From NCBI GenBank assembly GCA_029782025.1, contig JAKOVR010000184.1, forward strand, positions 1 to 64,000: a stretch of DNA of 64,000 bases, read 5' to 3'. Made by a program: the position numbers and the translations under genes. Every line of letters starts with the position of its first letter. The first letter of the stretch is position 1. Source of the DNA: Actinomycetes bacterium. GTDB taxonomy: Bacteria; Actinomycetota; Acidimicrobiia; Acidimicrobiales; Acidimicrobilacustridaceae. Positions 1-64,000 of this stretch are shown here, piece by piece. The notes below the pieces were generated by a model. It ran no database searches and was not told where the DNA came from. It saw only the letters and a list, made by a program, of their open reading frames with translations.

Positions 1-517
1 CGTACAGCAGGCCCCCGACCTGCACGATGCTCAGCAGGGTGGTGAGCACGGCCGACCGGCGGATGCCGGTGAGCGCCACCGCGGTGACGGCGGCCAGCAG
101 CACCAGCCCGCCGGCCGTGGGGGTGAGACCGACGAAGCGGCCGAGGTAGCGACCGAAGCCCAGCGCGACGGCCGCCGCCGCCACCATGAGGCCGGCGAAC
201 ATGACCCAGCCCACGAGGAAGGCCACCCACGGCGGGTAGGCGTGCCGGGCGTACTCGAACTCGGCCCCGGCCTTAGGGAACATCGAGGACAGCTCGGCGT
301 AGCTCAGCCCGGTCAGGGCGCTGAGCACGGCAGCCAGGAGGAAGCCCAGCCACACCCGCGACCCCGCCAGGTCGGTGGCCGCCCCGATCAGCACGTAGAT
401 CCCGGCCCCGACGATGATCCCGACCCCGCTGGCGGTGATCTGGAACAGGCCGAGCGCCCGCTCGAGGCCGGCCGGCTCGGCGGGCGGGTCAGCCGGCGAG
501 TCGGGCCCGGGGTCCAC
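1..517 (-). CDS. APC-family amino acid permease, 5' part only
   Basis: This is the N-terminal third (about 172 residues) of an amino-acid/polyamine/organocation permease whose 3' end lies beyond the left window edge. From a GTG at 517 the protein begins with an acidic, proline-rich tail and then the first helix, which carries the glycine-rich stretch SGVGIIVGAGIYVLIG. This is the unwound helix-1 substrate site typical of APC transporters. A second glycine-rich helix ends in LTGLSYAELSSMFP, also characteristic of the family, and further hydrophobic helices follow up to the edge. It would sit in the cytoplasmic membrane and import or exchange amino acids; the substrate cannot be told. It lies 60 bp downstream of the SGNH lipoprotein gene on the same strand. 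The start is uncertain, because no ATG is in frame nearby. Confidence 0.85.
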   Translation of the reverse strand, partial: MDPGPDSPADPPAEPAGLERALGLFQITASGVGIIVGAGIYVLIGAATDLAGSRVWLGFLLAAVLSALTGLSYAELSSMFPKAGAEFEYARHAYPPWVAFLVGWVMFAGLMVAAAAVALGFGRYLGRFVGLTPTAGGLVLLAAVTAVALTGIRRSAVLTTLLSIVQVGGLLY

Positions 518-577
518 CGGCGCATGACAGCCGCCGACCGGCCCCGCCGTCAACCCGGGCCGCGCCTCCCGCCGGAT

Positions 578-2950
578 TCAGGTGACCGTCACGGGGAGCC
601 GGGCCGACTCCCCGGAGCAGGCGGCGATGTTGCAGGCCTTGATGGCCACCTGCCAGGTACCGAGCGGGAAGTTGAGGCCGGCGGCCTGCGTCGCGTTGCC
701 CCCCGGTCCCCGGATGACGAACTGCCGGGTGGTCTGGCCGTCGGCCCGGAGGACGGCGACGATGGACGCCGGCCCGCCGGGCTTGGTCGGCCCGCTGGCG
801 TCGCTGAACTGGAAGAACACCGCACCGGCACCACCCGGCGAGACCTTGGTGAGGGTGGGCCCGAGCGGCGCCTGGTTGGAGCCGACGAAGGGGGCGCTCC
901 ACGGCGAGCAGAGCACCTCGCCCTTGGCCGGCCCACACGCCCGCACCCGGAAGCGGGCGGTGTAGGCGCCGCTGATCGGGACGTCCGCCCGCTGTGTGTT
1001 GCTGGGGAGGGTGGCCACCACGGGATCGACGAAGGCCCCGTTGCGCAGCGGCGACTCCTCGAGCTCGACTCGGGCGTCGTTGGCGGCCACGTCGTTCCAT
1101 CGCACCTCGAAGTTGCCGTTCACCGTGACGGCCGCTTCCCGGAGGCCGGTCGGGGTCGGCGGCGTCCAGCGCCTGACGAACTGCGGCCGGACCACCTTGG
1201 TCACCTCGGTGGCGGTGCCCCGGAAGCCGTCGGCGTTGGGGTGGACCATGCCGGCGCTGAGGCGCAGCCCGATCAGGTTCGCCCCGAGACCGGACCAGAA
1301 GTCGAGCCGGATGTCGCGCCCCTGGGCCTTCAGCGCGTCGGCGATGTTGTTGATCCAGGGGCTCGAGGAGCACACCCCGTGCGTCCGATAGGCGTCCGCG
1401 ATCGTCCCGACGAGCACCCACCCGTGGGCGTTCGCCGCCGTGCCGATGGCGGCGTTGAGCTTGGCCACGACCTCCCGCTCGGCCCAGTCGGCCTCGGCCG
1501 TGACGAGCTCCTTGAGCTGCTCGCCCTTCATCCGATCGGCCGTCGGACCGTTGCACAGCACGCCGGCCTGGTCCCGGAGCGGGTCGGGTGCCTGCGAGAT
1601 CACCTTGACGGCCGGGACCACCGAGACCCTGGTGCCGTCGGCCTTGGTGACGGACAGCCCGCTGAGGGCACCGGCGAGCTTGACGTAGTGGCTCGGCAAC
1701 GCCTGGAGGCCGTCGGCTAGGGACTGTTGCACGGCCGCATCGGTGTCGCAGGAGCCGGTGATGCACGTAGCGACGATGGGCCCGAACCCGACGTCGTTGC
1801 CGCCGATGTTCATGTACAGCAGGTCGATCTTGGGCTTGGACGCCCCGTAGGGGACGGCCGTGTCGGTCCCGACCAGCCACTTCTGGAGGGTCGTCAGCTG
1901 CGGGGGCACGCTGAAGTCGACGTCGCCGTCCGCCCCTGCGTACGGGGTGTCGATGAGGTTGTCGACCACCGCGCCCGAGCAGGCGAAGGACCGGGCGATG
2001 ATCTTGACGTCCGGGAACTCCTTGCGGATGTCGTCGGGCACGAGGTAGCCCGCCGACCGGTCGGACCGGTGGCACGCTTCGACGTTGCTGCTCGGGGCCT
2101 CGATCTTCGACCAGACCTCCTTGGTGGCCCCCCCGGGCAGGGAGCCGTCGGCCGAGAACTGCCCCGGGGTGAGCGGCGCGCCTTCCCCGGAGCCGTAGGA
2201 GTCGCCCAGGGTGACCATCACCCACTCGAATGGCTCGTTGGTCCGCGGTGCACCGACCGGCGCCCCGGACGAGATGGGGTTGGGCTGGAGGTCGAGCGTC
2301 TGGTTCACCACGGAGACGGTGACGTTCGATCCGCTGAGGGTCGGAGCCGTGGAGAGGGTCGAGGTCGTCGCGGTCGAGAGGATGAGGCTCCCCCGCTGCG
2401 AACCGTCCGGCAGCGTGACCCATCCGGCGGTCACGCGCGTGTCGCCGGCGTCGCCCTCGGCCCGGTGCAACACCGGTTGGCCCGAGACGGCGGGGAGGTC
2501 CACGGCGGTGGCGCCGTCGTCGGACGTCACGACGGCCGACGCCCGGTCGGCGGCGAGCTGGACCTGCAGCTGGCGACCACCGTCGGAGGTGAGGATCGTG
2601 GGGGTGTCGCCCCCCGCCCCGACGTCGCCCCGGAACCAGACCGCGGTCTTGTCGCTGTCGCACAGGTAGGCCACCACCTGGGCACCGTCGGACACGACGG
2701 CGAGGTAGGCGTTCGAGCCGGGAACGGGGCCGGCCCAGTCGCCTTTCGTCCCCGATGCCGGGGCGGCGTCGGCGATGGGGACGATCCGGGGCCGCTGCCC
2801 GGCCGGCATCGCCACGACCGAACCGCCCGGTCCCGCCGTCCCCTCCGACCGGCCGGCGGTGGTCCCGCTGCTACAGGCGGCGACCAGGGTCGTCAGGGTC
2901 AAGAGTGCGGCGAACCGGAACGGTCGCCGCGCGTTGGCGTTGGCGCCCAC
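578..2950 (-). CDS. Secreted SGNH/GDSL-hydrolase lipoprotein with fibronectin-III-like tail
   Basis: A 790-residue exported lipoprotein. Residues 1-26 form a signal peptide ending in the lipobox LVAAC (Cys26). After about 215 residues of unassigned, probably beta-rich sequence comes an SGNH hydrolase domain: block I is LGDSYGSGEG with the nucleophile Ser251, block III is IGGNDVG with Asn385, and block V is MVHPNADG with His570. These residues are those of secreted GDSL esterases/lipases. The tail from about residue 595 has the look of a fibronectin type III module (RRWTPPTPTG onward). The substrate is unknown; an extracellular ester is likely. The GTG start at 2950 follows a GAGGAG ribosome site. 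A possible TAGGGT -10 and a 20-bp dyad lie upstream, next to the LuxR-type regulator gene. Confidence 0.88.
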   Translation of the reverse strand: MGANANARRPFRFAALLTLTTLVAACSSGTTAGRSEGTAGPGGSVVAMPAGQRPRIVPIADAAPASGTKGDWAGPVPGSNAYLAVVSDGAQVVAYLCDSDKTAVWFRGDVGAGGDTPTILTSDGGRQLQVQLAADRASAVVTSDDGATAVDLPAVSGQPVLHRAEGDAGDTRVTAGWVTLPDGSQRGSLILSTATTSTLSTAPTLSGSNVTVSVVNQTLDLQPNPISSGAPVGAPRTNEPFEWVMVTLGDSYGSGEGAPLTPGQFSADGSLPGGATKEVWSKIEAPSSNVEACHRSDRSAGYLVPDDIRKEFPDVKIIARSFACSGAVVDNLIDTPYAGADGDVDFSVPPQLTTLQKWLVGTDTAVPYGASKPKIDLLYMNIGGNDVGFGPIVATCITGSCDTDAAVQQSLADGLQALPSHYVKLAGALSGLSVTKADGTRVSVVPAVKVISQAPDPLRDQAGVLCNGPTADRMKGEQLKELVTAEADWAEREVVAKLNAAIGTAANAHGWVLVGTIADAYRTHGVCSSSPWINNIADALKAQGRDIRLDFWSGLGANLIGLRLSAGMVHPNADGFRGTATEVTKVVRPQFVRRWTPPTPTGLREAAVTVNGNFEVRWNDVAANDARVELEESPLRNGAFVDPVVATLPSNTQRADVPISGAYTARFRVRACGPAKGEVLCSPWSAPFVGSNQAPLGPTLTKVSPGGAGAVFFQFSDASGPTKPGGPASIVAVLRADGQTTRQFVIRGPGGNATQAAGLNFPLGTWQVAIKACNIAACSGESARLPVTVT

Positions 2951-3005
2951 GCGTCACGCTCCTCAGCTTCGGGGTCGGTGGCCGGCCATCGGGCCCGGTG
3001 ACCCG

Positions 3006-3011
3006 ACCCTA
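3006..3011 (-). promoter_or_regulatory. Possible -10 element of the SGNH lipoprotein gene
   Basis: Read on the minus strand the hexamer is TAGGGT, which fits the TANNNT -10 pattern of actinobacterial sigma-70 promoters. It would place the transcript start near 2999, about 50 nt ahead of the GTG start at 2950. No good -35 box is seen, which would suit an activated promoter. Confidence 0.35.
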
Positions 3012-3032
3012 CGGAACGGGGGCACGGAACGC

Positions 3033-3052
3033 ATGAGCAGGTCCCTACTCAT
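3033..3052. promoter_or_regulatory. 20-bp imperfect dyad, possible regulator box
   Basis: The sequence ATGAGCAGGTCCCTACTCAT matches its own reverse complement at 16 of 20 positions. LuxR-type regulators commonly bind 20-bp dyads. The site overlaps the stop codon of the LuxR-type gene, and its centre lies about 43 bp upstream of the predicted start of the lipoprotein transcript, the usual activator position. Binding is inferred, not shown. Confidence 0.35.
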
Positions 3053-5681
3053 TTCGGAGTCGCAGCGCGCCGGCCAGGTCGCGGCGACCGCCGATGCCGA
3101 GCTTGGTGTAGACCCGGCTCAGCTGGTTGTCGACGGTGCGGACGGACACGACCAGCCGCTCGGCGATCTCCCGCGAGGTGAGGCCGTCGGCCGCCAGACG
3201 GGCCACGTCGAGCTCCCGGGCGGTGAGCGGCGCCGACCCGTCGATCCCGTCCAGCCCGGGTGTGCGCGCTCCCTCGCAGCGCTCCGCCAACCGGGCGGCG
3301 CGGGACCGCGACCGGTCGGCCGCCGCCCGGGCCCCCGCCCGGGCGTGGTGACGAGCGGCCCGCAGGCTCACCTCGGCGGCGTCGAGCACCATCCCGATGG
3401 CCTCGAACCGCGACGCCGCCTCGTCGAGGCCATCCCCGTCGCCGGCCGATGCCGCCGCCGCCGAGGCCACGCAGGCCGCGAGCCGGTCACCGTCGACGAC
3501 ACCGTCGTAGCCCGCCAGCCGGCGCATCACCGGGGCGCCGGCGCCGATCCGCACCGCGTCGTGGAGCGCGAGGACGGCGTAGGGCAGGAAGCCCTGCCCT
3601 TCGGCCCGATCGGCGGCCTCCAGCAGGTCGCTGACGGCTCGCTGCGTGTCGCCCCGTGCGACCACGACCCACGCGAGGGCGCGGTCCATCTCGTGACGAT
3701 TGACGTGACCGGCGAGGGCGGCGACGCGCCCCCCGGCCTCAGCTGCGACTCGCTCGGCCTCGTGCTCGTCGCCGGCCAGGGCCGCTGCCTCGGCCAGCGT
3801 GCACATGGCGAGGCACTGCCAGTCCTCGTCGTCGTGCCCGCTGAACAGCTCGACGCTCGTCGCCAGGTGCCGGCGGCCGGCCCGCACGTCGCCGCGCAGC
3901 ACCGCCAGCCGGCCGGCGATGTAGGACAGGAACGCCCGGTTGGCGGGCAACCGCGAGGTCGGGTCGGCGTGGGCGATGGCGAGCAGCTGCTCGATGTCGT
4001 CGAACCGACCGGCGAGTCCGAGGTCGACGAGGAGGGCGGAGAGGACCCAGGCGGGACCGCGGGGGACCTCGGCCTTGTGGGCGAGGGCGTCGGCGAGTGC
4101 GGCGCCGGCCCGATCCGTCGCGGCCACGACGTGGCCGCGGGCGAGGAGCCCGACATTGGCGGCCGGCAGGGCCCGGAGGCGGACCCGGGGGTCCGGTGCG
4201 TCGAGCAGGGGCCCGGCGATGCGCTCGCCCTCCCCGAACCGGCCCCACAGACTGAGCGCCGTCGCCCACTGGGCCGAGACGACGTCCCCCCACGCACCGT
4301 CGCAGGTCGCGGCCTCCATCACGGCCGCCGCGGCGTCGATGTCCCGACAGCCGTAGGCGAGGGCCCGGATCCGGGCGATCGCCATCCGGCCGCGCTGCTC
4401 CGTCGTCGTGTCCCTTGGGGGGATCGTGGCCAGGATCGCCTCGGCCTCGTGGGGTCGCTCGAGCAGCACGAGCACCTCGCCCAGCACGAGACGGGCATCG
4501 ATCGATCCCCCGCCGGGTGCATCGACCGCCGCCCCGGCCAGCCGGGCCGCCAGCGCCGGATCGCCCAGGATCTGCGCGTCCCGGGCCGCCTCCGCCAACC
4601 GCTCCGGCGGGGCCTCGTCCCGGTGGCCGCCTTCGAGGAGGAACGCCGTCCCCCGCAGCCGATCTTCGACCGGGAGGTCGGCCACGGTGTCGAAGGCGAC
4701 GGCCAGACGGCGGAAGGCGCGGCGGGAGGCCAGGGCCGGGAGCGTCGCCCGGAGGATCTCGCCGAAGAGCGGGTGCCCGAACCGCAGGCTCCCGTCGTCG
4801 TAGGCGTCGACCGCCACGATGCCGGCCCGCTCGAGGCCCTCGAGGACGTCGGTGGTCGTGAGCCGGTCGGCCACGGCCAGCGGCAGCGGCTCGCCCACGG
4901 CGAGCAGTTCGAGGAGGTCGCGGGCGGCCTCCGGGAGCTGGCCGAGGCGCAACCCGACGATCTCCGCCAGGCGAGGGCCGGCCGCGATCGCCCCGGCCCA
5001 CGACCACGTCCGGTCGTCGGAGCGGAGGGCGCCGCTCTCGAGCAGGTCCCGCAGGAGCTCGCGCAGGAACAGGGGGTTGCCGCTGCACGCCGCGAAGAGC
5101 CGCTCGACCGACGGCTGGTCGAGCGGCCCGTCGAGCGCCTGGGCGGCGAGGGCGGCCGTCTCCTCCTCCCCCAACGGCGAGAGCGTCATCCGGAGGCAGG
5201 CGCCGTCCTTCCACAGGGCGACGATCGAATCCGGCGGCTGGCTCGGGGTCCGCACGGTGACGATGACGCGAGCCAGGCCGGCCACGACGAGCTGGTGGAT
5301 CAACGCGGCCGAGGGCGGATCCAGTTCGTGCGCATCGTCGACGACGAGGAGGAGCGGCTTGCCCTCCGCCGCCGCCGTCAACGCGCCTCTCGCGTCGCGC
5401 AGGGCGGTGAGGAGGTCCGGCGCTTCGCCCAGGTCGGCGACCGGCCTGACCGGGAGGAGCGCGGCGAAGGCCCCGAAGGGGATGGCGCGGGCCGAGCGGG
5501 TGGCGACGACGCGGATCGTGGCCGCCCCCTCGCCGAGGGCCGCGGCCAGCTCGGCGGCGAGGCGGGTCTTGCCGATGCCGGCCTCGCCCACCAGCACGAC
5601 GCCCGCCGACCCGGAGGCGAAGGCGCGCCGCGCCAGGTCGACCTCGTCGTCCCGCCCCACGAGGGTCCACGCGTCGCGCAC
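3045..5681 (-). CDS. LuxR-family regulator with AAA-type ATPase domain (LAL type)
   Basis: A large ATP-binding regulator of the MalT/LAL kind, 878 residues from the GTG at 5681. Near the N-terminus is the P-loop GEAGIGKT (about residues 33-40), followed by a Walker B-like LLLVVDDAHELD. A long helical middle, rich in Ala, Leu and Arg, resembles TPR-type sensor regions. The last 60 residues are a LuxR helix-turn-helix (LTARELDVARLAADGLTSREIAERL). Such proteins bind a ligand and ATP, then activate nearby promoters. The same frame stays open to 5858, but that would overlap the divergent P450 gene by 41 bp. The GTG at 5681 has a CATACT box 7 nt upstream, which suits a leaderless transcript, so I prefer it. 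The ligand is unknown; the lipoprotein gene downstream is a candidate target. Confidence 0.85.
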   Translation of the reverse strand: MRDAWTLVGRDDEVDLARRAFASGSAGVVLVGEAGIGKTRLAAELAAALGEGAATIRVVATRSARAIPFGAFAALLPVRPVADLGEAPDLLTALRDARGALTAAAEGKPLLLVVDDAHELDPPSAALIHQLVVAGLARVIVTVRTPSQPPDSIVALWKDGACLRMTLSPLGEEETAALAAQALDGPLDQPSVERLFAACSGNPLFLRELLRDLLESGALRSDDRTWSWAGAIAAGPRLAEIVGLRLGQLPEAARDLLELLAVGEPLPLAVADRLTTTDVLEGLERAGIVAVDAYDDGSLRFGHPLFGEILRATLPALASRRAFRRLAVAFDTVADLPVEDRLRGTAFLLEGGHRDEAPPERLAEAARDAQILGDPALAARLAGAAVDAPGGGSIDARLVLGEVLVLLERPHEAEAILATIPPRDTTTEQRGRMAIARIRALAYGCRDIDAAAAVMEAATCDGAWGDVVSAQWATALSLWGRFGEGERIAGPLLDAPDPRVRLRALPAANVGLLARGHVVAATDRAGAALADALAHKAEVPRGPAWVLSALLVDLGLAGRFDDIEQLLAIAHADPTSRLPANRAFLSYIAGRLAVLRGDVRAGRRHLATSVELFSGHDDEDWQCLAMCTLAEAAALAGDEHEAERVAAEAGGRVAALAGHVNRHEMDRALAWVVVARGDTQRAVSDLLEAADRAEGQGFLPYAVLALHDAVRIGAGAPVMRRLAGYDGVVDGDRLAACVASAAAASAGDGDGLDEAASRFEAIGMVLDAAEVSLRAARHHARAGARAAADRSRSRAARLAERCEGARTPGLDGIDGSAPLTARELDVARLAADGLTSREIAERLVVSVRTVDNQLSRVYTKLGIGGRRDLAGALRLRNE

Positions 5682-5688
5682 GGCGCGG

Positions 5689-5694
5689 AGTATG
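5689..5694 (-). promoter_or_regulatory. Possible leaderless -10 element of the LuxR-type gene
   Basis: On the minus strand the hexamer CATACT ends 7 nt before the GTG at 5681. The spacing suggests that transcription starts at or next to the start codon. It also supports the internal GTG over the longer reading frame. Confidence 0.3.
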
Positions 5695-5805
5695 GCCTCG
5701 CCGGTCCCCGGCGGGAAATCACCCCCGACCGGGCGGCGGGCCGCTGTGGTGCAACGTATGCGACAGAACACGTCGGATCTGTTGCACACGCCCGACGCCC
5801 GGCGA

Positions 5806-5811
5806 TACGGT
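5806..5811 (+). promoter_or_regulatory. Possible leaderless -10 element of the P450 gene
   Basis: TACGGT (TANNNT pattern) lies 6 nt ahead of the ATG at 5818, and there is no ribosome site. This is the arrangement of leaderless actinobacterial transcripts. Confidence 0.4.
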
Positions 5812-5817
5812 CCGGCC

Positions 5818-7071
5818 ATGTACGACGTCACCAGCGACCCCCGGGGCCGGATCTTCACCGACCCCGCCGCCTACCGCGACATGACCGCCTGGCACGAGAC
5901 GGCCGCGGACCTGCGCCGGACCGAGCCCGTGCTCCGCGTCGAGTCGGACTTCTACGCCCCGTTCTGGGCCCTCACCCGCCACGCCGACGTGTTCGAGGCG
6001 TCACGGCGCAGCGATGTCCTCCTGAACACCCTCGACTCGGTCCTCGTGCCCGAGTTCCAGAGCCAGATGATCGAGGTGCTCGGCATCCCGCGGCCGAAGA
6101 CCCTGATCCACATGGACGGGCACGAGCACACCGCCCACCGGCACGTGACCAACGACTGGTTCAAGCCGGCGGCGGTCAAGACCAGGCAGGACGCCATCGA
6201 CGCCATCGCCGACGAGTTCGTCGACAAGCTGGCCGACCTCGGCGGCCGGTGCGACTTCGCCCAGGACATCGCCGTGCCGTACACGATCCGGGTGATCATG
6301 AGGATCTTCGGGGTCCCGCCGAGCGACGAGCGGATGATGATGGAGCTCACCCAGGGCCTGTTCGGCGCCGCCGACCCCGAGTACATGCCCGACCTGTCCG
6401 ACCCGATCGCCGGGTTCATGGGGATCCTGCAGCGGTTCGAGGACTACTTCGCGGCCATGACGGCCGACCGGCGGGCCCACCCCACCGACGACCTCGCCAC
6501 GGTCATCGCCAACGGCCAGGTCGACGGCTGCCCGATGGGCGACATCGAGACGCTCTGGTACTACATCATCGTGGCCACCGCCGGCCACGACACCACGTCG
6601 TTCGCCCTGGCCGGCGGGATGGAGGCCCTCCTCCGCCACCCCGACCAGGTCGAGGCCCTGCGGGCCGATCCGTCGCTCGCCGCCAACGCGGCCGAGGAGA
6701 TGATCCGTTGGACGGCCCCGGTGCGGGCGTTCCTCCGCTACGCCCAGGAAGACGTCGAGATCGGCGGCGTCACCATTCCCGCCGGCGACCGCGTCCTGCT
6801 GTCCTACCCGTCGGCCAACCGCGACGATGCCGTGTTCGCCGACCCGATGGCCTTCGACATCGCCCGTCCCGACGCCAAGAACCTCCTCTCGTTCGGGCTG
6901 GGCGTGCACTACTGCCTCGGTTCGCAGTTCGCCCGCCGCGAGGTGCGCACGATCCTGCCCCGGATCCTCGAACGGGTCGACGCCCTCGAGCTCGACGGCG
7001 AGCCGCAGTGGTCCGACGCCAACTTCGTGGGGGGCGTCAAGCACCTCCCCATCCGCTACCGGGTCCGATGA
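5818..7071 (+). CDS. Cytochrome P450
   Basis: A soluble bacterial P450 monooxygenase of 417 residues, the usual size for this class. All diagnostic motifs are present: the oxygen-binding I-helix ATAGHDTTS (residues 253-261), the K-helix E294-x-x-R297, and the heme loop FGLGVHYCLG (359-368) whose Cys366 ligates the iron. It would hydroxylate a hydrophobic substrate using electrons from a ferredoxin and reductase, neither of which is encoded nearby. The sequence style (FEASRR, GVHYCLG, long acidic linkers) resembles actinobacterial P450s acting on steroids, terpenes or fatty acids, but the substrate cannot be fixed. The stop codon overlaps the start of the following TetR gene (ATGA), so the regulator is translationally coupled to it. 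The promoter appears leaderless. Confidence 0.95.
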   Translation: MYDVTSDPRGRIFTDPAAYRDMTAWHETAADLRRTEPVLRVESDFYAPFWALTRHADVFEASRRSDVLLNTLDSVLVPEFQSQMIEVLGIPRPKTLIHMDGHEHTAHRHVTNDWFKPAAVKTRQDAIDAIADEFVDKLADLGGRCDFAQDIAVPYTIRVIMRIFGVPPSDERMMMELTQGLFGAADPEYMPDLSDPIAGFMGILQRFEDYFAAMTADRRAHPTDDLATVIANGQVDGCPMGDIETLWYYIIVATAGHDTTSFALAGGMEALLRHPDQVEALRADPSLAANAAEEMIRWTAPVRAFLRYAQEDVEIGGVTIPAGDRVLLSYPSANRDDAVFADPMAFDIARPDAKNLLSFGLGVHYCLGSQFARREVRTILPRILERVDALELDGEPQWSDANFVGGVKHLPIRYRVR

Positions 7072-7721
7072 CCGGGGCCCGAGAGCGCATCGTCGCGGCG
7101 GCGGCGCAGTGCTTCGCCGCCAACGGGGTGGAGCGGACCTCGCTCGACGAGATCGCCACCGCCGCCGGCGTCCACCGGGCCACGCTCCACCGCCACTTCA
7201 CCCGGGGGCGGGACCAGCTCGTGGCCGAGGTGATCGATCAGCAGGCCCATGCCGCGGCCGACGACCTCCTCGCTGCGCTGGCCACGGCCCGCTCGGCTCG
7301 GGACGGCCTGGCCGGCGCGATGACGGCCACGGTCACCAATGCCCGCCAGGACCGTGTGGTCGCGGCCATCCTGGCCCTCCCCGGTGCGCGGGCCGCCGCC
7401 TTCGGCCCCGCCAGCGCCACCCTTCGGGCGCGGGGGCAGGAGGTGTGGCTCGAGGTCGTGGCCCTCGCCGGCCGGACGGGCGAGGTGATCGCCCCCGACC
7501 TCGACCCGGCCGAGGTCACCGACCACCTGCTCCGGGTGATGGAGAGCCTCGTCGCCCAGCCGGGCGCCGTCGACGACGCCGCCGCGGTCGAACGGTACGT
7601 GCGGGCCTTCGTGGTGCCGGCCCTGATCGGCCCGCCGGTCAGACCGGCGCGTCGAGCTCGAGCCTCGGCTGGTGCACCGGCGGCTCGTGGTCGTGCAGCT
7701 CGGCCAGCAGGTCGGACCTGA
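7068..7721 (+). CDS. TetR-family transcriptional regulator
   Basis: A 217-residue TetR-type regulator. Residues 3-50 make up the N-terminal DNA-binding domain (ARERIVAAAAQCFAANG, then a helix-turn-helix ending in HRATLHRHF). The remainder is a helical ligand-binding domain. It overlaps the P450 stop by 4 bp and probably regulates that gene. The last 27 or so residues, Arg/Ala/Pro-rich, are read from DNA that is antisense to the 3' end of the convergent sulfatase gene. This tail looks like read-through after loss of an earlier stop rather than a conserved part of the fold. Confidence 0.9.
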   Translation: MTGARERIVAAAAQCFAANGVERTSLDEIATAAGVHRATLHRHFTRGRDQLVAEVIDQQAHAAADDLLAALATARSARDGLAGAMTATVTNARQDRVVAAILALPGARAAAFGPASATLRARGQEVWLEVVALAGRTGEVIAPDLDPAEVTDHLLRVMESLVAQPGAVDDAAAVERYVRAFVVPALIGPPVRPARRARASAGAPAARGRAARPAGRT

Positions 7722-9207
7722 TCGACGCGTAGCCCGGGTCGTCCCAGAGGTTGGTGCGCTGGAGCGGGTCGTGCTCGAGGTCGTAGAGCTCGCCTTCGGT
7801 CCCGTCGTGCACGTAGCCGGGCTTGTAGGCCGTGCACACCCACCCGGGCCGGGTAATGGTACGGAGATACACGCCCACGCCGAACAGTTCGCTGTCCCAC
7901 TCGGTGAGGACGTGCTCGACCGGCCGGGCCGCCACCTCGGCGGCGTCGGCGGGCAGGGTGTGCCCGTGCATCCAGTCGCGGGCGGGGAGCCCGGCGATGG
8001 CGGCGAAGGTCGGCGCCAGGTCGATCAGGCCGACGGGCTGGTCGATCACGGCCGGCGCGACGCCGGCGCTGGGCGCCGGCCGCCACACGAGGGGCAGGCG
8101 CATGAGGGCGTCGACGTGGTACGGCCCCTTGAACAGCAGGCCGAAGTCGCCCTGCAGCTCGCCGTGGTCGGTGGTGAAGATCACGTCCACGTCGTCGCCC
8201 CAGCCCCGGGCCTCGATGGCGGCCAGCACCCGGCCGAGGGCTTCGTCGATCAGCTCGCACTCGACGGCGTTGCGGGCGTTGACCTCACGCACCTGGTCGT
8301 CGGTGAGCGACGCCGGTACCCACCCACGGGGTGCCTCGTAGTTGGACACGAGGGTGCCGTCGTACCACTGGCGCCAGTGGCGGGGCTTGGCGTCGAGGAT
8401 CGCCTCCCGCTCGGCCCGGTCGGTGGGATAGCCGGCCGGGAGGGGCACGTCCCGCCAGTCGATGCGCTCCATCTCGGCCTCCGGCGGGTCCCACGGGTGA
8501 TGGGGGTCGGGGAAGCTCATCCAGCAGAACCAGTCGTCGTCGGCAGCGAGGGAGTCGAGCCAGGCGATCGTCCGGTCGGCCACCCACTCCGTGTGGTACC
8601 ACTCCCTCGGGATCGGGTTGACCTTCACCTGTGGGGCGTCGGTGTCGCCGCCGCCGGCGCTGTTGACGTTCAGGGCGGCGTCGACGGCGGCGTAGTACAT
8701 GCCCGAGGCCTCGGGATGGTTGACGGCGATCCAGCGGGCGTAGTGCAGCATCCCGACGGCGCCGTGGGCCGCGAACTCGAGGTGGTCGAAGCCGCGGTGG
8801 GGCCCGATCGTGCCGTCGGCCCAGGCCGTCTGGGCGGTCTCCGCCTCGCCGCCGGCCAGCAGGTTCTCGGTGAACCGTCCGAAGGGATCGATGAACGGCT
8901 CGAAGTGGGCCTTGCCCACCAGCGCCGTGCGGTACCCGGCGCGGTGGAGCTCGGCCGCGACCGAGGGGGCATCCACGGGGAGGGCGACCCCGTTCATCCA
9001 CACCCCGTGGGTGCTCGGGTGCTGGCCGGTGACGATGGTCGAACGCGACGGCATGCACACGACGGACTGGGGCACCGCCCGCGTGTAGCGGATCCCGTCG
9101 GCGGCCAGTCGATCGACCACCGGGGTCCGGGCCAGCGTGCCGCCGTTGCACCCGAGGGTGTCGTAGCGCTGCTGGTCGGTGGTCACGAAGAGGATCTTGC
9201 GTCCCAT
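7639..9207 (-). CDS. Type I sulfatase (formylglycine-dependent)
   Basis: A 522-residue sulfatase of the alkaline-phosphatase fold. The signature C51-M-P-S-R55 matches the C-x-P-x-R site at which Cys is converted to formylglycine, the catalytic residue, so a formylglycine-generating enzyme must be encoded elsewhere. Metal-binding residues are visible in TTDQQR (Asp11, near the N-terminus) and TTDHGE (Asp347, His348), with Lys360 in LLFKGPYH nearby. It begins with MGRKILFVTT and has no signal peptide, so it is probably cytoplasmic. It would hydrolyse a sulfate ester, or possibly a phosphonate monoester; the pocket cannot be assigned from sequence alone. It follows the SRPBCC gene with a TGATG junction, so both form one operon. 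It converges on the TetR gene with an 83-bp overlap. Confidence 0.92.
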   Translation of the reverse strand: MGRKILFVTTDQQRYDTLGCNGGTLARTPVVDRLAADGIRYTRAVPQSVVCMPSRSTIVTGQHPSTHGVWMNGVALPVDAPSVAAELHRAGYRTALVGKAHFEPFIDPFGRFTENLLAGGEAETAQTAWADGTIGPHRGFDHLEFAAHGAVGMLHYARWIAVNHPEASGMYYAAVDAALNVNSAGGGDTDAPQVKVNPIPREWYHTEWVADRTIAWLDSLAADDDWFCWMSFPDPHHPWDPPEAEMERIDWRDVPLPAGYPTDRAEREAILDAKPRHWRQWYDGTLVSNYEAPRGWVPASLTDDQVREVNARNAVECELIDEALGRVLAAIEARGWGDDVDVIFTTDHGELQGDFGLLFKGPYHVDALMRLPLVWRPAPSAGVAPAVIDQPVGLIDLAPTFAAIAGLPARDWMHGHTLPADAAEVAARPVEHVLTEWDSELFGVGVYLRTITRPGWVCTAYKPGYVHDGTEGELYDLEHDPLQRTNLWDDPGYASIRSDLLAELHDHEPPVHQPRLELDAPV

Positions 9208-9611
9208 CAGGCGGCACCTCCGGTGCGGGGTTCGAGCTGTCGGCGGATCTCGGCCAGCGCACCGCCGGTGGCGCCGCCGATCACGATGGCGAGGGGGTCC
9301 GGCTCGCAGTCGGTGCTGTACACGACGAGCGAGCTGCCGTCCTCGAGGCCGATGACGTCGATGGTGCCGAGGTGGGACGACACCAACGGGAGGTCGAGGC
9401 GGTACTGGAACCGGCGCTGCAGGTCGTCGTGGGTGACGATGACCTCGGGGATGGGCAGGCCCGACCGCGTCGTGATCACCCGCCGGGTGCCCTCCACCGT
9501 GGCGGCCTCGATCCCCGGGAACCAGGTGGCGATCGACGCGGGGTCCCCGATGTGCGCCCAGACGTCCTCGGGCGGCCGGTGGATCTGGACCGTGCGGCGG
9601 ACGGAGGCCAT
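9207..9611 (-). CDS. SRPBCC (START-like) family protein
   Basis: A 134-residue protein of the SRPBCC/polyketide-cyclase superfamily, which forms a hydrophobic ligand cavity. The typical opening is present: a beta strand (VRRTVQIHRPPEDVWAHI) followed by SIATWFPGIE, where family members carry the W-F/P turn. A longer frame starts at 9647, but the ATG at 9611 gives the conserved family N-terminus. Its stop shares a base with the sulfatase start (TGATG), so the two are coupled. Function unknown; members bind or cyclise small hydrophobic molecules, and this one may handle a substrate or product of the neighbouring enzymes. Confidence 0.82.
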   Translation of the reverse strand: MASVRRTVQIHRPPEDVWAHIGDPASIATWFPGIEAATVEGTRRVITTRSGLPIPEVIVTHDDLQRRFQYRLDLPLVSSHLGTIDVIGLEDGSSLVVYSTDCEPDPLAIVIGGATGGALAEIRRQLEPRTGGAA

Positions 9612-9668
9612 GGGTGCTCCCGGGGGACGGGGATGGAACCCCGCCATCCTGGCACATCCGGGGCACTT

Positions 9669-9687
9669 GTGTCAGTTAGAGTGACAC
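9669..9687. promoter_or_regulatory. Inverted repeat, possible operator for the SRPBCC/sulfatase operon
   Basis: A perfect 6-bp inverted repeat, GTGTCA and TGACAC, separated by 7 bp (GTTAGAG). It lies 58 bp upstream of the SRPBCC start. The size and symmetry fit a TetR- or GntR-type operator. The TetR gene at 7068-7721 is one candidate regulator, but this is only inference. Confidence 0.4.
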
Positions 9688-9698
9688 CACTCTCCCGG

Positions 9699-9896
9699 TC
9701 AGTCGTCGAGGGCGAGGATCGGGAAGGCGCCGGTACCCCCGCGCATGGCATCGGCGGCGGCGAACATGGCGGCGAGGTGGCCCCGGGCGACATGGCGGGC
9801 GGGCGGCTCCAGCAGGGCACCCCGCACCACCGCCACCAGGTCACGGGCCACGCCCGTGGCGCCCGGCGCCCGTTCTTCACCGACGGTTGCGATCAC
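9699..9896 (-). CDS. Hypothetical small protein (65 aa)
   Basis: A possible small gene from a GTG at 9896. The predicted product is 65 residues, Ala/Gly-rich, with the central stretch HLAAMFAAADAMRGG. Codon third positions are mostly G or C, as in real genes here, and no other gene occupies the strand. There is no clear ribosome site and I recognise no family. It sits between the SRPBCC promoter region and the divergent sulfotransferase gene. It may be a remnant. Confidence 0.35.
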   Translation of the reverse strand: MIATVGEERAPGATGVARDLVAVVRGALLEPPARHVARGHLAAMFAAADAMRGGTGAFPILALDD

Positions 9897-10055
9897 TGCT
9901 GGCCCCCTGCTGCGTTGCTTCCTGCCGGAAGCCTACGTGGCCGAGGACGATGACAGCAAGGACTGTCTCGTTTTCGGGCCGTATGGCCCACATATGGTGA
10001 CCGCCGTGGCGGCGGACCCTGCGGCCCGGTCGACCAGGCCTCGGGGCCGAGTGGC

Positions 10056-10061
10056 TAGGGT
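10056..10061 (+). promoter_or_regulatory. Possible -10 element of the surface-glycan operon
   Basis: TAGGGT, of TANNNT type, lies 38 bp upstream of the GTG at 10100. The leader between them contains GGAGC ribosome-site-like sequences. In the rest of 9897-10099 I see only a short GGGCC/GGCCC repeat. Confidence 0.35.
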
Positions 10062-10099
10062 CACGGCCGGAAAGAGGAGCACCGAGGAGCACCAACGGC

Positions 10100-11050
10100 G
10101 TGGCACGGCCGAGCGAGCACCCCGACGATGCTGGAGGGCTCGGGCTGCTCCTCCACGTCGGGTACCACAAGACGGGAACGACCTGGCTGCAGCGAGCCGT
10201 GTTCCAGCCGTCGGCCGGCTGGCACGCCATCGCCGACGGCCATGAGCTGCGACAGACGTTGGTGCGCCCGCGCCCCCTCGAGTACGACCCCGAACCCGTC
10301 GCCCATGCCCTCCTCCACGGCGCGGCCGAGGCACGGCGGTCCGGCCTCGCGCCGGTGATCTCGGACGAGCGCTTGTCGGGTCACCCGCATTCGGGTGGGT
10401 TCGATGCCGTCACGATCGCCGACCGTCTCGCCACCGCCGCCCCCCACGCCCGCGTCCTGATCGTGGTCCGGGAGCAGGCGGCGATGGCCCGCTCCTGCTA
10501 CGCCCTCTACGTGCAGGGGGGCGGGGCGCACCGGCTCGAGGCCTATCTCGATCCGGTGGACGACACCATCGTGCCGCTGTTCTCGTGGGACCACCTCCAG
10601 TACGACCGGCTCGTCGCCGCCTACCAGGCCCGCTTCGGCGCCGATGCCGTCCTGGTGCTGCCATACGAGCTGCTCGTGGCCGACGCCGCCGCCTTCGTGG
10701 GGCGCATCCACGACCACGTCGGCCTCCCCGCCCCGGCCACCATCGACATGACCCGGCGGAACCGCTCGCTCGGGGCCGCCCAGCTGCGGGCCAAGCGCAT
10801 CGGCAACCTCTTCGACGAGCGGGGCCGCACCAGCACCAGCCCCCGGCTCGTCCGCCGGGGGGTGTGGCGCAAGGTCGCCGTCGCGGTCGACCTCGCCGCC
10901 CGCCACATCCCGGCCGGACGGGCGGCCGCGGTCGAGCGGGAGCACCGGGCGACCATCGCACGCGCCTGTGCCGGGCGGTTCGAGGCCGGCAACCGCCGGC
11001 TGGCCGCCCTCACCGGCCTCGACCTCGAGGCGTACGGCTATGCCGTCTGA
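10100..11050 (+). CDS. Sulfotransferase family protein
   Basis: A 316-residue PAPS-dependent sulfotransferase-like enzyme. The 5'-phosphosulfate loop HVGYHKTGTTWLQ is near the N-terminus (about residues 19-31). The second cofactor region is likely VLIVVREQAAMARS, where Arg and Ser contact the 3'-phosphate. The protein lacks a signal peptide or membrane segment and would act at the cytoplasmic face. It is followed, with an 11-bp overlap, by a glycosyltransferase and then a membrane acyltransferase, so sulfation of a cell-surface glycan or glycolipid is the likely role. This is an inference from context; the acceptor is unknown. The GTG start is preceded by GAGGAGC. Confidence 0.82.
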   Translation: MARPSEHPDDAGGLGLLLHVGYHKTGTTWLQRAVFQPSAGWHAIADGHELRQTLVRPRPLEYDPEPVAHALLHGAAEARRSGLAPVISDERLSGHPHSGGFDAVTIADRLATAAPHARVLIVVREQAAMARSCYALYVQGGGAHRLEAYLDPVDDTIVPLFSWDHLQYDRLVAAYQARFGADAVLVLPYELLVADAAAFVGRIHDHVGLPAPATIDMTRRNRSLGAAQLRAKRIGNLFDERGRTSTSPRLVRRGVWRKVAVAVDLAARHIPAGRAAAVEREHRATIARACAGRFEAGNRRLAALTGLDLEAYGYAV

Positions 11051-13004
11051 CGCCGGGGGCCCGGTCGGGGTGGCCCGGATCCGCTCGGCGGTGCGCCACC
11101 GGTGGCGCCGGCTCCTGGCCCGGCGTCCGCTGCCCCCCACCACCGAGCTGTGCCCCCTTCCCGATCACCCGGACCCGATCGGCGAGTTCGCCCTCTTCGC
11201 CATCGTCGTCGCCTTCGCCGAGGCCGACATCATCGAAGCCACGGTCGCCAACGCGCTGGCCCAGGGGTGCGACGAGGTCTTCGTCATCGACAACTGCAGC
11301 CCCGACGACACCGCGGCCCGGGCCGAGGCCGCCGGCGCCCACCTCCTCCCCCCGCTCGAGATGACCGTCCACGACGAGGCGGTGCGCGTCCGCGCCATCA
11401 ACGACGCCATCGCCCGGGTCACCGCGTCCCGGGGGCACGCCACCACGTGGTGGCTGGTCATCGACGCCGACGAGTTCCCGCGCGGCCCGGGCGAGCAGAC
11501 CGTGCGCGACCTGCTCGGTTCCCTCGACCGCCGGTTCCGGACCGTGGGAAGCATCCACCTCAACCACTACCCCACGACCCGACCGGCGTACGTCCGGGGC
11601 ACGCACCCCGTCCGATGGCAACCGATGGCCGAGCGCGAGCTGGTCGGGCACTGCGCCCTCGGCCACCACAAGCACCCGCTCATCCGCCTCGACGCCGGTA
11701 CACCCCCCATCGAGGTCGGCAACGGCGCCCACCAACCAGCGCCCGGCGGTGCCAAGGTCGTCGAGCCGACCGTGGCGATCGTCACCCATCATGTCCGCTT
11801 CCGGGACGAGGCCGACACCCGGCACCGGATGGCGCTGATGCAGGGACGGCTCGCCAAGGAGCGCCCGCTCACCGAGCGGATCCGGGTCGTCGACGCGGTC
11901 TACGAGGGCCGGTGGGCCGACGTCCGGCTGCGCAAGACCAGGCTCGGCAACCGACCTGTGCGGCTGCGGCCCTGGGCCGAGCTCGTCCCCGGGGCCGACC
12001 CCGGCCTCGAACCGATCGACCCGGCCGCCGCCGGTTCCGGGGCCGACCGTCCGTTCGTCGCCGCCTCGGTCCTGCTCGAGTGGGACAACCCCCGCCGGTC
12101 CAACGCGCACCGGCTCCCGGAGATGCTGCGACGCCTGCACGGCGAACTGGCGTCGCGGCCGGTCGACGCCGCGCCGGTCGAGCTCCTCATCGGCCACAAC
12201 CACGATGTCGACCCCGCCGGCATCGAGCAGGCGTTGGCGGACGCGGACATCCGGGCCCTCGAGACCGTGCAGGTCCGCATCGTCGACGGTGGCACCCGCC
12301 ACTACTACGAGCTGAAGAACCTGCTGGCCGCCCGCAGCACCGGGGAGGTGCTGGCGTTCCTCGACAGCGACGTCTGGGTCGAGCCCGGCTGGCTCGCCAC
12401 TGTGCTGTCCGAAGCCACGCGTCGACCGGGCGCCGTCCTCGCCGGGCAGAGCTACGTCGGCCCCCTCGACACCCACTTCGCCCGGGTCACGGCAGCGGGC
12501 TGGTTCTTCCCGCCCGAGGCGCCGCCGACGCCGCCACTCGAGACCCACCAGTTCTGGGCCAACAATGTGGTCTTCCCCCGGGCGGTGTTCCGGTCGCACC
12601 ACTTCCCGCAGCAGCCCGACCGGTTCCGGGGCCAGTGCTCGCAGCTCGGCCGCGAACTGCGAGACGCCGGCATCCCCCTCGTGCGGGTGTCCGCGGCGCG
12701 GGTGCAGCACCCGTCGTTCGACGGCTGGACCGACCTCGTCCAGCGGGCCGCGCTCAACGGCGCCGACTTCAACCGGAGCTGGCGCCTGGCCGGGCGGGGG
12801 CCCTATGGGCGGCGGCTGGCCCGGTTCCTGTACCGCCAGGCCGGGTCGAGCGCACTGAAGGCGGTCCGTCACCGCCGGGCCTACGGCAACGGCGTGATCG
12901 ACACCGGCCTGGCGGTGGCCGTCGCGGTCGCGTACTGGGCCATCGCCGGCACGTCCAGCGTGATCGACCGCTTCAAGCCCGGGTACGCCCTGCGGTGGCT
13001 CTGA
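11040..13004 (+). CDS. Two-domain glycosyltransferase (GT2-like)
   Basis: A 654-residue protein with two apparent glycosyltransferase-A domains. The first (about residues 50-330) has a nucleotide-sugar fold beginning FALFAIVVAFAEAD, with the acidic DADEF motif at 142-146. The second (about 350-600) carries LAFLDSDVWVEPGW near residue 441, the DxD-type metal-binding motif of GT2 enzymes. A hydrophobic segment near the C-terminus (GLAVAVAVAYWAIAG) may anchor it in the membrane. It overlaps the sulfotransferase upstream by 11 bp and the acyltransferase downstream by 10 bp. The module probably builds and decorates an exported polysaccharide or glycolipid. Donor and acceptor sugars are unknown. 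The ATG at 11040 was chosen because it starts the continuous domain without an extra tail. Confidence 0.82.
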   Translation: MPSDAGGPVGVARIRSAVRHRWRRLLARRPLPPTTELCPLPDHPDPIGEFALFAIVVAFAEADIIEATVANALAQGCDEVFVIDNCSPDDTAARAEAAGAHLLPPLEMTVHDEAVRVRAINDAIARVTASRGHATTWWLVIDADEFPRGPGEQTVRDLLGSLDRRFRTVGSIHLNHYPTTRPAYVRGTHPVRWQPMAERELVGHCALGHHKHPLIRLDAGTPPIEVGNGAHQPAPGGAKVVEPTVAIVTHHVRFRDEADTRHRMALMQGRLAKERPLTERIRVVDAVYEGRWADVRLRKTRLGNRPVRLRPWAELVPGADPGLEPIDPAAAGSGADRPFVAASVLLEWDNPRRSNAHRLPEMLRRLHGELASRPVDAAPVELLIGHNHDVDPAGIEQALADADIRALETVQVRIVDGGTRHYYELKNLLAARSTGEVLAFLDSDVWVEPGWLATVLSEATRRPGAVLAGQSYVGPLDTHFARVTAAGWFFPPEAPPTPPLETHQFWANNVVFPRAVFRSHHFPQQPDRFRGQCSQLGRELRDAGIPLVRVSAARVQHPSFDGWTDLVQRAALNGADFNRSWRLAGRGPYGRRLARFLYRQAGSSALKAVRHRRAYGNGVIDTGLAVAVAVAYWAIAGTSSVIDRFKPGYALRWL

Positions 13005-14116
13005 CCCCCGACTCCGCGGTGGCGGACGGCGGCCGCGATGCGTTCGTCGACTTCGTCCGGGCCGTGAGCCTGCTCGTGGTCGTCATCTGGCACTGGGTGT
13101 TCACCATCGTCGTGTGGACCCCGACCGGCCCCATCGCCAGCAACCCCATCGGGTACACCCACGGCATGTGGGCGCTCACCTGGCTGTTCCAGGTCATGCC
13201 GCTGTTCTTCTTCGTGGGCGGGTTCGCCCACCAGACGGTGTGGGCCAAGGTGCGGGCCGACGGCGGCGGCTACGGGCGCTTCGTGGGCGGCCGGCTCCGC
13301 AAGCTGGTCACGCCGGCGCTGGCGCTCACGGCCACGTGGATCGTGCTGGCCGGGATCGCCACGGCCCTCGGGATCGAGCGGGACATCGCCGTCAACAGCG
13401 CCGTGCTCGTCCTCAGCCCGCTGTGGTTCCTGGTCGTGTACGTCGGGCTCGTCCTGCTGGCCCCCGCCATGCTCGCCCTGCACGAGCGGTGGGGGCCCGT
13501 CGTCGTGGTGGTGCTCGCCGGTGGGGCCGGGCTCATCGACGTGCTCCGCTTCCGTCACGACATCGACGCCGTCTCGTACCTGAACCTGCTGTTCGTGTGG
13601 GGGCTGTGCCACCAGCTCGGCTTCTTCTACGAGCGGCTCGTCCGGACCGACCGGCGCTGGCCGGCCACCATGGCCCTGGGTGGGCTGTTCACGCTGGCGC
13701 TCCTCGTGTACGCCGGGTTCTACCCCGGGTCGATGGTCGGCGTGCCCGGCGACCGCGTGTCGAACATGGCGCCGCCGACCCTCTGCCTGATCGCCCTCGT
13801 CTTCTTCCAGAGCGGGGTCGCTGTCCTGGCCCGACCGGCGGTGGCCGCCCGCCTGGCGCGCCCGCGCTGGGCCCGGGCCAGCGACCTCGTCAACCGCTTC
13901 TCGCTGCCCCTCTACCTGTTCCACAGCACGGGGTACGCCGCCGCCCTCGAGGTGCTGAAGCTGGTCGGCAAGTACGAGACGCCGGTCGAGCCGAACGCCA
14001 CCTGGTGGACGCAGCGTCCGGTGTTCTTCTTCCTGCCGCTCGTGTGCACCCTGCCCGTGATCGTCGCCTTCAGCCGCCGGCCAGCAGCTCGGCCCGCGCC
14101 GCCTCGATCTCCGTGA
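12995..14116 (+). CDS. Membrane acyltransferase (acyltransferase 3 family)
   Basis: A 373-residue multi-pass membrane protein of the acyltransferase 3 family (OafA/WecH-like). It opens with DAFVDFVRAVSLLVVVIWHW, where the Arg and the His-Trp are typical of the first helix. About ten hydrophobic segments follow, including FQVMPLFFFVGGFAH, also characteristic. Such enzymes acylate sugars or lipids on the cell surface. It begins with GTG at 12995 inside the end of the glycosyltransferase gene, or possibly at GTG 13019. The last 47 bp overlap the convergent polyphosphate kinase gene, and the final residues (RRPAARPAPPRSP) look like non-conserved read-through. Confidence 0.87.
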   Translation: MALTPDSAVADGGRDAFVDFVRAVSLLVVVIWHWVFTIVVWTPTGPIASNPIGYTHGMWALTWLFQVMPLFFFVGGFAHQTVWAKVRADGGGYGRFVGGRLRKLVTPALALTATWIVLAGIATALGIERDIAVNSAVLVLSPLWFLVVYVGLVLLAPAMLALHERWGPVVVVVLAGGAGLIDVLRFRHDIDAVSYLNLLFVWGLCHQLGFFYERLVRTDRRWPATMALGGLFTLALLVYAGFYPGSMVGVPGDRVSNMAPPTLCLIALVFFQSGVAVLARPAVAARLARPRWARASDLVNRFSLPLYLFHSTGYAAALEVLKLVGKYETPVEPNATWWTQRPVFFFLPLVCTLPVIVAFSRRPAARPAPPRSP

Positions 14117-14978
14117 GCCGGGCCGCCGGCACCTCGGGGTAGCGCAGGTCGAGGCCCCGAATGGTGTGGGCCAACACCCGGGCCACCATCGAGCGCATCA
14201 CGTGCTTGTGGTCGGCCGGGATCACGTACCACGGCGCCGCCGCCGTCGAGGTGGCGGTGATCGCCTCCTCGTAGGCGACGATGTAGTCGTCCCAGTGGCG
14301 ACGCTCGGCCACGTCGGCGGGCGAGAACTTCCAATGCTTGGCCTCGTCGTCGATGCGGTCGAGGAACCGGCGGCGCTGCTCGTCCTTGGAGACGTGCAGG
14401 AAGAACTTCACGACCTTGGTGCCGTTGCGGTCGAGGTGGCGCTCGAAGGTCACGATGTCGTCGAACCGCTCCTTCCAGAGGGCGTCGCCCCGCGGCACCT
14501 CCGGCGGGAGCTGCTGGCGGTCGAGGATCTCGGGGTGCACCCGGGCCACCAGCACCTCCTCGTAGTACGAGCGGTTGAAGATCCCGATGCGGCCGCGCTC
14601 GGGCAAGGCCTTGGCACAGCGCCACAGGAAGTCGTGGTCGAGCTCCTCGGCCGAGGGCTGCTTGAAGGAGAAGACCTGGCAGCCCTGCGGGTTCACCCCG
14701 GACATCACGTGCTTGATGGTGCCGTCCTTCCCCGCGGCGTCGAGGGCCTGGAAGACCACGAGCAGGGCGTAGCAGTCGCTGGCCCACAGCAGCTCCTGCG
14801 CCGCCGCCAGCTCGGCCACGTAGCGGTCGAGGTGCAGCGCGTCGAGGGCCTTTCGGTCCTCCTTGGCCATGCCCTCGAAGGCCTTGCCCCCCGTCCAGCC
14901 CGGATCGCGGTGGGTCAGGCCCGCCGCCTTCCCCGGGGCGACGCGGAGTCGGTCGATCACATCGTCGTCGTGGGTCAT
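14070..14978 (-). CDS. ppk2: Polyphosphate kinase 2 family protein
   Basis: A 302-residue PPK2-family kinase, which transfers phosphate between polyphosphate and a nucleotide. The P-loop lies in FQALDAAGKDGT (about residues 76-87), followed by VNPQGCQVFSFKQPS, a strongly conserved PPK2 stretch. The Walker B region is IGIFNRSYYEEVLVARVHPE, and the lid motif FLHVSKDEQRRR is also present. The single domain and length suggest a class I or III enzyme, usually making ADP or GDP into the triphosphate, or running on AMP; the nucleotide cannot be assigned. Cytoplasmic, in energy storage and stress. The ATG at 14978 is well supported by the family N-terminus. Confidence 0.95.
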   Translation of the reverse strand: MTHDDDVIDRLRVAPGKAAGLTHRDPGWTGGKAFEGMAKEDRKALDALHLDRYVAELAAAQELLWASDCYALLVVFQALDAAGKDGTIKHVMSGVNPQGCQVFSFKQPSAEELDHDFLWRCAKALPERGRIGIFNRSYYEEVLVARVHPEILDRQQLPPEVPRGDALWKERFDDIVTFERHLDRNGTKVVKFFLHVSKDEQRRRFLDRIDDEAKHWKFSPADVAERRHWDDYIVAYEEAITATSTAAAPWYVIPADHKHVMRSMVARVLAHTIRGLDLRYPEVPAARLTEIEAARAELLAGG

Positions 14979-15005
14979 GGCATCGCTCCGATCCGTCTCG
15001 ATGGG

Positions 15006-15046
15006 ACCATCCCGCTCACCCGAACCATCCTGCTCACCCGAACCAC
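15006..15046. repeat. 18-bp tandem duplication at a gene end
   Basis: The 18-bp unit ACCATCCCGCTCACCCGA occurs twice in tandem (one mismatch) with the first bases of a third copy. It straddles the stop codon of the alpha/beta-hydrolase gene at 15034, so a duplicate of the terminal codons and stop lies just beyond. It probably arose by replication slippage. Confidence 0.6.
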
Positions 15047-16404
15047 GCCTCGTGGGCTTCGGCCCGGGCCGTGGCCGCGGGCAGGTCGTCGGTCAGCGCG
15101 AACCCGGCCGCGGCCATGGCCCGAGCCGACGCTTCGAACACCTCGAGGTAGGTGCCGTGGTCGCGGTAGAGGTCGCGCAGGACGCCGGGCGCGAACGGCA
15201 CAGTGGTGCCGAAGAGCCGGCACAGCGGGTTGCCGCAGTCGGCGGCAGCGCCCGACACCGTGGCCGCCGGGACGTCGACGAACGGTGAGCGGAGGCCCCC
15301 GAGCGCATTGCCCCAGCGGTCGCGCACGATGCGGGCGGCGCTCGGGTCGGGTCCGGCGTGATCGAGCCGGGCCGTGAGACGGGGCGCCGCCGGCGGGGCG
15401 TCACCACCGCGCGCCCACCGATCGAGGTGGGCCAGCGCCGCCTTCACCACGAGGTGCTGGGGCCCGTCGTTGACCAGATGGCTGCAGTGCATGGCGCCGG
15501 GGTCGCCGCCGAGCTGGAAGGCGTCGGCGTGGGCGCTCCCGGCGATCTCCCAGAGCCGGAACCGGTCGTGGTCGGACTGGCGGGCGGGCAGGAACGACAG
15601 CGGCGGGAGCAGGTCCCCCTCGTCCTGCACCATGAGCACCGGCACCTCGAGGTCGTCACGCACGATGGCGACGGGGAGGGCACCCGACGTGAGCCGGGTG
15701 TCGCCGGTGAGGTCGGCCGCGAACCCACCGCGGCTGTGGATCAGCACCCCGTCGAACACGCCGACCTGGGGCTGGACGGCATTGCAGTACCCGGCCAGGC
15801 GGAAGGCCGACTGCGACTCGCCGATGGCCAGCACCACGGTGACGGGGACGCCGTCGAGCGGTCCTCCGGCCCCCGGGTGGGCCACGGCCCGCCCGACCTG
15901 GGTGAAGATGTCGTAGGAGAAGGCGTCGCCGGGGTGGTGCAGGGCCCCGTAGCGTTCGGGATCGATGCCCACCAGCCCGCCGTGGTCGGGGAGGCCCACG
16001 AGGGAGGCCCCGCCGCTGATGCCCACCTGCTGGGCCGAGACCCCGATCCACACGTGCCCGCGCCGGAGCAGCTCCTCGGACAGGTAGCTCCAGTCGGGGC
16101 AGCTGTCCTGCCCGGCGCTGACGTTGAGCCACTCCACCACGACCGTGCCCGAACAGGCGGCGGGATCGGCCGGGCGCCGTACCAGGACCCGGGTGCGGTA
16201 CGGCGCCCGCCAGGCCGGCCGGGCTTCCCACCGGCCGTCACGGGGCAGCGGGAGGTCGGCGTCGTAGGCACTGGCCTCACCCGCCACCGCCCATTCGGAC
16301 TCGACGTAGCCGTGGTGGCCCATGCCCCGGCGCCCGACCACCGAGAGCACGTTGACCCCCCGCCCGCCCTCGAGCTCCGACTCGAACACCGCCGCCTCGT
16401 CCAT
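15034..16404 (-). CDS. Alpha/beta-hydrolase domain-containing protein (PF20091-like)
   Basis: A 456-residue hydrolase related to the lipoprotein at 21439-22971. Both share VVEWLNVS, a GHVWIGVSAQ-type segment, the nucleophile elbow GESQSA (Ser197 counted from Met at 16404), HPGDxxxxDI, and a late RLWEIAGSAHAD stretch with the likely catalytic His. These are the marks of a family annotated only as an alpha/beta-hydrolase domain; substrates are unknown, probably esters or lactones. This copy has no signal peptide, unlike its paralogue. A longer frame starts at 16440 but would overlap the divergent thioesterase start; the ATG at 16404 has GAGGA at the right distance. Confidence 0.8.
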   Translation of the reverse strand: MDEAAVFESELEGGRGVNVLSVVGRRGMGHHGYVESEWAVAGEASAYDADLPLPRDGRWEARPAWRAPYRTRVLVRRPADPAACSGTVVVEWLNVSAGQDSCPDWSYLSEELLRRGHVWIGVSAQQVGISGGASLVGLPDHGGLVGIDPERYGALHHPGDAFSYDIFTQVGRAVAHPGAGGPLDGVPVTVVLAIGESQSAFRLAGYCNAVQPQVGVFDGVLIHSRGGFAADLTGDTRLTSGALPVAIVRDDLEVPVLMVQDEGDLLPPLSFLPARQSDHDRFRLWEIAGSAHADAFQLGGDPGAMHCSHLVNDGPQHLVVKAALAHLDRWARGGDAPPAAPRLTARLDHAGPDPSAARIVRDRWGNALGGLRSPFVDVPAATVSGAAADCGNPLCRLFGTTVPFAPGVLRDLYRDHGTYLEVFEASARAMAAAGFALTDDLPAATARAEAHEAWFG

Positions 16405-16438
16405 GCCGCATCCTCGCGCGTGGTGGTAGAACTCGCCC

Positions 16439-16912
16439 ATGCCGCCAAAGCCACCCGAGGACTATCCCGAGGGCTTCCCCATCCCGCTCCACGACCTGCT
16501 CGCCCTCGACTGGGACGTCGGGCTGGAACGGTCCGACACGGCGGAGGTCCGCATGCCGGTGCGGCCCGAGGCACTGGGCTTCACCGGCAACCTCCACGGT
16601 GGCGCCATCGCCACGATGGTCGACGTCGCCTGCGCCCTCGCCGCCGTCCGCAGCTCGGACTTCGACCCGTTCACGCAGTCGATGGTCACCTCCGACATGC
16701 ACCTGCGCTACCTCGGCCGGCCCCGGACCGACACGGTCATCGCCAAGGCCAAGGTGGTCAAGACCGGCCGTCAGCTCATCGTGGTGGAGTGCCGAGTGGT
16801 GGACGAGGAGGACCACATCATCGCCTTCGCCGACTTCTCGATGATGATCGTGAGCATGCGCGACCCGCTCGTGCCCGGCTCGCCGACCCAGCCCGGCGCG
16901 CCCGAGCTGTAG
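16439..16912 (+). CDS. Hotdog-fold thioesterase (PaaI-like)
   Basis: A 157-residue acyl-CoA thioesterase of the hotdog fold. The key segment is FTGNLHGGAIATMVDVACA, where the HGG turn and the Asp are active-site elements of PaaI-type enzymes. The later MHLRYLGRPRTDTVIAKA matches the conserved central strand. It would release free acids from aryl- or acyl-CoA in the cytoplasm. The ATG at 16439 is followed by an SDR gene whose start lies two bases after the stop, so the two form a pair. It diverges from the alpha/beta-hydrolase gene with a gap of only 34 bp, leaving little room for promoters. Confidence 0.88.
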   Translation: MPPKPPEDYPEGFPIPLHDLLALDWDVGLERSDTAEVRMPVRPEALGFTGNLHGGAIATMVDVACALAAVRSSDFDPFTQSMVTSDMHLRYLGRPRTDTVIAKAKVVKTGRQLIVVECRVVDEEDHIIAFADFSMMIVSMRDPLVPGSPTQPGAPEL

Positions 16913-16914
16913 TG

Positions 16915-17727
16915 ATGGACCTCGGCCTCGCGGGCGCGGCCGTCCTCGTCAGCGGGGGCACCAAGGGCATGGGTCGGGCCGCGGCCGAGTGCTTCGCTGC
17001 CGAAGGGGCCCGGGTGGCGGTGCTCGGGCGCACGGAGGACGCGCTCTCGGCTACGGCGTCGGCCCTCACCGCGGCGGGGGCGGCCGAGGCCGTGCCCCTC
17101 CGGGCCGACCTCACGGTCCGGGAGGACATCGATGCCGCGGTGGGCACCCTGGCCGACCGGTGGGGCGAGCTCCACGTGCTCGTCAACGCCGCCGGCCCGG
17201 TCGAGGTCGGCATCGGTCGTTTCGACGCCGTCGACGACGACGAGTGGGAGGCCACCTTCGCCATCGGCACGCTGTCGGCCGTGCGCACCGTGCGGGCCGC
17301 CCTGCCCCTCCTCCGGGCCGCGTCGTGGGCCCGCATCGTCAACGTGTCGGCCCACTCCACCAAGCGCCAGTCGCCGGACATCGTCGCCTACACAGCGGCC
17401 AAGGCCGCGCTCACGAGCCTGTCCAAGAACCTGTCCCAGTGGCTCGCCCCGGAAGGGATCCTCGTCAACACCGTGTCGCCCGGCTCCTTCGCGTCCGAGG
17501 GGATGCGCACCTACATGCGCACCCTCCCCCCGGAGCGCCATGCCGACCCCGATGACCTCGCCGACGTGATGCGCATCATCGACGAGGACTTCGGCCACCC
17601 GGCCCACCTGCGGCGGGCCGGCGACCCGGCCGAGATCGGTCCGGTGATCGCCTTCGTGGGCTCCCGGGTCAACACCTACATGACCGGCGCCAACATCAAC
17701 GTCGACGGCGGCTCCGACTTCTGCTGA
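16915..17727 (+). CDS. SDR-family oxidoreductase
   Basis: A 270-residue classical short-chain dehydrogenase/reductase. The cofactor motif is GGTKGMG (residues 14-20), NAAG is at 91-94, and the catalytic triad is Ser145, Tyr159 and Lys163 in the usual spacing (NVSAHS, YTAAK). The end MTGANINVDGGSDF is the standard SDR C-terminus. It would oxidise or reduce a hydroxy or keto group on an unknown substrate, perhaps a CoA ester given the adjacent thioesterase. The start is ATG at 16915; a GTG one codon earlier is also in frame and overlaps the preceding TAG. Confidence 0.93.
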   Translation: MDLGLAGAAVLVSGGTKGMGRAAAECFAAEGARVAVLGRTEDALSATASALTAAGAAEAVPLRADLTVREDIDAAVGTLADRWGELHVLVNAAGPVEVGIGRFDAVDDDEWEATFAIGTLSAVRTVRAALPLLRAASWARIVNVSAHSTKRQSPDIVAYTAAKAALTSLSKNLSQWLAPEGILVNTVSPGSFASEGMRTYMRTLPPERHADPDDLADVMRIIDEDFGHPAHLRRAGDPAEIGPVIAFVGSRVNTYMTGANINVDGGSDFC

Positions 17728-17730
17728 CGG

Positions 17731-17922
17731 TCACGGCCGGCCAATGCGGTTGCCGGCCCCGAGCCCGGCGGCGTCGAGCGCAGCCAGCCCGGTCGGCGTG
17801 ACGTCGTACACCGTGCCGTCGGACCGCTCGAGGAGCTTGGCCCCGCCGTCACCGAACGACGTGCCGTGGATGGAGACGGTCGCCCCCGCGGGCGCGTACA
17901 GCCCGCCGGTGGCAGGTGGCAT
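17731..17922 (-). CDS. Hypothetical small protein (63 aa)
   Basis: A 63-residue reading frame from ATG at 17922, 25 bp after the acyl-CoA dehydrogenase-like gene on the same strand. Its sequence looks beta-structured, with repeated Gly/Thr/Ser turns: GGLYAPAGATVSIHGTSFGD, later TVYDVTPTGLAALDAAG. Third-codon positions follow the local G/C pattern. I recognise no family, and there is no clear ribosome site. It may be translated with the gene upstream. Confidence 0.5.
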   Translation of the reverse strand: MPPATGGLYAPAGATVSIHGTSFGDGGAKLLERSDGTVYDVTPTGLAALDAAGLGAGNRIGRP

Positions 17923-17947
17923 GAGCGATCGGTCGCGGGGCCGACGT

Positions 17948-19108
17948 TCAGAGCATGTCGGTGAGCCCGGGCTCGAGCCCGACGGCGATGCGCCCGCGCA
18001 TCTCGGCGGTGCGGTCCTCGTCGAAGACGGCGTGGCCGCACCCGGTGTTGAGGTCGCGCCAGTAGCGCTGGAGCGGCTCGCCGAGGAGGTGGGCCGACCC
18101 GCCGGCCGCCTCACCGAGGGAGGTGACGGCCCGGCGCCCGAGGTGCACGGCCCGGGTGGCGGCCATGCGGATCGTCGATCGCTCGGCCCGCGGGATCGAT
18201 CCGCCGGCGAGGTAGGTGCCATGCAGGTGCTCGACGGCGTCGGCCAGCAGCAGCAAAGCGGCGCGGATGTCGACCTCGGCCAGGGCCAGGCGCATCTGCG
18301 CCGCCGGCTTCTCGGCCTGCCGCTCCCCCAGGCTGTAGGCCAGCACCCGCTCGGCCAATCGGGCCCGGAACGCCTCGAGCGCACCCTCGGCCCCCCCGAG
18401 GAGGGGCGCCGCCGCGGTGATGCACAAGGTGGGGACCAGGGGGAGGCCGAACAGCGGCTCGTCGTGCCCGTTGGCCCGCGCCGCGCCGCCCTCCACGAGA
18501 TCGAAGAAGGAGAGGGTGCGGGCCGCCGGCACGAACGCTTCGTCGACCACCACGTCGTTGCTGGCCGTGCCGCGCATGCCGTCGGTGTGCCAGACGTCCT
18601 CCACCGTGACCTGCGCCGGGTCGAGGAGGACCATCCGCAGGTCGGGCATCCCGCCGGTGTCGACCACGCCGGTCACGAGGAACGCGTCGGCCTCCTGGCT
18701 GCCGGTGGCCCACGACCAGCGCCCCGAGATCCGGTACCCGCCGTCCCCGGCCACGGCCGTGCCGGTCGGCGACAGTGCCGCGGGGGCGAGGGCGTAGCCC
18801 CGGTCGCCGAACACCTCGGCCACGACGTCGTCGGGGAACATGGCCAGCAGCCAGTTGTGCATCACCAGGAAGGTGGTCACCCACGCCGTCGAGGTGCAGC
18901 CCTGGCCCAAGGTCCGTCCGAGGGCCAGGATGAACCGGAGGTCCCGGCCCCCGCCGCCGAGCCGCTCGGGCACCATGGCCCGGTACACGCCGGTGTCGCG
19001 CAGCTCGGCCATCGTGGCGTCGGGGAGCCGGCGGAGCCGTTCGGCCTCGGCTGCCCGGCCGGCGATCCCGGGTACCAGCGCCGCCACCCGCTCGAGCAGT
19101 TCGTCCAC
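17948..19108 (-). CDS. Acyl-CoA dehydrogenase-like flavoprotein (group D monooxygenase type)
   Basis: A 386-residue protein of the acyl-CoA dehydrogenase fold, closest in style to flavin-dependent hydroxylases such as HsaA or HpaB-type oxygenases. The N-terminal helices contain ELRDTGVYRAMVPERLGG, typical of this group, and the middle strand has GYRISGRWSWATGSQEADAF. The C-terminal helices include LLADAVEHLHG and GSAHLLGEPLQRYWRDLNTG. The last is the RD(L/V)xTG-like segment of the flavin-dependent monooxygenases, where classical acyl-CoA dehydrogenases differ. A reduced-flavin-dependent hydroxylase is likelier than a fatty-acid dehydrogenase, but I cannot be certain. No reductase partner is visible nearby. 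It lies on the minus strand, downstream of the ArsR/SRPBCC pair. Confidence 0.8.
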   Translation of the reverse strand: MDELLERVAALVPGIAGRAAEAERLRRLPDATMAELRDTGVYRAMVPERLGGGGRDLRFILALGRTLGQGCTSTAWVTTFLVMHNWLLAMFPDDVVAEVFGDRGYALAPAALSPTGTAVAGDGGYRISGRWSWATGSQEADAFLVTGVVDTGGMPDLRMVLLDPAQVTVEDVWHTDGMRGTASNDVVVDEAFVPAARTLSFFDLVEGGAARANGHDEPLFGLPLVPTLCITAAAPLLGGAEGALEAFRARLAERVLAYSLGERQAEKPAAQMRLALAEVDIRAALLLLADAVEHLHGTYLAGGSIPRAERSTIRMAATRAVHLGRRAVTSLGEAAGGSAHLLGEPLQRYWRDLNTGCGHAVFDEDRTAEMRGRIAVGLEPGLTDML

Positions 19109-19148
19109 CGCCCGAGCGTAGGTGACGGTCGCGGGTCAGGTCGCGAGG

Positions 19149-19646
19149 TCAGGCCGGGGTGCCGGCCAACACGGCGTCGGCCTGCCCGACGGCGAGGGTC
19201 AGCCCCTCCTCCATCCCCATGTCGAGCTGCCGTTGCATGGCGTCGAGCGAGGGGAACGTCGAGTGGATGGTCACCCGCGTCCCGCCGTCGTCGGTGGCGG
19301 TGAGCCGGACCTGCATCACCGACGTGGGCATGGTCGGATCGGGTCGGCCCTCGCTGTCGCCGAAGCCGTCCTCGACCTCGAGCGCGACGGGCGCCTCGAC
19401 CTCGCGGACCCGCCACCACCCGTGGTAGCGGGTGCCGTCCGGCGCGGTCATGAAGTAGGTGACGAGGCTGCCCGGGGACAGCTGGTGCTCGACGAACGTC
19501 GCCGGGTAGGTGGGCGGGCCCCACCACCGCTCGAGCTGGCGGGGATCGGCCCAGAGGAGCCAGGTGCGCTCCACCGGTGCGTCGAACTGGGCGGTCAGCG
19601 TCAGGGTGAGGGCGTCGAGGTCCTTCTCCACACTGGTGACGGTCAT
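19149..19646 (-). CDS. SRPBCC family protein (AHSA1-type)
   Basis: A 165-residue member of the AHSA1/SRPBCC group. It opens with LTLTAQFDAPVERTWLLWAD and has the ERWWGPP segment found in nearly every member (Trp-Trp-Gly-Pro). The C-terminal helix is MQRQLDMGMEEGLTLAV. These small proteins are commonly encoded directly after an ArsR-type repressor, as here. Ligand and role are unknown. The ATG at 19646 overlaps the repressor stop by 4 bp (ATGA). Confidence 0.9.
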   Translation of the reverse strand: MTVTSVEKDLDALTLTLTAQFDAPVERTWLLWADPRQLERWWGPPTYPATFVEHQLSPGSLVTYFMTAPDGTRYHGWWRVREVEAPVALEVEDGFGDSEGRPDPTMPTSVMQVRLTATDDGGTRVTIHSTFPSLDAMQRQLDMGMEEGLTLAVGQADAVLAGTPA

Positions 19647-20014
19647 GGCGTGCTCCCTTCGGGGTCGGCGGCGAGGACGACGCCGAAGCGGTCGAGCCGG
19701 TCGCGCCATCGCGCCTCGAGGGAGGCGAGGAGATGGGCGGCCTGGCGGATGGTGCGGGCGTCGGTGCGGATGAGGTGCTCCCGGCCCTGCCGGTGCTTGG
19801 TGACGAGGCCGGCGCGCTCGAGCACGGCGACGTGCTTCTGCACCGCGGCGAAGCTCATCGGGTAGGCGCGCGCCACGGCGCTGATGGACAGTTCCTCACG
19901 GTGCACACGGCGAACGATGTCGCGGCGGGTGGCGTCGGCCAGCGCCCGGAAGACCCGGTCGGCCCGGTCGTCGTCGGCCAGGAGGTCGTCGAGGGAAGGA
20001 TCTTCTACAACCAT
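19643..20014 (-). CDS. ArsR-type helix-turn-helix repressor
   Basis: A 123-residue winged-helix regulator. The core RVFRALADATRRDIVRRVH leads into the recognition helices ending PMSFAAVQKHVAVLERAGLV, typical of ArsR proteins paired with AHSA1 genes. It has none of the Cys clusters used to sense metals, so it probably answers to a small organic signal, or simply controls its SRPBCC partner. A 22-bp palindrome covers its own start codon, implying tight autoregulation. Its promoter must lie inside the 3' end of the glycosyltransferase gene, which stops only 11 bp upstream. Confidence 0.92.
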   Translation of the reverse strand: MVVEDPSLDDLLADDDRADRVFRALADATRRDIVRRVHREELSISAVARAYPMSFAAVQKHVAVLERAGLVTKHRQGREHLIRTDARTIRQAAHLLASLEARWRDRLDRFGVVLAADPEGSTP

Positions 20015-20025
20015 TCGGTTGTAGA
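20004..20025. promoter_or_regulatory. Palindromic operator over the ArsR start codon
   Basis: A perfect inverted repeat, TCTACAACC and GGTTGTAGA, with a 4-bp centre (ATTC). It spans the ATG of the ArsR-type gene. ArsR repressors bind such dyads, and the position would block both transcription and translation start. Confidence 0.7.
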
Positions 20026-21411
20026 TTAACGGGCCGGCTCCTCGGCGGCAACCCCGGGTCGCGCCCGCCACCGGCCCGCCAGCGCGGCGATCCCCGGCCC
20101 GGCCAGTACGAGGAAGGCCACGTCGGCGCCGGTCCGGAGCCGGTGCAGCGGGATGAGCAGGATGGTCGGGAGCACCGAGGCCAGCACCGGGGCCACGACC
20201 GGCGAGAGGGGCACGCCGGCCCGACGGACGGCCACCGCGCCCGCTGCCGCCAGCGGGATCGTGACCCAGAGGGCCACCAGCTCGGCCCAGGCCAGCGGGT
20301 ACCCGAGACCGTCGTAGACGGCGGCCTTGTCGATGGTGTCGAGCGGGGCGTACACGCCGAAGAGGCGCCCGGCCCGGGCGGCGATCACCACCGGCGTCCT
20401 GGCCTTGTGCGTCCGCAGGAAGTCGAGGGTCCAGTCGACCCGCCGGGCCTCGATGTCGCTGTCGTCGCTCCCGTCGCCGGGGTGGGCCGGGATGATGTCG
20501 ATGCAGCCCGGCGCGTAGTAGGCGAAGAACTCGCCCTCGTAGGTCGCCTCGCAGGTGCTCCAGATCAGGGCCGTCCCGAGGTTGTTCGACACCCACACCC
20601 GCCGGTGGAACCGCGACTGGTTGTAGAGCACCCAGGGCGCCATCAGCGCGGCGCAGACGGCGCCGGCCAGGGCCAGGCGGGCCAGGCGGCGGGCCCACGG
20701 CATCGGCGCGACCGCGAGGAGGAACAGCGGGACCATGCCCACCAGGAGCAGCACGAGCTCGCTCCTCGTCAGCCAGGCCACGCCGACGGCCGCGCCCACC
20801 AAGGCGGCGTTGCCGGCGGAGGGCGACCGCCAGTACCGCAGGGCCAGCACGATCACCAACGGCACCAGGACGACGAGGAAGCCCTCGACCAGGAGCTCCT
20901 CGCCCCGGATCCACACCAGCGGGCTCAGCGCGGCGAGGCCGGCCGACGCCACGCCGGCGGCCCGGCTCCGCGGGCCGGTGGGCGAGCGCCCGCCGGCCAG
21001 CCGCCATCCCGCCAGGCCGATCAGCGCCACCCCGACCGACGTGATGGCGCACATGATGAGGCGCCACTGGAGGGTGCCCCGCACCCCGGCCTTCTGCAGC
21101 GCGGCGAAGAAGAGGGTGAACAGGGGCGGGTGGTTGGCCCCCTGCCGGCCGGCGGGGTCGATCATGTACATGGCCAGCCCCGCGTCGGCGAAGCCCTGCC
21201 CGTCGATGACGAGCTGGCCCTGGGTGGCGGCGTACGCCGTGTCGCCGCCGTAGAACCAGCAGTCGGTGGCGTCGGGCGGACGCCCCACGTCGGCGCAGTC
21301 GGGCCGCAGGACGAAGAGGACCGCGAGCTGGAAGGCGAAGGCCACGACCGCGGCCGCACCCAGGACGGCGTAGGGCCGCAGCCGCGCCGTCACGGACTGG
21401 TCGGGGGCCAC
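20026..21411 (-). CDS. GT-C family membrane glycosyltransferase
   Basis: A 461-residue integral membrane protein with about ten hydrophobic segments. The first loop holds CWFYGGDTAYAATQGQLVID, then ANHPPLFTLFFAAL, the Asp-rich loop and (N)HPPL motif of GT-C enzymes such as protein O-mannosyltransferases and ArnT. A large extracytoplasmic loop lies between the later helices. It would use a polyprenyl-phosphate sugar to glycosylate a lipid, glycan or protein outside the membrane. The donor is unknown. It stands 27 bp downstream of the lipoprotein hydrolase gene. Its 3' end carries the promoter region of the ArsR gene. Confidence 0.83.
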   Translation of the reverse strand: MAPDQSVTARLRPYAVLGAAAVVAFAFQLAVLFVLRPDCADVGRPPDATDCWFYGGDTAYAATQGQLVIDGQGFADAGLAMYMIDPAGRQGANHPPLFTLFFAALQKAGVRGTLQWRLIMCAITSVGVALIGLAGWRLAGGRSPTGPRSRAAGVASAGLAALSPLVWIRGEELLVEGFLVVLVPLVIVLALRYWRSPSAGNAALVGAAVGVAWLTRSELVLLLVGMVPLFLLAVAPMPWARRLARLALAGAVCAALMAPWVLYNQSRFHRRVWVSNNLGTALIWSTCEATYEGEFFAYYAPGCIDIIPAHPGDGSDDSDIEARRVDWTLDFLRTHKARTPVVIAARAGRLFGVYAPLDTIDKAAVYDGLGYPLAWAELVALWVTIPLAAAGAVAVRRAGVPLSPVVAPVLASVLPTILLIPLHRLRTGADVAFLVLAGPGIAALAGRWRARPGVAAEEPAR

Positions 21412-21438
21412 CGCAGGATCGTAGGCCCCACCGCCGGC

Positions 21439-22971
21439 TCAGCCGGGCAGGCGGTCGGGCTTGGCGTCGGCCAGCAGGGCCTCTCGGTCCTCGGGCAGGA
21501 ACATGCCCGTGGCGATCGCGGCGTCGGCCGCCTTGCCGTAGGCCGCCTGGTAGGCCGCCCGGGAGGGGTAGCGGGCGGTGAGGCGGGCGGCCGGGAGCGG
21601 CTTGGTCGACCCCATGAGCACACAGATCAGGTCGGGGTTGGGCGGCGGGTCGCCGGACAGCACGTCGACCGGCGCGTCGACCTGGGGCGAGCGGATGCCG
21701 CCCTTGGCGATCCCGTCCTCGTCCCGCACCACGGCCGGCTTGTCCCCGCCGCTGACCTCGAGGCGGGGCGCGGTCGGGGGCACGGCGCCGGTGCGGACCC
21801 AGGTGTCGAGGGCGCGGAGGGCGGCCTTCACCACGAAGTGGGCCGGGCCGGCGTTGATCGGCGCGCCGCAGCTCAGGTTGGCGGCCATCGCCCCGAGCAG
21901 ATGGGTGTCGGCGTGGGCCGTGCCCGCCACCTCCCACAGCCGGAACCGGTCGCTGTCGGGCTGGCGGACGGCGTAGGAGTTGAGCAGGCCGGCGACATCA
22001 CCTTCGGTCTGCAGGTCGAGCACCGGCGCTTCCTGGTCGGTCCGGAACCGCACGGCGACCGGGTTCTGGGTCATCCCGCCGGCCAGGTCGGCGTACTTGC
22101 CCGGCTCCACCACCGGGAGGGCGGCGAACGCCCGGCTGTGCACCAGGAACCCGTCGAACGCCTTGGTGAGGGGCTGCACGCCGTTGTAGTAGGTCGTGAG
22201 CGCGATGGCCGACTGGGACTCCCCGGCCGCCAGCACCACCTGCGGCGTGACCCCACCCGTGACCGGCCCCCCGGCCCGCACCGCCCGCGCGACCTGGGTG
22301 TAGATGTCGAACGCGTAGCCGTCGCCCGGGTGCTCGAGGGAGCCGTAGCGGTCGGGCACGAGGGCCTTCAACCCCTTGCCGAGGATGCCGTCGACACCGG
22401 GCACCTTCACCAGCACGGGCCCGCCCGACACCCCGATGAGCTGGGCCGAGACCCCGACCCAGATGTGCCCCTTGCGGGTGATCTCCTCCGCCGCGCTGGC
22501 GTAGTCGGGGTTGGCGTCGAGGCCGCTGCTGACGTTGAGCCACTCGACCACCGCGGTGCCGCTGGCTGCCGAGGCCTGGGCCGGGCGGCGCACCACGACG
22601 CGGGTGCGGTAGGCGGCCGTGGTGCCGGGGGTGAACGTCCACACCCCGTCGGGGCTCAGCGGCGAGGGCGCCTTGTAGTCCGTCGCCGTCCCGATGGCGA
22701 CGTACTCGTGCTCCTCGATACCGGCGGGGATCTCCCCACCGGTGGCCGACCCCATGAAGGGCCGGCCGGCCACGGTGATCTCCTCGAAGGTGGCGGCCGG
22801 GCCGGCCGGGCGGGTCGCCGTGGCCCGGGGCGCCGAGCCGGGCGTGGTGCCCGGGACGGCGCTCGTCCCGCCCGGCCCGCTGGCCCCGTTCCCTGGCGTC
22901 GACGACGAGCAGGCGCCGGCGAGGAGCGCCAGTGCCGCGGTGGCGACGGCGGCGGTGAGGGTACGAGGCAT
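21439..22971 (-). CDS. Alpha/beta-hydrolase lipoprotein (PF20091-like)
   Basis: A 510-residue exported lipoprotein with the lipobox LLAGAC (Cys21) and a Ser/Gly/Pro/Ala-rich spacer of about 40 residues. From residue 60 it aligns along its length with the unlipidated protein at 15034-16404: VVEWLNVSSG, GHIWVGVSAQ, HPGDGYAFDIYTQVARAV, the nucleophile elbow GESQSA (Ser252) and RLWEVAGTAHAD. It would act on an ester or lactone at the outer face of the membrane; substrates of this family are not known. It begins 9 bp after an SDR gene that is itself coupled to a TetR gene, suggesting one operon. Confidence 0.83.
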   Translation of the reverse strand: MPRTLTAAVATAALALLAGACSSSTPGNGASGPGGTSAVPGTTPGSAPRATATRPAGPAATFEEITVAGRPFMGSATGGEIPAGIEEHEYVAIGTATDYKAPSPLSPDGVWTFTPGTTAAYRTRVVVRRPAQASAASGTAVVEWLNVSSGLDANPDYASAAEEITRKGHIWVGVSAQLIGVSGGPVLVKVPGVDGILGKGLKALVPDRYGSLEHPGDGYAFDIYTQVARAVRAGGPVTGGVTPQVVLAAGESQSAIALTTYYNGVQPLTKAFDGFLVHSRAFAALPVVEPGKYADLAGGMTQNPVAVRFRTDQEAPVLDLQTEGDVAGLLNSYAVRQPDSDRFRLWEVAGTAHADTHLLGAMAANLSCGAPINAGPAHFVVKAALRALDTWVRTGAVPPTAPRLEVSGGDKPAVVRDEDGIAKGGIRSPQVDAPVDVLSGDPPPNPDLICVLMGSTKPLPAARLTARYPSRAAYQAAYGKAADAAIATGMFLPEDREALLADAKPDRLPG

Positions 22972-22980
22972 GGATGGCTC

Positions 22981-23793
22981 CTATCCGTTGACGAGGTCGA
23001 GGGCGCGGCCGAGCAACCCGGCCCGGCCCGGCAGCAGGCGGGCCATCAGGTCGAGGGCCCGGGCATCGGGTCCGACCAGGACCCGGGCCCGGTCGCGCTC
23101 GATGGCGGTGACGATCTTGGCCGCGACCGCCGAGGGCGGGCGCAGCAGGCGGGAGGCGAGGCGGTGCTCGCCCATGGACGCCAGCCGCGCCGCCTCGGCA
23201 CCGCGGGCGTCCCGCGAGATCTGGGTGTCGATGGCCCCGGGGAACACGGCGGTGACCCCAACCGAGGTGCCCCGCAGCTCGGCCCGCAGCCCTTCGGTGA
23301 AGGCCCGCACCGCCCCCTTGGTGAGCGAGTAGACGGCGTTCTGCGGCAGGCCGAGGAAGGCCACCATGCTCGAGAGGTTCACGATGTGGGCCTCGTCGGC
23401 GGCCCGGAGCGCGGGCAGGAAGGCGTGGCACCCGTACACGACGCCGAGCACGTTGATGCCGATCATCCACTCGACGTCGTCGAGCCGGTCGTCGGCGAAC
23501 CGGCCGGCGGAGGTGACGCCGGCGTTGTTGACCAGGATGTGGCAGGCGCCGTGGGTGTCGATCACCTCGGCCGGCAGGGCCAGCATCCTCGTCCGGTCGG
23601 CCACGTCGGCGCCGTGGGCCGAGGCCACGCCCCCCGTCGCCTCGATGGCCGCCACCGTGTCGGTCGCGGTGTCCTCCCGGCGGTCCACCGCGGCCACCCG
23701 ACAGCCCCGTGCCGCCAGCGCCAGCGCCGTGGCCCGGCCGATGCCGCTCCCGGCGCCGGTGACCACGGCGACCCGGCCGTCGAGCACCTTCAC
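22981..23793 (-). CDS. SDR-family oxidoreductase
   Basis: A 270-residue short-chain dehydrogenase. The dinucleotide motif is VVTGAGSGIG (residues 10-19), NNAG lies at 89-92, and the catalytic residues are Ser142, Tyr155 and Lys159 (NLSSMVAFLG, YSLTKG). The C-terminal third (RLLRPPSAVAAKIVTAIERD) resembles a group of actinobacterial SDRs linked to lipid metabolism. Substrate unknown. The GTG at 23793 overlaps the TetR stop by 4 bp (GTGA), so the regulator and enzyme are coupled. Confidence 0.92.
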   Translation of the reverse strand: MKVLDGRVAVVTGAGSGIGRATALALAARGCRVAAVDRREDTATDTVAAIEATGGVASAHGADVADRTRMLALPAEVIDTHGACHILVNNAGVTSAGRFADDRLDDVEWMIGINVLGVVYGCHAFLPALRAADEAHIVNLSSMVAFLGLPQNAVYSLTKGAVRAFTEGLRAELRGTSVGVTAVFPGAIDTQISRDARGAEAARLASMGEHRLASRLLRPPSAVAAKIVTAIERDRARVLVGPDARALDLMARLLPGRAGLLGRALDLVNG

Positions 23794-24449
23794 CGTCGTC
23801 CCCCGACCAGTCCGAGCGCCATCTCGACCAGGTTCGAGACGAACGTCTCCTCGTCGAGGACCGGCGCCCCGCCCTCGTCGAGGAGACGGGCCCGCTCGGC
23901 CAGCTGGTGGGTGACGAACTGGGTCATGGCCACGGCCCGGGCCCGGGCCACCCGGTCGGGCAGGGGGGCCAGCCGGGCGGCGATGGCGTCGACCAGCCGT
24001 TCCATCCCCTCGTGGGCACCGGCGCTGTCCCACCGTCCCGGGTAGCGGACCATCAGCTCGAACACCACCCGGAGGAAGTCCCGTCCCTCGGGGTCGGCCA
24101 GCTTCGGTCGGAGCAGGGCCACCAGCCCGTCCACGATGACCTCGAGCGGGGCCTCGGCCAGGTCGGCCTCGAGCGAGTCGCCGCCGGCCACGGTCTCGGC
24201 GTTGCGCTCGAGCAGGGCGGCCACGAGCTCCCACCGCCCACCGAAGTGGTACTGGACGACCGACGAGTTGCGCTGGCCGGCCCGTTCCCCGATGTCACGG
24301 AGCGGGACCGCTTCGATGCCCCGGCGGGCGAAGAGGTGCGCGGCGGCGAGCACGAGCCGGGTCCGGGTGTCGAGGTCGTCGGCGACCTGGCCCTCCCCGT
24401 CCCGGTGCTCGCTGGCCCGGTCCTCCCCGACGTTCGCCGTGCGCGCCAT
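23790..24449 (-). CDS. TetR-family transcriptional regulator
   Basis: A 219-residue TetR regulator. The DNA-binding domain runs from TRTRLVLAAAHLFARRG to SSVVQYHFGGRWELV. The C-terminal ligand domain ends in a helical stretch LVEMALGLV. It heads the operon of SDR and lipoprotein hydrolase and probably controls it. The start is either ATG 24449 or ATG 24470, seven codons earlier; neither has a clear ribosome site. Confidence 0.9.
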   Translation of the reverse strand: MARTANVGEDRASEHRDGEGQVADDLDTRTRLVLAAAHLFARRGIEAVPLRDIGERAGQRNSSVVQYHFGGRWELVAALLERNAETVAGGDSLEADLAEAPLEVIVDGLVALLRPKLADPEGRDFLRVVFELMVRYPGRWDSAGAHEGMERLVDAIAARLAPLPDRVARARAVAMTQFVTHQLAERARLLDEGGAPVLDEETFVSNLVEMALGLVGGRR

Positions 24450-24513
24450 TAAGGATTGAGCATTACCCATTCCGCGGCCGGAGGCAAGCGCCGCGGTGTG
24501 GGATGCTGCCGGC

Positions 24514-25215
24514 ATGCTCGCGCCGCGCCGGGTGCTCGTCCCTGCCGCCGCCGTCCTGGCCGCCGTGGCCGTCGCCGTCGCCACGGTGGCCGTCGTCAAC
24601 CGGCCGGTCCGCACCGTCACCGGCGACCTCACCGGGGCCCGGCTGTCCGCCATCGGCGACAGCCTCATCAAGGCGTCGAAGGAGGAGGTGGCGGCCAAGG
24701 CCACCGCCGCCGGCTACGCGCTCGGCCGGGTCGACGGCATCAACGGCATCGAGACCATCAAGCGCAAGGACGACCTCGTCGCCGCCGTCAACGGCCCCGA
24801 CGGGAGCCGGATCCTCGTCGTCGGCCTCGGCACCAACAACGTGCACTTCGCCTCGCTGGTCGGCTCCGCCGACATCCGGGCCAAGCCGCTCGCCGCCAGC
24901 CTGGCCGACGTCGACGCCACCATGGAGGCGCTCCTCACGCCCGGGGCCACGCTCGAGTGCCTGGTGTGGATCGGCGTCACCACCCAGACGCCGAACGACG
25001 GGCTCGACCGCATCGGGCCCGAGTTCAACGACCACGTCCGGAGCTGGGTCGGGCCGGCCAACAAGCGGGGGGTGGCGATGCGCTACGCCGATTGGGACGC
25101 CTACTCGCGCGGCCACGACGACTGGTTCATCGCCGACCACATCCACTTCACCGCCGCCGGTCAACAGGCCTACGCCGACCTGATCCTCGCCACCGTCCGC
25201 GAGTGCACCGACTGA
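24514..25215 (+). CDS. SGNH/GDSL-hydrolase family protein, membrane-anchored
   Basis: A 233-residue protein with one N-terminal hydrophobic segment (about residues 8-28), acting as an uncleaved anchor or a signal peptide. The hydrolase fold follows: block I is LSAIGDSL with Ser50, block III is VGLGTNNVHF with Asn108 or Asn109, and block V is ADHIHFTAAG with Asp208 and His211. These give the Ser-Asp-His triad of a small secreted esterase or acyltransferase. The block III motif is GTNN rather than the usual GGND, as in some O-acetyl transfer enzymes. A GATGCT box ends 6 nt before the ATG, as in a leaderless gene. Confidence 0.82.
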   Translation: MLAPRRVLVPAAAVLAAVAVAVATVAVVNRPVRTVTGDLTGARLSAIGDSLIKASKEEVAAKATAAGYALGRVDGINGIETIKRKDDLVAAVNGPDGSRILVVGLGTNNVHFASLVGSADIRAKPLAASLADVDATMEALLTPGATLECLVWIGVTTQTPNDGLDRIGPEFNDHVRSWVGPANKRGVAMRYADWDAYSRGHDDWFIADHIHFTAAGQQAYADLILATVRECTD

Positions 25216-25229
25216 CGGCCGATCGGACC

Positions 25230-25248
25230 GACCGCCATCCGGGCGGTC
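25230..25248. terminator. Short hairpin between convergent genes
   Basis: Stem GACCGCC / GGCGGTC with a 5-nt loop, between the stop of the SGNH gene (25215) and the stop of the convergent membrane-protein gene (25247), which it overlaps. No T-run follows, so termination in either direction is only possible. Confidence 0.35.
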
Positions 25249-25744
25249 ACTCCCCTGGCGGCTCGTCGTCCTCCGCCGTCGAGTGCACGGGCGCCGTGAG
25301 GAAGCGGACCGTGTGCACGAAGCAGGCGACGCCGGACCCGAAGATCCCGATCAGCAGGGCGAGCTTGACCCACGGCGTCGGGTCGATGTCCACCATCGAG
25401 AAGTCGAACGGGAACACCTGGTAGACGCGGAGGGTGGCCAGCAGCCCCACCCCGGATGTGACGGCCAGGGCCAGGGACCGGAACCACCGGTGGTCGTACA
25501 CGAGGAACGCGAGGTTGGCGACGATCGTCGCTACGAGCGACACCGTCACCACGTCGAGCACCTCGGCCCACGCCGGGGTCACGAAGTCGGGCCACGACCA
25601 CTCGAGCAGGTGGCGGGCCACGTAGAGGATGCCGGCGTTGACCACGATGGCAGCGACGTACCCCGAGGTTCTCCCGGGGTGGGAGCGCAGGACCCGCTCG
25701 ACGGGCCGGACGACGGGGGGAACGGTGGAGAGCGCATGGGCCAT
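25247..25744 (-). CDS. Hypothetical four-helix membrane protein
   Basis: A 165-residue protein with four predicted membrane helices (about residues 27-47, 62-83, 88-108 and 122-146) and an acidic C-terminal tail ending EDDEPPGE. The segments include VAAIVVNAGILYVARHLLEW and LALLIGIFGSGVACFVHTV. I recognise no family; similar small proteins in actinobacteria are annotated only as membrane proteins. The ATG at 25744 has an unusually strong AGGAGGTG ribosome site, so it is likely expressed. It diverges from the propeller gene at 25871. Confidence 0.78.
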   Translation of the reverse strand: MAHALSTVPPVVRPVERVLRSHPGRTSGYVAAIVVNAGILYVARHLLEWSWPDFVTPAWAEVLDVVTVSLVATIVANLAFLVYDHRWFRSLALAVTSGVGLLATLRVYQVFPFDFSMVDIDPTPWVKLALLIGIFGSGVACFVHTVRFLTAPVHSTAEDDEPPGE

Positions 25745-25870
25745 GGTGCACCTCCTTGCCTCCCTCCATCGTCGCCGTCCCTCCCCGCCCGCGGCAGGGT
25801 CGTTGGTCCCACGCTTGTACGATCGGGGCCACGACGGTCTCACGGACCATCCCGTTCGGAGGAGGACGGC

Positions 25871-26965
25871 ATGTCGTTGCTGGTCGGGACCCGCAAGGGT
25901 CTCTTCGTCGTCGGGAACGACGGCCTCGACGGGGAGCCCTGGTTCCTCGGCCACGTGATCCACCACGCCGTCTGGGACCGGGGGGCCGACCGGATCGTCG
26001 TCGCCGCCCGCACCGGTCACCTCGGCCCCACGGTGTTCCACTCCGACGACCGGGGGGCGACCTGGAACGAGGCCGCGGCGCCCCCGGCCTTCCGCACCGG
26101 CGAGCGGCTCGGCCGGTCGCTGCGCGCCTGCTTCTGGCTCACCCCGCCGGTCGGTGCCGCGCCGGGGGTCTGGTACGCCGGCGGCTCACCGCAGGGCCTG
26201 TTCCGCAGCGACGACGGCGGCGACACCTGGGCCCCCGTGGACGGGTGGAACGACCACCCCGACTGGGAGACCTGGTGCGAGTGGCCCGAGGAGAACACCC
26301 CGGACGGATCGATGCTGCACTCGGTCAACGTCGACCCCCGTGACCCGCAGCACCTCTACCTCGGCCTGTCCGGGGGCGGGGTGTTCGAGTCCACCGATGG
26401 CGGCGCCGACTGGCGACCGCTCAACCGGGGCTGCGCCGCCGACTTCTTCCCCGACCCGGCGCCGGAGTTCGGCCACGACCCCCACTGCGTGCGGCTGCAC
26501 CCGTTGGCCCCCGACCGCCTGTACCAGCAGAACCACTGCGGGATCTACCGGCTCGACCGCCCCGGCGACACCTGGACGCGCATCGGCGACAACATGCCGC
26601 GCGACATCGGGGACATCGGCTTCCCCATCGAGCTACACCCCCGCGATCCGGACACCGTCTGGGTCTTTCCGATGGACGGCACCGACGTGTGGCCCCGCAC
26701 CAGCCCGGGCGGCCGGCCGGCCGTCTATCGGTCGGACGACGCCGGCGCCACCTGGCAACGCCTCGACCGCGGGCTCCCCCAGCGGGGCTGGATCACGGTG
26801 AAGCGCCAGGCCATGACCGTCGACGACGGCGACCCGGTCGGTGTCCACTTCGGGACCACGGGCGGCGAGGTCTGGTCAAGCCCGGATGCCGGTGCGTCGT
26901 GGACCTGCGTCGCCTCCCACCTGCCCGAGATCTACTCGATCGAGGTCCTCGGCGAGCCGGCGTGA
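25871..26965 (+). CDS. Asp-box beta-propeller protein (sialidase/VPS10-like)
   Basis: A 364-residue predicted beta-propeller. Five S-x-D-x-G-x-x-W Asp boxes are spread along it: SDDRGATW at 58, SDDGGDTW at 113, STDGGADW at 174, SDDAGATW at 288 and SPDAGASW at 337. These turns recur in sialidases, glycosidases and VPS10-type propellers. There is no signal peptide, and the sialidase catalytic Arg triad is not evident, so an enzyme role is doubtful; a binding scaffold seems more likely. It is directly coupled (GTGA overlap) to a ThiS/MoaD-like gene, a pair I also recall from other actinobacterial genomes. GGAGGAC lies 10 nt before the ATG. Confidence 0.87.
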   Translation: MSLLVGTRKGLFVVGNDGLDGEPWFLGHVIHHAVWDRGADRIVVAARTGHLGPTVFHSDDRGATWNEAAAPPAFRTGERLGRSLRACFWLTPPVGAAPGVWYAGGSPQGLFRSDDGGDTWAPVDGWNDHPDWETWCEWPEENTPDGSMLHSVNVDPRDPQHLYLGLSGGGVFESTDGGADWRPLNRGCAADFFPDPAPEFGHDPHCVRLHPLAPDRLYQQNHCGIYRLDRPGDTWTRIGDNMPRDIGDIGFPIELHPRDPDTVWVFPMDGTDVWPRTSPGGRPAVYRSDDAGATWQRLDRGLPQRGWITVKRQAMTVDDGDPVGVHFGTTGGEVWSSPDAGASWTCVASHLPEIYSIEVLGEPA

Positions 26966-27222
26966 GAGTGCGCATCCCCACGCCGTTGCGGTCCTACACC
27001 GGGCAGGCCGCCGCGGTCGAGGCGGCGCCGGGCACGCTGGCCGACATCTTCGCCGAGCTCGATCGCCGCTTCCCCGGCCTCCGGTTCCGCGTGATCGACG
27101 AGCAGGGGCGGATCCGCCAGCACATGAAGGTCTTCATCGGCGACCGACTCACCGCCGACCTGGCCACCCCGGTAGCCGACGCCGACGAGGTCACCATCAT
27201 GCAGGCCCTCTCGGGCGGCTGA
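26962..27222 (+). CDS. ThiS/MoaD-family ubiquitin-like protein
   Basis: An 86-residue beta-grasp protein ending in Ala-Leu-Ser-Gly-Gly. The C-terminal Gly-Gly is the site that ThiS and MoaD use to carry sulfur as a thiocarboxylate after adenylation. Conserved features include the start VRIPTPLRSYTG and the late VFIGDRL and DEVTIMQALSGG stretches. It would need an E1-like (ThiF/MoeB) partner, which is not in this window. The genes around it are not thiamine or molybdopterin genes, so the sulfur acceptor is unclear. GTG at 26962 overlaps the propeller stop by 4 bp. Confidence 0.88.
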   Translation: MRVRIPTPLRSYTGQAAAVEAAPGTLADIFAELDRRFPGLRFRVIDEQGRIRQHMKVFIGDRLTADLATPVADADEVTIMQALSGG

Positions 27223-27241
27223 GCGGCTCCTCGGCCGGCAG

Positions 27242-28651
27242 TCAGGCGGCGACGTCCTTGCAGACGTTGGTGCGGCTGCCGACCTGGTCGAGGGGGACCA
27301 TGTAGTAGGTGCCGTTGGGGCAGGTGATCTTCGGGTTCAGGTTGCTGAACAGCCCCTGGGACGACTCGTAGCCCGGCACCGGCCACACGTGGACCATGTA
27401 CCCGGTGTTCTTGATCAGGATCCCGCCGTACGTGTCGCACAGCTCCTTGGTGGCGGACGCGTCGGCCCCCAACGGCGCGTCGATCCCACCGTCGGGCCGC
27501 ATCTTGATGCAGACGTTGGTGTGGAAGTGCCAGTGGTCGTTCGGGCCGACGAAGCCCTCCGGCGGGTGCTCGGTGTCGGTCGAGAAGATCGAGTACATGA
27601 ACCCGGCCAGCTTGGAGTCCGGCGCCACCCCGTCGTAGATGAGCATGGGGTGCTTGAGGGCCTCGTCGGTCACGGTCGGGCCGGTGTTGAGGAACGGCCG
27701 GCCGGGCTCGCCGTAGTGGGCACCGAGGGCGGGGGCGAACGGCCCCTGCCGGCGGTAGCCGGCGGCCTCGGCGTCCTTCACCGTCGGGTACTTCTCGATG
27801 AAGGGCTTCATCTGGGCGAGCTGGGCGTCGAGCTTGGCCTGGGTGGCCGGGTCGAGGGTCTGGACCGACGTGTCGTGCACGTGGCCACCGCCCTCGCCGG
27901 CACCGTTCATCACCAACGACAGCCCCTTGTCGTCGACGGGGGTGGCGGCGGTGTGGCCGTGGTCGTGCCCGTCGCCGGCCGCCGTGGTCGCGCCGGCGGC
28001 CGCCTGGGTGCCGCCCGCCGCCGTCCCGCCGTGGGCGTGATCGAAGGCGCTCGGCGAGGCGATCGCCGCGGTGGCGAGGGCCAGGATGCCGACCGGCACG
28101 GCGGCGAGCACGACCCGGCTGGTGGGGCCGAGCCGGTCACCGAGCCGGGGATGGGCCAGCAGCTCGTAGCCGGCGACGACGAGCAGCGCTTCGAGACCCA
28201 CCGTGACCCCGTCGACGAACCCGGCGGCGTGCGGGACGCCGGCCTCGGGCCCGACGGGCCAGCCCCACACCCGGGACACGACCCAGGCAGCGATGAATGC
28301 GACGTTGGCCAGGCTGCTCACCCGCAGCGCCGCCTTCGACGGCCGGGTGACCAGCAGGAGGGCCAACCCGATCTGCAGCCAGCCGGCCAGGGCGAAGGCC
28401 ACCCCCTCGGCCACCCACAGGCGGGCGTGCGACGGCACCATCACCAGGTGGACCGCCCCGGCCGCGGCCGACAGCGACGCCAGGAGCACCCGCCCGGGGC
28501 CGCTGAGCGCGTCGGCACCGGCCGGCGCCGACGCCGGCTCGGGTTGGTGCGACGGCATCGCCGTGCGCCCACCGGGCGAAGGATCGAGCGCAGCGATCCG
28601 CTCCAGCTCCGCCGCGCTCGGCACGGCGGGATCGCGGTCGATGATGGCCAT
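27242..28651 (-). CDS. Membrane protein with unrecognised His-containing C-terminal domain
   Basis: A 469-residue protein in two halves. The N-terminal half has about five membrane helices between residues 50 and 200. A His-rich linker (HGGTAAGG, GDGHDHGHTAA) follows, then a domain of about 200 residues. That domain is shared with the protein at 62840-64000: YPTVKDAEAAGYR, PMLIYDGVAPDS, GFVGPNDHWHFHTNVC, and MVHVWPVPGYESSQGLFS. The conserved His residues (the HxH after GPND, the later MxHxW) and Cys suggest metal binding. I recognise no Pfam family for it. The strong GGAGGA ribosome site supports ATG 28651. A TetR gene diverges from it across a palindromic site. Confidence 0.8.
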   Translation of the reverse strand: MAIIDRDPAVPSAAELERIAALDPSPGGRTAMPSHQPEPASAPAGADALSGPGRVLLASLSAAAGAVHLVMVPSHARLWVAEGVAFALAGWLQIGLALLLVTRPSKAALRVSSLANVAFIAAWVVSRVWGWPVGPEAGVPHAAGFVDGVTVGLEALLVVAGYELLAHPRLGDRLGPTSRVVLAAVPVGILALATAAIASPSAFDHAHGGTAAGGTQAAAGATTAAGDGHDHGHTAATPVDDKGLSLVMNGAGEGGGHVHDTSVQTLDPATQAKLDAQLAQMKPFIEKYPTVKDAEAAGYRRQGPFAPALGAHYGEPGRPFLNTGPTVTDEALKHPMLIYDGVAPDSKLAGFMYSIFSTDTEHPPEGFVGPNDHWHFHTNVCIKMRPDGGIDAPLGADASATKELCDTYGGILIKNTGYMVHVWPVPGYESSQGLFSNLNPKITCPNGTYYMVPLDQVGSRTNVCKDVAA

Positions 28652-28703
28652 GCGGGTCCTCCTTCACGTCCCCCCGGAACCGGGTGGCGCCCGTCACACA
28701 AAA

Positions 28704-28721
28704 CTAAGGCGGACCGCTTAG
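28704..28721. promoter_or_regulatory. Near-perfect palindrome between divergent genes, possible TetR operator
   Basis: The sequence CTAAGGCGGACCGCTTAG would be a perfect dyad (CTAAGCGG, A, CCGCTTAG) but for one extra G. It lies between the divergent membrane-protein and TetR genes and has the size of a TetR operator. A TAGCCT -10 sits at 28750-28755, 6 nt ahead of the TetR start. Confidence 0.55.
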
Positions 28722-28761
28722 ATGCGCAAGCACCGTGGCGCCACCTCGGTAGCCTGGGGCC

Positions 28762-29472
28762 GTGCCCAAGGCGAAGGCGAAACCGACGGCGGAGGCGGTC
28801 GCCCCCCCGCCCGTTCCCGAGGAGCAACCGCCACCGGGCCGGCGGCAGCGCCTGCACCGGGGCCGCACGATCGAGGAGCGACGCGCCGAGCGGCGGACGG
28901 CCCTCCTCGGTGCTGCGCTCGAGCTCTTCGGCACCAAGGGCTATGCGCTCACGTCGATCGAGGAGCTCTGCTCGACCTCCTTCGTCACCACCCGCTACTT
29001 CTACGAGGAGTTCGTCAACCGCGAGGGGCTGCTGCTCGCCCTCTACGACCAGGTGGTCGAGCAGGTGGTGGCGGCGGTGCTGGCGGTCGAGGTCCCGCCC
29101 GGCGAGGACCGCATCGAGCGAGCGACGAGGGCCCGCGTCGCCGCGTTCGTGCACGCCACCATCGACGACGAGCGCGCCGGCCGGGTGCTGCTGCTCGAAC
29201 AGGGAGGCGGGAGCGCGGCGCTCGAGTCGCGCCGCCGCGCCACCCACACCTTCTTCGCCCGGTTCGTCGCCTCGAAGTCGTTCAACTACCTCGAAGCCGG
29301 CGCAGTGCTCCCCCACGACTACGACCTGCTCGGCCTCTTCTTCGTCGGGGCCGTCAACGAGGCGCTGTGCGACTGGATCGTGTCGCCGCCCGAGGAGCGT
29401 CGGGACATCGAGCACGTGATCGACGCCATCACCGAGATGCACATGCTCGTGCGCCGCGGGTTGGAGCGCTAG
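28762..29472 (+). CDS. TetR-family transcriptional regulator with long N-terminal tail
   Basis: A 236-residue TetR regulator. An unusual tail of about 40 residues, rich in Lys, Pro and Arg, comes before the DNA-binding domain (RRTALLGAALELFGTKGY to TRYFYEEFVNREGLLLALYD). The Tyr-rich helix TTRYFYEEF is a common variant. The start is GTG at 28762, with a TAGCCT box 6 nt upstream that implies a leaderless message. A later start would remove the tail; I keep this one because of the promoter. It probably controls the divergent membrane-protein gene through the intervening palindrome. Confidence 0.9.
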   Translation: MPKAKAKPTAEAVAPPPVPEEQPPPGRRQRLHRGRTIEERRAERRTALLGAALELFGTKGYALTSIEELCSTSFVTTRYFYEEFVNREGLLLALYDQVVEQVVAAVLAVEVPPGEDRIERATRARVAAFVHATIDDERAGRVLLLEQGGGSAALESRRRATHTFFARFVASKSFNYLEAGAVLPHDYDLLGLFFVGAVNEALCDWIVSPPEERRDIEHVIDAITEMHMLVRRGLER

Positions 29473-29505
29473 CCCGGCGTCCGACCGAAACTTTGCACAG
29501 GGGCC

Positions 29506-29534
29506 TTGTCAAAGACTGAGCGTCGTGTCATAGT
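29506..29534 (+). promoter_or_regulatory. Sigma-70-type promoter of the HAD gene
   Basis: TTGTCA and CATAGT separated by exactly 17 bp, a good match to -35 and -10 elements. The start codon follows about 65 bp downstream at 29600. Confidence 0.5.
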
Positions 29535-29599
29535 GCGCCGGACGGAGGCCGCGCCCGGTCGGGGCGGGCCACGTCGGGGAACGACGAGGAGACAAGGCC

Positions 29600-30193
29600 A
29601 TGGCCACCACCTTCACCGCGCGCGCCCGCGCCGCCACGATCATCGCCGCCGCCACGCTGACCGCGGGGACCGCCTGCACGCTGCCCCCGCCCCCCGGGCC
29701 GGGCACGGGGGCGCCCGTCGTGGTGTTCGACATCGACGGCACCCTGACCGACGACGAGCTCAGCTCCACGCCGCACCCGGGCGCGGCCGACGCGGTGAAC
29801 GCCTACGTGGCCAAGGGCTACGACGTCGTCTACGTCACCGCCCGATGGGACCTCGCCCAGCGATCGTCGACCGAGTCATGGCTGGCCGACAACGGGTTCC
29901 CCCACGAGGAGCTGTACATGGCGTCGTCGCTGTTGGTCGACGATGCCAGCAAGGCCGACTACAAGACCCAGACCCTCACCAGCATCGAGGCCAACCGCGC
30001 CCAGGTCGCCTACGCCTACGGCGACTCGTCGTCGGACTTCACCGCGTATGCCAACGTCGGCGTCCCGACGGCGCAGGTGTGGGCCCTCCAGCGGGCCAGC
30101 GCGTCGTCGTGCCAGACGGGGGCCTGGGCGGCCTGCCTGCCGGACTACGTCGCCCACCTCACCACGATCCAGGCGCTGCCCGCGGTCCCCTGA
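29600..30193 (+). CDS. Exported HAD-superfamily phosphatase-like protein
   Basis: A 197-residue protein with an N-terminal signal (ATIIAAATLTAGTAC) that may be lipidated at Cys26, although the lipobox is poor. The HAD fold begins with VVFDIDGTLTDDE, where Asp44 is the nucleophile and Asp46 the acid. Motif II is VYVTARW, and the metal-binding acidic motif is AYGDSSSDF. The layout resembles the LNS2/lipin-like and acid-phosphatase-like HAD groups, acting on a phosphate ester outside the membrane. The substrate is unknown. It has its own promoter and lies convergent to an arsenic-type regulator gene. Confidence 0.84.
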   Translation: MATTFTARARAATIIAAATLTAGTACTLPPPPGPGTGAPVVVFDIDGTLTDDELSSTPHPGAADAVNAYVAKGYDVVYVTARWDLAQRSSTESWLADNGFPHEELYMASSLLVDDASKADYKTQTLTSIEANRAQVAYAYGDSSSDFTAYANVGVPTAQVWALQRASASSCQTGAWAACLPDYVAHLTTIQALPAVP

Positions 30194-30214
30194 GCCGGGA
30201 CCGACCGGAGCGCC

Positions 30215-30562
30215 TCACCGCGGGCCGGCCGGCACGGGCCCGAGGGCCTCGCGCAGCGCGGCGAGGCGGTCCGGGACGACCCGGTACCACGCCCACTTCC
30301 CCCGCTTCTCCCGCTCGAGCAGGCCGGCCTCGACCAGCAGCCCGAGGTGGTGGGACACGGTCGGTTGCGACCGCCCCACGGGCTCGACCAGGTCGCAGGC
30401 GCACGCCTCGCCGGCGTCCGCCGCCGCCACCATCGACAGGAGGCGCAGCCGCGCCGGATCGGCCAGCACCTTGAACAGGGCGGCCAGCTCCGCCGCGTCG
30501 TCCTCGCCCAGCACGCCCGCCGTCACCGGCGGGCAGCACAGCGTCGCCACGTCTCGTTCCAT
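30215..30562 (-). CDS. arsR: ArsR-family arsenic-sensing repressor
   Basis: A 115-residue ArsR repressor. It carries Cys-Cys near the N-terminus (9-10) and CACDL at residues 54-58, the cysteine set used by actinobacterial arsenite sensors. The recognition region is RSQPTVSHHLGLL. Binding of trivalent arsenic would release it from DNA. It diverges from the ArsI-like gene across about 100 bp holding two 16-bp dyads and a good promoter. The ATG at 30562 has a GGAGGGG ribosome site. Confidence 0.92.
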   Translation of the reverse strand: MERDVATLCCPPVTAGVLGEDDAAELAALFKVLADPARLRLLSMVAAADAGEACACDLVEPVGRSQPTVSHHLGLLVEAGLLEREKRGKWAWYRVVPDRLAALREALGPVPAGPR

Positions 30563-30591
30563 CGTGCCCCTCCGGATCAGCCCGCTTACAT

Positions 30592-30607
30592 ATTGACAAG
30601 TGTCGAT
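30592..30607. promoter_or_regulatory. ArsR operator 1
   Basis: The 16-bp dyad ATTGACAAGTGTCGAT has 7-bp arms with one mismatch around a 2-bp centre. It covers the -35 box TTGACA. It is the same length and layout as the second dyad 35 bp away. Confidence 0.6.
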
Positions 30608-30620
30608 GTGATGGTATCCT
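30593..30620 (+). promoter_or_regulatory. Sigma-70-type promoter of the ArsI-like gene
   Basis: TTGACA at 30593-30598 and TATCCT at 30615-30620 with a 16-bp spacer. This is the best promoter match in the window. The first dyad overlaps its -35 box and the second lies just downstream of its -10, an arrangement for strong repression. Confidence 0.65.
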
Positions 30621-30626
30621 CCTCAC

Positions 30627-30642
30627 ATCGACGAACGTCGAT
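30627..30642. promoter_or_regulatory. ArsR operator 2
   Basis: The 16-bp dyad ATCGACGAACGTCGAT is perfect: ATCGACG and CGTCGAT around AA. It lies at the expected transcript start of the ArsI-like gene, 35 bp (centre to centre) from the first dyad. Confidence 0.65.
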
Positions 30643-30661
30643 CAGTCTACCGGAGGTCACC

Positions 30662-31081
30662 ATGTCCCGTGTGCAGCTCGCCCTCAACGTCACCGACATC
30701 GACCGGGCCGTCGATTTCTACCGCCGGCTCTTCGGCACCGAGCCGGCCAAGCGCAAGCCTGGCTACGCCAACTTCGCCATCGCCGACCCGCCGCTGAAGC
30801 TCGTGCTCTTCGAGAGCACCGAGGGCGGCACCCTCAACCACCTCGGCGTGGAGACCGAGACCGCCGGCGAGGTCGACGCCGCCGAGCGCCGCCTGAAGGA
30901 CTCGGGCCTCGACACCACCGGTGTCGACGACACGATCTGCTGCTATGCCAGCAAGGTCGAGACCTGGGTGACCGATCCCGACGGCGCCCGCTGGGAGTGG
31001 TACGTCAAGACCGGCGACGCCGAGCAGCTCACCTACGAACCGGTCGAGCTCGGCGCCCGCCCCACCACCTGCTGCGGCTGA
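30662..31081 (+). CDS. arsI: ArsI/CadI-family dioxygenase (C-As lyase-like)
   Basis: A 139-residue VOC-fold metalloenzyme of the ArsI/CadI family. ArsI cleaves the carbon-arsenic bond of methylarsenite; CadI is the mycobacterial homologue induced by cadmium and arsenic. The expected metal ligands are Gln5, His60 and Glu112, and the substrate-binding vicinal cysteines are Cys93-Cys94 (DDTICCYASK). A C-terminal Cys pair (TTCCG) could bind further metal. Family start MSRVQLALNV and LKLVLFES are conserved. It is divergent from the arsR gene, with GGAGG ahead of ATG 30662. Whether it is a true lyase or CadI-like is not decided by sequence alone. Confidence 0.92.
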   Translation: MSRVQLALNVTDIDRAVDFYRRLFGTEPAKRKPGYANFAIADPPLKLVLFESTEGGTLNHLGVETETAGEVDAAERRLKDSGLDTTGVDDTICCYASKVETWVTDPDGARWEWYVKTGDAEQLTYEPVELGARPTTCCG

Positions 31082-31114
31082 CCGCCGCGAGTATCGTCAC
31101 CGCCGGAGGTGGCG

Positions 31115-33868
31115 ATGCAGCAGCCGAGCGGGACCGTCACGTTCCTCTTCACCGACATCGAGGGGTCGACCCGCATGTGGCAGGCGGCCCCCACCGAGAT
31201 GGCCGAGGCCCAGGCCACCCACGACCGGATCCTCCTCGGCGAGGTCGCCGCCCGCGACGGGTTCGTGTTCTCGACCGGGGGTGACGGCATCGGGGCGGCC
31301 TTCGCCACCCCGGCCGACGCCCTGGCCGCGGCGGTCGCCGCCCAGGAGGCGCTGCAGTCCACGGCCTGGCCCGAGCCCACGCCGGTCACGGTGCGGATGG
31401 GCCTGCACACCGGCCACGCCGAGGAGCGCGACGGCGACTACTTCGGCCACGACGTGAACCTCGCGGCGCGGGTGATGGCGGCCGGCCACGGCGGGCAGGT
31501 GTTGCTCACCGCCACCACCCTCGCCCTGCTCGGCCCCCACCCCGGGCCCGGGACCGACGCGCTCGACCTCGGCGAGCACCGGCTCAAGGACATCGCCGAA
31601 GCCGTCCGGCTCCACCAGATCCTGCGACCGGGCCTGCGCTCCTCCTTCCCGCCGCTGCGTTCCGAGCGGGCGGCCCGGGGCAACCTGCCCGCGGCCACCG
31701 CCGAGCTCATCGGCCGCGAGGCCGACGTCGCCGCCGTCATGAGCGCCCTCGGTACCACCCGGGCGCTGACGCTGCTCGGCCCGGGCGGGGTGGGCAAGAC
31801 CCGCCTCGGGCTCGAGGTGGCCCGCCGCCTGGCCCCGGCCCACCAGGCCGGCGGCTGGCTGGTCGAGCTGGCCCCGATCGGCGACGCCACCCTCTGGTAC
31901 GCCCTGGCCGGCGAGCTCGGTGTGCAGGAGCGCCAAGGCCTCGGCATCGACCGGGCCGTCCTCGAGTGGCTCGGCGACCGCGACACCCTGCTGCTCCTCG
32001 ACAACGCCGAGCACGTCGTCGATGCCGTGGCCGAGGCGGTCGAGCGCATCCTCCGGCACTGCCCGGACACGGTCGTGCTCCTCACCAGCCGGGAGGCGCT
32101 GGGCATCGAAGGCGAACGGGTGTGGCGCGTGCCGACCCTGGCCGTGGCCCCGCCGGCCGGCGCCGTCGGGTCGGACGGGCCGACCACCCCGGCGATGTCG
32201 GCAGCCGCAGCATTGTTCGTGGCCCGGGCCCGGGCCGTGAGCACCGTCGACCTCGAGGAGCCCGCGGTGCTCGGCACGATCGAGGCCATCGTCGGCCAGC
32301 TCGACGGGCTGCCCCTCGCCATCGAGCTCGCCGCCGCCCAGACCCGGGCCCTGTCGCCGGCGTCCATCGCCGAACGGCTCGACACCCGGTTCCGGCTCCT
32401 CGCCGGCGGCCGGCGCGGCGCCGAGGCCCGCCATCAGACGCTCCGGGCCACGGTCGACTGGTCCTACGGCCTGCTCACGCCCGAGCAGCAGCTGGCCTTC
32501 GACCGCCTGTCGGTCTTCCTCGGGGGCTTCGACCTCGAGGCGGCCGAGGCCGTGGTGGCCGGCGGCGCCATCCACCGCGACGACGTCCTGCCCCTGCTGG
32601 CCGACCTGGCCGACAAGTCGATGGTGTCGGTGCACCACGACGGAGAGCACACGCGCTACTCGCTGCTCGAGACGCTCCGCGCCTACGGCACCGAGCAGCT
32701 GGTCGCCCGCGGCGAGGCCGACGCCGTCGCCTCGGCCCACACCGACGCCTTCGTCGCCGTCCTGGAGCAGATCGCCGAGGGCGGGCACTCCTCCGACGAG
32801 GCCCGGTGGCGGGCCCGGTTCGCGATCGAGCTCGACAACCTGCGGGCCGCCTTCGGTCGCCTCCTCGACACCGGCGACCTCGAGCGGGCAGCCCGGTTCC
32901 CCGACCGGCTCATCTTCGGTGTGGGCCTCGACCACGCCGAGGTCCACAGCTGGCCCGGGCAGGTGGTGGCGGCCAGCCGGGCCGCCGGCACCCCGATCCC
33001 CGAAGGGCTGTTCCCCTCGCTCATCTACGGGCTCGCCACCGACGGCCAGTTCGATCGGGGCGAGGAGCTGGCCGCCGAGGCGGCGGCCCGGGACGACCTC
33101 TCCCCCACGGCCCGGGCGGCGGCCCGATCCGCCTTGGCGATGGTGGCGTTCTTCCAGGGCGACCTCGAGCGGTGCGTGGCGCTGTGCGAGGAGGCGGGGC
33201 TCGACGGGTACGCCCACCCACGCCAACGGCTGTACCAGTGCATCGTCCTCCCCCTCGCCCTCGGGTACCTGGGCCGTCCCGACGAGGCCCAGGCCTGCCT
33301 CGACCGCTACCGGGGGATGGTCGAGGCCAGCGGGAGCCCGTCCGGCTGGGCCTTCTACGAGTACGGCGCCGGGGAGATCCGCAGCGAGACCGACCCCCTC
33401 GAGGCGATCGAGCACCTCGAGCGCAGCCTCGTCCAGGCCCGGGCGGCGCAGAACCGGTTCATCGAGGGCGTGGCCCTCGTGACCCTGGCCTCCATCCTCG
33501 GCCGCCACGGTCGGCCCCGCCCGGCCCTCGAGGCCATGCGGGGGGCCATCGTCCACCTGTCGGAGACGGGCAACGTGCCCCAGTTCTGGACCAGCGTCCG
33601 CAACCTCATCGAGGTCCTCTGCCGTCAGGACCATCCGGAGGCGGCGGCCGTCCTGCTCGGGGCCCAGGATGCGGCGCGGGGCGCCTCCACCCTCTTCGGG
33701 GAGGGCGAGCAGCGCCTCGCCGACGCTCGGGCCCAAGTGGCCGAGCGACTCGGACCCGACGCCTTCGCCGCCGCCCTCACCCGGGGGGCCCAGCTCTCGG
33801 CCCTCGACGCCGCGGCGTTCGCCGCCGGTTCGATCGACCTGATCCTGGCGGCGCTCCCGGAGGAATGA
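31115..33868 (+). CDS. Adenylate/guanylate cyclase-ATPase fusion regulator
   Basis: A 917-residue protein. Residues 1-170 are a class III nucleotide cyclase domain: FLFTDIEGSTRMW with metal-binding Asp14, STGGDGIGAAF with Asp57, and HDVNLAARV with Asn115 and Arg119. Residues 195-480 are an NB-ARC-type ATPase with P-loop GPGGVGKT (222-229), LLLLDNAEH, and LLTSREAL. The rest is helical and TPR-like. Such fusions are common in actinobacteria and are often not proven to make cAMP. The signal is unknown. GTG at 31109 is also in frame, but ATG 31115 fits the GGAGG at 31105 better. Confidence 0.87.
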   Translation: MQQPSGTVTFLFTDIEGSTRMWQAAPTEMAEAQATHDRILLGEVAARDGFVFSTGGDGIGAAFATPADALAAAVAAQEALQSTAWPEPTPVTVRMGLHTGHAEERDGDYFGHDVNLAARVMAAGHGGQVLLTATTLALLGPHPGPGTDALDLGEHRLKDIAEAVRLHQILRPGLRSSFPPLRSERAARGNLPAATAELIGREADVAAVMSALGTTRALTLLGPGGVGKTRLGLEVARRLAPAHQAGGWLVELAPIGDATLWYALAGELGVQERQGLGIDRAVLEWLGDRDTLLLLDNAEHVVDAVAEAVERILRHCPDTVVLLTSREALGIEGERVWRVPTLAVAPPAGAVGSDGPTTPAMSAAAALFVARARAVSTVDLEEPAVLGTIEAIVGQLDGLPLAIELAAAQTRALSPASIAERLDTRFRLLAGGRRGAEARHQTLRATVDWSYGLLTPEQQLAFDRLSVFLGGFDLEAAEAVVAGGAIHRDDVLPLLADLADKSMVSVHHDGEHTRYSLLETLRAYGTEQLVARGEADAVASAHTDAFVAVLEQIAEGGHSSDEARWRARFAIELDNLRAAFGRLLDTGDLERAARFPDRLIFGVGLDHAEVHSWPGQVVAASRAAGTPIPEGLFPSLIYGLATDGQFDRGEELAAEAAARDDLSPTARAAARSALAMVAFFQGDLERCVALCEEAGLDGYAHPRQRLYQCIVLPLALGYLGRPDEAQACLDRYRGMVEASGSPSGWAFYEYGAGEIRSETDPLEAIEHLERSLVQARAAQNRFIEGVALVTLASILGRHGRPRPALEAMRGAIVHLSETGNVPQFWTSVRNLIEVLCRQDHPEAAAVLLGAQDAARGASTLFGEGEQRLADARAQVAERLGPDAFAAALTRGAQLSALDAAAFAAGSIDLILAALPEE

Positions 33869-33870
33869 CG

Positions 33871-33898
33871 CACGGGCCGGGCGTGAGCCCGGCCCGTG
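33871..33898. terminator. Strong bidirectional hairpin
   Basis: A perfect 12-bp stem, CACGGGCCGGGC and GCCCGGCCCGTG, with a GTGA loop, 2 bp after the cyclase-ATPase stop and between convergent genes. No long T-run follows, but the stem is very stable and could end transcription from either side. Confidence 0.6.
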
Positions 33899-33914
33899 AT
33901 CAGATCGCCTGACG

Positions 33915-33935
33915 TCAGGTCAGGTCAGGTCAGGG
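33915..33935. repeat. Five-bp tandem repeat at a gene end
   Basis: CAGGT repeated three times plus a partial copy. On the minus strand the stop of the choice-of-anchor gene is followed by TGACCTGACCTGACCTGA, which places TGA codons in all three frames. Confidence 0.7.
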
Positions 33936-36353
33936 GTTGACCTGCTGGGTGAGTGGCGCCGCCGTGGTCGACCCGAGGAAGTTCGACGACCCGGCGTAGA
34001 CCGCCGTGTAGCTGTGGCTCCCGACCGAGGGGCGCAGGCTGAACGACGCGCTCCCCCACGCCAGCGACCGCGTCGCCACCAGCACCCCACCGTCGTACAG
34101 CGACACCGACCCGGTGGCCGTCCCCGCACCCGGGGCCACGACCGAGACCGTCGCCTTGACGGTGATCCACTGGCCCGACACCGACGGGTTCGCCGACGAG
34201 GTGAGGGCCACCGCTGTGGCGGCCTGATCCACCTGCTGGGTCACCGGCGCCGCGCTGCTCGACCCGAGGAAGCTGGACGACCCGGCGTAGACCGCCGTGT
34301 AGCTGTGGCTCCCGACCGAGGGGCGCAGGCTGAACGACGCGCTCCCCCACCCGAGCGACCGCGTCGCCACCAGCACGCCACCGTCGTACAGCGACACCGA
34401 ACCGGTGGCCGTTCCGGCCCCGGGCGGCACCGCCGACACCGACGCCTTCACCGTCACCCACTGACCCGCGACCGACGGGTTCGCCGACGAGGTCAGCGCC
34501 AACGACGTGGCGGCGGGATCGACCTGCTGGGTGAGGGCGCTCGACACCGACGGCGTGGACGACGGGGTGGGCAGGTAGGACACGGTGATCGCATGGCTGC
34601 CGGCGGCCAGGGCCCCCGTGGCCAGCGAGGCCGAACCGCCCACCACGGTGCGGGTGCCGAGCAGGGTGGCGCCGTCGTAGAAGCTCATGGTGCCCGAGGT
34701 GCCGACGGTGGTCGTCCCGGTGAAGGTGACCCACTGGCCCTTGACCGAGGGGTTGGCGCTCGACGCCACTGCCGCCCCGGGGGCGACGACCGACACGACG
34801 GTCGCTGCCGCCGAGCTGTCGCCGGCGCCATCGGTGGCCGTGACGGAGACCATCTTGCTCCCGGTGGTGGACCACGTGTGGCTGCCGGAGCAGGTGCCGC
34901 CCGAGAGCGCACCGGGCTCGGTCGTGCCGTCGCCCCAGTCGATCTGGCACTGCACGGTGTCATTGATGCCCGGATCGGTGACGGTGGCCGACAGGCCCAG
35001 CGCCGTCCCCACCGTGACCTCGGTGTTGGGGAGCGGCGCGTCGATGGTCACCGACGGCGGAGCGTTGTGGACGAAGAAGTCGATGTCGTAGTCGAAGGCG
35101 CTCTTGCCCTCGATGTCCCAACCGCTCACCCGGGCCACGTACTCACCCTCGTTCGGGCAGATGGCCGTGACCACGGCGATGGCGCCACCGGCCCCGACGG
35201 GGAGCGGGGTGGTCGGGGACACGTCGCAGGTACCGGGCGTGCCGTTGATCCCCGTCACCGTCCAGGTCGTGGTGATCGCATCAGGCGTGGCCGTCCAGTT
35301 CAGGGCCGCGGGATCGAGGGGGATGGGCGTGCCCTCGTTGCCGGTGAACGGCGGGGCGTTGCCGCCGCTCCCGATCCCACCGGCGCCGGGGGGCGGCGGC
35401 GTGGTCGTGGCCTGGCACATCGGGTCGGCGTCATCGACGAGGAGGTCGTCGTTGTTGTCGACCCCGTCGTTGCACGACTCGGGCTTGGTGGTGCTGAGGC
35501 TCTGGGCCTTGATCATCACCACGGAGTCGAGCACCTGGTCGCTGGTGTCGGCGATGGCCAGCTTCATGTGGTTGGTCTGGCCGGCGTTCACCGGGGCGCT
35601 GCAGATGAGCTCGACGCTGAGCCCGTCGTACTCGATGTTGATCGGGTTGGCCGGCGGCGACGAGAAGGAGTTGTCACGGAACAGGTTCGGGTTCACGGTG
35701 CTGTTGATCGTGTCGATGCTCACCGGCGACCCGCCCGCCACCGTGGCGCAGTTCTGCCCGTTGACGTAGAAGGCGAACACGTCGTTGAAGAGGTTCACCC
35801 ACTCGAGGTACTCGTCCGAGGCGAAGGTGTAGGTGAAGTAGACCTGGCTGGCGGCCGGCACGAAGTCGAACTCGAGCACGGCAGCGTCGTAGGTCATGGG
35901 GTTCACGGTCTGGGTGTTGGCGATCAGCGCCGTGAGGTCCGGGTCGGCGGGCCCCGCCATGTCCCCCGTGATCCCGTCGGACTTGTTCGGGCCGACGGCG
36001 TCGGCGATGTTGCCCGACGAGAGGATCACCGCGTCGTTGAAGGAGGCCACGGCCGGGTCGACCAGGTGGATCGTGCCGGCCTGGGCGTTGGCGCCGGTGA
36101 AGGTGACGTTGGACACGGACACGCCCGTGCCCACGAGCGTGGACGCCAGCGCCGTGGGACTCATCCCGACGGCGCCGAGGTCGACCGTGGTCAGGCCGTT
36201 GCCCACCGTCGCCGCTCCGCCCGGTGCCGCGGCGCGGGCCGGGCTGCCGACGACCGCGGCGACGCCTGTCGTTGCGATGAGCGCGAGGACCGAGATCCTG
36301 GCCATCACCGACCGCAGCCGTCCGCCGATGTGCTGTTCAGGCCGTCGTTCCAT
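33930..36353 (-). CDS. Secreted choice-of-anchor L protein with Ig-like repeats
   Basis: An 807-residue exported protein. A signal peptide (helix from about residue 18) is cut near SPARA-A (residue 41). Residues 55-285 match choice-of-anchor L domains: VSVSNVTFTGANAQAGT, VILSSGNIADAVGPN, and FDFVPAASQVYFTYTFASDE. Next is an acidic, probably calcium-binding segment, SCNDGVDNNDDLLVDDADP. A PKD-like region follows, then three Ig-like repeats of about 97 residues, the last two nearly identical. The frame stops directly after the third repeat, with no LPxTG or membrane helix, so its attachment is unclear. GGGAGGTG ahead of ATG 36353 is a strong ribosome site; ATG 36305 is possible. The 145 bp upstream holds two small hairpins. 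Confidence 0.85.
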   Translation of the reverse strand: MERRPEQHIGGRLRSVMARISVLALIATTGVAAVVGSPARAAAPGGAATVGNGLTTVDLGAVGMSPTALASTLVGTGVSVSNVTFTGANAQAGTIHLVDPAVASFNDAVILSSGNIADAVGPNKSDGITGDMAGPADPDLTALIANTQTVNPMTYDAAVLEFDFVPAASQVYFTYTFASDEYLEWVNLFNDVFAFYVNGQNCATVAGGSPVSIDTINSTVNPNLFRDNSFSSPPANPINIEYDGLSVELICSAPVNAGQTNHMKLAIADTSDQVLDSVVMIKAQSLSTTKPESCNDGVDNNDDLLVDDADPMCQATTTPPPPGAGGIGSGGNAPPFTGNEGTPIPLDPAALNWTATPDAITTTWTVTGINGTPGTCDVSPTTPLPVGAGGAIAVVTAICPNEGEYVARVSGWDIEGKSAFDYDIDFFVHNAPPSVTIDAPLPNTEVTVGTALGLSATVTDPGINDTVQCQIDWGDGTTEPGALSGGTCSGSHTWSTTGSKMVSVTATDGAGDSSAAATVVSVVAPGAAVASSANPSVKGQWVTFTGTTTVGTSGTMSFYDGATLLGTRTVVGGSASLATGALAAGSHAITVSYLPTPSSTPSVSSALTQQVDPAATSLALTSSANPSVAGQWVTVKASVSAVPPGAGTATGSVSLYDGGVLVATRSLGWGSASFSLRPSVGSHSYTAVYAGSSSFLGSSSAAPVTQQVDQAATAVALTSSANPSVSGQWITVKATVSVVAPGAGTATGSVSLYDGGVLVATRSLAWGSASFSLRPSVGSHSYTAVYAGSSNFLGSTTAAPLTQQVNP
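33933..34223 (-). repeat. Ig-like repeat unit, copy 2 of a 291-bp tandem pair
   Basis: The last 97 codons of the choice-of-anchor gene. This unit is nearly identical to the one just before it (34224-34514). At the DNA level, stretches of more than 50 bp match exactly, which points to a recent duplication or gene conversion. Confidence 0.8.
34224..34514 (-). repeat. Ig-like repeat unit, copy 1 of a 291-bp tandem pair
   Basis: The neighbouring copy of the same 97-codon unit (for example SVGSHSYTAVYAGSSSFLGS). A third, more diverged Ig-like unit lies further upstream in the gene. Confidence 0.8.
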
Positions 36354-36498
36354 GACGCACCTCCCTGTTCCCTTTCGAGGGTAAGGAGGGCCGAGTTCGG
36401 TGCAGCACCGCTGAAGGGAAGGTTTCGACCAAGTCGTCCGACCCGATCTTGATGCCGCGTTGACCTCCTCCCACGGACGACGATGGGCGCCATCTCCG

Positions 36499-37281
36499 TC
36501 AGGGATCAGCGGAGATCGGGGCCCGTCGGGCCGCGATCCCACGGAGGTCACCGTCGTCGTCGCGCCACCGTTCGACGCCGACGAACCCGGCCCCGTCGAG
36601 GCGCGGCACCAGGCCGGCATCCTGGTCGCCGCCCACCTCGAGGAGCAGCCACCCGCCCGGACGGAGCATCCACGCCGCGGCATCGACCACGCGCCCGACC
36701 ACCGCCAGGCCGTCGGGCCCGCCGTCGAGAGCGACCCGGGGTTCGTAGCGCTGGACGTCGGCCGGGAGGGTGCGCAGCGCGGACGTGGGCACATACGGGG
36801 CCACCGCCGTCACCACGTCGACGCCGACCCCGTGGCGCACGGGGGCGGCGAGGTCGCCGACGATCGCCGGCACGCCGTTCCCGCGCGCGCACCGCGCCGC
36901 CACGGGGTCGAGGTCGATGCCCACCACCAGGGCGCCCGGTCGCGCCGCTCGCAGGTGGGCGGCCACGGCCCCGGCCCCGGTGCACAGGTCGATGGCCACG
37001 CCGGCCGGCGGCAGCAGCGCAGCCGCCCGGGCCGCCAGCTCCTCGGTCTGGGGGCGGGGGACGTACACCCCCGCGTCGACGGCGAGGGGACGGCCGGCGA
37101 AGGCGACCACGCCGGTGATCCAGGCCAGTGGCTCGCCCGCTTCCCGCCGGCGCACCCACCGCTCGAGGGTCGGCCCGTCCGGGGCATGCTCGACGAGGAT
37201 CGCCGCCTCCGCCGCCGCGGCGACGCACCCGGCGGCGGCCAGCCGCATCTCGCACGCCGCCGTCGGATCCCCGCCGGTCAC
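36499..37281 (-). CDS. PrmC-related putative N5-glutamine methyltransferase
   Basis: A 260-residue SAM-dependent methyltransferase of the HemK/PrmC superfamily. It has VPRPQTEELA (residues 74-83, the family RPxTE) and the SAM-binding DLCTGAGAVA (98-107), with GIDLDP after it. The catalytic NPPY motif that holds the target glutamine amide is replaced by VAPY (160-163), followed by VPTSAL. It resembles the PrmC-related group (TIGR03704-like), whose members usually keep Asn as NAPY. Loss of this Asn raises doubt about classical glutamine methylation. The GTG at 37281 overlaps the hydrolase stop (GTGA), as last gene of a minus-strand operon. Confidence 0.82.
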   Translation of the reverse strand: MTGGDPTAACEMRLAAAGCVAAAAEAAILVEHAPDGPTLERWVRRREAGEPLAWITGVVAFAGRPLAVDAGVYVPRPQTEELAARAAALLPPAGVAIDLCTGAGAVAAHLRAARPGALVVGIDLDPVAARCARGNGVPAIVGDLAAPVRHGVGVDVVTAVAPYVPTSALRTLPADVQRYEPRVALDGGPDGLAVVGRVVDAAAWMLRPGGWLLLEVGGDQDAGLVPRLDGAGFVGVERWRDDDGDLRGIAARRAPISADP

Positions 37282-38558
37282 CCGCTCGCGGCGGCGCGCT
37301 CCCACCGGGCGAGCTGCGTGCGGAGCCAGCCGTGCTCCCAGAAGCTCACCGAACCGCCGTGGTCGAGCAGGTGGCGGTGGGCCCCGGCCATCAGCGCCGG
37401 CAGCCGGTCGTGGTCCGGGGCGACGGCCTCGACCGCCTCCCCCAGACGGATGGCCACCACCGCGTCGCCACGCCCGAGGGCAGCGGCGGCCCGGTCGAGG
37501 ACGGTGTCGATCCCGGCCGCCTCGACCAGCTCGGCCAGGGCCGCCGGCGCCGGGTCGGGGTACAGCTCGGTGGTCGAGGCCAGCTTGAACCACCCGACGT
37601 AGGACTCCCACAGGGTGCGGACGGCCCAGCTGACCTTGCCGTAGCCCTGCCCGACCCGCAGCTCGGGCGGCAGCTCGATCTCCCGCATGAGGGTCCACAC
37701 GTCCACCCCCGCGTTGAATCCCTCCACGGCCCGGTCGTGGACGTGGGTGACGGCGCCGTGGAGCCGTTCGAGCGCCGCCTCGATGAGGTCGGCCCCGACG
37801 ATCGGGTCGTGCCGCCCGGTGATCAGCACCTCGGGCCGGAGCTCGCGGACCATCCGGTTGGTGGCGAGCTGGGGCTCCACGAAGCGGTAGCGGTCGCCCC
37901 GGATGGTGTTGAGGTTCGGGAAGTGCGGGAACAGCGGGCCGAACAGGTTGCTCACCAGGGCGACCCGGTGCTCGGGCAGCCAGACCACACAGCAATCGAT
38001 CGTCTCCCCCACCGCCGCCCGCAGCTCGACCCGCAGACCGTCGACATCCATGCCGAGCCGGTCGCCGAAGGTGATGTCGGGGACCGGGACCGCCTGCTGC
38101 ATCGACACGCCGGGGTTCTCGGCCGCGATGCGGCGGGCGTCGGTGCCGAGCATGTCGAACCAGATGCCGGCCGTGCGCATGCGCAGCCCCTGGATGCGCT
38201 TGTCGTCGGCCTGGCAGGCCGGGTTGTTGGCCTGGGCCACGTACCGGGTGCCCGGTTCCCGGAACAGGTCGACCCCGCCCACGTGGTCGACGTGGGCCTG
38301 GGTGGTCACGATGAGATGGGTCGGCCCCGGCCGCACGGCGTCGAAGACCCGCTTGTGGTGCGGCGCCTCGAACCCCATGCCGGTGTTGACGATCATCCGC
38401 CCGCTGTCGGTCAGCACGAGGTAGGCCGCGGTGGTGCCGCCGGACCGGTAGACGAGCCCCTCGACCACCGGGTGGGCGGGGTCGTCGTAGGTCGGGACCA
38501 GCAACTCGCGGCCGGGGCGGGTGTCGATCAGGTGGTCGACCTGTTCCTGGATGTTCAC
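37278..38558 (-). CDS. Metallo-beta-lactamase-fold hydrolase, alkylsulfatase-like
   Basis: A 426-residue MBL-fold protein with the architecture of alkylsulfatases (SdsA1/BDS1 type): a catalytic domain, then a helical dimerisation domain from about residue 270 (LPPELRVGQGYGKVSWAVRTLWESYVGWF). The usual HxHxDH metal site appears as Q87-A-H89-V-D91-H92 (TTQAHVDHVGG), so the first His is Gln. Such a change is expected to weaken or alter one metal site. It may hydrolyse a sulfate ester or another anionic ester; there is no signal peptide. GTG 38558 overlaps the sulfotransferase stop by 4 bp. Confidence 0.83.
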   Translation of the reverse strand: MNIQEQVDHLIDTRPGRELLVPTYDDPAHPVVEGLVYRSGGTTAAYLVLTDSGRMIVNTGMGFEAPHHKRVFDAVRPGPTHLIVTTQAHVDHVGGVDLFREPGTRYVAQANNPACQADDKRIQGLRMRTAGIWFDMLGTDARRIAAENPGVSMQQAVPVPDITFGDRLGMDVDGLRVELRAAVGETIDCCVVWLPEHRVALVSNLFGPLFPHFPNLNTIRGDRYRFVEPQLATNRMVRELRPEVLITGRHDPIVGADLIEAALERLHGAVTHVHDRAVEGFNAGVDVWTLMREIELPPELRVGQGYGKVSWAVRTLWESYVGWFKLASTTELYPDPAPAALAELVEAAGIDTVLDRAAAALGRGDAVVAIRLGEAVEAVAPDHDRLPALMAGAHRHLLDHGGSVSFWEHGWLRTQLARWERAAASG

Positions 38559-39805
38559 TGGACCTCGATTCGGACAGGGAACCGCTCGACGTACTCGGTG
38601 AAGCGCGAGCGCACCGCGGCCGGTTCGACCCCGAAGTCGCGGCGCAGGTCGTACACCACCTGGCCGTCCTTCCCTCGCGGATGGGCGGCCCGGTAGGCCT
38701 CGATCTCGGCCCGGGCCGTGGCGGAGAGCTCGATCCCGGCGGTGTCGTACACCCGCTGGAGCGTGCCCATCTCGTCGGCCATGTACTCGTGGAACAGCAC
38801 GTCGATGGTCCGTCCCGCCGGCAGCCGGTGACGGTCCCGGAGCGAGGCGTCGAGGAGCCGCCCGATGCGGTCGGTCCAGTAGTCGCGGTACCACTCGGGC
38901 CGGACCGACCGGTAGAGCGTGCGGGCGCCGTAGGCGAGCATGGTGGCGGTGGACTGCACGACCGCGACGGGGTCGCGGTGGGTCACCACGATGGTGGCGT
39001 CGGGGAAGGTCGCCAGCAACGGGCCGAGCTGTTCGAGGTGCTGGGGCGACTTCAGCACCCACCGCTCCCGCGGCCGGTACCACTGGAGGATCTGGAGCAC
39101 CGTCCGCATGTAGGCATAGTGGGGGGTCTGGTCGTGGGCGAGATAGTGGTCGCGCCACCGCGGGGTGCGGGCCACCCACTCGGGGTTGTAGTTCGAGAAG
39201 TCGGGCCCCATGAGCTCGATCTCCTCGTGGACGTGGTCGGGCGCCATCGGGTGCATGGCGGCCACGAGCGGCGCCCCCGCCTGCATCGACTCCCACGTGG
39301 CCTGGCACCGGCTCCACCGGGGATCGACCCCGTCGGCCGACGGCGCCTCGTTCGGGTCGGGCACCGGCTCGTAGGACTCCCACAGCGGCATCGACCGGAA
39401 CCGGGTGTCGGCGGCCAGCAGGTTGACGAGGTGGGTGGTGCCCGACCGCGGCAACCCCACGACGATCACCGGGGCGGGGAGGGCCACGTCGCGGATCTCG
39501 GGGTGGCGGCGCAGCAGATCGTGGATGAGCAGCCGGTTGGCGGCGTAGCGGACGCAGTCGCCGAAGAAGAGCATCCGTCCGAGCCCGGTCCGCTCGGGGT
39601 CGGCCGCCATCTCCTCGAGCTGCAGTCCCAGGCGATCGCGGAAGTCGTCCGGGCCGAAGTCGTCGAGCCCGGTCCGGGCCGCTGCCGCGGCGCAGACGGC
39701 GTCGACCGACAGGTCGGTGGCCTTGGCTTCCCCGTACTCGAGGCCCATGCGCTGCAGGTCGCTCAGGACGGGCTGGGCCAGGTCGTCGATGCGGATCTCG
39801 GTCAT
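38555..39805 (-). CDS. Sulfotransferase family protein
   Basis: A 416-residue sulfotransferase resembling the Stf family of mycobacteria and other actinobacteria. The PAPS 5'-phosphosulfate loop is VIVVGLPRSGTTHLV (about residues 113-127). The 3'-phosphate region is IVVTHRDPVAVVQSTATM. The His-rich middle (MAPDHVHEEIELMG) and YMADEMGTLQRVYDTAG are typical for this group. It has no signal peptide. The direct coupling with an alkylsulfatase-like hydrolase implies that a sulfated metabolite is made and removed. Substrate unknown. Confidence 0.9.
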   Translation of the reverse strand: MTEIRIDDLAQPVLSDLQRMGLEYGEAKATDLSVDAVCAAAAARTGLDDFGPDDFRDRLGLQLEEMAADPERTGLGRMLFFGDCVRYAANRLLIHDLLRRHPEIRDVALPAPVIVVGLPRSGTTHLVNLLAADTRFRSMPLWESYEPVPDPNEAPSADGVDPRWSRCQATWESMQAGAPLVAAMHPMAPDHVHEEIELMGPDFSNYNPEWVARTPRWRDHYLAHDQTPHYAYMRTVLQILQWYRPRERWVLKSPQHLEQLGPLLATFPDATIVVTHRDPVAVVQSTATMLAYGARTLYRSVRPEWYRDYWTDRIGRLLDASLRDRHRLPAGRTIDVLFHEYMADEMGTLQRVYDTAGIELSATARAEIEAYRAAHPRGKDGQVVYDLRRDFGVEPAAVRSRFTEYVERFPVRIEVQ

Positions 39806-39815
39806 GGCCGGGGCC

Positions 39816-40565
39816 TCAGCGGGCCAGGTAGCCGCCGTCGACGGCGAAGGCGGTGCCGGTGGTGAAGGCGGAGGCCTCGGACGACAGGAACAGGACGGCG
39901 GCCGCCACCTCGGCGGGCGTGCCCATGCGCGGGAGCGCACCCTTGGCCAGCTCGGCGTCGAGGAGGTCGGGCAGGTGCCGCATCGGCGCGGTCATCGGCG
40001 TGTCGATCAGGCCCGGCGCCACGGCGTTGACCCGGATGCCGTCGCCGGCCCAGTGCACGGCCAGGTTGCGGGTGAGGGCCAAGAGCGCCGCCTTGGCGGC
40101 CGAGTAGCCGGGGACGATCGTGGTCGAGCGGAACGCCGTCATCGACACCAGGTTCACCACGGACGCCCCGCCGGCCATCGTGCTGGCGGCCAGGGCCGGT
40201 CGCAGCCGCACGGTGAGGCGCATGGCGCCCTCCACGTTGAGGTCGAGGGCGGCGGCGAACCCGTCGGGGTCCCATTCGTCGCGGCCGTCCGGGAAGTTGG
40301 CCCCGGCGTTGTTCACGAGGACGTCGAGCCGCTCGATGCCGGCGGCCAGCGCGTCGACGGCGTCGGGGTCGCGCACCTCCAAGGTGCGGTAGGTGAAGGC
40401 CGACAGGTCGGTGTCGTAGTCCGACGCCGCGGCCCGGGTGCCGGTGATCGTGACCGAGGCGCCGGCCCGGCCGAAGGCCGATGCGACGGCGTGGCCGATC
40501 CCGCTCGTCCCGCCGGTGACGAGCACGGCGGTGTCGCGGAAGTCGTAGGTCACGGCGTTGGTCAC
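39816..40565 (-). CDS. SDR-family oxidoreductase
   Basis: A 249-residue short-chain dehydrogenase with LVTGGTSGIG, NNAGAN and the active-site set NLVSMTAF and YSAAKAALL. The C-terminus is TGTAFAVDGGYLAR, as in typical classical SDRs. It probably oxidises or reduces an alcohol or ketone in the same path as the Zn-dependent dehydrogenase before it. GTG at 40565 overlaps the upstream stop (GTGA). The sulfotransferase gene starts 10 bp after its stop. Confidence 0.92.
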   Translation of the reverse strand: MTNAVTYDFRDTAVLVTGGTSGIGHAVASAFGRAGASVTITGTRAAASDYDTDLSAFTYRTLEVRDPDAVDALAAGIERLDVLVNNAGANFPDGRDEWDPDGFAAALDLNVEGAMRLTVRLRPALAASTMAGGASVVNLVSMTAFRSTTIVPGYSAAKAALLALTRNLAVHWAGDGIRVNAVAPGLIDTPMTAPMRHLPDLLDAELAKGALPRMGTPAEVAAAVLFLSSEASAFTTGTAFAVDGGYLAR

Positions 40566-41569
40566 CCGGGCTCCCCCATCGTGATCATCACCTTGCCGCA
40601 GTCCTTCGACCCCTCCAGCACGCCGAGCCCATCGCCGAACGACTCGAGCGGCAGCCGATGGGTGATGACCTCGGAGAGGTCCCGCCGGGCGAGGAGCTCG
40701 ATGGCGTCCTCGAAGCGGGGCGGGTACTCCATCGACCCCCGGATGGTGAACTGCTTCATCATCACGTCGAGGAAGCTCGTGGCGATCGGCTGGTAGTGCA
40801 CGGCCACCACCACGAGGCGACCGTCGACCCGGCCGTGGCGCAACACGTCGCCGATCACCCGGTCGGCGCCCGACGCCTCGATGAACACGTCGGTAGCCGC
40901 CGTCGGTCCGAACATGAACGGGGCGGTGCCGTGCACGCGGGCCAGCTCCTCCCACACGTCGACCCGGGCGGGGTCGATGGTGTGGCGGGCGCCGAGGCGG
41001 CCGGCCAGGTCGAGCCGGGTGGGGCTGTAGTCGACGGCGACCACGTCGTCGATCCCGCGGTCGGCGAGGGTGGCGATGGCCAGGAGCCCGATGGGGCCGC
41101 AGCCGAACACGGCCACCCGCTCGCCGGGGCGCACCTCGGCCTGGTTCACGGCCTGCATGCCCACGGCCAGGGGCTCGGCCAGGGCGGCGGTCGTGAGGGG
41201 CAGGCCGTCGGGCACCGGGTAGAGCCGGCGCACCCCGGGGACGTCCCGCACGAGCAGGAGCGGGGTGAGCCCGCCCTCGGGCCCGCCGCTGCCCATCGGC
41301 CCGTCGCCGCCGTCGGCGGGGCGCACGATCACCCGGTCGCCGGGCGCCGTCCCGGTGACCTCGGCGCCGACCCACTCCACCACCCCGGCCATCTCGTGGC
41401 CCAGGGCCATCGGCGACCCGGTCAGCCCGCCTATGTGGATGTACGACACGTCGCTCCCGCAGATCCCGCAGGCGGCGATGCGCACCAGGGCGTCACGGGG
41501 ACCGGGCGTCGGGTCGGGGAGGTCGTCGAGGCGCCAGTCGTCGGGGCCGTGGACGCGGATCTGCTGCAC
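40562..41569 (-). CDS. Zinc-dependent alcohol dehydrogenase (medium chain)
   Basis: A 335-residue MDR-family dehydrogenase. The catalytic zinc site is visible in CGICGSD and GHEMAGVVEWVG; the NAD(P) loop is VFGCGPIGLLAIATLA. The usual four-Cys structural zinc loop is replaced by a Gly/Asp-rich stretch (PADGGDGPMGSGGPEGG), which sets it apart from classical enzymes of this type. It would oxidise a secondary alcohol or polyol. It is the first gene of the operon that also encodes SDR, sulfotransferase, alkylsulfatase-like hydrolase and methyltransferase. TAGGTT lies 8 nt upstream of its GTG. Confidence 0.92.
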   Translation of the reverse strand: MQQIRVHGPDDWRLDDLPDPTPGPRDALVRIAACGICGSDVSYIHIGGLTGSPMALGHEMAGVVEWVGAEVTGTAPGDRVIVRPADGGDGPMGSGGPEGGLTPLLLVRDVPGVRRLYPVPDGLPLTTAALAEPLAVGMQAVNQAEVRPGERVAVFGCGPIGLLAIATLADRGIDDVVAVDYSPTRLDLAGRLGARHTIDPARVDVWEELARVHGTAPFMFGPTAATDVFIEASGADRVIGDVLRHGRVDGRLVVVAVHYQPIATSFLDVMMKQFTIRGSMEYPPRFEDAIELLARRDLSEVITHRLPLESFGDGLGVLEGSKDCGKVMITMGEPG

Positions 41570-41577
41570 GGCGAGGA

Positions 41578-41583
41578 AACCTA
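41578..41583 (-). promoter_or_regulatory. Possible leaderless -10 element of the alcohol dehydrogenase operon
   Basis: On the minus strand this is TAGGTT, 8 nt ahead of the GTG at 41569, within the 35-bp gap after the UvrA-like gene. It suggests a separate promoter for the sulfotransferase operon. Confidence 0.4.
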
Positions 41584-41604
41584 GCCGGGCCGGTCGCCCC
41601 CGGA

Positions 41605-43982
<2,378 letters not shown>

Positions 43983-43986
<4 letters not shown>

Positions 43987-44393
43987 CGTCGCTGCTGGAT
44001 GCGGAGGAGGTTGCCGGCAGGGTCGCGCACCGCGCAGTCCCGCACGCCGTAGGGCTGGTCGGTCGGTTCCTCGACGACCTCCACCCCGCCGGCCGCCAGC
44101 CGGGCGAAGGTGGCGTCGACGTCCTCGGCTGCCAGCAGGAGCCGGGCGTAGGTGCCCTTGGCCATCATCTCGGCGACGGTGCGACGTTCCTCGTCGGTCA
44201 GGCCGGGCTCGGCCTCGGGCGGGTACAGCACGACGGAGACGGCCGGTTGTCCGGCCGGGCCGACCGTGAGCCAGCGCATGCCGTTGTACCCGACGTCGTT
44301 GCGGACCTCGAACCCGAGCGCATCGCGGTAGAAGCCCAGCGCGGCGTCGGCATCGGTGTGGGGAAGGAAGCTGGAGTGGATGGTGATGTCCAT
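43983..44393 (-). CDS. VOC-family (glyoxalase/bleomycin-resistance-like) protein
   Basis: A 136-residue VOC-fold protein with the paired beta-alpha-beta modules of glyoxalase and drug-binding proteins: HTDADAALGFYRDALGFEV in the first half and AEDVDATFARLAAGG in the second. It ends in RDCAVRDPAGNLLRIQQ, the family's closing strand. It may bind a drug or act on a small metabolite. It is coupled to the UvrA-like gene and lies 10 bp after an AraC regulator gene, a trio that I recall as recurring in actinobacteria. ATG at 44393. Confidence 0.9.
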
Positions 44394-44403
44394 GGCCGTC
44401 ACG

Positions 44404-44847
44404 CTACGGACACGCCGCCCGGCGCGCTTCTCGATTCCTGACGGGTCTCGTGACCTGTTTGGCCACGCAGGCCGGCATGCCGACCGTCGCCGCCGCAGCC
44501 TCCTTCCGGTACACGCTCGGCGGCACGCCGACGAGCTCGGTGAACCGGGTGCTGAAGGTGCCGAGCGACGAGCAGCCCACCTCGAAGCACACGTCGGTGA
44601 CGGAGCGATCGCCCCGGCGCAGCAGGGCCATGGCCCGCTCGATCCGGCGCGTCATGAGGTACGAGTACGGCGACTCCCCGTAGGCGCGGCGGAACAGCCG
44701 GCTCAGATGGCCAGCCGACATGTGCACGCCCCGGGCCAGGGCCTCGACGTCGAGGGGTTGTGCGTACTCGCGGTCGATGCGGTCACGGACCTGCCGGAGC
44801 AGGACCAGGTCGGCGAGCGGCACACGGTCACCGGAACGGGAACCCAT
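44404..44847 (-). CDS. AraC-family transcriptional regulator
   Basis: A 147-residue regulator with only the AraC DNA-binding domain: VRDRIDREYAQPLDVEALA, then LSRLFRRAYGESPYSYLM and VTDVCFEVGCSSLGTFSTRF, the two helix-turn-helix units. There is no separate ligand domain, so it may respond through another protein or act as a simple activator. It starts the operon with the VOC and UvrA-like genes, and diverges from the GT4 gene. Start ATG 44847 (a GTG directly before it is in frame). Confidence 0.93.
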   Translation of the reverse strand: MGSRSGDRVPLADLVLLRQVRDRIDREYAQPLDVEALARGVHMSAGHLSRLFRRAYGESPYSYLMTRRIERAMALLRRGDRSVTDVCFEVGCSSLGTFSTRFTELVGVPPSVYRKEAAAATVGMPACVAKQVTRPVRNREARRAACP

Positions 44848-44901
44848 CACCCCGATCCTCCCACACCGGCCGCCGTCCCGGTAGCGCCGTCGACGGCCCC
44901 G

Positions 44902-44907
44902 TAAGGT
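44902..44907 (+). promoter_or_regulatory. Possible -10 element of the GT4 gene
   Basis: TAAGGT (TANNNT) ends 11 nt before the ATG at 44919. No ribosome site is seen, so the message would have a very short leader. Confidence 0.35.
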
Positions 44908-44918
44908 CCGGGACGGCC

Positions 44919-46088
44919 ATGGACATCCTCTACGTGCTCTCCGACTTCCGGCCCGACGGCGCGCAGATCTCCACCCTGGTGTTGGCCGACCACCTGCGAG
45001 GGCGGGGGCACCGCACCGTGATCGTGCCCCTCGCCGTCCGCCCGCCGGACCTGATGGAGCGGGCCGTCGCGCTCGGGCAGCCGATCCACGGACTGGAGGC
45101 CCCCCGCCTGCGGCACCAGATCCCGGAGCTGCGCCGGTTCATCCGGTCCTGGCGCCCGGACGTGGTCCACACCACCCTGTGGAACGCCGACATCGCCGGC
45201 CGCCTGGCTGCCGCCGGCACCGGCGCCGCGGTGGTGTCGAGCTTCGTCGGCGCGCCCAACGACGGTGCGGACCTGTGGCCCGGCCGCACCCGCACCCCCC
45301 GCCAGCAGGCCAAGCGCGCCCTCGACGCGGCCACGGCCCACGCCGTGGTCCACCGCTTCCACGCCATCTCGCCCGCGGCCATGCACACCAACGCCGCGGC
45401 CCTCCACCTCTCGCCGGCCCGCATCGAGGTGGTGGAACGGGGCCGTGACGGAGCCGCCCTCGGCCGCCGCACGCCGGAGCGACGGGCGGCGGCGCGGGCG
45501 GCGCTCGGGCTGCCCGTGGACCAGCCGGTGGTGCTGGGCAGCGGGAAGCTGGATCCCGTCAAGGGGCACGACCTGCTGATCGAGGCCATGGTGGCGGTCC
45601 GGCACCGGTTCCCTGACGCGGTGCTCCTCATCGCCGGGGCGGAGCGGCTGACGGCCGCCGCCGCGCTCCACGACGCAGCCGCCTCGCTCGGCCTCCCCGA
45701 CGACACCGTGCGGCTGCTCGGGCACCGGGACGACCTGGCCGACCTCATGGCCGCGGCCGACGTCTATGCCTTCCCGTCCCGGCTCGAGGGGGGCATCGCC
45801 ACCGCGGCCGAGGCCCTGGCCATCGGGACGCCGCTGGTGATGGCCCGCCTCCCCGCCGTCGACGGGGTCCTGGTCGACGGGGAGCACGCGCTGCTCGTGC
45901 CGCCGGGGTCGGCGGCCGCGCTGGCCGACGCCCTCGTCACCGTGCTCGAGCACCCCGACGAGGCGGCCCGCCGGGCCGACGCCGGACGTCGGCTCTTCGA
46001 GGAGCGCTACGCCATCGAGGGCGCGGCCACCCGCATGGAGGCGCTCTACCGGGCGGCGATGGCGCGGCGGACCCGGCGCCGCCGGTGA
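44919..46088 (+). CDS. Glycosyltransferase, GT4 family
   Basis: A 389-residue GT-B fold glycosyltransferase of the GT4 type. The N-terminal domain contains YVLSDFRPDGAQISTLVLA, and the C-terminal domain has VVLGSGKLDPVKGHDLLIEA and the donor-binding ADVYAFPSRLEGGIATAAEALA, including the E-x7-E region of the retaining enzymes. It would transfer a sugar from a nucleotide donor to a lipid or glycan on the cytoplasmic side. Acceptor unknown. The gene stands alone, divergent from the AraC operon and convergent with a methyltransferase gene. Confidence 0.9.
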   Translation: MDILYVLSDFRPDGAQISTLVLADHLRGRGHRTVIVPLAVRPPDLMERAVALGQPIHGLEAPRLRHQIPELRRFIRSWRPDVVHTTLWNADIAGRLAAAGTGAAVVSSFVGAPNDGADLWPGRTRTPRQQAKRALDAATAHAVVHRFHAISPAAMHTNAAALHLSPARIEVVERGRDGAALGRRTPERRAAARAALGLPVDQPVVLGSGKLDPVKGHDLLIEAMVAVRHRFPDAVLLIAGAERLTAAAALHDAAASLGLPDDTVRLLGHRDDLADLMAAADVYAFPSRLEGGIATAAEALAIGTPLVMARLPAVDGVLVDGEHALLVPPGSAAALADALVTVLEHPDEAARRADAGRRLFEERYAIEGAATRMEALYRAAMARRTRRRR

Positions 46089-46110
46089 CCCGCCGCTTGC
46101 CGGCCCGCGG

Positions 46111-46965
46111 TCACCCCGAGGCGGGGAGGCAGAGCACGACGGCCCCCTTCTCGGTACCCGACACCGCCTCCACCACCAGTCCGGGGACCGCTTCCGTCCA
46201 CGCCGTGAGGGCGGCCCGCTCGCCGGGCCGATCGGCGTCGTCGAGCACCAGCGCCGCCCCCTCGTCGAGGAACGGGACCAGGAAGGGCAGCGCCGGCCGG
46301 CGGGCCCGCCCGTCGATGAACGCGGGCGGCCCGTCGATGAAGACCAGCCCGACGCCGGCGAGGTCGTCGAAGACCGCGGTCCGGTACCACGCCACATCGG
46401 GGTCCCCGGGGAACGGTTCGAGCGGCGCGTGGCGGACCTCCACGAGGTCGGTGAGACCGGCGTCGGCCAGCAGGCCCACGGTGTGGGCCACGTAGGCCTG
46501 GTCGTGCTCGATGGCCACGATCCGGCCGTCGATCCCCGCGGCGCGCAGGGCCGCGGCCAGCACCACGGTGGAGCTGCCCGATCCGAGCTCGACGATCAGC
46601 TGAGGGGTGCGCTCCCGGACCAGCCGGACCAGCACCGCCGCGAGGTCGGGCGAGACGGCGCCCTCCCGGAGCCGGGGCAGCGGCGTGGACCCGCCCAGGA
46701 GGGCCGACAGGCGCACGAGGTCCTCGGCTTCCCGGTAGGCCAGTCCGGCCCGTCGGTCGAGGGTCTTGGCCACGGCTCGGAGGCGGCGCTCCTGGAGGAG
46801 GAGCGCGCCGGCGGTGCAGGCCCCGGTGAAGGCGGCGACCGCCGCGGCCCGCCGGGGCCCGAGGGCCCGGCCGAGGAGGACGCCGGCGCCGGCGACCCCG
46901 CCGGCGGCCATGGGAACGACGGCGCGTGTCCTGAGGGCGGCATCCAGGGTTCGACGAGCCTGCAA
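46111..46965 (-). CDS. Class I SAM-dependent methyltransferase
   Basis: A 284-residue protein. The first part has one or two hydrophobic segments (VVPMAAGGVAGAGVLLG and AAVAAFTGACTAGALLL), so it may be membrane-associated. The catalytic part begins with LIVELGSGSSTVVLAAAL, the SAM-binding loop, followed by IVAIEHDQAYVAHTVGLL and later VGLVFIDGPPAF, characteristic of methyltransferase 24-type proteins acting on small molecules or sugars. The start is uncertain. TTG at 46965 has an excellent GGAGG six bases upstream and no ATG is near, so I chose it. An array of short repeats occupies the upstream region. Confidence 0.78.
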   Translation of the reverse strand: MQARRTLDAALRTRAVVPMAAGGVAGAGVLLGRALGPRRAAAVAAFTGACTAGALLLQERRLRAVAKTLDRRAGLAYREAEDLVRLSALLGGSTPLPRLREGAVSPDLAAVLVRLVRERTPQLIVELGSGSSTVVLAAALRAAGIDGRIVAIEHDQAYVAHTVGLLADAGLTDLVEVRHAPLEPFPGDPDVAWYRTAVFDDLAGVGLVFIDGPPAFIDGRARRPALPFLVPFLDEGAALVLDDADRPGERAALTAWTEAVPGLVVEAVSGTEKGAVVLCLPASG

Positions 46966-46985
46966 CCGGCCTCCTCCGACAACGA

Positions 46986-47120
46986 TCGCCGCTGATTCTT
47001 CCAGCCCGGGCGGTCGCCGGTGCACTTCCGCGGCTTCCGACGATCGCCGGTGCAGCTCCACAGGCCCAGGCCGGACAACAGCACCAGCGACGTCGCTGGG
47101 ACGGGAACCTGCACCAGCGA
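46986..47120. repeat. Cluster of an 11-bp motif, copies spaced 30 bp
   Basis: TCGCCGGTGCA occurs at 47014-47024 and 47044-47054, exactly 30 bp apart. Its inverted form, with one change ((T)GCACCAGCGA), occurs at 47081-47090 and 47110-47120, again 30 bp apart. A shorter match sits at 46986. A perfect 16-bp palindrome, CCAGCGACGTCGCTGG, lies at 47084-47099. It fills the gap between the methyltransferase and P450 genes, ahead of the methyltransferase start. Confidence 0.6.
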
Positions 47121-47126
47121 TGCCGA

Positions 47127-48383
47127 CTAGCGGAGCCGGGCCCGCACCGGCAGTTCGCTCAGGCCGCGGATCACCATGCGGGTGCTCCACACCGCAGGGC
47201 CGGCCAGCTCGATCTCCTCGAACCGGTCGAGGATGGCGGTGAACATGACCTCGGCCTGGAGGCGGGCCAGGTGGGAGCCCAGGCAGGCGTGGATGCCGGC
47301 CCCGAACTGCAGGTGCGAGCCGGCGTCGGTGCGGGTGATGTCGACCTGGTCGACGGTCGGGCCCCACTGCGCCTCGTCGCGGTTGGCCGAGCCCGGGGAG
47401 GCGTACACCACCGCGCCGGCGGGAACGGTGACCGGCCCGGCCGGCGTGTCGAAGGCCATGTCGGCCAGCGCGATCCGCCGGACGAACTGGTTGGGGCCGT
47501 CGTAGCGCAGCAGCTCCGACACGGCGTTGCGCAGGAGGGAACGGTCGGCCTGCAGCATGGCCAGCTGGTCGGGGAAGTCGAAGAGCGCCCGCAGGCCGTT
47601 GCCGACCAGGCCGGCCGTGGGTTCGTGGCCGGCCACGTAGAGGGTCATGAGCTGGGCCATGAGCTCCTCGTGGGTGAGCGTCTCGCCGTCCTCCTCGGCG
47701 TGCACCAGGTCCGAGAGGATGTCGGCGTCGTTGCGCCCCCGCTTGGTCTCGACCAGCTCCTCCAGGAAGGCGTACATCTCGTCGGTGCGGGCCACCAGCT
47801 CGTCGCGCTCGGCCTGGTCCATCACCGGGTCGAGCGACCGGGCGATGCAGTTCACCCAGAAGCGGAAGATCGGGTGGTCCTCCTCGGGGATGCCCAGCAT
47901 CTGGCAGAAGATCTCGACGGGCAGCGGGTAGGCGAACTCGGCGATCAGGTCGAGCTCGACCGGGGTGCCGGCGCCGTGCTCGGCCACGAGGGCGTCGACC
48001 CGCAACCGCACCCGCTCCTCGATGAGCGAGCGCAGCCCGTCGACCTCGCGGGGCCGGAAGGGCTTGGCGATGAGCTTGCGCAGGCGGGCGTGGTCGGGGT
48101 CGTCGAGCAGCACGAGGGTGCGGCCGCCCCGGGCCGCCTCGTCCCGGCGCTGGATCTCGGCCCGGGTCATGTCGGTGGGCACGGCGTTGTCGATCACCGC
48201 CGACGACGCCGGGTCGCGCAGGATCCGGCTCACGTCGGCGTAGCGGGTGACCACCCAGCCCTGGAGCAGGTCGGAACGGTGGACCGGGTCTTCGGCCCGG
48301 AGGCGCCGGTACTGGTCGTAGGGCCAGTCGATGAACCCGTCCTCGAGCGGGTTGAACACCGCCGGTTGCGCGGGGGCGCTCAT
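47127..48383 (-). CDS. Cytochrome P450
   Basis: A 418-residue soluble P450. Motifs: I-helix YVAGHEPTAG (residues 249-258), where the usual acidic-Thr pair appears as Glu254 and Thr256 with Pro between; ExxR at Glu290-Arg293; heme loop FGAGIHACLG (360-369), Cys367. The style is that of CYP107/CYP105-like actinobacterial enzymes with wide substrate ranges. It ends the operon that starts with the TetR gene at 51055, so its substrate is likely that of the amidohydrolase. Redox partners are not nearby. ATG at 48383 overlaps the amidohydrolase stop (ATGA). Confidence 0.95.
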   Translation of the reverse strand: MSAPAQPAVFNPLEDGFIDWPYDQYRRLRAEDPVHRSDLLQGWVVTRYADVSRILRDPASSAVIDNAVPTDMTRAEIQRRDEAARGGRTLVLLDDPDHARLRKLIAKPFRPREVDGLRSLIEERVRLRVDALVAEHGAGTPVELDLIAEFAYPLPVEIFCQMLGIPEEDHPIFRFWVNCIARSLDPVMDQAERDELVARTDEMYAFLEELVETKRGRNDADILSDLVHAEEDGETLTHEELMAQLMTLYVAGHEPTAGLVGNGLRALFDFPDQLAMLQADRSLLRNAVSELLRYDGPNQFVRRIALADMAFDTPAGPVTVPAGAVVYASPGSANRDEAQWGPTVDQVDITRTDAGSHLQFGAGIHACLGSHLARLQAEVMFTAILDRFEEIELAGPAVWSTRMVIRGLSELPVRARLR

Positions 48384-49627
48384 CCGAGACCGAACCGGGC
48401 GGAGGCGAACGCGGGGCAGCGCAGCGACTCGTCGGGGATCTCCTCGGGGTCGAGCGGGTCGTCGACCTCGGCGGGGGTGGGGCCGTGCTCGTCGGCCAGG
48501 CGCTCGAGCAGGTCCCGGTCGAACCCGTAGACGGCGGCGGCGTTGCCACCCACCATCAGACGGACCTCGTCCTCGGGCACGCCGGCGAAGGCCAGGCGGA
48601 GGTGCTGACGGGAGAACGGCCAGCAGCCCTCCAGGTGGGGATAGTCGCTCCCCCACATGATCCGTTCCACCCCCACCGCTTCGCGGAGCGCCACCTCGTG
48701 GCGGCGGATGAAGCTCGACCCCAGGTGGCACTGTCGGGCCCAGTACTGCGACGGCGAGAGCGAGAGCTGATCGACGGCGCCGGCCCCGAACTTCGCCTCC
48801 TGCGACCCGCCGGCCCCGGACGCGCCGGCCAGGCGACCCTTGTAGTAGTCGAGCCGGGTGAGCTCCTCCGGGATCCAGGCCGTGCCCTGCTCGGTGAAGA
48901 CGAACTGCAGCGTGGGGTGGCGCTCCATCACCCCCGAGTAGATGAGGTGCCACAGGCTGCGGTGGGCCCACCAGGTGACCTCGAGCAGGAACATCATCTG
49001 GGCCGACGGGTAGGGCCCCATGTCGGGCACGGCGCTCCCGCTGTGGTGGGTGATGGGCAGGCCGAGGTCCTCGCACGCGGCCCAGATCGGCTCGTAGTCG
49101 GGGGCGTAGAGCGGCGGCACGCCCGACCCCGGCGGCGCGCCGGGGAGCAGGATCCCGCCGGTGAGCCCGTTGGCCTTGGCCCACTCGATCTCGCGCACCG
49201 ACGCGTCGACGTCGTGGAGCATGATCTGGGCGATCCCGGCCCGGCGGCCCGGGGCGGCGGCGCAGAACTCGGCCAGCCACCGGTTGTGGGCCTGGAGCCC
49301 GGCCCAGCGCCGCTCGAGGTCGCCCTCGGTGGCCCCGGGCGGCTGGTTCACCAGCGACACCTTCGGGAAGAAGGGCGGGATGGTGTTGGGGAAGATGACC
49401 TCGGCCACCACGCCGTCGGCCTCCATCTCCGCCAGCCGTCGCTCCGAGCTCCAGTTGCGGTCGGCGTCGGCGCCCTTGTTGTCGGCGTAGGGGTTGTCGA
49501 ACTCGGCGGCCCAACGGTCGAAGTCGTCGTGGAAGCGCGAGGCGAGGTAGGGCTTGTACCCGTCGATGCTGGCCCCGCCGTGGCAGTCGGCCGAGATCAC
49601 CACGTAGCGGTCGGTGGTCGCTCCCAT
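48380..49627 (-). CDS. Amidohydrolase 2-family protein
   Basis: A 415-residue metal-dependent TIM-barrel hydrolase/decarboxylase of the amidohydrolase 2 family. The N-terminal metal site is ISADCHGG (Asp14, His16), later LPITHHSGSAV supplies His residues, and MWGSDYPHLEG supplies the catalytic Asp. Known relatives include ACMSD-type decarboxylases and hydrolases of ring-cleavage products. It is related to the divergent protein at 51140-52429. Substrate unknown; it lies between an acetoacetate decarboxylase-like gene (4 bp upstream) and the P450 gene (4-bp overlap). Confidence 0.9.
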   Translation of the reverse strand: MGATTDRYVVISADCHGGASIDGYKPYLASRFHDDFDRWAAEFDNPYADNKGADADRNWSSERRLAEMEADGVVAEVIFPNTIPPFFPKVSLVNQPPGATEGDLERRWAGLQAHNRWLAEFCAAAPGRRAGIAQIMLHDVDASVREIEWAKANGLTGGILLPGAPPGSGVPPLYAPDYEPIWAACEDLGLPITHHSGSAVPDMGPYPSAQMMFLLEVTWWAHRSLWHLIYSGVMERHPTLQFVFTEQGTAWIPEELTRLDYYKGRLAGASGAGGSQEAKFGAGAVDQLSLSPSQYWARQCHLGSSFIRRHEVALREAVGVERIMWGSDYPHLEGCWPFSRQHLRLAFAGVPEDEVRLMVGGNAAAVYGFDRDLLERLADEHGPTPAEVDDPLDPEEIPDESLRCPAFASARFGLG

Positions 49628-49631
49628 TCGG

Positions 49632-50411
49632 TCACCTCGTTCCCGGGTCGGTGGGCTTGGGGCCGCCGCGCCAACCGGGCCAGCGGCTCCCCCCGATCAC
49701 GTCGGCGAAGGGCCAGAAGGCGGCGGGGTCGAGCGGCCCGGCGTCGGTGATCGAGCGGGCCGTGGGGCGGTGGGTGACCAGCTGGGCCTCGGCCGGCCCG
49801 ACCATGGGCAGCAGGTCGGCGATCGGGTCCCACGGGCTCGGCCGCAGCACGAGGGTGCCGTCGACGGCCTCGATGTGGCGCTGTTCGAAGGTCGTGGCCA
49901 CGTCGACCACGTGGGGCGGGAAGTCGTAGGCGCCGTCGGCCCCGCCGATGGCCCGGGAGTACTTGGTCCACCACTCGTGCTCCTCGAAGGAGCCGTCCCG
50001 CGGGGGCACTTCCCCGGTGACCGTGCCCGAGTACTCGACGAAGGTGTACCCCTGGTGGCAGGCCCGGGCGGTGACGGTGTCGCCGAAGCGGAAGTAGGTG
50101 ATGTCGCAGAGGAACTTGGGCTGACCGTTGGTCTCGCCGCTCACGTGGACGGCGGCCTCCTGGTCGATGCCGAGCCCGAGGCTGTAGTGACCGGGCCGGC
50201 CCTGCCACGCCGCCTCCACCTTCACGCTCACGCCCAGCTCGGGTTCCCCGAGCACGGGCACGCAGTAGAAGCCGACGGTGACCACGGGCTCCATGGGTTC
50301 GATCCCGGGCGGGAGCAGGGCGGCCACCTTCCCGGGTTCGGAGCGGTAGGTGATCACGAGCTTGGGCCAGCCGGCGATCTCCCCGGGACGGTTCATGGGC
50401 GGTGTGGTCAC
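49632..50411 (-). CDS. Acetoacetate decarboxylase-family protein
   Basis: A 259-residue protein of the acetoacetate decarboxylase superfamily. The likely Schiff-base Lys lies in NGQPKFLCDITYF. Other conserved features are LVITYRSEPGKVAALLPPGIEP at the start (split by the fold's first strands) and SVKVEAAWQGRPGHYSLGL. Members include true decarboxylases and enzymes that catalyse aldol or dehydration steps in natural-product and aromatic pathways. Here it probably acts on a carbon chain released by the amidohydrolase. GTG at 50411 overlaps the TetR stop (GTGA). Confidence 0.87.
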   Translation of the reverse strand: MTTPPMNRPGEIAGWPKLVITYRSEPGKVAALLPPGIEPMEPVVTVGFYCVPVLGEPELGVSVKVEAAWQGRPGHYSLGLGIDQEAAVHVSGETNGQPKFLCDITYFRFGDTVTARACHQGYTFVEYSGTVTGEVPPRDGSFEEHEWWTKYSRAIGGADGAYDFPPHVVDVATTFEQRHIEAVDGTLVLRPSPWDPIADLLPMVGPAEAQLVTHRPTARSITDAGPLDPAAFWPFADVIGGSRWPGWRGGPKPTDPGTR

Positions 50412-51055
50412 GCTGCTCCTCTACGGCTGCGGGCGCGGGCCGGCACGAAGTGGTCGACCACGGCGCTGATGGTGGTGCGGGCGATGGCGTCGAGGTCGGC
50501 CTCGGCGCCGAGGGCGGCGCGGGTCTCGGCCGAGACGGCGGCGTCGGAGCCGGCCCACAGGTTGGCGGGGCGGTGCTCGGCCGGGATCCGCGACGGATCG
50601 CGCAGGGCCAGGACCAGCGCCCCGGTGATGGCCATCAGGATGGCCCGCGACGCCTCGGCGCAGGCCTCGCCGGTGAGCCCGGCCGCTTCGAGCTCGGCCA
50701 CGATGGCCACCTCGAGCGGATGGGCCAGCACCGACGCGGTGCCGCTCTGGTGGGCCAGCGAGGTGATGGCCCGGTGCTCGATCGAGCCCAGGTACATGTT
50801 CATGGCCGCCGACAGCACCCGGGCCCGCGGGGTGGTGCCCTCCACCGGCCGCTCGGCGAACCGCCGGGACTGGGCCCGCACGACCTCGGCCACGAGCTCG
50901 TCGCGACTGCCGGCGTGCCAGTAGATGGTGGGGGTGGCCACGGCCAGGTCGGTGGCAAGGCGGCGCATGGTGAGGGCGCCGGGGCCCTCCCGCTCGACGA
51001 GGTCGAGCGCGGCCGTCACCACGTCGTTGCGATCGAGTCCGGCCGTCTTGCCCAT
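50408..51055 (-). CDS. TetR-family transcriptional regulator
   Basis: A 215-residue TetR regulator. The DNA-binding part runs GLDRNDVVTAALDLVEREG to VATPTIYWHAGSRDEL. The C-terminal domain resembles the TetR_C subgroup with ARVLSAAMNMYLG. It is the first gene of the operon with the decarboxylase-like, amidohydrolase and P450 genes. It diverges from the second amidohydrolase gene across 84 bp with two dyad sites, so it likely represses both sides until the substrate or a derivative binds. Confidence 0.93.
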   Translation of the reverse strand: MGKTAGLDRNDVVTAALDLVEREGPGALTMRRLATDLAVATPTIYWHAGSRDELVAEVVRAQSRRFAERPVEGTTPRARVLSAAMNMYLGSIEHRAITSLAHQSGTASVLAHPLEVAIVAELEAAGLTGEACAEASRAILMAITGALVLALRDPSRIPAEHRPANLWAGSDAAVSAETRAALGAEADLDAIARTTISAVVDHFVPARARSRRGAA

Positions 51056-51081
51056 CTGCCTGTTGCACTCCCCCGTCGACT

Positions 51082-51098
51082 CTGTAACAGTGTCATAG
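51082..51098. promoter_or_regulatory. Dyad, possible TetR operator 1
   Basis: CTGTAACAGTGTCATAG is an imperfect 17-bp palindrome (12 of 16 flanking positions match, core ACA-N-TGT). It lies between the TetR gene and the divergent amidohydrolase gene. Confidence 0.5.
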
Positions 51099-51101
51099 GG
51101 A

Positions 51102-51122
51102 CTCTAGAACACCGTCATAGAG
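51102..51122. promoter_or_regulatory. Dyad, possible TetR operator 2
   Basis: An imperfect 21-bp palindrome with outer arms CTCTA and TAGAG and inner AC/GT. It starts 4 bp after the first dyad. GTCATAG occurs in both sites. Paired sites could allow cooperative binding. Confidence 0.45.
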
Positions 51123-51139
51123 CGAGCAAGGGGAACGTG

Positions 51140-52429
51140 ATGGCCAATCCCGTGGAAGGCGTCGACCAGAGCGACGCGCCGTATGTGATCGTCTCCTCCG
51201 ACACCCACGCCGGGCTGTTCGTGGAGGACTACCGCGAGTACCTCGACCCCTCGGTCCACGCCGAGTTCGACGAGTGGCTCGCCATCCGCCACCACCACCG
51301 CGCCATGGTGGAGGAGGTCAACGGCGAGTACGTCGAGCAGTGGGAGCAGCACAACGCCGAGGGCCTGCGCGGCGCCTACGACCCGGCCGTCCGCGACAAG
51401 ATGCTCGACGCCGACGGGGTGGCCGGCGAGGTGATCTTCGCCGACGGCGATTCGGTCACCGGCATGGAGTCGCCCCCCTTCGGCGCCGGCCTCCAGGCCG
51501 GGATGATCACCGACTCGCGCCTGGCCTGGGCCGGCGCCCGGGCCCACAACCGGTGGCTCGTCGAGTTCTGCGCCTCCAACCCGCCCCGCCGGGCCGGCGT
51601 CGCCCTCGTGCCCGTCACCCACGGGATCGACGAGGCCGTCAAGGAGATCGAGTCGCTGGCCGGCAAGCCCGGCATCAAGGGGATCATGATCCCCACCATG
51701 TGGCACGACAAGCCGTCGTACGGCCACAAGTCCTACGACCCGGTGTGGGCGGCCTGCGCGGAAGCCGGGCTGGTGGTCCACACCCACTCCGGCGAAGCCG
51801 ACACCCCGGCCTACAACGAGAACATGGCCCAGTTCATGCTCGAGGTGGCCTTCTGGACCCACCGCCCGCTCTGGCAGCTCCTCCTGTCCGGCAAGTTCGA
51901 CCGGTTCCCCAACCTCAAGTACGTGCCGGTCGAGTGCGGCTCGTGGTGGGTGGCCGACCTCCTGTTCAAGACCGACGTGATGTTCGGCGGCACGAACTGG
52001 AAGGTGAAGAAGATGGCGTCGCGCACCCGCAGCCTGATCGAGCGCCTGCCGTCGGAGTACTTCGGCACCAACGTCTTCATCGGCGCCTCGGCCATGAGCA
52101 AGCCCGAGATCCGCCGCCGCTACGCCAACGGCCTCGACGCCCTCATGTGGGGCACCGACTACCCCCACCCCGAGGGCACCTGGCCCAACACGGTGGAGCG
52201 CCTCACCACCGACTTCCGGGCCGTCCCCGTGGAGGAGACCCGTCTCCTGCTCGGCCTCAACGCCGTGCGCTGCTACGACCTCGACCTCGACGAGCTCACC
52301 ACGATCGCGGCCGAGGTCGGACCCACGCCGACCCAGCTCAACCAGGACCTGTCGCTGCGCACCCCGACCGACGCCGTGCGCGAAGCCCGCTTCTGGTTCG
52401 ACGACTACGGCATCGAGTGGAAGGGCTAG
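51140..52429 (+). CDS. Amidohydrolase 2-family protein
   Basis: A 429-residue amidohydrolase 2-family protein. The metal motif VSSDTHAG (Asp21, His23), VVHTHSGEAD and ALMWGTDYPHPEGTWP correspond to those of the minus-strand protein at 48380-49627. The two differ in the N-terminal insert and are not near-identical copies. Cytoplasmic metal-dependent hydrolase or decarboxylase; substrate unknown. ATG at 51140 follows AAGGGGAA; an in-frame GTG directly precedes it. Divergent from the TetR operon, and probably under the same control. Confidence 0.9.
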   Translation: MANPVEGVDQSDAPYVIVSSDTHAGLFVEDYREYLDPSVHAEFDEWLAIRHHHRAMVEEVNGEYVEQWEQHNAEGLRGAYDPAVRDKMLDADGVAGEVIFADGDSVTGMESPPFGAGLQAGMITDSRLAWAGARAHNRWLVEFCASNPPRRAGVALVPVTHGIDEAVKEIESLAGKPGIKGIMIPTMWHDKPSYGHKSYDPVWAACAEAGLVVHTHSGEADTPAYNENMAQFMLEVAFWTHRPLWQLLLSGKFDRFPNLKYVPVECGSWWVADLLFKTDVMFGGTNWKVKKMASRTRSLIERLPSEYFGTNVFIGASAMSKPEIRRRYANGLDALMWGTDYPHPEGTWPNTVERLTTDFRAVPVEETRLLLGLNAVRCYDLDLDELTTIAAEVGPTPTQLNQDLSLRTPTDAVREARFWFDDYGIEWKG

Positions 52430-52460
52430 CTCCCCCGCCAGGCCCAAAATAGCCCACGGA

Positions 52461-52483
52461 GGGGGGCTTGCCGCAAGGACCCC
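52461..52483 (+). promoter_or_regulatory. Inverted repeat resembling the rifamycin-associated element
   Basis: The core is CTTGC, C, GCAAG, flanked by GGGG on the left and CCCC on the right with two unmatched bases each side. It lies about 60 bp upstream of the rifamycin phosphotransferase gene. Actinobacterial rifamycin-inactivation genes are known to carry such an inverted repeat (RAE) at their promoters. I place it by position and by the CTTGC/GCAAG core as I recall it; the exact consensus needs to be compared. Confidence 0.65.
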
Positions 52484-52541
52484 GAGTGTGCTCTGAATGC
52501 TCGTTGCCGACCCCGGCCGGGGCGGCATCGGAGGCTGCGAG

Positions 52542-55049
52542 ATGCACACCGCCATGCCCGAAGGGTTCGTGTTGGGGTTCGGGGAGATCGATCGGACGAT
52601 GGTCCCCCTCGTCGGCGGGAAGGGCGCCAACCTGGGCGAGCTGACCCGGATCGACGGCGTCCGGGTGCCCGTCGGGTTCTGCGTCACGACCACCGCCTAC
52701 CGGCACGCCCTGGGCCGGGTGCCCGGCCTTGCCGACCACCACGCCATTGGCACGGAGAGCGCCGAGCTGCGGGCCGCCATCGAGGCGGCGCCGGTGCCCG
52801 ACGACGTGGCGGCGGCGATCACCGGGGCGGTGCACCGGCACGGCGACGAGATCGCCTGGGCCGTGCGGTCGAGCGCCACCGCCGAGGACCTCCCCACCGC
52901 CTCCTTCGCCGGCCAGCACGACTCCTTCCTCGGCGTCGTCGGGGCGGCCGCCGTGGTCGAGCACGTCCGCCGGTGCTGGGCGTCGCTGTTCACCGAGCGG
53001 GCCGTGGCCTACCGGCGGCGCAACGGCATCGACCACGGGTCGGTGCGCATGGCCGTCGTCGTCCAACCGATGGTGGCGCCCACCGCGTCGGGCGTGCTGT
53101 TCACCGCCGACCCGCTCACCTCGAACCGCACGGTGACCGCCATCGACGCCGTCGCCGGCCTGGGCGACGAGCTGGTGTCGGGCCGGGTCCGGCCCGACAC
53201 GTTCCGGGTGCGCGACGGCGAGGTCGTGGAGCGCTCGACCGCCGCCGACCGGCCGGTGCTCACCGACGCCCAGGCGGTGGCGCTGGCCGCCCTCGGCCGG
53301 CGGATCGAGGCCCACTTCGGGGCCCCCCAGGACATCGAGTGGTGCGTCGACGACGAGGGCGTCGCCATCGTGCAGAGCCGCCCGATCACCACCCTGTTCC
53401 CGCTCCCACCGGCCGACGACGGGCGGCGCCACGTCTACGTATCGGTGGCCCACGGGCAGATGATGACCGAGGCCATGAAGCCGCTCGGCCTGTCGTTCTG
53501 GCAGCTGACGGCGGCCCGGCCGATGCTCGACGCCGGTGGGCGCCTGTTCGTCGACGTCACCGACAACCTGGCCTCCGCGGCCGGCCGGGCCACCCTCCTC
53601 GGCCTCTTCGGGACGTCCGATCCCCTCATGCGGGATGCGCTCGAGACGGTCCTGGCCCGGCCCGGCTTCCTCCCCGATCCCAACGACGACGCGCCCCCCG
53701 GGCGTCCCGTCCGCGGCGCCGGGCCACCGGTCGAGATCGCCACCGACCCAACCCTCGTCACCGGGCTGATCGAAGCCAACGAGGCGTCGGTGGCGCAGCT
53801 GCGCCGGGCCATCGCCGGCGTGTCGGGTCCGGCCTTGTTCGACCTGATCCTGGACGACCTGGCCGAGCTGCGACGGCTGCTGTTCGATCCGGTCAGCCAC
53901 GAGGCGGTGATGGCCGGGATGCAGGCCACGTGGTGGCTGAACGACCACCTGGCGGAATGGCTGGGCGAGAAGAACGCGGCCGACCGGCTCACCCTCTCGG
54001 CTCCCGGCAACGTCACCTCCGAGATGGGGCTGGCCCTCCTCGACGTGGCCGACGCCATCCGCCCGCACCCCGAGGTCGTCGCCCTCCTCCGAGCCGCCGC
54101 CGACGACACCTTCCTCGACCGCCTCGCCGCCGTGCCCGGGGGGCCGGAGGCTCGCCAGGCCATCGAGGGCTACCTCGCCCGCTACGGGATGCGCTGCGTC
54201 GGCGAGATCGACATCACGCGGCCCCGGTGGCACGAGCACCCGCAGGCGCTCGTCCCGCTGCTCCTCGCCCACGTCGACAGCTTCGAACCCGGGGAGGCGG
54301 CCCGGCGCTTCGAGCGGGGCCGGCAGGAGGCCGAACGGGAGGAGCGCGACGTCCTCCAACGGCTGCGGGCCCAGCCCGACGGGGAGGCCCGGGCCGAGGA
54401 GACCAAGCGGATGATCGACCGCGTCCGCACCTTCATCGGGTACCGCGAGTACCCGAAGTACGGCATGGTCAGCCGCTACGCCGTCTACAAGGACGCGCTG
54501 CTGGCCGAGGCCGACCGGATGGTCGACGCCGGGGTGATCGACGACCGCGAGGACATCTTCTTCCTGACCTTCGCCGAGCTCCACGAGGTGGCCCGGACCG
54601 GCCTCGCCGACCCCGCCCTGGTCGCGGCGCGCCAGGCCGCCTTCCGGGCCTACGAGGCGCTCACGCCCCCTCGGGTCCTCACCTCCGACGGCGAGGCGCT
54701 CAACGGCGCCTACCGGCGGACCGACCTCCCGCCCGGCGCACTGGCGGGGCTGGCGGTGTCGGCCGGCACCGTCGAGGGCCGGGCTCGGGTCGTCCTCGAC
54801 ATGGCCGACGCCGACCTCGCCCCCGGTGACATCTTGGTCACCGCGGCCACCGATCCGAGCTGGTCGCCGCTGTTCGTCGCCGCCGCCGGCCTCGTCACCG
54901 AGGTGGGCGGCCTCATGACCCACGGCGCGGTCGTCGCCCGGGAGTACGGCCTGCCCGCCGTCGTAGGGGTCGACGGCGCCACCAGCCGGATCGCCGACGG
55001 GCAGCGGATCCGGATCGACGGCACCCACGGGTACGTCGAGCTACTTTGA
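52542..55049 (+). CDS. rph: Rifamycin-inactivating phosphotransferase
   Basis: An 835-residue enzyme of the rifamycin phosphotransferase family, which splits ATP into AMP, phosphate and phosphorylated rifamycin. It has an ATP-grasp domain at the start (MVPLVGGKGANLGELTRI, then VRSSATAEDLPTASFAGQHD). The rifamycin-binding domain in the middle opens with YVSVAHGQMMTEAMKPLGLS. The swivelling His domain at the end contains GGLMTHGAVVAREYGLPAVV with phosphate-carrying His794. PEP synthase and pyruvate phosphate dikinase share the first and last parts but not the middle, so Rph is the best reading. ATG 52542 has GGAGG 7 nt before it; an ATG at 52497 gives a longer tail. An RAE-like repeat lies upstream. 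Confidence 0.93.
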   Translation: MHTAMPEGFVLGFGEIDRTMVPLVGGKGANLGELTRIDGVRVPVGFCVTTTAYRHALGRVPGLADHHAIGTESAELRAAIEAAPVPDDVAAAITGAVHRHGDEIAWAVRSSATAEDLPTASFAGQHDSFLGVVGAAAVVEHVRRCWASLFTERAVAYRRRNGIDHGSVRMAVVVQPMVAPTASGVLFTADPLTSNRTVTAIDAVAGLGDELVSGRVRPDTFRVRDGEVVERSTAADRPVLTDAQAVALAALGRRIEAHFGAPQDIEWCVDDEGVAIVQSRPITTLFPLPPADDGRRHVYVSVAHGQMMTEAMKPLGLSFWQLTAARPMLDAGGRLFVDVTDNLASAAGRATLLGLFGTSDPLMRDALETVLARPGFLPDPNDDAPPGRPVRGAGPPVEIATDPTLVTGLIEANEASVAQLRRAIAGVSGPALFDLILDDLAELRRLLFDPVSHEAVMAGMQATWWLNDHLAEWLGEKNAADRLTLSAPGNVTSEMGLALLDVADAIRPHPEVVALLRAAADDTFLDRLAAVPGGPEARQAIEGYLARYGMRCVGEIDITRPRWHEHPQALVPLLLAHVDSFEPGEAARRFERGRQEAEREERDVLQRLRAQPDGEARAEETKRMIDRVRTFIGYREYPKYGMVSRYAVYKDALLAEADRMVDAGVIDDREDIFFLTFAELHEVARTGLADPALVAARQAAFRAYEALTPPRVLTSDGEALNGAYRRTDLPPGALAGLAVSAGTVEGRARVVLDMADADLAPGDILVTAATDPSWSPLFVAAAGLVTEVGGLMTHGAVVAREYGLPAVVGVDGATSRIADGQRIRIDGTHGYVELL

Positions 55050-55066
55050 CTCAATATCTGTTGAGT
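55049..55066. promoter_or_regulatory. ArsR-type operator ahead of the ArsR-ArsC fusion gene
   Basis: ACTCAA and TTGAGT, a perfect 6-bp inverted repeat with a 6-bp centre (TATCTG), so it holds TCAA-N6-TTGA, the layout of ArsR/SmtB operators. It overlaps the rph stop codon, 15 bp ahead of the GTG at 55081. Confidence 0.6.
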
Positions 55067-55080
55067 GATAGGAAGCGGCG

Positions 55081-55737
55081 GTGGACGATCCGATCGAGAC
55101 CCGGGCGGCGCGGCACGCCGCCCTCGGCGATCCGGCCCGCCTGGCCATCGTCGAAGCCCTGCTGGGCTGTGACCGGTCGCCGGCCGAGCTCGGCCACCGG
55201 GTCGGCCTCGCGTCGAACCTGTTGGCCCACCACCTCGACGTCCTCGAGCGGGTGGGCCTGATCGAGCGCTCCCGATCGAGCGGCGACGGGCGCCGCCGGT
55301 ACGTGCACCTCGATCCGGCCGCCCTCGGATCGCTGGCGCCGGCACCGGCCCGGCCGCGCCCCACCGGCCCCGCGCTGTTCGTGTGCACGGCCAACTCGGC
55401 CCGCTCCCAGCTGGCGGCGGCGATCTGGCGCCGGCGCACCGGCCAGCGGGCCGACTCCGCCGGCACCGATCCCGCGGCGCGTGTGCACCCGGGGGCCGTC
55501 GCCGCCGCCCGGCGGGCCGGGCTCGACCTCGGGGACGCCACCCCGCGCGCCCTGTCGCCGGCGCTGCTCCGCCGGTCCCTCGTCGTCACCGTGTGCGACC
55601 GCGCCCACGAAGCGCTGGGCGAGCGCGACGGCTGGCGCCACTGGTCGGTGCCCGACCCGGTGACCGTCGGCACCGCCGCCGCCTTCGACGCCACCGTGGC
55701 CGAGCTCGAGCGGCGGATCGCGGTGCTGGTCCCGTGA
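55081..55737 (+). CDS. ArsR regulator fused to a low-molecular-weight phosphatase/ArsC domain
   Basis: A 218-residue fusion. Residues 1-85 are an ArsR winged helix (RHAALGDPARLAIVEALLG, then LASNLLAHHLDVLERVGLI). After an Ala/Pro linker, residues 98-218 are a low-molecular-weight tyrosine-phosphatase-fold domain with the C102-x5-R108 loop (FVCTANSARSQLA) and a late VPDPV that supplies the general acid. This fold is shared by arsenate reductases. The N-terminal domain would sense arsenite, and the C-terminal one reduce arsenate or bind oxyanions. It starts the arsenic operon: GTG overlaps the aquaporin-like gene next. Whether the reductase domain is active is not shown. Confidence 0.88.
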   Translation: MDDPIETRAARHAALGDPARLAIVEALLGCDRSPAELGHRVGLASNLLAHHLDVLERVGLIERSRSSGDGRRRYVHLDPAALGSLAPAPARPRPTGPALFVCTANSARSQLAAAIWRRRTGQRADSAGTDPAARVHPGAVAAARRAGLDLGDATPRALSPALLRRSLVVTVCDRAHEALGERDGWRHWSVPDPVTVGTAAAFDATVAELERRIAVLVP

Positions 55738-56474
55738 CCACGCCCACCGACGACGAGCTCACCCGCGAGGTGGAGACCGGGGCCGGCGTCCTCCGCCTCG
55801 GCCTCGGCCGGCGCATGGCCGCCGAAGCCCTCGGCACCGGCCTGCTGGTGATGGCGGTGGTCGGTTCGGGGATCGCCGCCAGCCGCCTGTCCACCGGCGA
55901 CGTCGGGCTGCAGCTGCTCGAGAACGCCGCGGCCACGGCCGGCGCGCTGGTCGGGCTGATCCTCATGTTCGGGGCCGTCTCGGGCGCCCACTTCAACCCG
56001 GTCGTCACGGTCCTCGACCTGCTGCTCGGCACGATGCCGGCCCGCGACACCGGGGGCTACATCGCCGCCCAGGTCGCCGGCGGCTGCCTCGGCACGATGC
56101 TGGCCAACGTGCTCTTCGAGCTCCCCGTCGTATCCCTCGCCACCACCCGCCGCTCCTCCCCCGCCCTCTGGCTGTCCGAGGTGGTGGCCACCGTGGCGCT
56201 GCTCCTCGTCATCCAGGGCTGCGTCCGCAGCGGCCGGGCCAACGCCGTCCCCTTCGCCGTCGGCGCCTGGATCGCCGGGGCCTACTGGTTCACGTCGTCG
56301 ACCAGCTTCGCCAACCCGGCGGTGACGATCGCCCGCACGCTGTCCGACACCTTCGCCGGCATCGCCCCGGCCTCGGCGCCCCTGTTCGTCGTGATGCAGG
56401 TCGTGGGCCTGGGCATCGCCTTCGGCCTCGTCCGCCTCTTCTACCCCCACCGAGATCCGGAGACCCCCGCGTGA
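55734..56474 (+). CDS. MIP/aquaporin-family channel
   Basis: A 246-residue major intrinsic protein with about six membrane helices. The paired half-helix motifs are present as HFNPVVT and FANPAVT; the first has Val in place of the usual Ala of NPA. In arsenic operons such channels (AqpS/GlpF-like) allow arsenite to leave down its gradient, and replace an ArsB or Acr3 pump, which is absent here. GTG at 55734 overlaps the preceding stop (GTGA), and the gene itself overlaps the arsC start. Confidence 0.88.
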   Translation: MTTPTDDELTREVETGAGVLRLGLGRRMAAEALGTGLLVMAVVGSGIAASRLSTGDVGLQLLENAAATAGALVGLILMFGAVSGAHFNPVVTVLDLLLGTMPARDTGGYIAAQVAGGCLGTMLANVLFELPVVSLATTRRSSPALWLSEVVATVALLLVIQGCVRSGRANAVPFAVGAWIAGAYWFTSSTSFANPAVTIARTLSDTFAGIAPASAPLFVVMQVVGLGIAFGLVRLFYPHRDPETPA

Positions 56475-56902
56475 CCGACACCCACCCCGAGGTCCTCTTC
56501 GTCTGCGTCCACAACGCCGGCCGTTCCCAGATGGCCGCGGCGCTGCTGGCCCACCACGCCGGGGACGCCGTCGTGGTCCGCTCGGCCGGCTCCGCTCCCG
56601 CCGACGACATCAACCCGGCCGTCGTCGAGGCCATGGCCGAGATCGGCATCGACCTGCGGGCCGCCGGCGCCCACCCCAAGCGCCTCGACGAAGCCGCGGT
56701 GCGGGCGTCGGACGTGGTGATCACCATGGGCTGCGGGGACGCCTGCCCGTTCTTCCCCGGGAAGCGCTATGAGGACTGGCAGCTCGACGACCCCGCCGGC
56801 CTCGGCGCCGACGCCGTCCGCCCCATCCGCGACGAGATCGACCGCCGCGTCCGGGCGCTCGTGGCCGAGCTGCTGCCCACCGAACCCACCGAGCCCACCT
56901 AG
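56471..56902 (+). CDS. arsC: Arsenate reductase, low-molecular-weight phosphatase type
   Basis: A 143-residue arsenate reductase with the C12-x5-R18 loop (FVCVHNAGRSQMA) that binds arsenate. It also has ITMGCGDACPFFPGKRYEDW, a stretch typical of actinobacterial ArsC enzymes that use mycothiol and mycoredoxin rather than thioredoxin. It makes arsenite in the cytoplasm, for removal through the channel encoded before it. GTG overlaps the channel stop by 4 bp. Its TAG shares the four bases CTAG with the stop of the convergent lipoprotein gene. Confidence 0.94.
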   Translation: MTDTHPEVLFVCVHNAGRSQMAAALLAHHAGDAVVVRSAGSAPADDINPAVVEAMAEIGIDLRAAGAHPKRLDEAAVRASDVVITMGCGDACPFFPGKRYEDWQLDDPAGLGADAVRPIRDEIDRRVRALVAELLPTEPTEPT

Positions 56903-59136
56903 GCCCGGGCGGCCGACCGCTGAGTGGCGTCGAAGTCGAGGGTGAGGGTGGCGCGGTCGCTGGCCAGCCGGTAGGTGGTGGCGAGGTGGTCGACCGTGCC
57001 CCACTTCGACTCGTGGCGCGGATGGTCGCCGAGCTTCCGCTCCTTGCCGTCGACGGTGAACGGGCCGGTCGAACCGAAGGTCATCCGGCCCGCGCTGGGC
57101 GAGGTCCACGCCACGGTGAAGCCGGCCGGGGCCCGGTCGACGGTGGGCGCCACCTTCAGGATCGCCGCCTGGAAGTCGGCGAAGGACCCCGACGCGGGGC
57201 GGTCGCCGACCTCGACGATCCAGACGTTGTCGGGGCCGCCGTCGGCCACCAGGTCGAACGGCTTGGTCATGCCGCCCGTGGGGTTGGTGGCCGGGTCGTA
57301 GGTCCGCCAGCGGGTGGGCCGCCACGACCACAGGGCGATGTAGCCGTCGCCCTTGCGAACGAAGGTCCACCCATCGCGCTGGACCACCTCCTCGAACCGG
57401 TCCTGGGGCACGAAGGCGTGGGTGAAGTCGCGGTAGCCGAAGACGCTCCACAGCAGGGCGTCGGTCGACTTGTCCCAGGCCGGCTGGTAGATGTGCACGG
57501 CGGTGCGCTCGTGCTGGGCCGAGCGCGGGATCGACCCCTCGCCGGTCCAGTAGCCCGGCTTGGCGTCCTTGCTCCACTCGGTCCCCTTGGGCAGGTCGGT
57601 GACGGGGTGGGTGGTGAACACGAACGCCTCGGCGTCGATGGTGGCCTGCCAGACGTGGATCTGATCGCGCATCTCGCCAAAGCGGTGGTCGAGCACCGTG
57701 GCCAGCGCCACCTCGTCCCCTCGCCAGGCGTAGGTGTTGGCTTCGCGCAGCTGCCCGAAGTTGACGACGGCGTGGTTGGCCCGCTCCCACTCCTTGATCC
57801 GCTTGGGGTCGCCGCCGTTGAGGGCGACCAGCGCCTTGATCTGGGCCATCTGGGGCGACTCGAAGATGCGGTGCTTCTCCGCCTCGGCCAGGCCCACGTC
57901 GGCCAGCTGCCACATGCCGAGCGCGCCCTGCGACCACCAGAAGGGCAGGTTGGCGGGGTCGGCGAAGTCGTAGCCGAAGGGCGCCTCCGGCTTGTCGGTC
58001 ACCGGGGCGGCGGCGTCGACGAAGATGCCGTGGCGCTCGCGCACCACCCCGGGGGCGGCGCCGGTGGCGATGTCGATGAGCACCTGCGGCGTCCGGTACC
58101 GGGCGGCGCCGGCGAAGTAGGTGGCGCAGCTGTCGGCGCCGCCGCCGTAGTCGAAGGTGGCGTCGTCGAACAGGAGCTTGAACATGTCGTAGGTGCCCTC
58201 GCGGGGTCCTGTCTTGTCCTTGGCGTAGGTCCGGCCCCGCGACGCCGTGTAGGTGCCCTTGTGGTCGTGGGCGGCCATGTCGAGCACGCACAGGTCGAGG
58301 GCCATCGCCGCCGCCCGGACGAGGTCCGGGTCGTCGGCCAGCTCGATCAGGGTGAGCAGCGGGGTGACGTTCTTCTTCATGTACACGTGGCTGTGCCACT
58401 CGAAGAAGCCGAACCGGGCCCGCTCGTGGATCCACTCGAGGATCCCGGCCCGGGACCGCTCGGCGTGCTTGGCGCCGGAGAGACCGGTGACGGTGAAGGT
58501 GGCGTCGGGCCAGCGCCGCCCGGCCAGGTACTCGTTGACCAGCCCGATGATGATGTGGTTCTCCGACCAGTACCACTGGTCGTCGACCTTGCCGGCGGGG
58601 TACGGGTCGTCGTAGCGGTAGCGGTTGTCGAGCATGCGCCGCCGGATGGCGTCGAGCACCGCCGGATCGAGGGTGGTCATGGGGGTCTTGCCGTCGGCCA
58701 GCGCCACCAGCCACTGGAAGTACATGAGGGTGAAGTCGCGGGTGTCCTGGAAGGTGTCGAGCTGGTCCCACTTGTCCTGCAGCGAGGCCACCGTGACCGC
58801 GGACGCGTCCCACGTGTGGCCGGGGTCGCGGTGGGCGACGAGGAGGTGGGCAGCGATGTTCGTGGGCTCCGACGGGTTGGCCTTGGCCGTGGCCACCCGC
58901 AGGTAGGCCTCGGCCCGGGCCCGCCACACCGCCTCGTCGACGTACCCCGGCGCGCCCGGCACGGCCAGGGGGCCGCCACCCGTGGTCCCACCGACACCGG
59001 TGCCCGCACCGCTGCTGCCCGGGGTCGAGCCGGCGGCACCGCCGGTCCCGCTCCCGTTGGAGCAGGCCGCCAGCGCCGCGCCGGCGGCCAGCCCGGCCGT
59101 CCCGGCCAGGAAGCGTCGTCGTCCCATGCCCTGCAT
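56899..59136 (-). CDS. Tat-exported lipoprotein of unknown function
   Basis: A 745-residue protein with a twin-arginine signal (MGRRRFLAGTAGLAAG) and a lipobox LAAC, so it should be folded in the cytoplasm, then exported and lipidated. A Gly/Ser/Thr-rich spacer follows. The body (about 65-480) is helical, with many Trp/His/Asp pairs such as DDQWYWSENHIIIGLVNEYL and GFFEWHSHVYMKKN. This recalls alpha/alpha-toroid polysaccharide lyases and glycosidases. The last 150 residues look beta-rich. I cannot assign a family or enzyme activity. ATG at 59136 has GAGGGGGA just upstream; ATG 59127 would still keep the Tat motif. Confidence 0.78.
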   Translation of the reverse strand: MQGMGRRRFLAGTAGLAAGAALAACSNGSGTGGAAGSTPGSSGAGTGVGGTTGGGPLAVPGAPGYVDEAVWRARAEAYLRVATAKANPSEPTNIAAHLLVAHRDPGHTWDASAVTVASLQDKWDQLDTFQDTRDFTLMYFQWLVALADGKTPMTTLDPAVLDAIRRRMLDNRYRYDDPYPAGKVDDQWYWSENHIIIGLVNEYLAGRRWPDATFTVTGLSGAKHAERSRAGILEWIHERARFGFFEWHSHVYMKKNVTPLLTLIELADDPDLVRAAAMALDLCVLDMAAHDHKGTYTASRGRTYAKDKTGPREGTYDMFKLLFDDATFDYGGGADSCATYFAGAARYRTPQVLIDIATGAAPGVVRERHGIFVDAAAPVTDKPEAPFGYDFADPANLPFWWSQGALGMWQLADVGLAEAEKHRIFESPQMAQIKALVALNGGDPKRIKEWERANHAVVNFGQLREANTYAWRGDEVALATVLDHRFGEMRDQIHVWQATIDAEAFVFTTHPVTDLPKGTEWSKDAKPGYWTGEGSIPRSAQHERTAVHIYQPAWDKSTDALLWSVFGYRDFTHAFVPQDRFEEVVQRDGWTFVRKGDGYIALWSWRPTRWRTYDPATNPTGGMTKPFDLVADGGPDNVWIVEVGDRPASGSFADFQAAILKVAPTVDRAPAGFTVAWTSPSAGRMTFGSTGPFTVDGKERKLGDHPRHESKWGTVDHLATTYRLASDRATLTLDFDATQRSAARA

Positions 59137-59224
59137 CTCGTCCCCCTCGCTGGGCGCGCCTGACCGGCGTCCGCCGCTCACGCTAGGACACCGAGCGTAT
59201 GGCCGGCATCCCCCGCCGCCCTCT

Positions 59225-59273
59225 CCCGTGGGTGCGCAATGCACCGGACACCGTTACATTGCGCACCCACGGG
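59225..59273. repeat. 17-bp perfect inverted repeat between divergent genes
   Basis: CCCGTGGGTGCGCAATG and CATTGCGCACCCACGGG, exact complements, with a 15-bp loop. It lies in the 203-bp gap between the divergent lipoprotein and oxidoreductase genes. No T-run follows. It could be an operator, an RNA hairpin or the remnant of a small repeat element. I saw no second copy in the window. The rest of 59137-59339 shows no other clear signal. Confidence 0.75.
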
Positions 59274-59339
59274 CATCGCTCAGCCGGCGCAGGACAGAAG
59301 TCCCTTCCCTCCGGCCGCCGCCGGGTGTTCCCTGGACTC

Positions 59340-60305
59340 GTGAGGGCGATCACGCTTCGCCGGTACGGCACGTACGAGAACCTGCGGCTCGAAGACGTCG
59401 ACCGGCCCGAGCCCGAGGCCGGCGAGGTGCGCATCGCCGTGCGGGCCAGCGCCGTCAACCCGGCCGACTGGCTCGTCATGCCCGGGCCGTTCTTCCTCCG
59501 GATCACCGGTGGACTCCGACGGCCCAAGCGCCCGATCCCCGGCATGGACGTGGCCGGGGTGGTCGACGCCGTGGCCCCGGACGTGACCGCCTTCGCCGTC
59601 GGCGACGCCGTGTACGGCGAGCTCCCCCGCGGCGCCTTCGCCGAGTACGTCTGCACCGAGCCCGATGTGATCGCCCGCATGCCGGGCAACCTCGACTTCG
59701 CGGCGGCCGCGGCCTTGCCGCTGGCCGGCCTGGCCGCCCTGCACGGCGTGCGCGACGTGGGCGGCGTGCAGGCCGGCCACCACGTCCTGATCATCGGCGC
59801 CGCCGGCGGCGTCGGGACGTTCGCCGTGCAGATCGCCAAGGCCCTCGGGGCCGAGGTCACGGGCGTGTGCAGCGCGGCCAGCGCCGAGATGGTGCGGGCC
59901 ATCGGCGCCGACCACGTGGTGGACTACACCAAGGACGACGTGGCCACCCTCGCCGACCGGTTCGACCTGATCCTCGACAACGCGGCCACCTCGCCGCTGA
60001 AGGTGCTCGAGGGTCTGCTCACCCCCACGGGGATCCTGGTCCCCAACAGCGCCAACGGCGGGGTCAGCCGCATGGCCGCCGCCGCCTTCCTCGGGAAGGT
60101 GGCCCGCCGGCCCATCCGCATCTACCTCTCGAAGTCCTCGACCGCCGACCTCGACGCACTGCGCGAGCTGGCCGAGTCGGGGGCCGTCACCCCGGTGATC
60201 GACCGCACCTACCCCCTCGAGGAGACACGGGACGCCTTCGCCTACGCCACCCAGGGCCACGTCCACGGGAAGGTCGTCATCACCGTGGCCGCTCCGGCCG
60301 ACTGA
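59340..60305 (+). CDS. Zinc-independent quinone oxidoreductase-like MDR protein
   Basis: A 321-residue medium-chain reductase of the quinone oxidoreductase group. Features: VRAITLRRYGTYENLRLEDV at the start, AVNPADW, the NADPH-binding IGAAGGVGTFAVQIAKALGA, and VVDYTKDD. It lacks the zinc-ligand Cys and His of alcohol dehydrogenases, as usual for this group. It would reduce quinones or enones with NADPH. GTG at 59340 starts at the family N-terminus. A longer frame from 59199 would cross the hairpin and carry a non-family tail, so I reject it. Confidence 0.9.
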   Translation: MRAITLRRYGTYENLRLEDVDRPEPEAGEVRIAVRASAVNPADWLVMPGPFFLRITGGLRRPKRPIPGMDVAGVVDAVAPDVTAFAVGDAVYGELPRGAFAEYVCTEPDVIARMPGNLDFAAAAALPLAGLAALHGVRDVGGVQAGHHVLIIGAAGGVGTFAVQIAKALGAEVTGVCSAASAEMVRAIGADHVVDYTKDDVATLADRFDLILDNAATSPLKVLEGLLTPTGILVPNSANGGVSRMAAAAFLGKVARRPIRIYLSKSSTADLDALRELAESGAVTPVIDRTYPLEETRDAFAYATQGHVHGKVVITVAAPAD

Positions 60306-60373
60306 CCCTCGGGCCGACGGACGGTAACGCCGTCTTCACAGGCACCTCACAGTCAGGTCCCACTGTTCGGACC

Positions 60374-61642
60374 ATGACCACGATCCCCCGCCGCGCCACG
60401 CGGCCCGCCGCCGTCGCCACCACCGCCCTCGCCGTCTCGCTCCTGGCCGCCGCCTGCGGAGGCGGGACCACCGCCGCCGGGCCGAGCGGCACCGTCGGCT
60501 CCGCGCCCGCCACCTCGCCCGGTTCGTCGGCGCCGGCGGCGACCACGCCCGCCGGGTACCAGTCGGCCATCACCGACCAGGTGGTCGACAACCCCGCCTT
60601 CGACCGCCTGACCGGGGAGATCGCCCGACGGACGACCGCGGCCGGGCTGCCGGGCTCCTCGCTGCTCGTGCTCCAGGACGGCAAGCTCGTCGAACAGCAA
60701 GCCCTCGGCGGGTACGACCTGAGCACCGTCGTGCCCATCGCCTCGGCCAGCAAGTGGCTGTCGGGGGTCACGATCATGTCGCTGGTGGACGACGGCCTCA
60801 TCGAGCTCGACGCGCCGATCAGCACCTACCTCCCCGACGCCACCGGCCGGAGCGGTCGCATCACCATGCGCCAGCTCCTCTCCTTCACCTCGGGCCTCGA
60901 GTACGACGAGCGGATCCCCTGCTACCAGGACCTGGCCAAGACCCTGGCCCAGTGCGCCACCGAGATCCTCGCCCTCCCGCTGCTCGACGAGCCCGGCCAC
61001 GGCTACCGCTACACAGGGACGCACCTCTTCGTCGCCGCCGCCGTGGCCGAGGCGGTCACCGGCAAGACCTGGGAGGAGATCTTCCAGGAGCGGGTCGCCC
61101 GGCCGCTCCACATGGACCACACCACCTTCGTCGGCGGCTTCCACACCGTGGGGGGTGCCGCCGACGGCCACCCCGCGCCCGCCGGTTCGGCCTTCAGCAC
61201 GCTCGGCGACTACGGGCGGTTCCTCGAGATGCTGGTCCACGACGGCGTCGCCCCCGACGGGACCCGGAGCCTCTCGCCCGCCGCCATCGCCGAGATGGGC
61301 CGGAACCAGATCGCCGACGCCAAGTTCGTGAGCGCAGCGTCGGGCCGCAAGGCCAACGAGACCCCCTACGGCCTGGCCCATTGGCTCGATGTGACCGCGC
61401 CCGACGGCACGGCCCTGGTCGAGTCGAGCCCGGGGAAGTTCGGCTTCCGCCCCTGGATCGACCACGAGAACCACATCGCCGGCGTGCACCTGATCGTCGA
61501 CAAGAACGACGAGCACGTGGCCGACTCCCCCGATCGGGAGGGCGGCCCCGGCGACCCGTCGGTCCAGACCAGTGGCAACTGGGTGCTGGTCGAGACGGCC
61601 AAGGCCCTCGGGGGCACGGTGCCGGACAAGCGCGGACGGTGA
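60374..61642 (+). CDS. Serine hydrolase lipoprotein, beta-lactamase/esterase fold
   Basis: A 422-residue exported lipoprotein, lipobox LLAAAC (Cys28), then a Gly/Ser/Ala/Thr/Pro-rich spacer. The penicillin-binding-protein/beta-lactamase fold is evident: nucleophile motif S124-A-S-K127, and the Tyr motif at Y213-T-G, where Gly stands in place of the usual Asn. This is common in family VIII esterases and D-peptidases rather than true beta-lactamases. It would hydrolyse an ester or peptide outside the membrane. The neighbour at 61647 is a convergent paralogue; the two are not close copies. Confidence 0.88.
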   Translation: MTTIPRRATRPAAVATTALAVSLLAAACGGGTTAAGPSGTVGSAPATSPGSSAPAATTPAGYQSAITDQVVDNPAFDRLTGEIARRTTAAGLPGSSLLVLQDGKLVEQQALGGYDLSTVVPIASASKWLSGVTIMSLVDDGLIELDAPISTYLPDATGRSGRITMRQLLSFTSGLEYDERIPCYQDLAKTLAQCATEILALPLLDEPGHGYRYTGTHLFVAAAVAEAVTGKTWEEIFQERVARPLHMDHTTFVGGFHTVGGAADGHPAPAGSAFSTLGDYGRFLEMLVHDGVAPDGTRSLSPAAIAEMGRNQIADAKFVSAASGRKANETPYGLAHWLDVTAPDGTALVESSPGKFGFRPWIDHENHIAGVHLIVDKNDEHVADSPDREGGPGDPSVQTSGNWVLVETAKALGGTVPDKRGR

Positions 61643-61646
61643 CCGC

Positions 61647-62843
61647 TCAGCGCCGAACCAGGGCCTCGGTGACGACCCGGGCCGTTCCCTTCCGGTCGAA
61701 CACCGGGATCCCCTCGGGGGTGTTGACCGACCCGATGCGGGTCACGACCGTCCTCGTCCCCGGGTCGATCTGGATGGTCTGCCCTCCCACGCCCGCGGCC
61801 CAGAACATGTCCTCCGGCGCCCCCGGGACCCATTGCACCACGGGGCGCCCGTCGTCGACCCCGACCGTGGCCGGGTGCGTCGCCCCGGCCATCCGCCCCG
61901 GCCGGTTGACCCAGAAGAGGTAGCCGTAGGCACCGTTGAGATCCTGGGAGGCCCGCCCGGTGGCGGCCTCGACGTAGGCCCGGGAAACGACCTGGCGCCC
62001 GTTCCAGCTGCCGCCGTGCAGCAGCAGATGACCGAACCGGCCCATGTCCAGACAGGTCGACTGCAGACCCATGTACATGAGGGTGTTGCCGGCCTGGTCG
62101 TGGGTGATGGCCGAGTGGTCCATGCCGATCGGATCGAAGAGCCGGCGCTTGGCGTACGCGGCGGCGTCCTCCCCCGTGGCCTTGCGCAGGATGGCCGAGA
62201 ACGTCTGGATCGCCGCGTTGTTGTAGGCCCACGTGCGACCGGGCGCCGTGTCCTGACCGAGACCGACGGCGAAGGCCACCTTGTCCGGTGCGTTCGTCAG
62301 CGTCACGTAGTCGGTCACGAGGTCCCAGTGGCGACCCGACGTGTTCGACAGCAGGTCCTTCAGGGTCACGCCGTCGCTCGGCGTCCCCACCCACGCCGGG
62401 AGGTAGGCCGACGCCTTGTCCTCGATGCGGAGCCGGCCCTCGTCCTGGGCGATCCCCACCAGCGTGCTGGTGAAGGACTTGGTCACCGAGAAGGCCTCTT
62501 GCGGGGTGTCCGCCGTGGTCCCGTTCCAGTACCAGTCCGCCACCAGCTTGCCGTCGCGGAACACGGCCAGGCAGGTCGACTGGCTGGCCCCGGCGTCACG
62601 GGCGATCGCCTCCAGCTTGACCGGGTCCAGCCCGGCCGCGCCCGGATCGGTGCGCTCCCACGACGCCCCCGGGAAGATGTCCGCCGAGCCGCTGGCTGCA
62701 GCGACCGTGGTCCCCGGGGCGCTCGCCGCGGTCCCAGGGGTCGGGACCCGGGTGCTGGCCGGCGGCTCCTGGCTGGCGCCGCACGCCGGCAGCGCCAGCA
62801 CGGCCGCCGTCGCCGCCACGGCGAGCGATCGTGACGCGTTCAC
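61647..62843 (-). CDS. Serine hydrolase lipoprotein, beta-lactamase fold
   Basis: A 398-residue exported lipoprotein, lipobox ALPAC (Cys21). Motifs of the beta-lactamase/D-peptidase fold: S119-V-T-K122 as the nucleophile, Y207-N-N209 as the Tyr motif, and a late VGGQT near the third motif. It resembles the EstB/6-aminohexanoate-dimer hydrolase type. Substrate unknown. GTG at 62843 overlaps the stop of the His-containing protein upstream by 4 bp (GTGA), so the two are co-expressed. Confidence 0.9.
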   Translation of the reverse strand: MNASRSLAVAATAAVLALPACGASQEPPASTRVPTPGTAASAPGTTVAAASGSADIFPGASWERTDPGAAGLDPVKLEAIARDAGASQSTCLAVFRDGKLVADWYWNGTTADTPQEAFSVTKSFTSTLVGIAQDEGRLRIEDKASAYLPAWVGTPSDGVTLKDLLSNTSGRHWDLVTDYVTLTNAPDKVAFAVGLGQDTAPGRTWAYNNAAIQTFSAILRKATGEDAAAYAKRRLFDPIGMDHSAITHDQAGNTLMYMGLQSTCLDMGRFGHLLLHGGSWNGRQVVSRAYVEAATGRASQDLNGAYGYLFWVNRPGRMAGATHPATVGVDDGRPVVQWVPGAPEDMFWAAGVGGQTIQIDPGTRTVVTRIGSVNTPEGIPVFDRKGTARVVTEALVRR

Positions 62844-64000
62844 TTGTCCGCCCCGTTGTCCATGCCGTAGCGGCGGCGGACACCGGACCCGGCGCACGAG
62901 CCGGCGTTCTTCCCCGAGCTCTTGGCCAGATCGACGTCGAGGATCGGGTTGGCGGCGCTGAACACGCCCCACGGGCTCTCGCAGCCGGGCACCACCCAGG
63001 CGTGGCTCATCCAACCTCGGCGACCGTCGCCCTTGGTACCGCCCCGGGCCTCGCAGTCGGCCGCCGAGGTCGTGCTGTCGCCGATGACGGTCTTGTCGGT
63101 CTTCGAGTAGCAAAGCCCGATGTGGCGGTGGGCCTGGTCGTTGGGGCCGGTGAACCCCTGGGTCGGGGCGTTGCCGCCGTCGAGCTGGATCTGGTAGCTG
63201 AGCCCCACGATGTGGGCGTCGGGCCCGTCGCCGTCGTAGAGGAGCATCTCGGGCTGGGTGATGTCGAAGACTCCGTCGAGGAGGTCACGCCGGATCATGT
63301 GGTTGGCGATGCCGGGGACGTACGGCGTGTCCGGCCGGTAGCCCGCGGCGGTGGCGTCGGCGAGCGTCGGGTACCGCAACGCCGTCGCCCGGGCCAGCGC
63401 CAGCTCGTCGGCCAGCCGCTGGCACTGGGTCGGGTCGGTCATTGCCACCCACGGCTGTGGGCCCACGTGCCCGCCGTGGCCACTGGCGGCCGGATCCCCG
63501 GAGGCGGTCGTGGCCTGGGCCGCGGCATGGGCGTGGTCGAGGGTTCCGGAGCTGCGCAGCCAGGACAGCCACGCGGCGTAGTCCTCGTCGGTGGCATCGC
63601 TGAGGAGGGCGATGAAGGCTGCCGCCTCGACCTCGCTCGTGGCCGCCCGCCCGGTGCCGGCCACCAGACGGTCGAGCCCGACCGACCCTCGACCGCCCAG
63701 CGGATCGGGCGGCGCCGAGCGCACCGGCTCGGCCATGGCCGCCGACGGGCTGGCGCCGTGATCGTGGCCGTCGCCATGGGTCCCGGACCCGGACCCGGCG
63801 GACGGGCCCACCGGTGGATGGCCACCCCACCGGGTGTCGACCCCGAGGGTGGCCGCTTCCCGCCAGTAGGCCGGCGGGTTGAAGGCCTTGTCGCACCGCG
63901 TGCGATCCACGGCGGCCTCGGGGCTCTGCGCCGCCGACGCCGTGACGCCGTGGTGGTGGGTGGCGGCCTCGGGCGATGCGATGACGATCGTGGCCAAGCC
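62840..64000 (-). CDS. Protein with unrecognised His-containing domain (5' end beyond the window)
   Basis: At least 386 residues are visible; the frame is open at the right edge, and the first visible residues (ATIVIASPEA) look like the end of a membrane helix. A His-rich middle (HGDGHDHG, GHGGHVG) precedes a C-terminal domain shared with the membrane protein at 27242-28651: YPTLADATAAGYR, EMLLYDGDGPDA, GFTGPNDQAHRHIGLC, and MSHAWVVPGCESPWGVFS. Conserved His and Cys residues suggest a metal site. Function unknown. It is coupled to a serine hydrolase gene (GTGA). If the start lies at TTG 63997, the gene is complete, but I think it is cut. Confidence 0.78.
   Translation of the reverse strand, partial: GLATIVIASPEAATHHHGVTASAAQSPEAAVDRTRCDKAFNPPAYWREAATLGVDTRWGGHPPVGPSAGSGSGTHGDGHDHGASPSAAMAEPVRSAPPDPLGGRGSVGLDRLVAGTGRAATSEVEAAAFIALLSDATDEDYAAWLSWLRSSGTLDHAHAAAQATTASGDPAASGHGGHVGPQPWVAMTDPTQCQRLADELALARATALRYPTLADATAAGYRPDTPYVPGIANHMIRRDLLDGVFDITQPEMLLYDGDGPDAHIVGLSYQIQLDGGNAPTQGFTGPNDQAHRHIGLCYSKTDKTVIGDSTTSAADCEARGGTKGDGRRGWMSHAWVVPGCESPWGVFSAANPILDVDLAKSSGKNAGSCAGSGVRRRYGMDNGADK

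Follow-up and report, generated by a model that had tools for sequence, protein, structure and literature searches.

The window, that is, the whole 64-kb stretch of DNA analyzed, carries a gene identified as encoding a rifamycin-inactivating phosphotransferase, rph (52542..55049, + strand), by profile matches, structure-sequence matches, and alignment. Upstream of rph on the same strand is a 19-bp palindrome, GGGGCTTGCCGCAAGGACC (52463..52481), which a comparison of sites across genomes identifies as a rifamycin-associated element (RAE). The mechanically called rph open reading frame begins farther upstream (52497-55049; 850 amino acids). The ATG at 52542, which gives a protein of 835 amino acids, is the likely start; it is favored over the ATG at 52497 because the predicted sense -10 hexamer (52493-52498) overlaps the latter and a Shine-Dalgarno-like GGAGG (52530..52534, + strand) lies 7 nt 5' of the former. 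The neighbors of rph are Amidohydro_2, TetR, and an ArsR-HTH/LMWPc open reading frame. These neighbor genes are not evidently common to related rph loci, and no conserved regulator gene was seen to adjoin rph in the six related loci compared. The region immediately after rph (55081-56899) resembles an arsenic cassette: one open reading frame fuses an ArsR-type HTH to a low-molecular-weight phosphatase/arsenate-reductase domain, and alongside it are another LMWPc protein and a transporter judged by eye to be MIP/aquaporin-like.

The three-part Rph layout that an earlier note proposed for the protein is borne out by domain-wise alignment to Listeria LmRph. Identity over aligned residues is 51% in the ATP-grasp domain (residues ~1-283), 50% in the RIF-binding domain (~296-723), and 71% in the phosphohistidine swivel domain (~736-835), all above the >42% identity to RPH-Lm that, with a full RIF-binding domain, defines Rph (rifampin phosphotransferase, clade A) in PMC4844700. 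The three-domain layout, the C-terminal catalytic His, and the catalytic R-E-..-K motif are common to the window protein and known Rph enzymes (Listeria RPH-Lm, Streptomyces RPH-Ss, WAC4747; NF041857), and each domain is at least about 50% identical to RPH-Lm. His794, correctly singled out in the note as the swivel-domain His, is encoded by CAC at 54921-54923 (+ strand; numbering from ATG 52542) and aligns to LmRph His825. In the same alignment, K22, R117, R666, E667, K670, and H825 of LmRph correspond to K27, R109, R635, E636, K639, and H794 of the window protein, so all six are kept. Mutation of Lys22, Arg117, Arg666, or Glu667 abolishes resistance in RPH-Lm (PMC4844700); K27, R109, R635, E636, and H794 are conserved in the window protein and in all 82 aligned proteins.

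It is highly improbable that the protein is instead a PEP synthase or a related small-molecule dikinase without action on rifamycins. ATP-grasp and swivel domains are common to such enzymes and the window protein, and the drug pocket has Gly at the Q336 position and Trp at the Y351 position. Yet the protein scores 1354 bits against NCBIfam RIF_Ptrans_rph (NF041857; cut-off 999) and 335 bits against TIGR01418 PEP_synth, far under the cut-off of 740. In a sequence search the best solved structures are those of Listeria LmRph (5hv1/5fbs, ~944 bits), whereas PEP synthase structures reach at most 273 bits, and their best-scoring stretch is N-terminal. The middle region, proposed earlier as the place where the two families would part, sides with Rph when aligned: residues 228-835 match solved Rph end to end in one stretch (737 bits), and the RIF-binding domain is alignable throughout. 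The catalytic His lies near the C-terminus, as opposed to the mid-protein position of PEP synthase, and the gene is linked to an RAE. The pocket substitutions are also found among homologues (Trp at Y351 in 79/82, Gly at Q336 in 10/82), and Tyr351Phe has little effect in LmRph (PMC4844700). Judged from its sequence, the gene product is a rifampin phosphotransferase and not a PEP synthase.

In contrast to known Rph enzymes, the window protein, like that of locus L083, lacks a 23-residue loop of the ATP-grasp domain, and it has Phe at the LmRph L387 position in addition to the Gly at Q336. The T136 position is occupied by Ser, as in 15/82 rows of the alignment. The missing loop (23 columns, K..A...P.GGT.E) would follow residue 235; the nucleotide-binding residues are retained. 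It is wholly or nearly gone in L083, L003, L013, L022, and L081 as well, a distribution for which the protein tree needs four changes. About four independent in-frame losses of this loop (window ~53246), which carries a near-invariant Lys and a GGT motif, thus appear to have taken place. Since the window protein and its loop-less relatives retain the catalytic residues, the enzyme can probably do without the loop. An AlphaFold model of the protein has a mean pLDDT of 65, which is low confidence.

The 23-bp inverted repeat noted earlier about 60 bp upstream of the gene, GGGGGGCTTGC-C-GCAAGGACCCC, is present at 52461-52483 with 9 of 11 pairs, and its end lies 58 bp (about 58-60) before the rph ATG at 52542. 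Viewed simply as an inverted repeat, it does not stand out: 51 23-mers in the 64-kb window have at least 9 of 11 pairs, and a generic repeat finder run on the window does not include it among its listed repeats. The RAE core within it, CTTGCNGCAAG (52467-52477, + strand, by pattern search), starts 75 bp before the gene and has one match in the whole 4,626,685-base genome, at the window RAE, as against three for a reversed control pattern. The repeat is therefore significant because of its identity, that is, its unique core and the rph-upstream sites elsewhere, and not because of its quality as a repeat. Against an empirical consensus that was built from genome sites and stands in for the published one, the window RAE has 0 mismatches to GGGNCTTGCNGCAAGNNCC and is one base off (A for C) from the stricter GGGNCTTGCNGCAAGNCCC. 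The A, in the right arm GCAAGGACCCC, replaces a C found in 91% of modules, and the same variant occurs in L012, L083, L041, and the Dormibacterota locus L038.

Comparison with RAEs before Rox, HelR, Arr, Rgt, and Rph genes in other genomes upholds the suggestion that the repeat is RAE-like; the core CTTGCNGCAAG and the site before a resistance gene are common to the actinobacterial rox, helR, arr, rgt, and rph elements and the window. Among 80 rph loci taken from named genomes, more than half have an RAE core (at most one mismatch) within 300 bp upstream (48 rows, one locus appearing twice). A gene-independent search for the exact 19-mer GGGNCTTGCNGCAAGNCCC in two genome sets, with a control pattern, found matches in 23/296 genomes of a phylum sample (control 1) and in 50/81 genomes of a family resembling Mycobacteriaceae by gene content (control 0). 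The gene downstream belongs to a rifamycin-resistance class in 50/50 loci returned. Classed by references drawn from the same locus set, these are HelR in 22 cases (five at only 34-37% identity to the reference), Rox in 13, Rox-like FAD monooxygenase in 7 (likely rather than proven assignments, since two Rox-like types score under the rif_monoox cut-off), Arr in 4, Rph in 3, and Rgt in 1. When the class references were checked with NCBIfam, the HelR, Rox, and Arr examples scored over the cut-off and the Rgt and Rph examples below it, the Rph example being truncated where its locus stops. That the palindrome arose by chance in GC-rich DNA, a reading for which the 51 comparable 23-mers of the window might speak, is scarcely credible given a single core match in 4.63 Mb before the correct gene at the correct distance and the retention, in L012 and L083, of the same variant together with the mirror antisense hexamer described below. 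By these sequence comparisons, the window repeat is a genuine RAE.

The 19-bp RAE forms the center of a rigidly spaced module of ~75 bp, and an ungapped alignment of all RAE modules spans about -38 to +40 relative to it. The outer G and C runs of the palindrome are 98-100% conserved. At a distance d=21-26 from the RAE center, a -10-like hexamer is present on each strand in 97% of 101 modules, a set whose rph members were chosen by their RAE core and whose percentages are not independent counts, as the modules are related by descent; they nevertheless span five gene classes and many families, and nearby positions vary. Among about 100 distinct modules, the sense hexamer is C91 A96. A98 A88 T98 (%), or CAnAAT, and the antisense hexamer is T96 A97.. 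T81 T97 (%), or TAnnnT. When all values of d are scanned, the pattern xAnnnT peaks at d=21 on both strands, with 97%, and no other distance exceeds 49%. A TTGCNG within the RAE lies 19 bp from each hexamer; these two -35-like hexamers overlap. The sense hexamer never has T at its first base, so that, as predicted from conservation, a weak sense -10 and a better antisense -10 both appear to be conserved.

In the window, the predicted sense -35-like hexamer is TTGCCG (52468..52473, + strand), followed by a 19-bp spacer (52474-52492) and the -10-like CTGAAT (52493..52498, + strand), at d=+21..+26 from the RAE center at 52472. On the opposite strand, the predicted -35-like TTGCGG (52471..52476, - strand) overlaps the sense one within the RAE, and the -10-like TATTTT (52446..52451, - strand) fits TAnnnT at the exact mirror of the sense position. 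An upstream block, CTCCCCCGCCA (52430..52440, + strand; consensus CTCCyTGCCA), is common to other RAE modules. The window module is diverged: its RAE ends in ...GCAAGGACC instead of ...GCAAG[AG]CCC, and unlike the typical module it combines the A in the right arm with the sense hexamer CTGAAT, which has T at a usually invariant A and is weaker than CAnAAT. Scored by its flanks only, with a matrix from non-rph sites, it has a modest z of 3.9 and ranks 20 of 127,820 positions; a flank-only match near window position 11640 scores above the RAE and was taken as chance after inspection by eye. The antisense hexamers of the diverged variants are TATTTT (window), TACATT (L012), TACCTT (L041), TACGGT (L083), and TACCGT (L038), in which just the T, A, and T of TAnnnT survive.

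Several other readings of the promoter region were considered. An upstream TATAGC was considered as a -10 hexamer, either for the sense strand or, with a 17-bp spacer, for the antisense strand; this was abandoned because what the diverged modules retain is T(-17)A(-16) and A(-21), which correspond to TAnnnT at a 19-bp spacer and not to TATA. A role for the antisense hexamer in driving a divergent gene was rejected too, as the hexamer is kept in 33/33 modules that have no divergent upstream gene by a simple codon-bias call. A generic sigma-70 scan with 16-18 bp spacing found no promoter, as expected given the 19-bp spacer, and an Rfam search at the rph promoter found no RNA family. The RAE overlaps the -35 of helD promoter 2 (PMC10719064), in agreement with the sense half of the module described here; the predicted -35 position in the window fits the overlap of RAE and sense -35 in other actinobacteria. 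The literature searched describes sense promoters and an unknown factor, and no mention of the antisense half was found there. This predicted mirror-image promoter architecture is the finding that merits a specialist's time.

The locus is very probably a chromosomal rifamycin-resistance gene in which Rph stands behind an RAE promoter, the identities of enzyme and element being read from sequence. Rifamycin-inducible Rph is the best reading, with the induction, the transcription start, and the reader of the RAE being parts that we infer. The enzyme would take the beta-phosphate of ATP on the swivel-domain His794 and pass it to the C21 hydroxyl of rifamycin, and the phosphorylated drug would no longer block RNA polymerase (RNAP). 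The promoter would be quiet without drug and rise with rifamycin, which would boost sense transcription from near 52505; the RAE would cover the -35 region of this promoter, with its center ~33 bp before the predicted start. In M. abscessus, the RAE is needed for rifampicin induction of helD (PMC10719064). How actinobacteria, including mycobacteria, sense rifamycin at the RAE was stated to be unknown in 2026 (PMC12802891). The anatomy we prefer for the switch is two back-to-back promoters that have the RAE in common, the better -10 being the one that points away from the gene; with polymerase or a dimeric protein bound at the RAE, the weak sense promoter would stay closed until the drug tips the balance.

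There is about an even chance that the switch is a transcription factor: a dimeric rifamycin-binding protein on the RAE, most likely a repressor over the -35 that leaves with the drug. The 19-bp palindrome with its nearly invariant outer runs is consistent with such a protein, and an RAE center at about -33 suggests repressor-like rather than activator- or MerR-like geometry. MerR-type activation was itself rejected, the RAE center being on the -35 and not in the spacer. A factor of this kind is assumed in the literature (PMC12802891, PMC10719064). However, no conserved linked regulator gene was seen in the six related loci, and a factor alone does not explain a mirror antisense hexamer without a divergent gene.

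It is less likely, though a serious possibility, that the polymerase is its own sensor and the RAE supplies the -35 region to both members of a divergent promoter pair. Polymerase would then be captured by the antisense promoter, the stronger of the two, and the sense promoter occluded; rifamycin-bound polymerase would upset the balance. The mirror -10 hexamers on both strands, the antisense TAnnnT (96%) opposite a sense hexamer that never begins with T, and the persistence of the antisense hexamer in all 33 modules lacking a divergent upstream gene point in this direction, as does the lack of a conserved regulator gene beside rph. The rph-RAE unit also occurs in isolated lineages, with rph in 0/36 family members, which fits a unit with which nothing else travels. 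There is a precedent in the convergent helD/pps promoters of B. subtilis, where helD and pps, the second of which modifies rifampicin, stay repressed by a stronger antisense promoter until the drug arrives (PMC12802891). Against this, the palindrome is conserved over 19 bp, a length that exceeds the needs of two -35 hexamers and hints at a dimer recognizing a specific sequence; and in a divergent, overlapping pair, a rifamycin-arrested antisense polymerase should block the sense promoter unless it is quickly removed. Factor-based and RNAP-based sensing can be combined.

Returning to the preferred anatomy, we propose tentatively, and at somewhat unfavorable odds, that mirror, back-to-back promoters share the RAE as their -35 core and that antisense transcription or polymerase binding is part of sensing. 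This proposal covers the five resistance-gene classes in actinobacteria and the variant form in the window and in Dormibacterota, and the RAE module would be the divergent counterpart of the convergent alarm of Firmicutes. Paired sense and antisense promoters before rifamycin-resistance genes, a 19-bp antisense spacer, and a weaker sense promoter are features of the B. subtilis helD/pps alarm (PMC12802891) and are predicted for the RAE module. Whereas the B. subtilis promoters are convergent and face each other, the predicted RAE pair is divergent and overlapping, back to back with a palindrome at its center. The back-to-back pair, if true, makes the question of rifamycin sensing testable, and the conserved mirror antisense hexamer offers a concrete handle for separating an RNAP-based sensor from a transcription factor.

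The genetic background gives the enzyme a plausible role. The rifampicin region of RpoB (G000:C141 of the window's own genome, L137) is of the sensitive type at the classic resistance positions; it departs from that type in a Val at a position we take to be N518 in E. coli numbering (N518V). Arr was not found in the window's genome; no protein in the genome scores over the HelR cut-off (the top match, a HelD-like protein, has 263 bits) or over that for rifampin monooxygenase (Rox). With a sensitive-type RpoB and no other resistance gene over cut-off, an inactivating enzyme would therefore be useful to the cell. The host is plausibly an environmental actinobacterium.

The window locus adds to the known RAE-linked rph loci and is not a new kind. 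With it, rifamycin resistance that is linked to an RAE and probably inducible is seen in a lineage where such resistance is rare, and no regulator gene accompanies gene and switch. Rph is absent from the 36 other genomes of the family and in a sample of the order is found only in G041 (L083) and G051. The protein tree pairs the window with L083 (98 SH-aLRT), with some doubt owing to long branches. Such a scattered distribution points to horizontal acquisition or to repeated loss. Among 395 genomes of the window's class, which the MAG names at similar loci suggest is probably Acidimicrobiia, an RAE 18-mer with full core occurs only in the window and in L199, where it lies before a Rox-like gene.

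Two minor observations concern other RAE loci. Variant RAE modules that are very similar over ~140 bp before rph occur in L038 and L054 (Dormibacterota MAGs) and in L041 (Acidimicrobiaceae MAG), and their presence in two phyla suggests exchange of gene and promoter together, or mis-binning. In addition, RAE-linked FAD monooxygenases of a PRK06834-like type and a third type (L140, L154, L155, L157, L159, L161, and L156) score under the rifampin monooxygenase cut-off where tested and may be additional rifamycin-inactivating enzymes.
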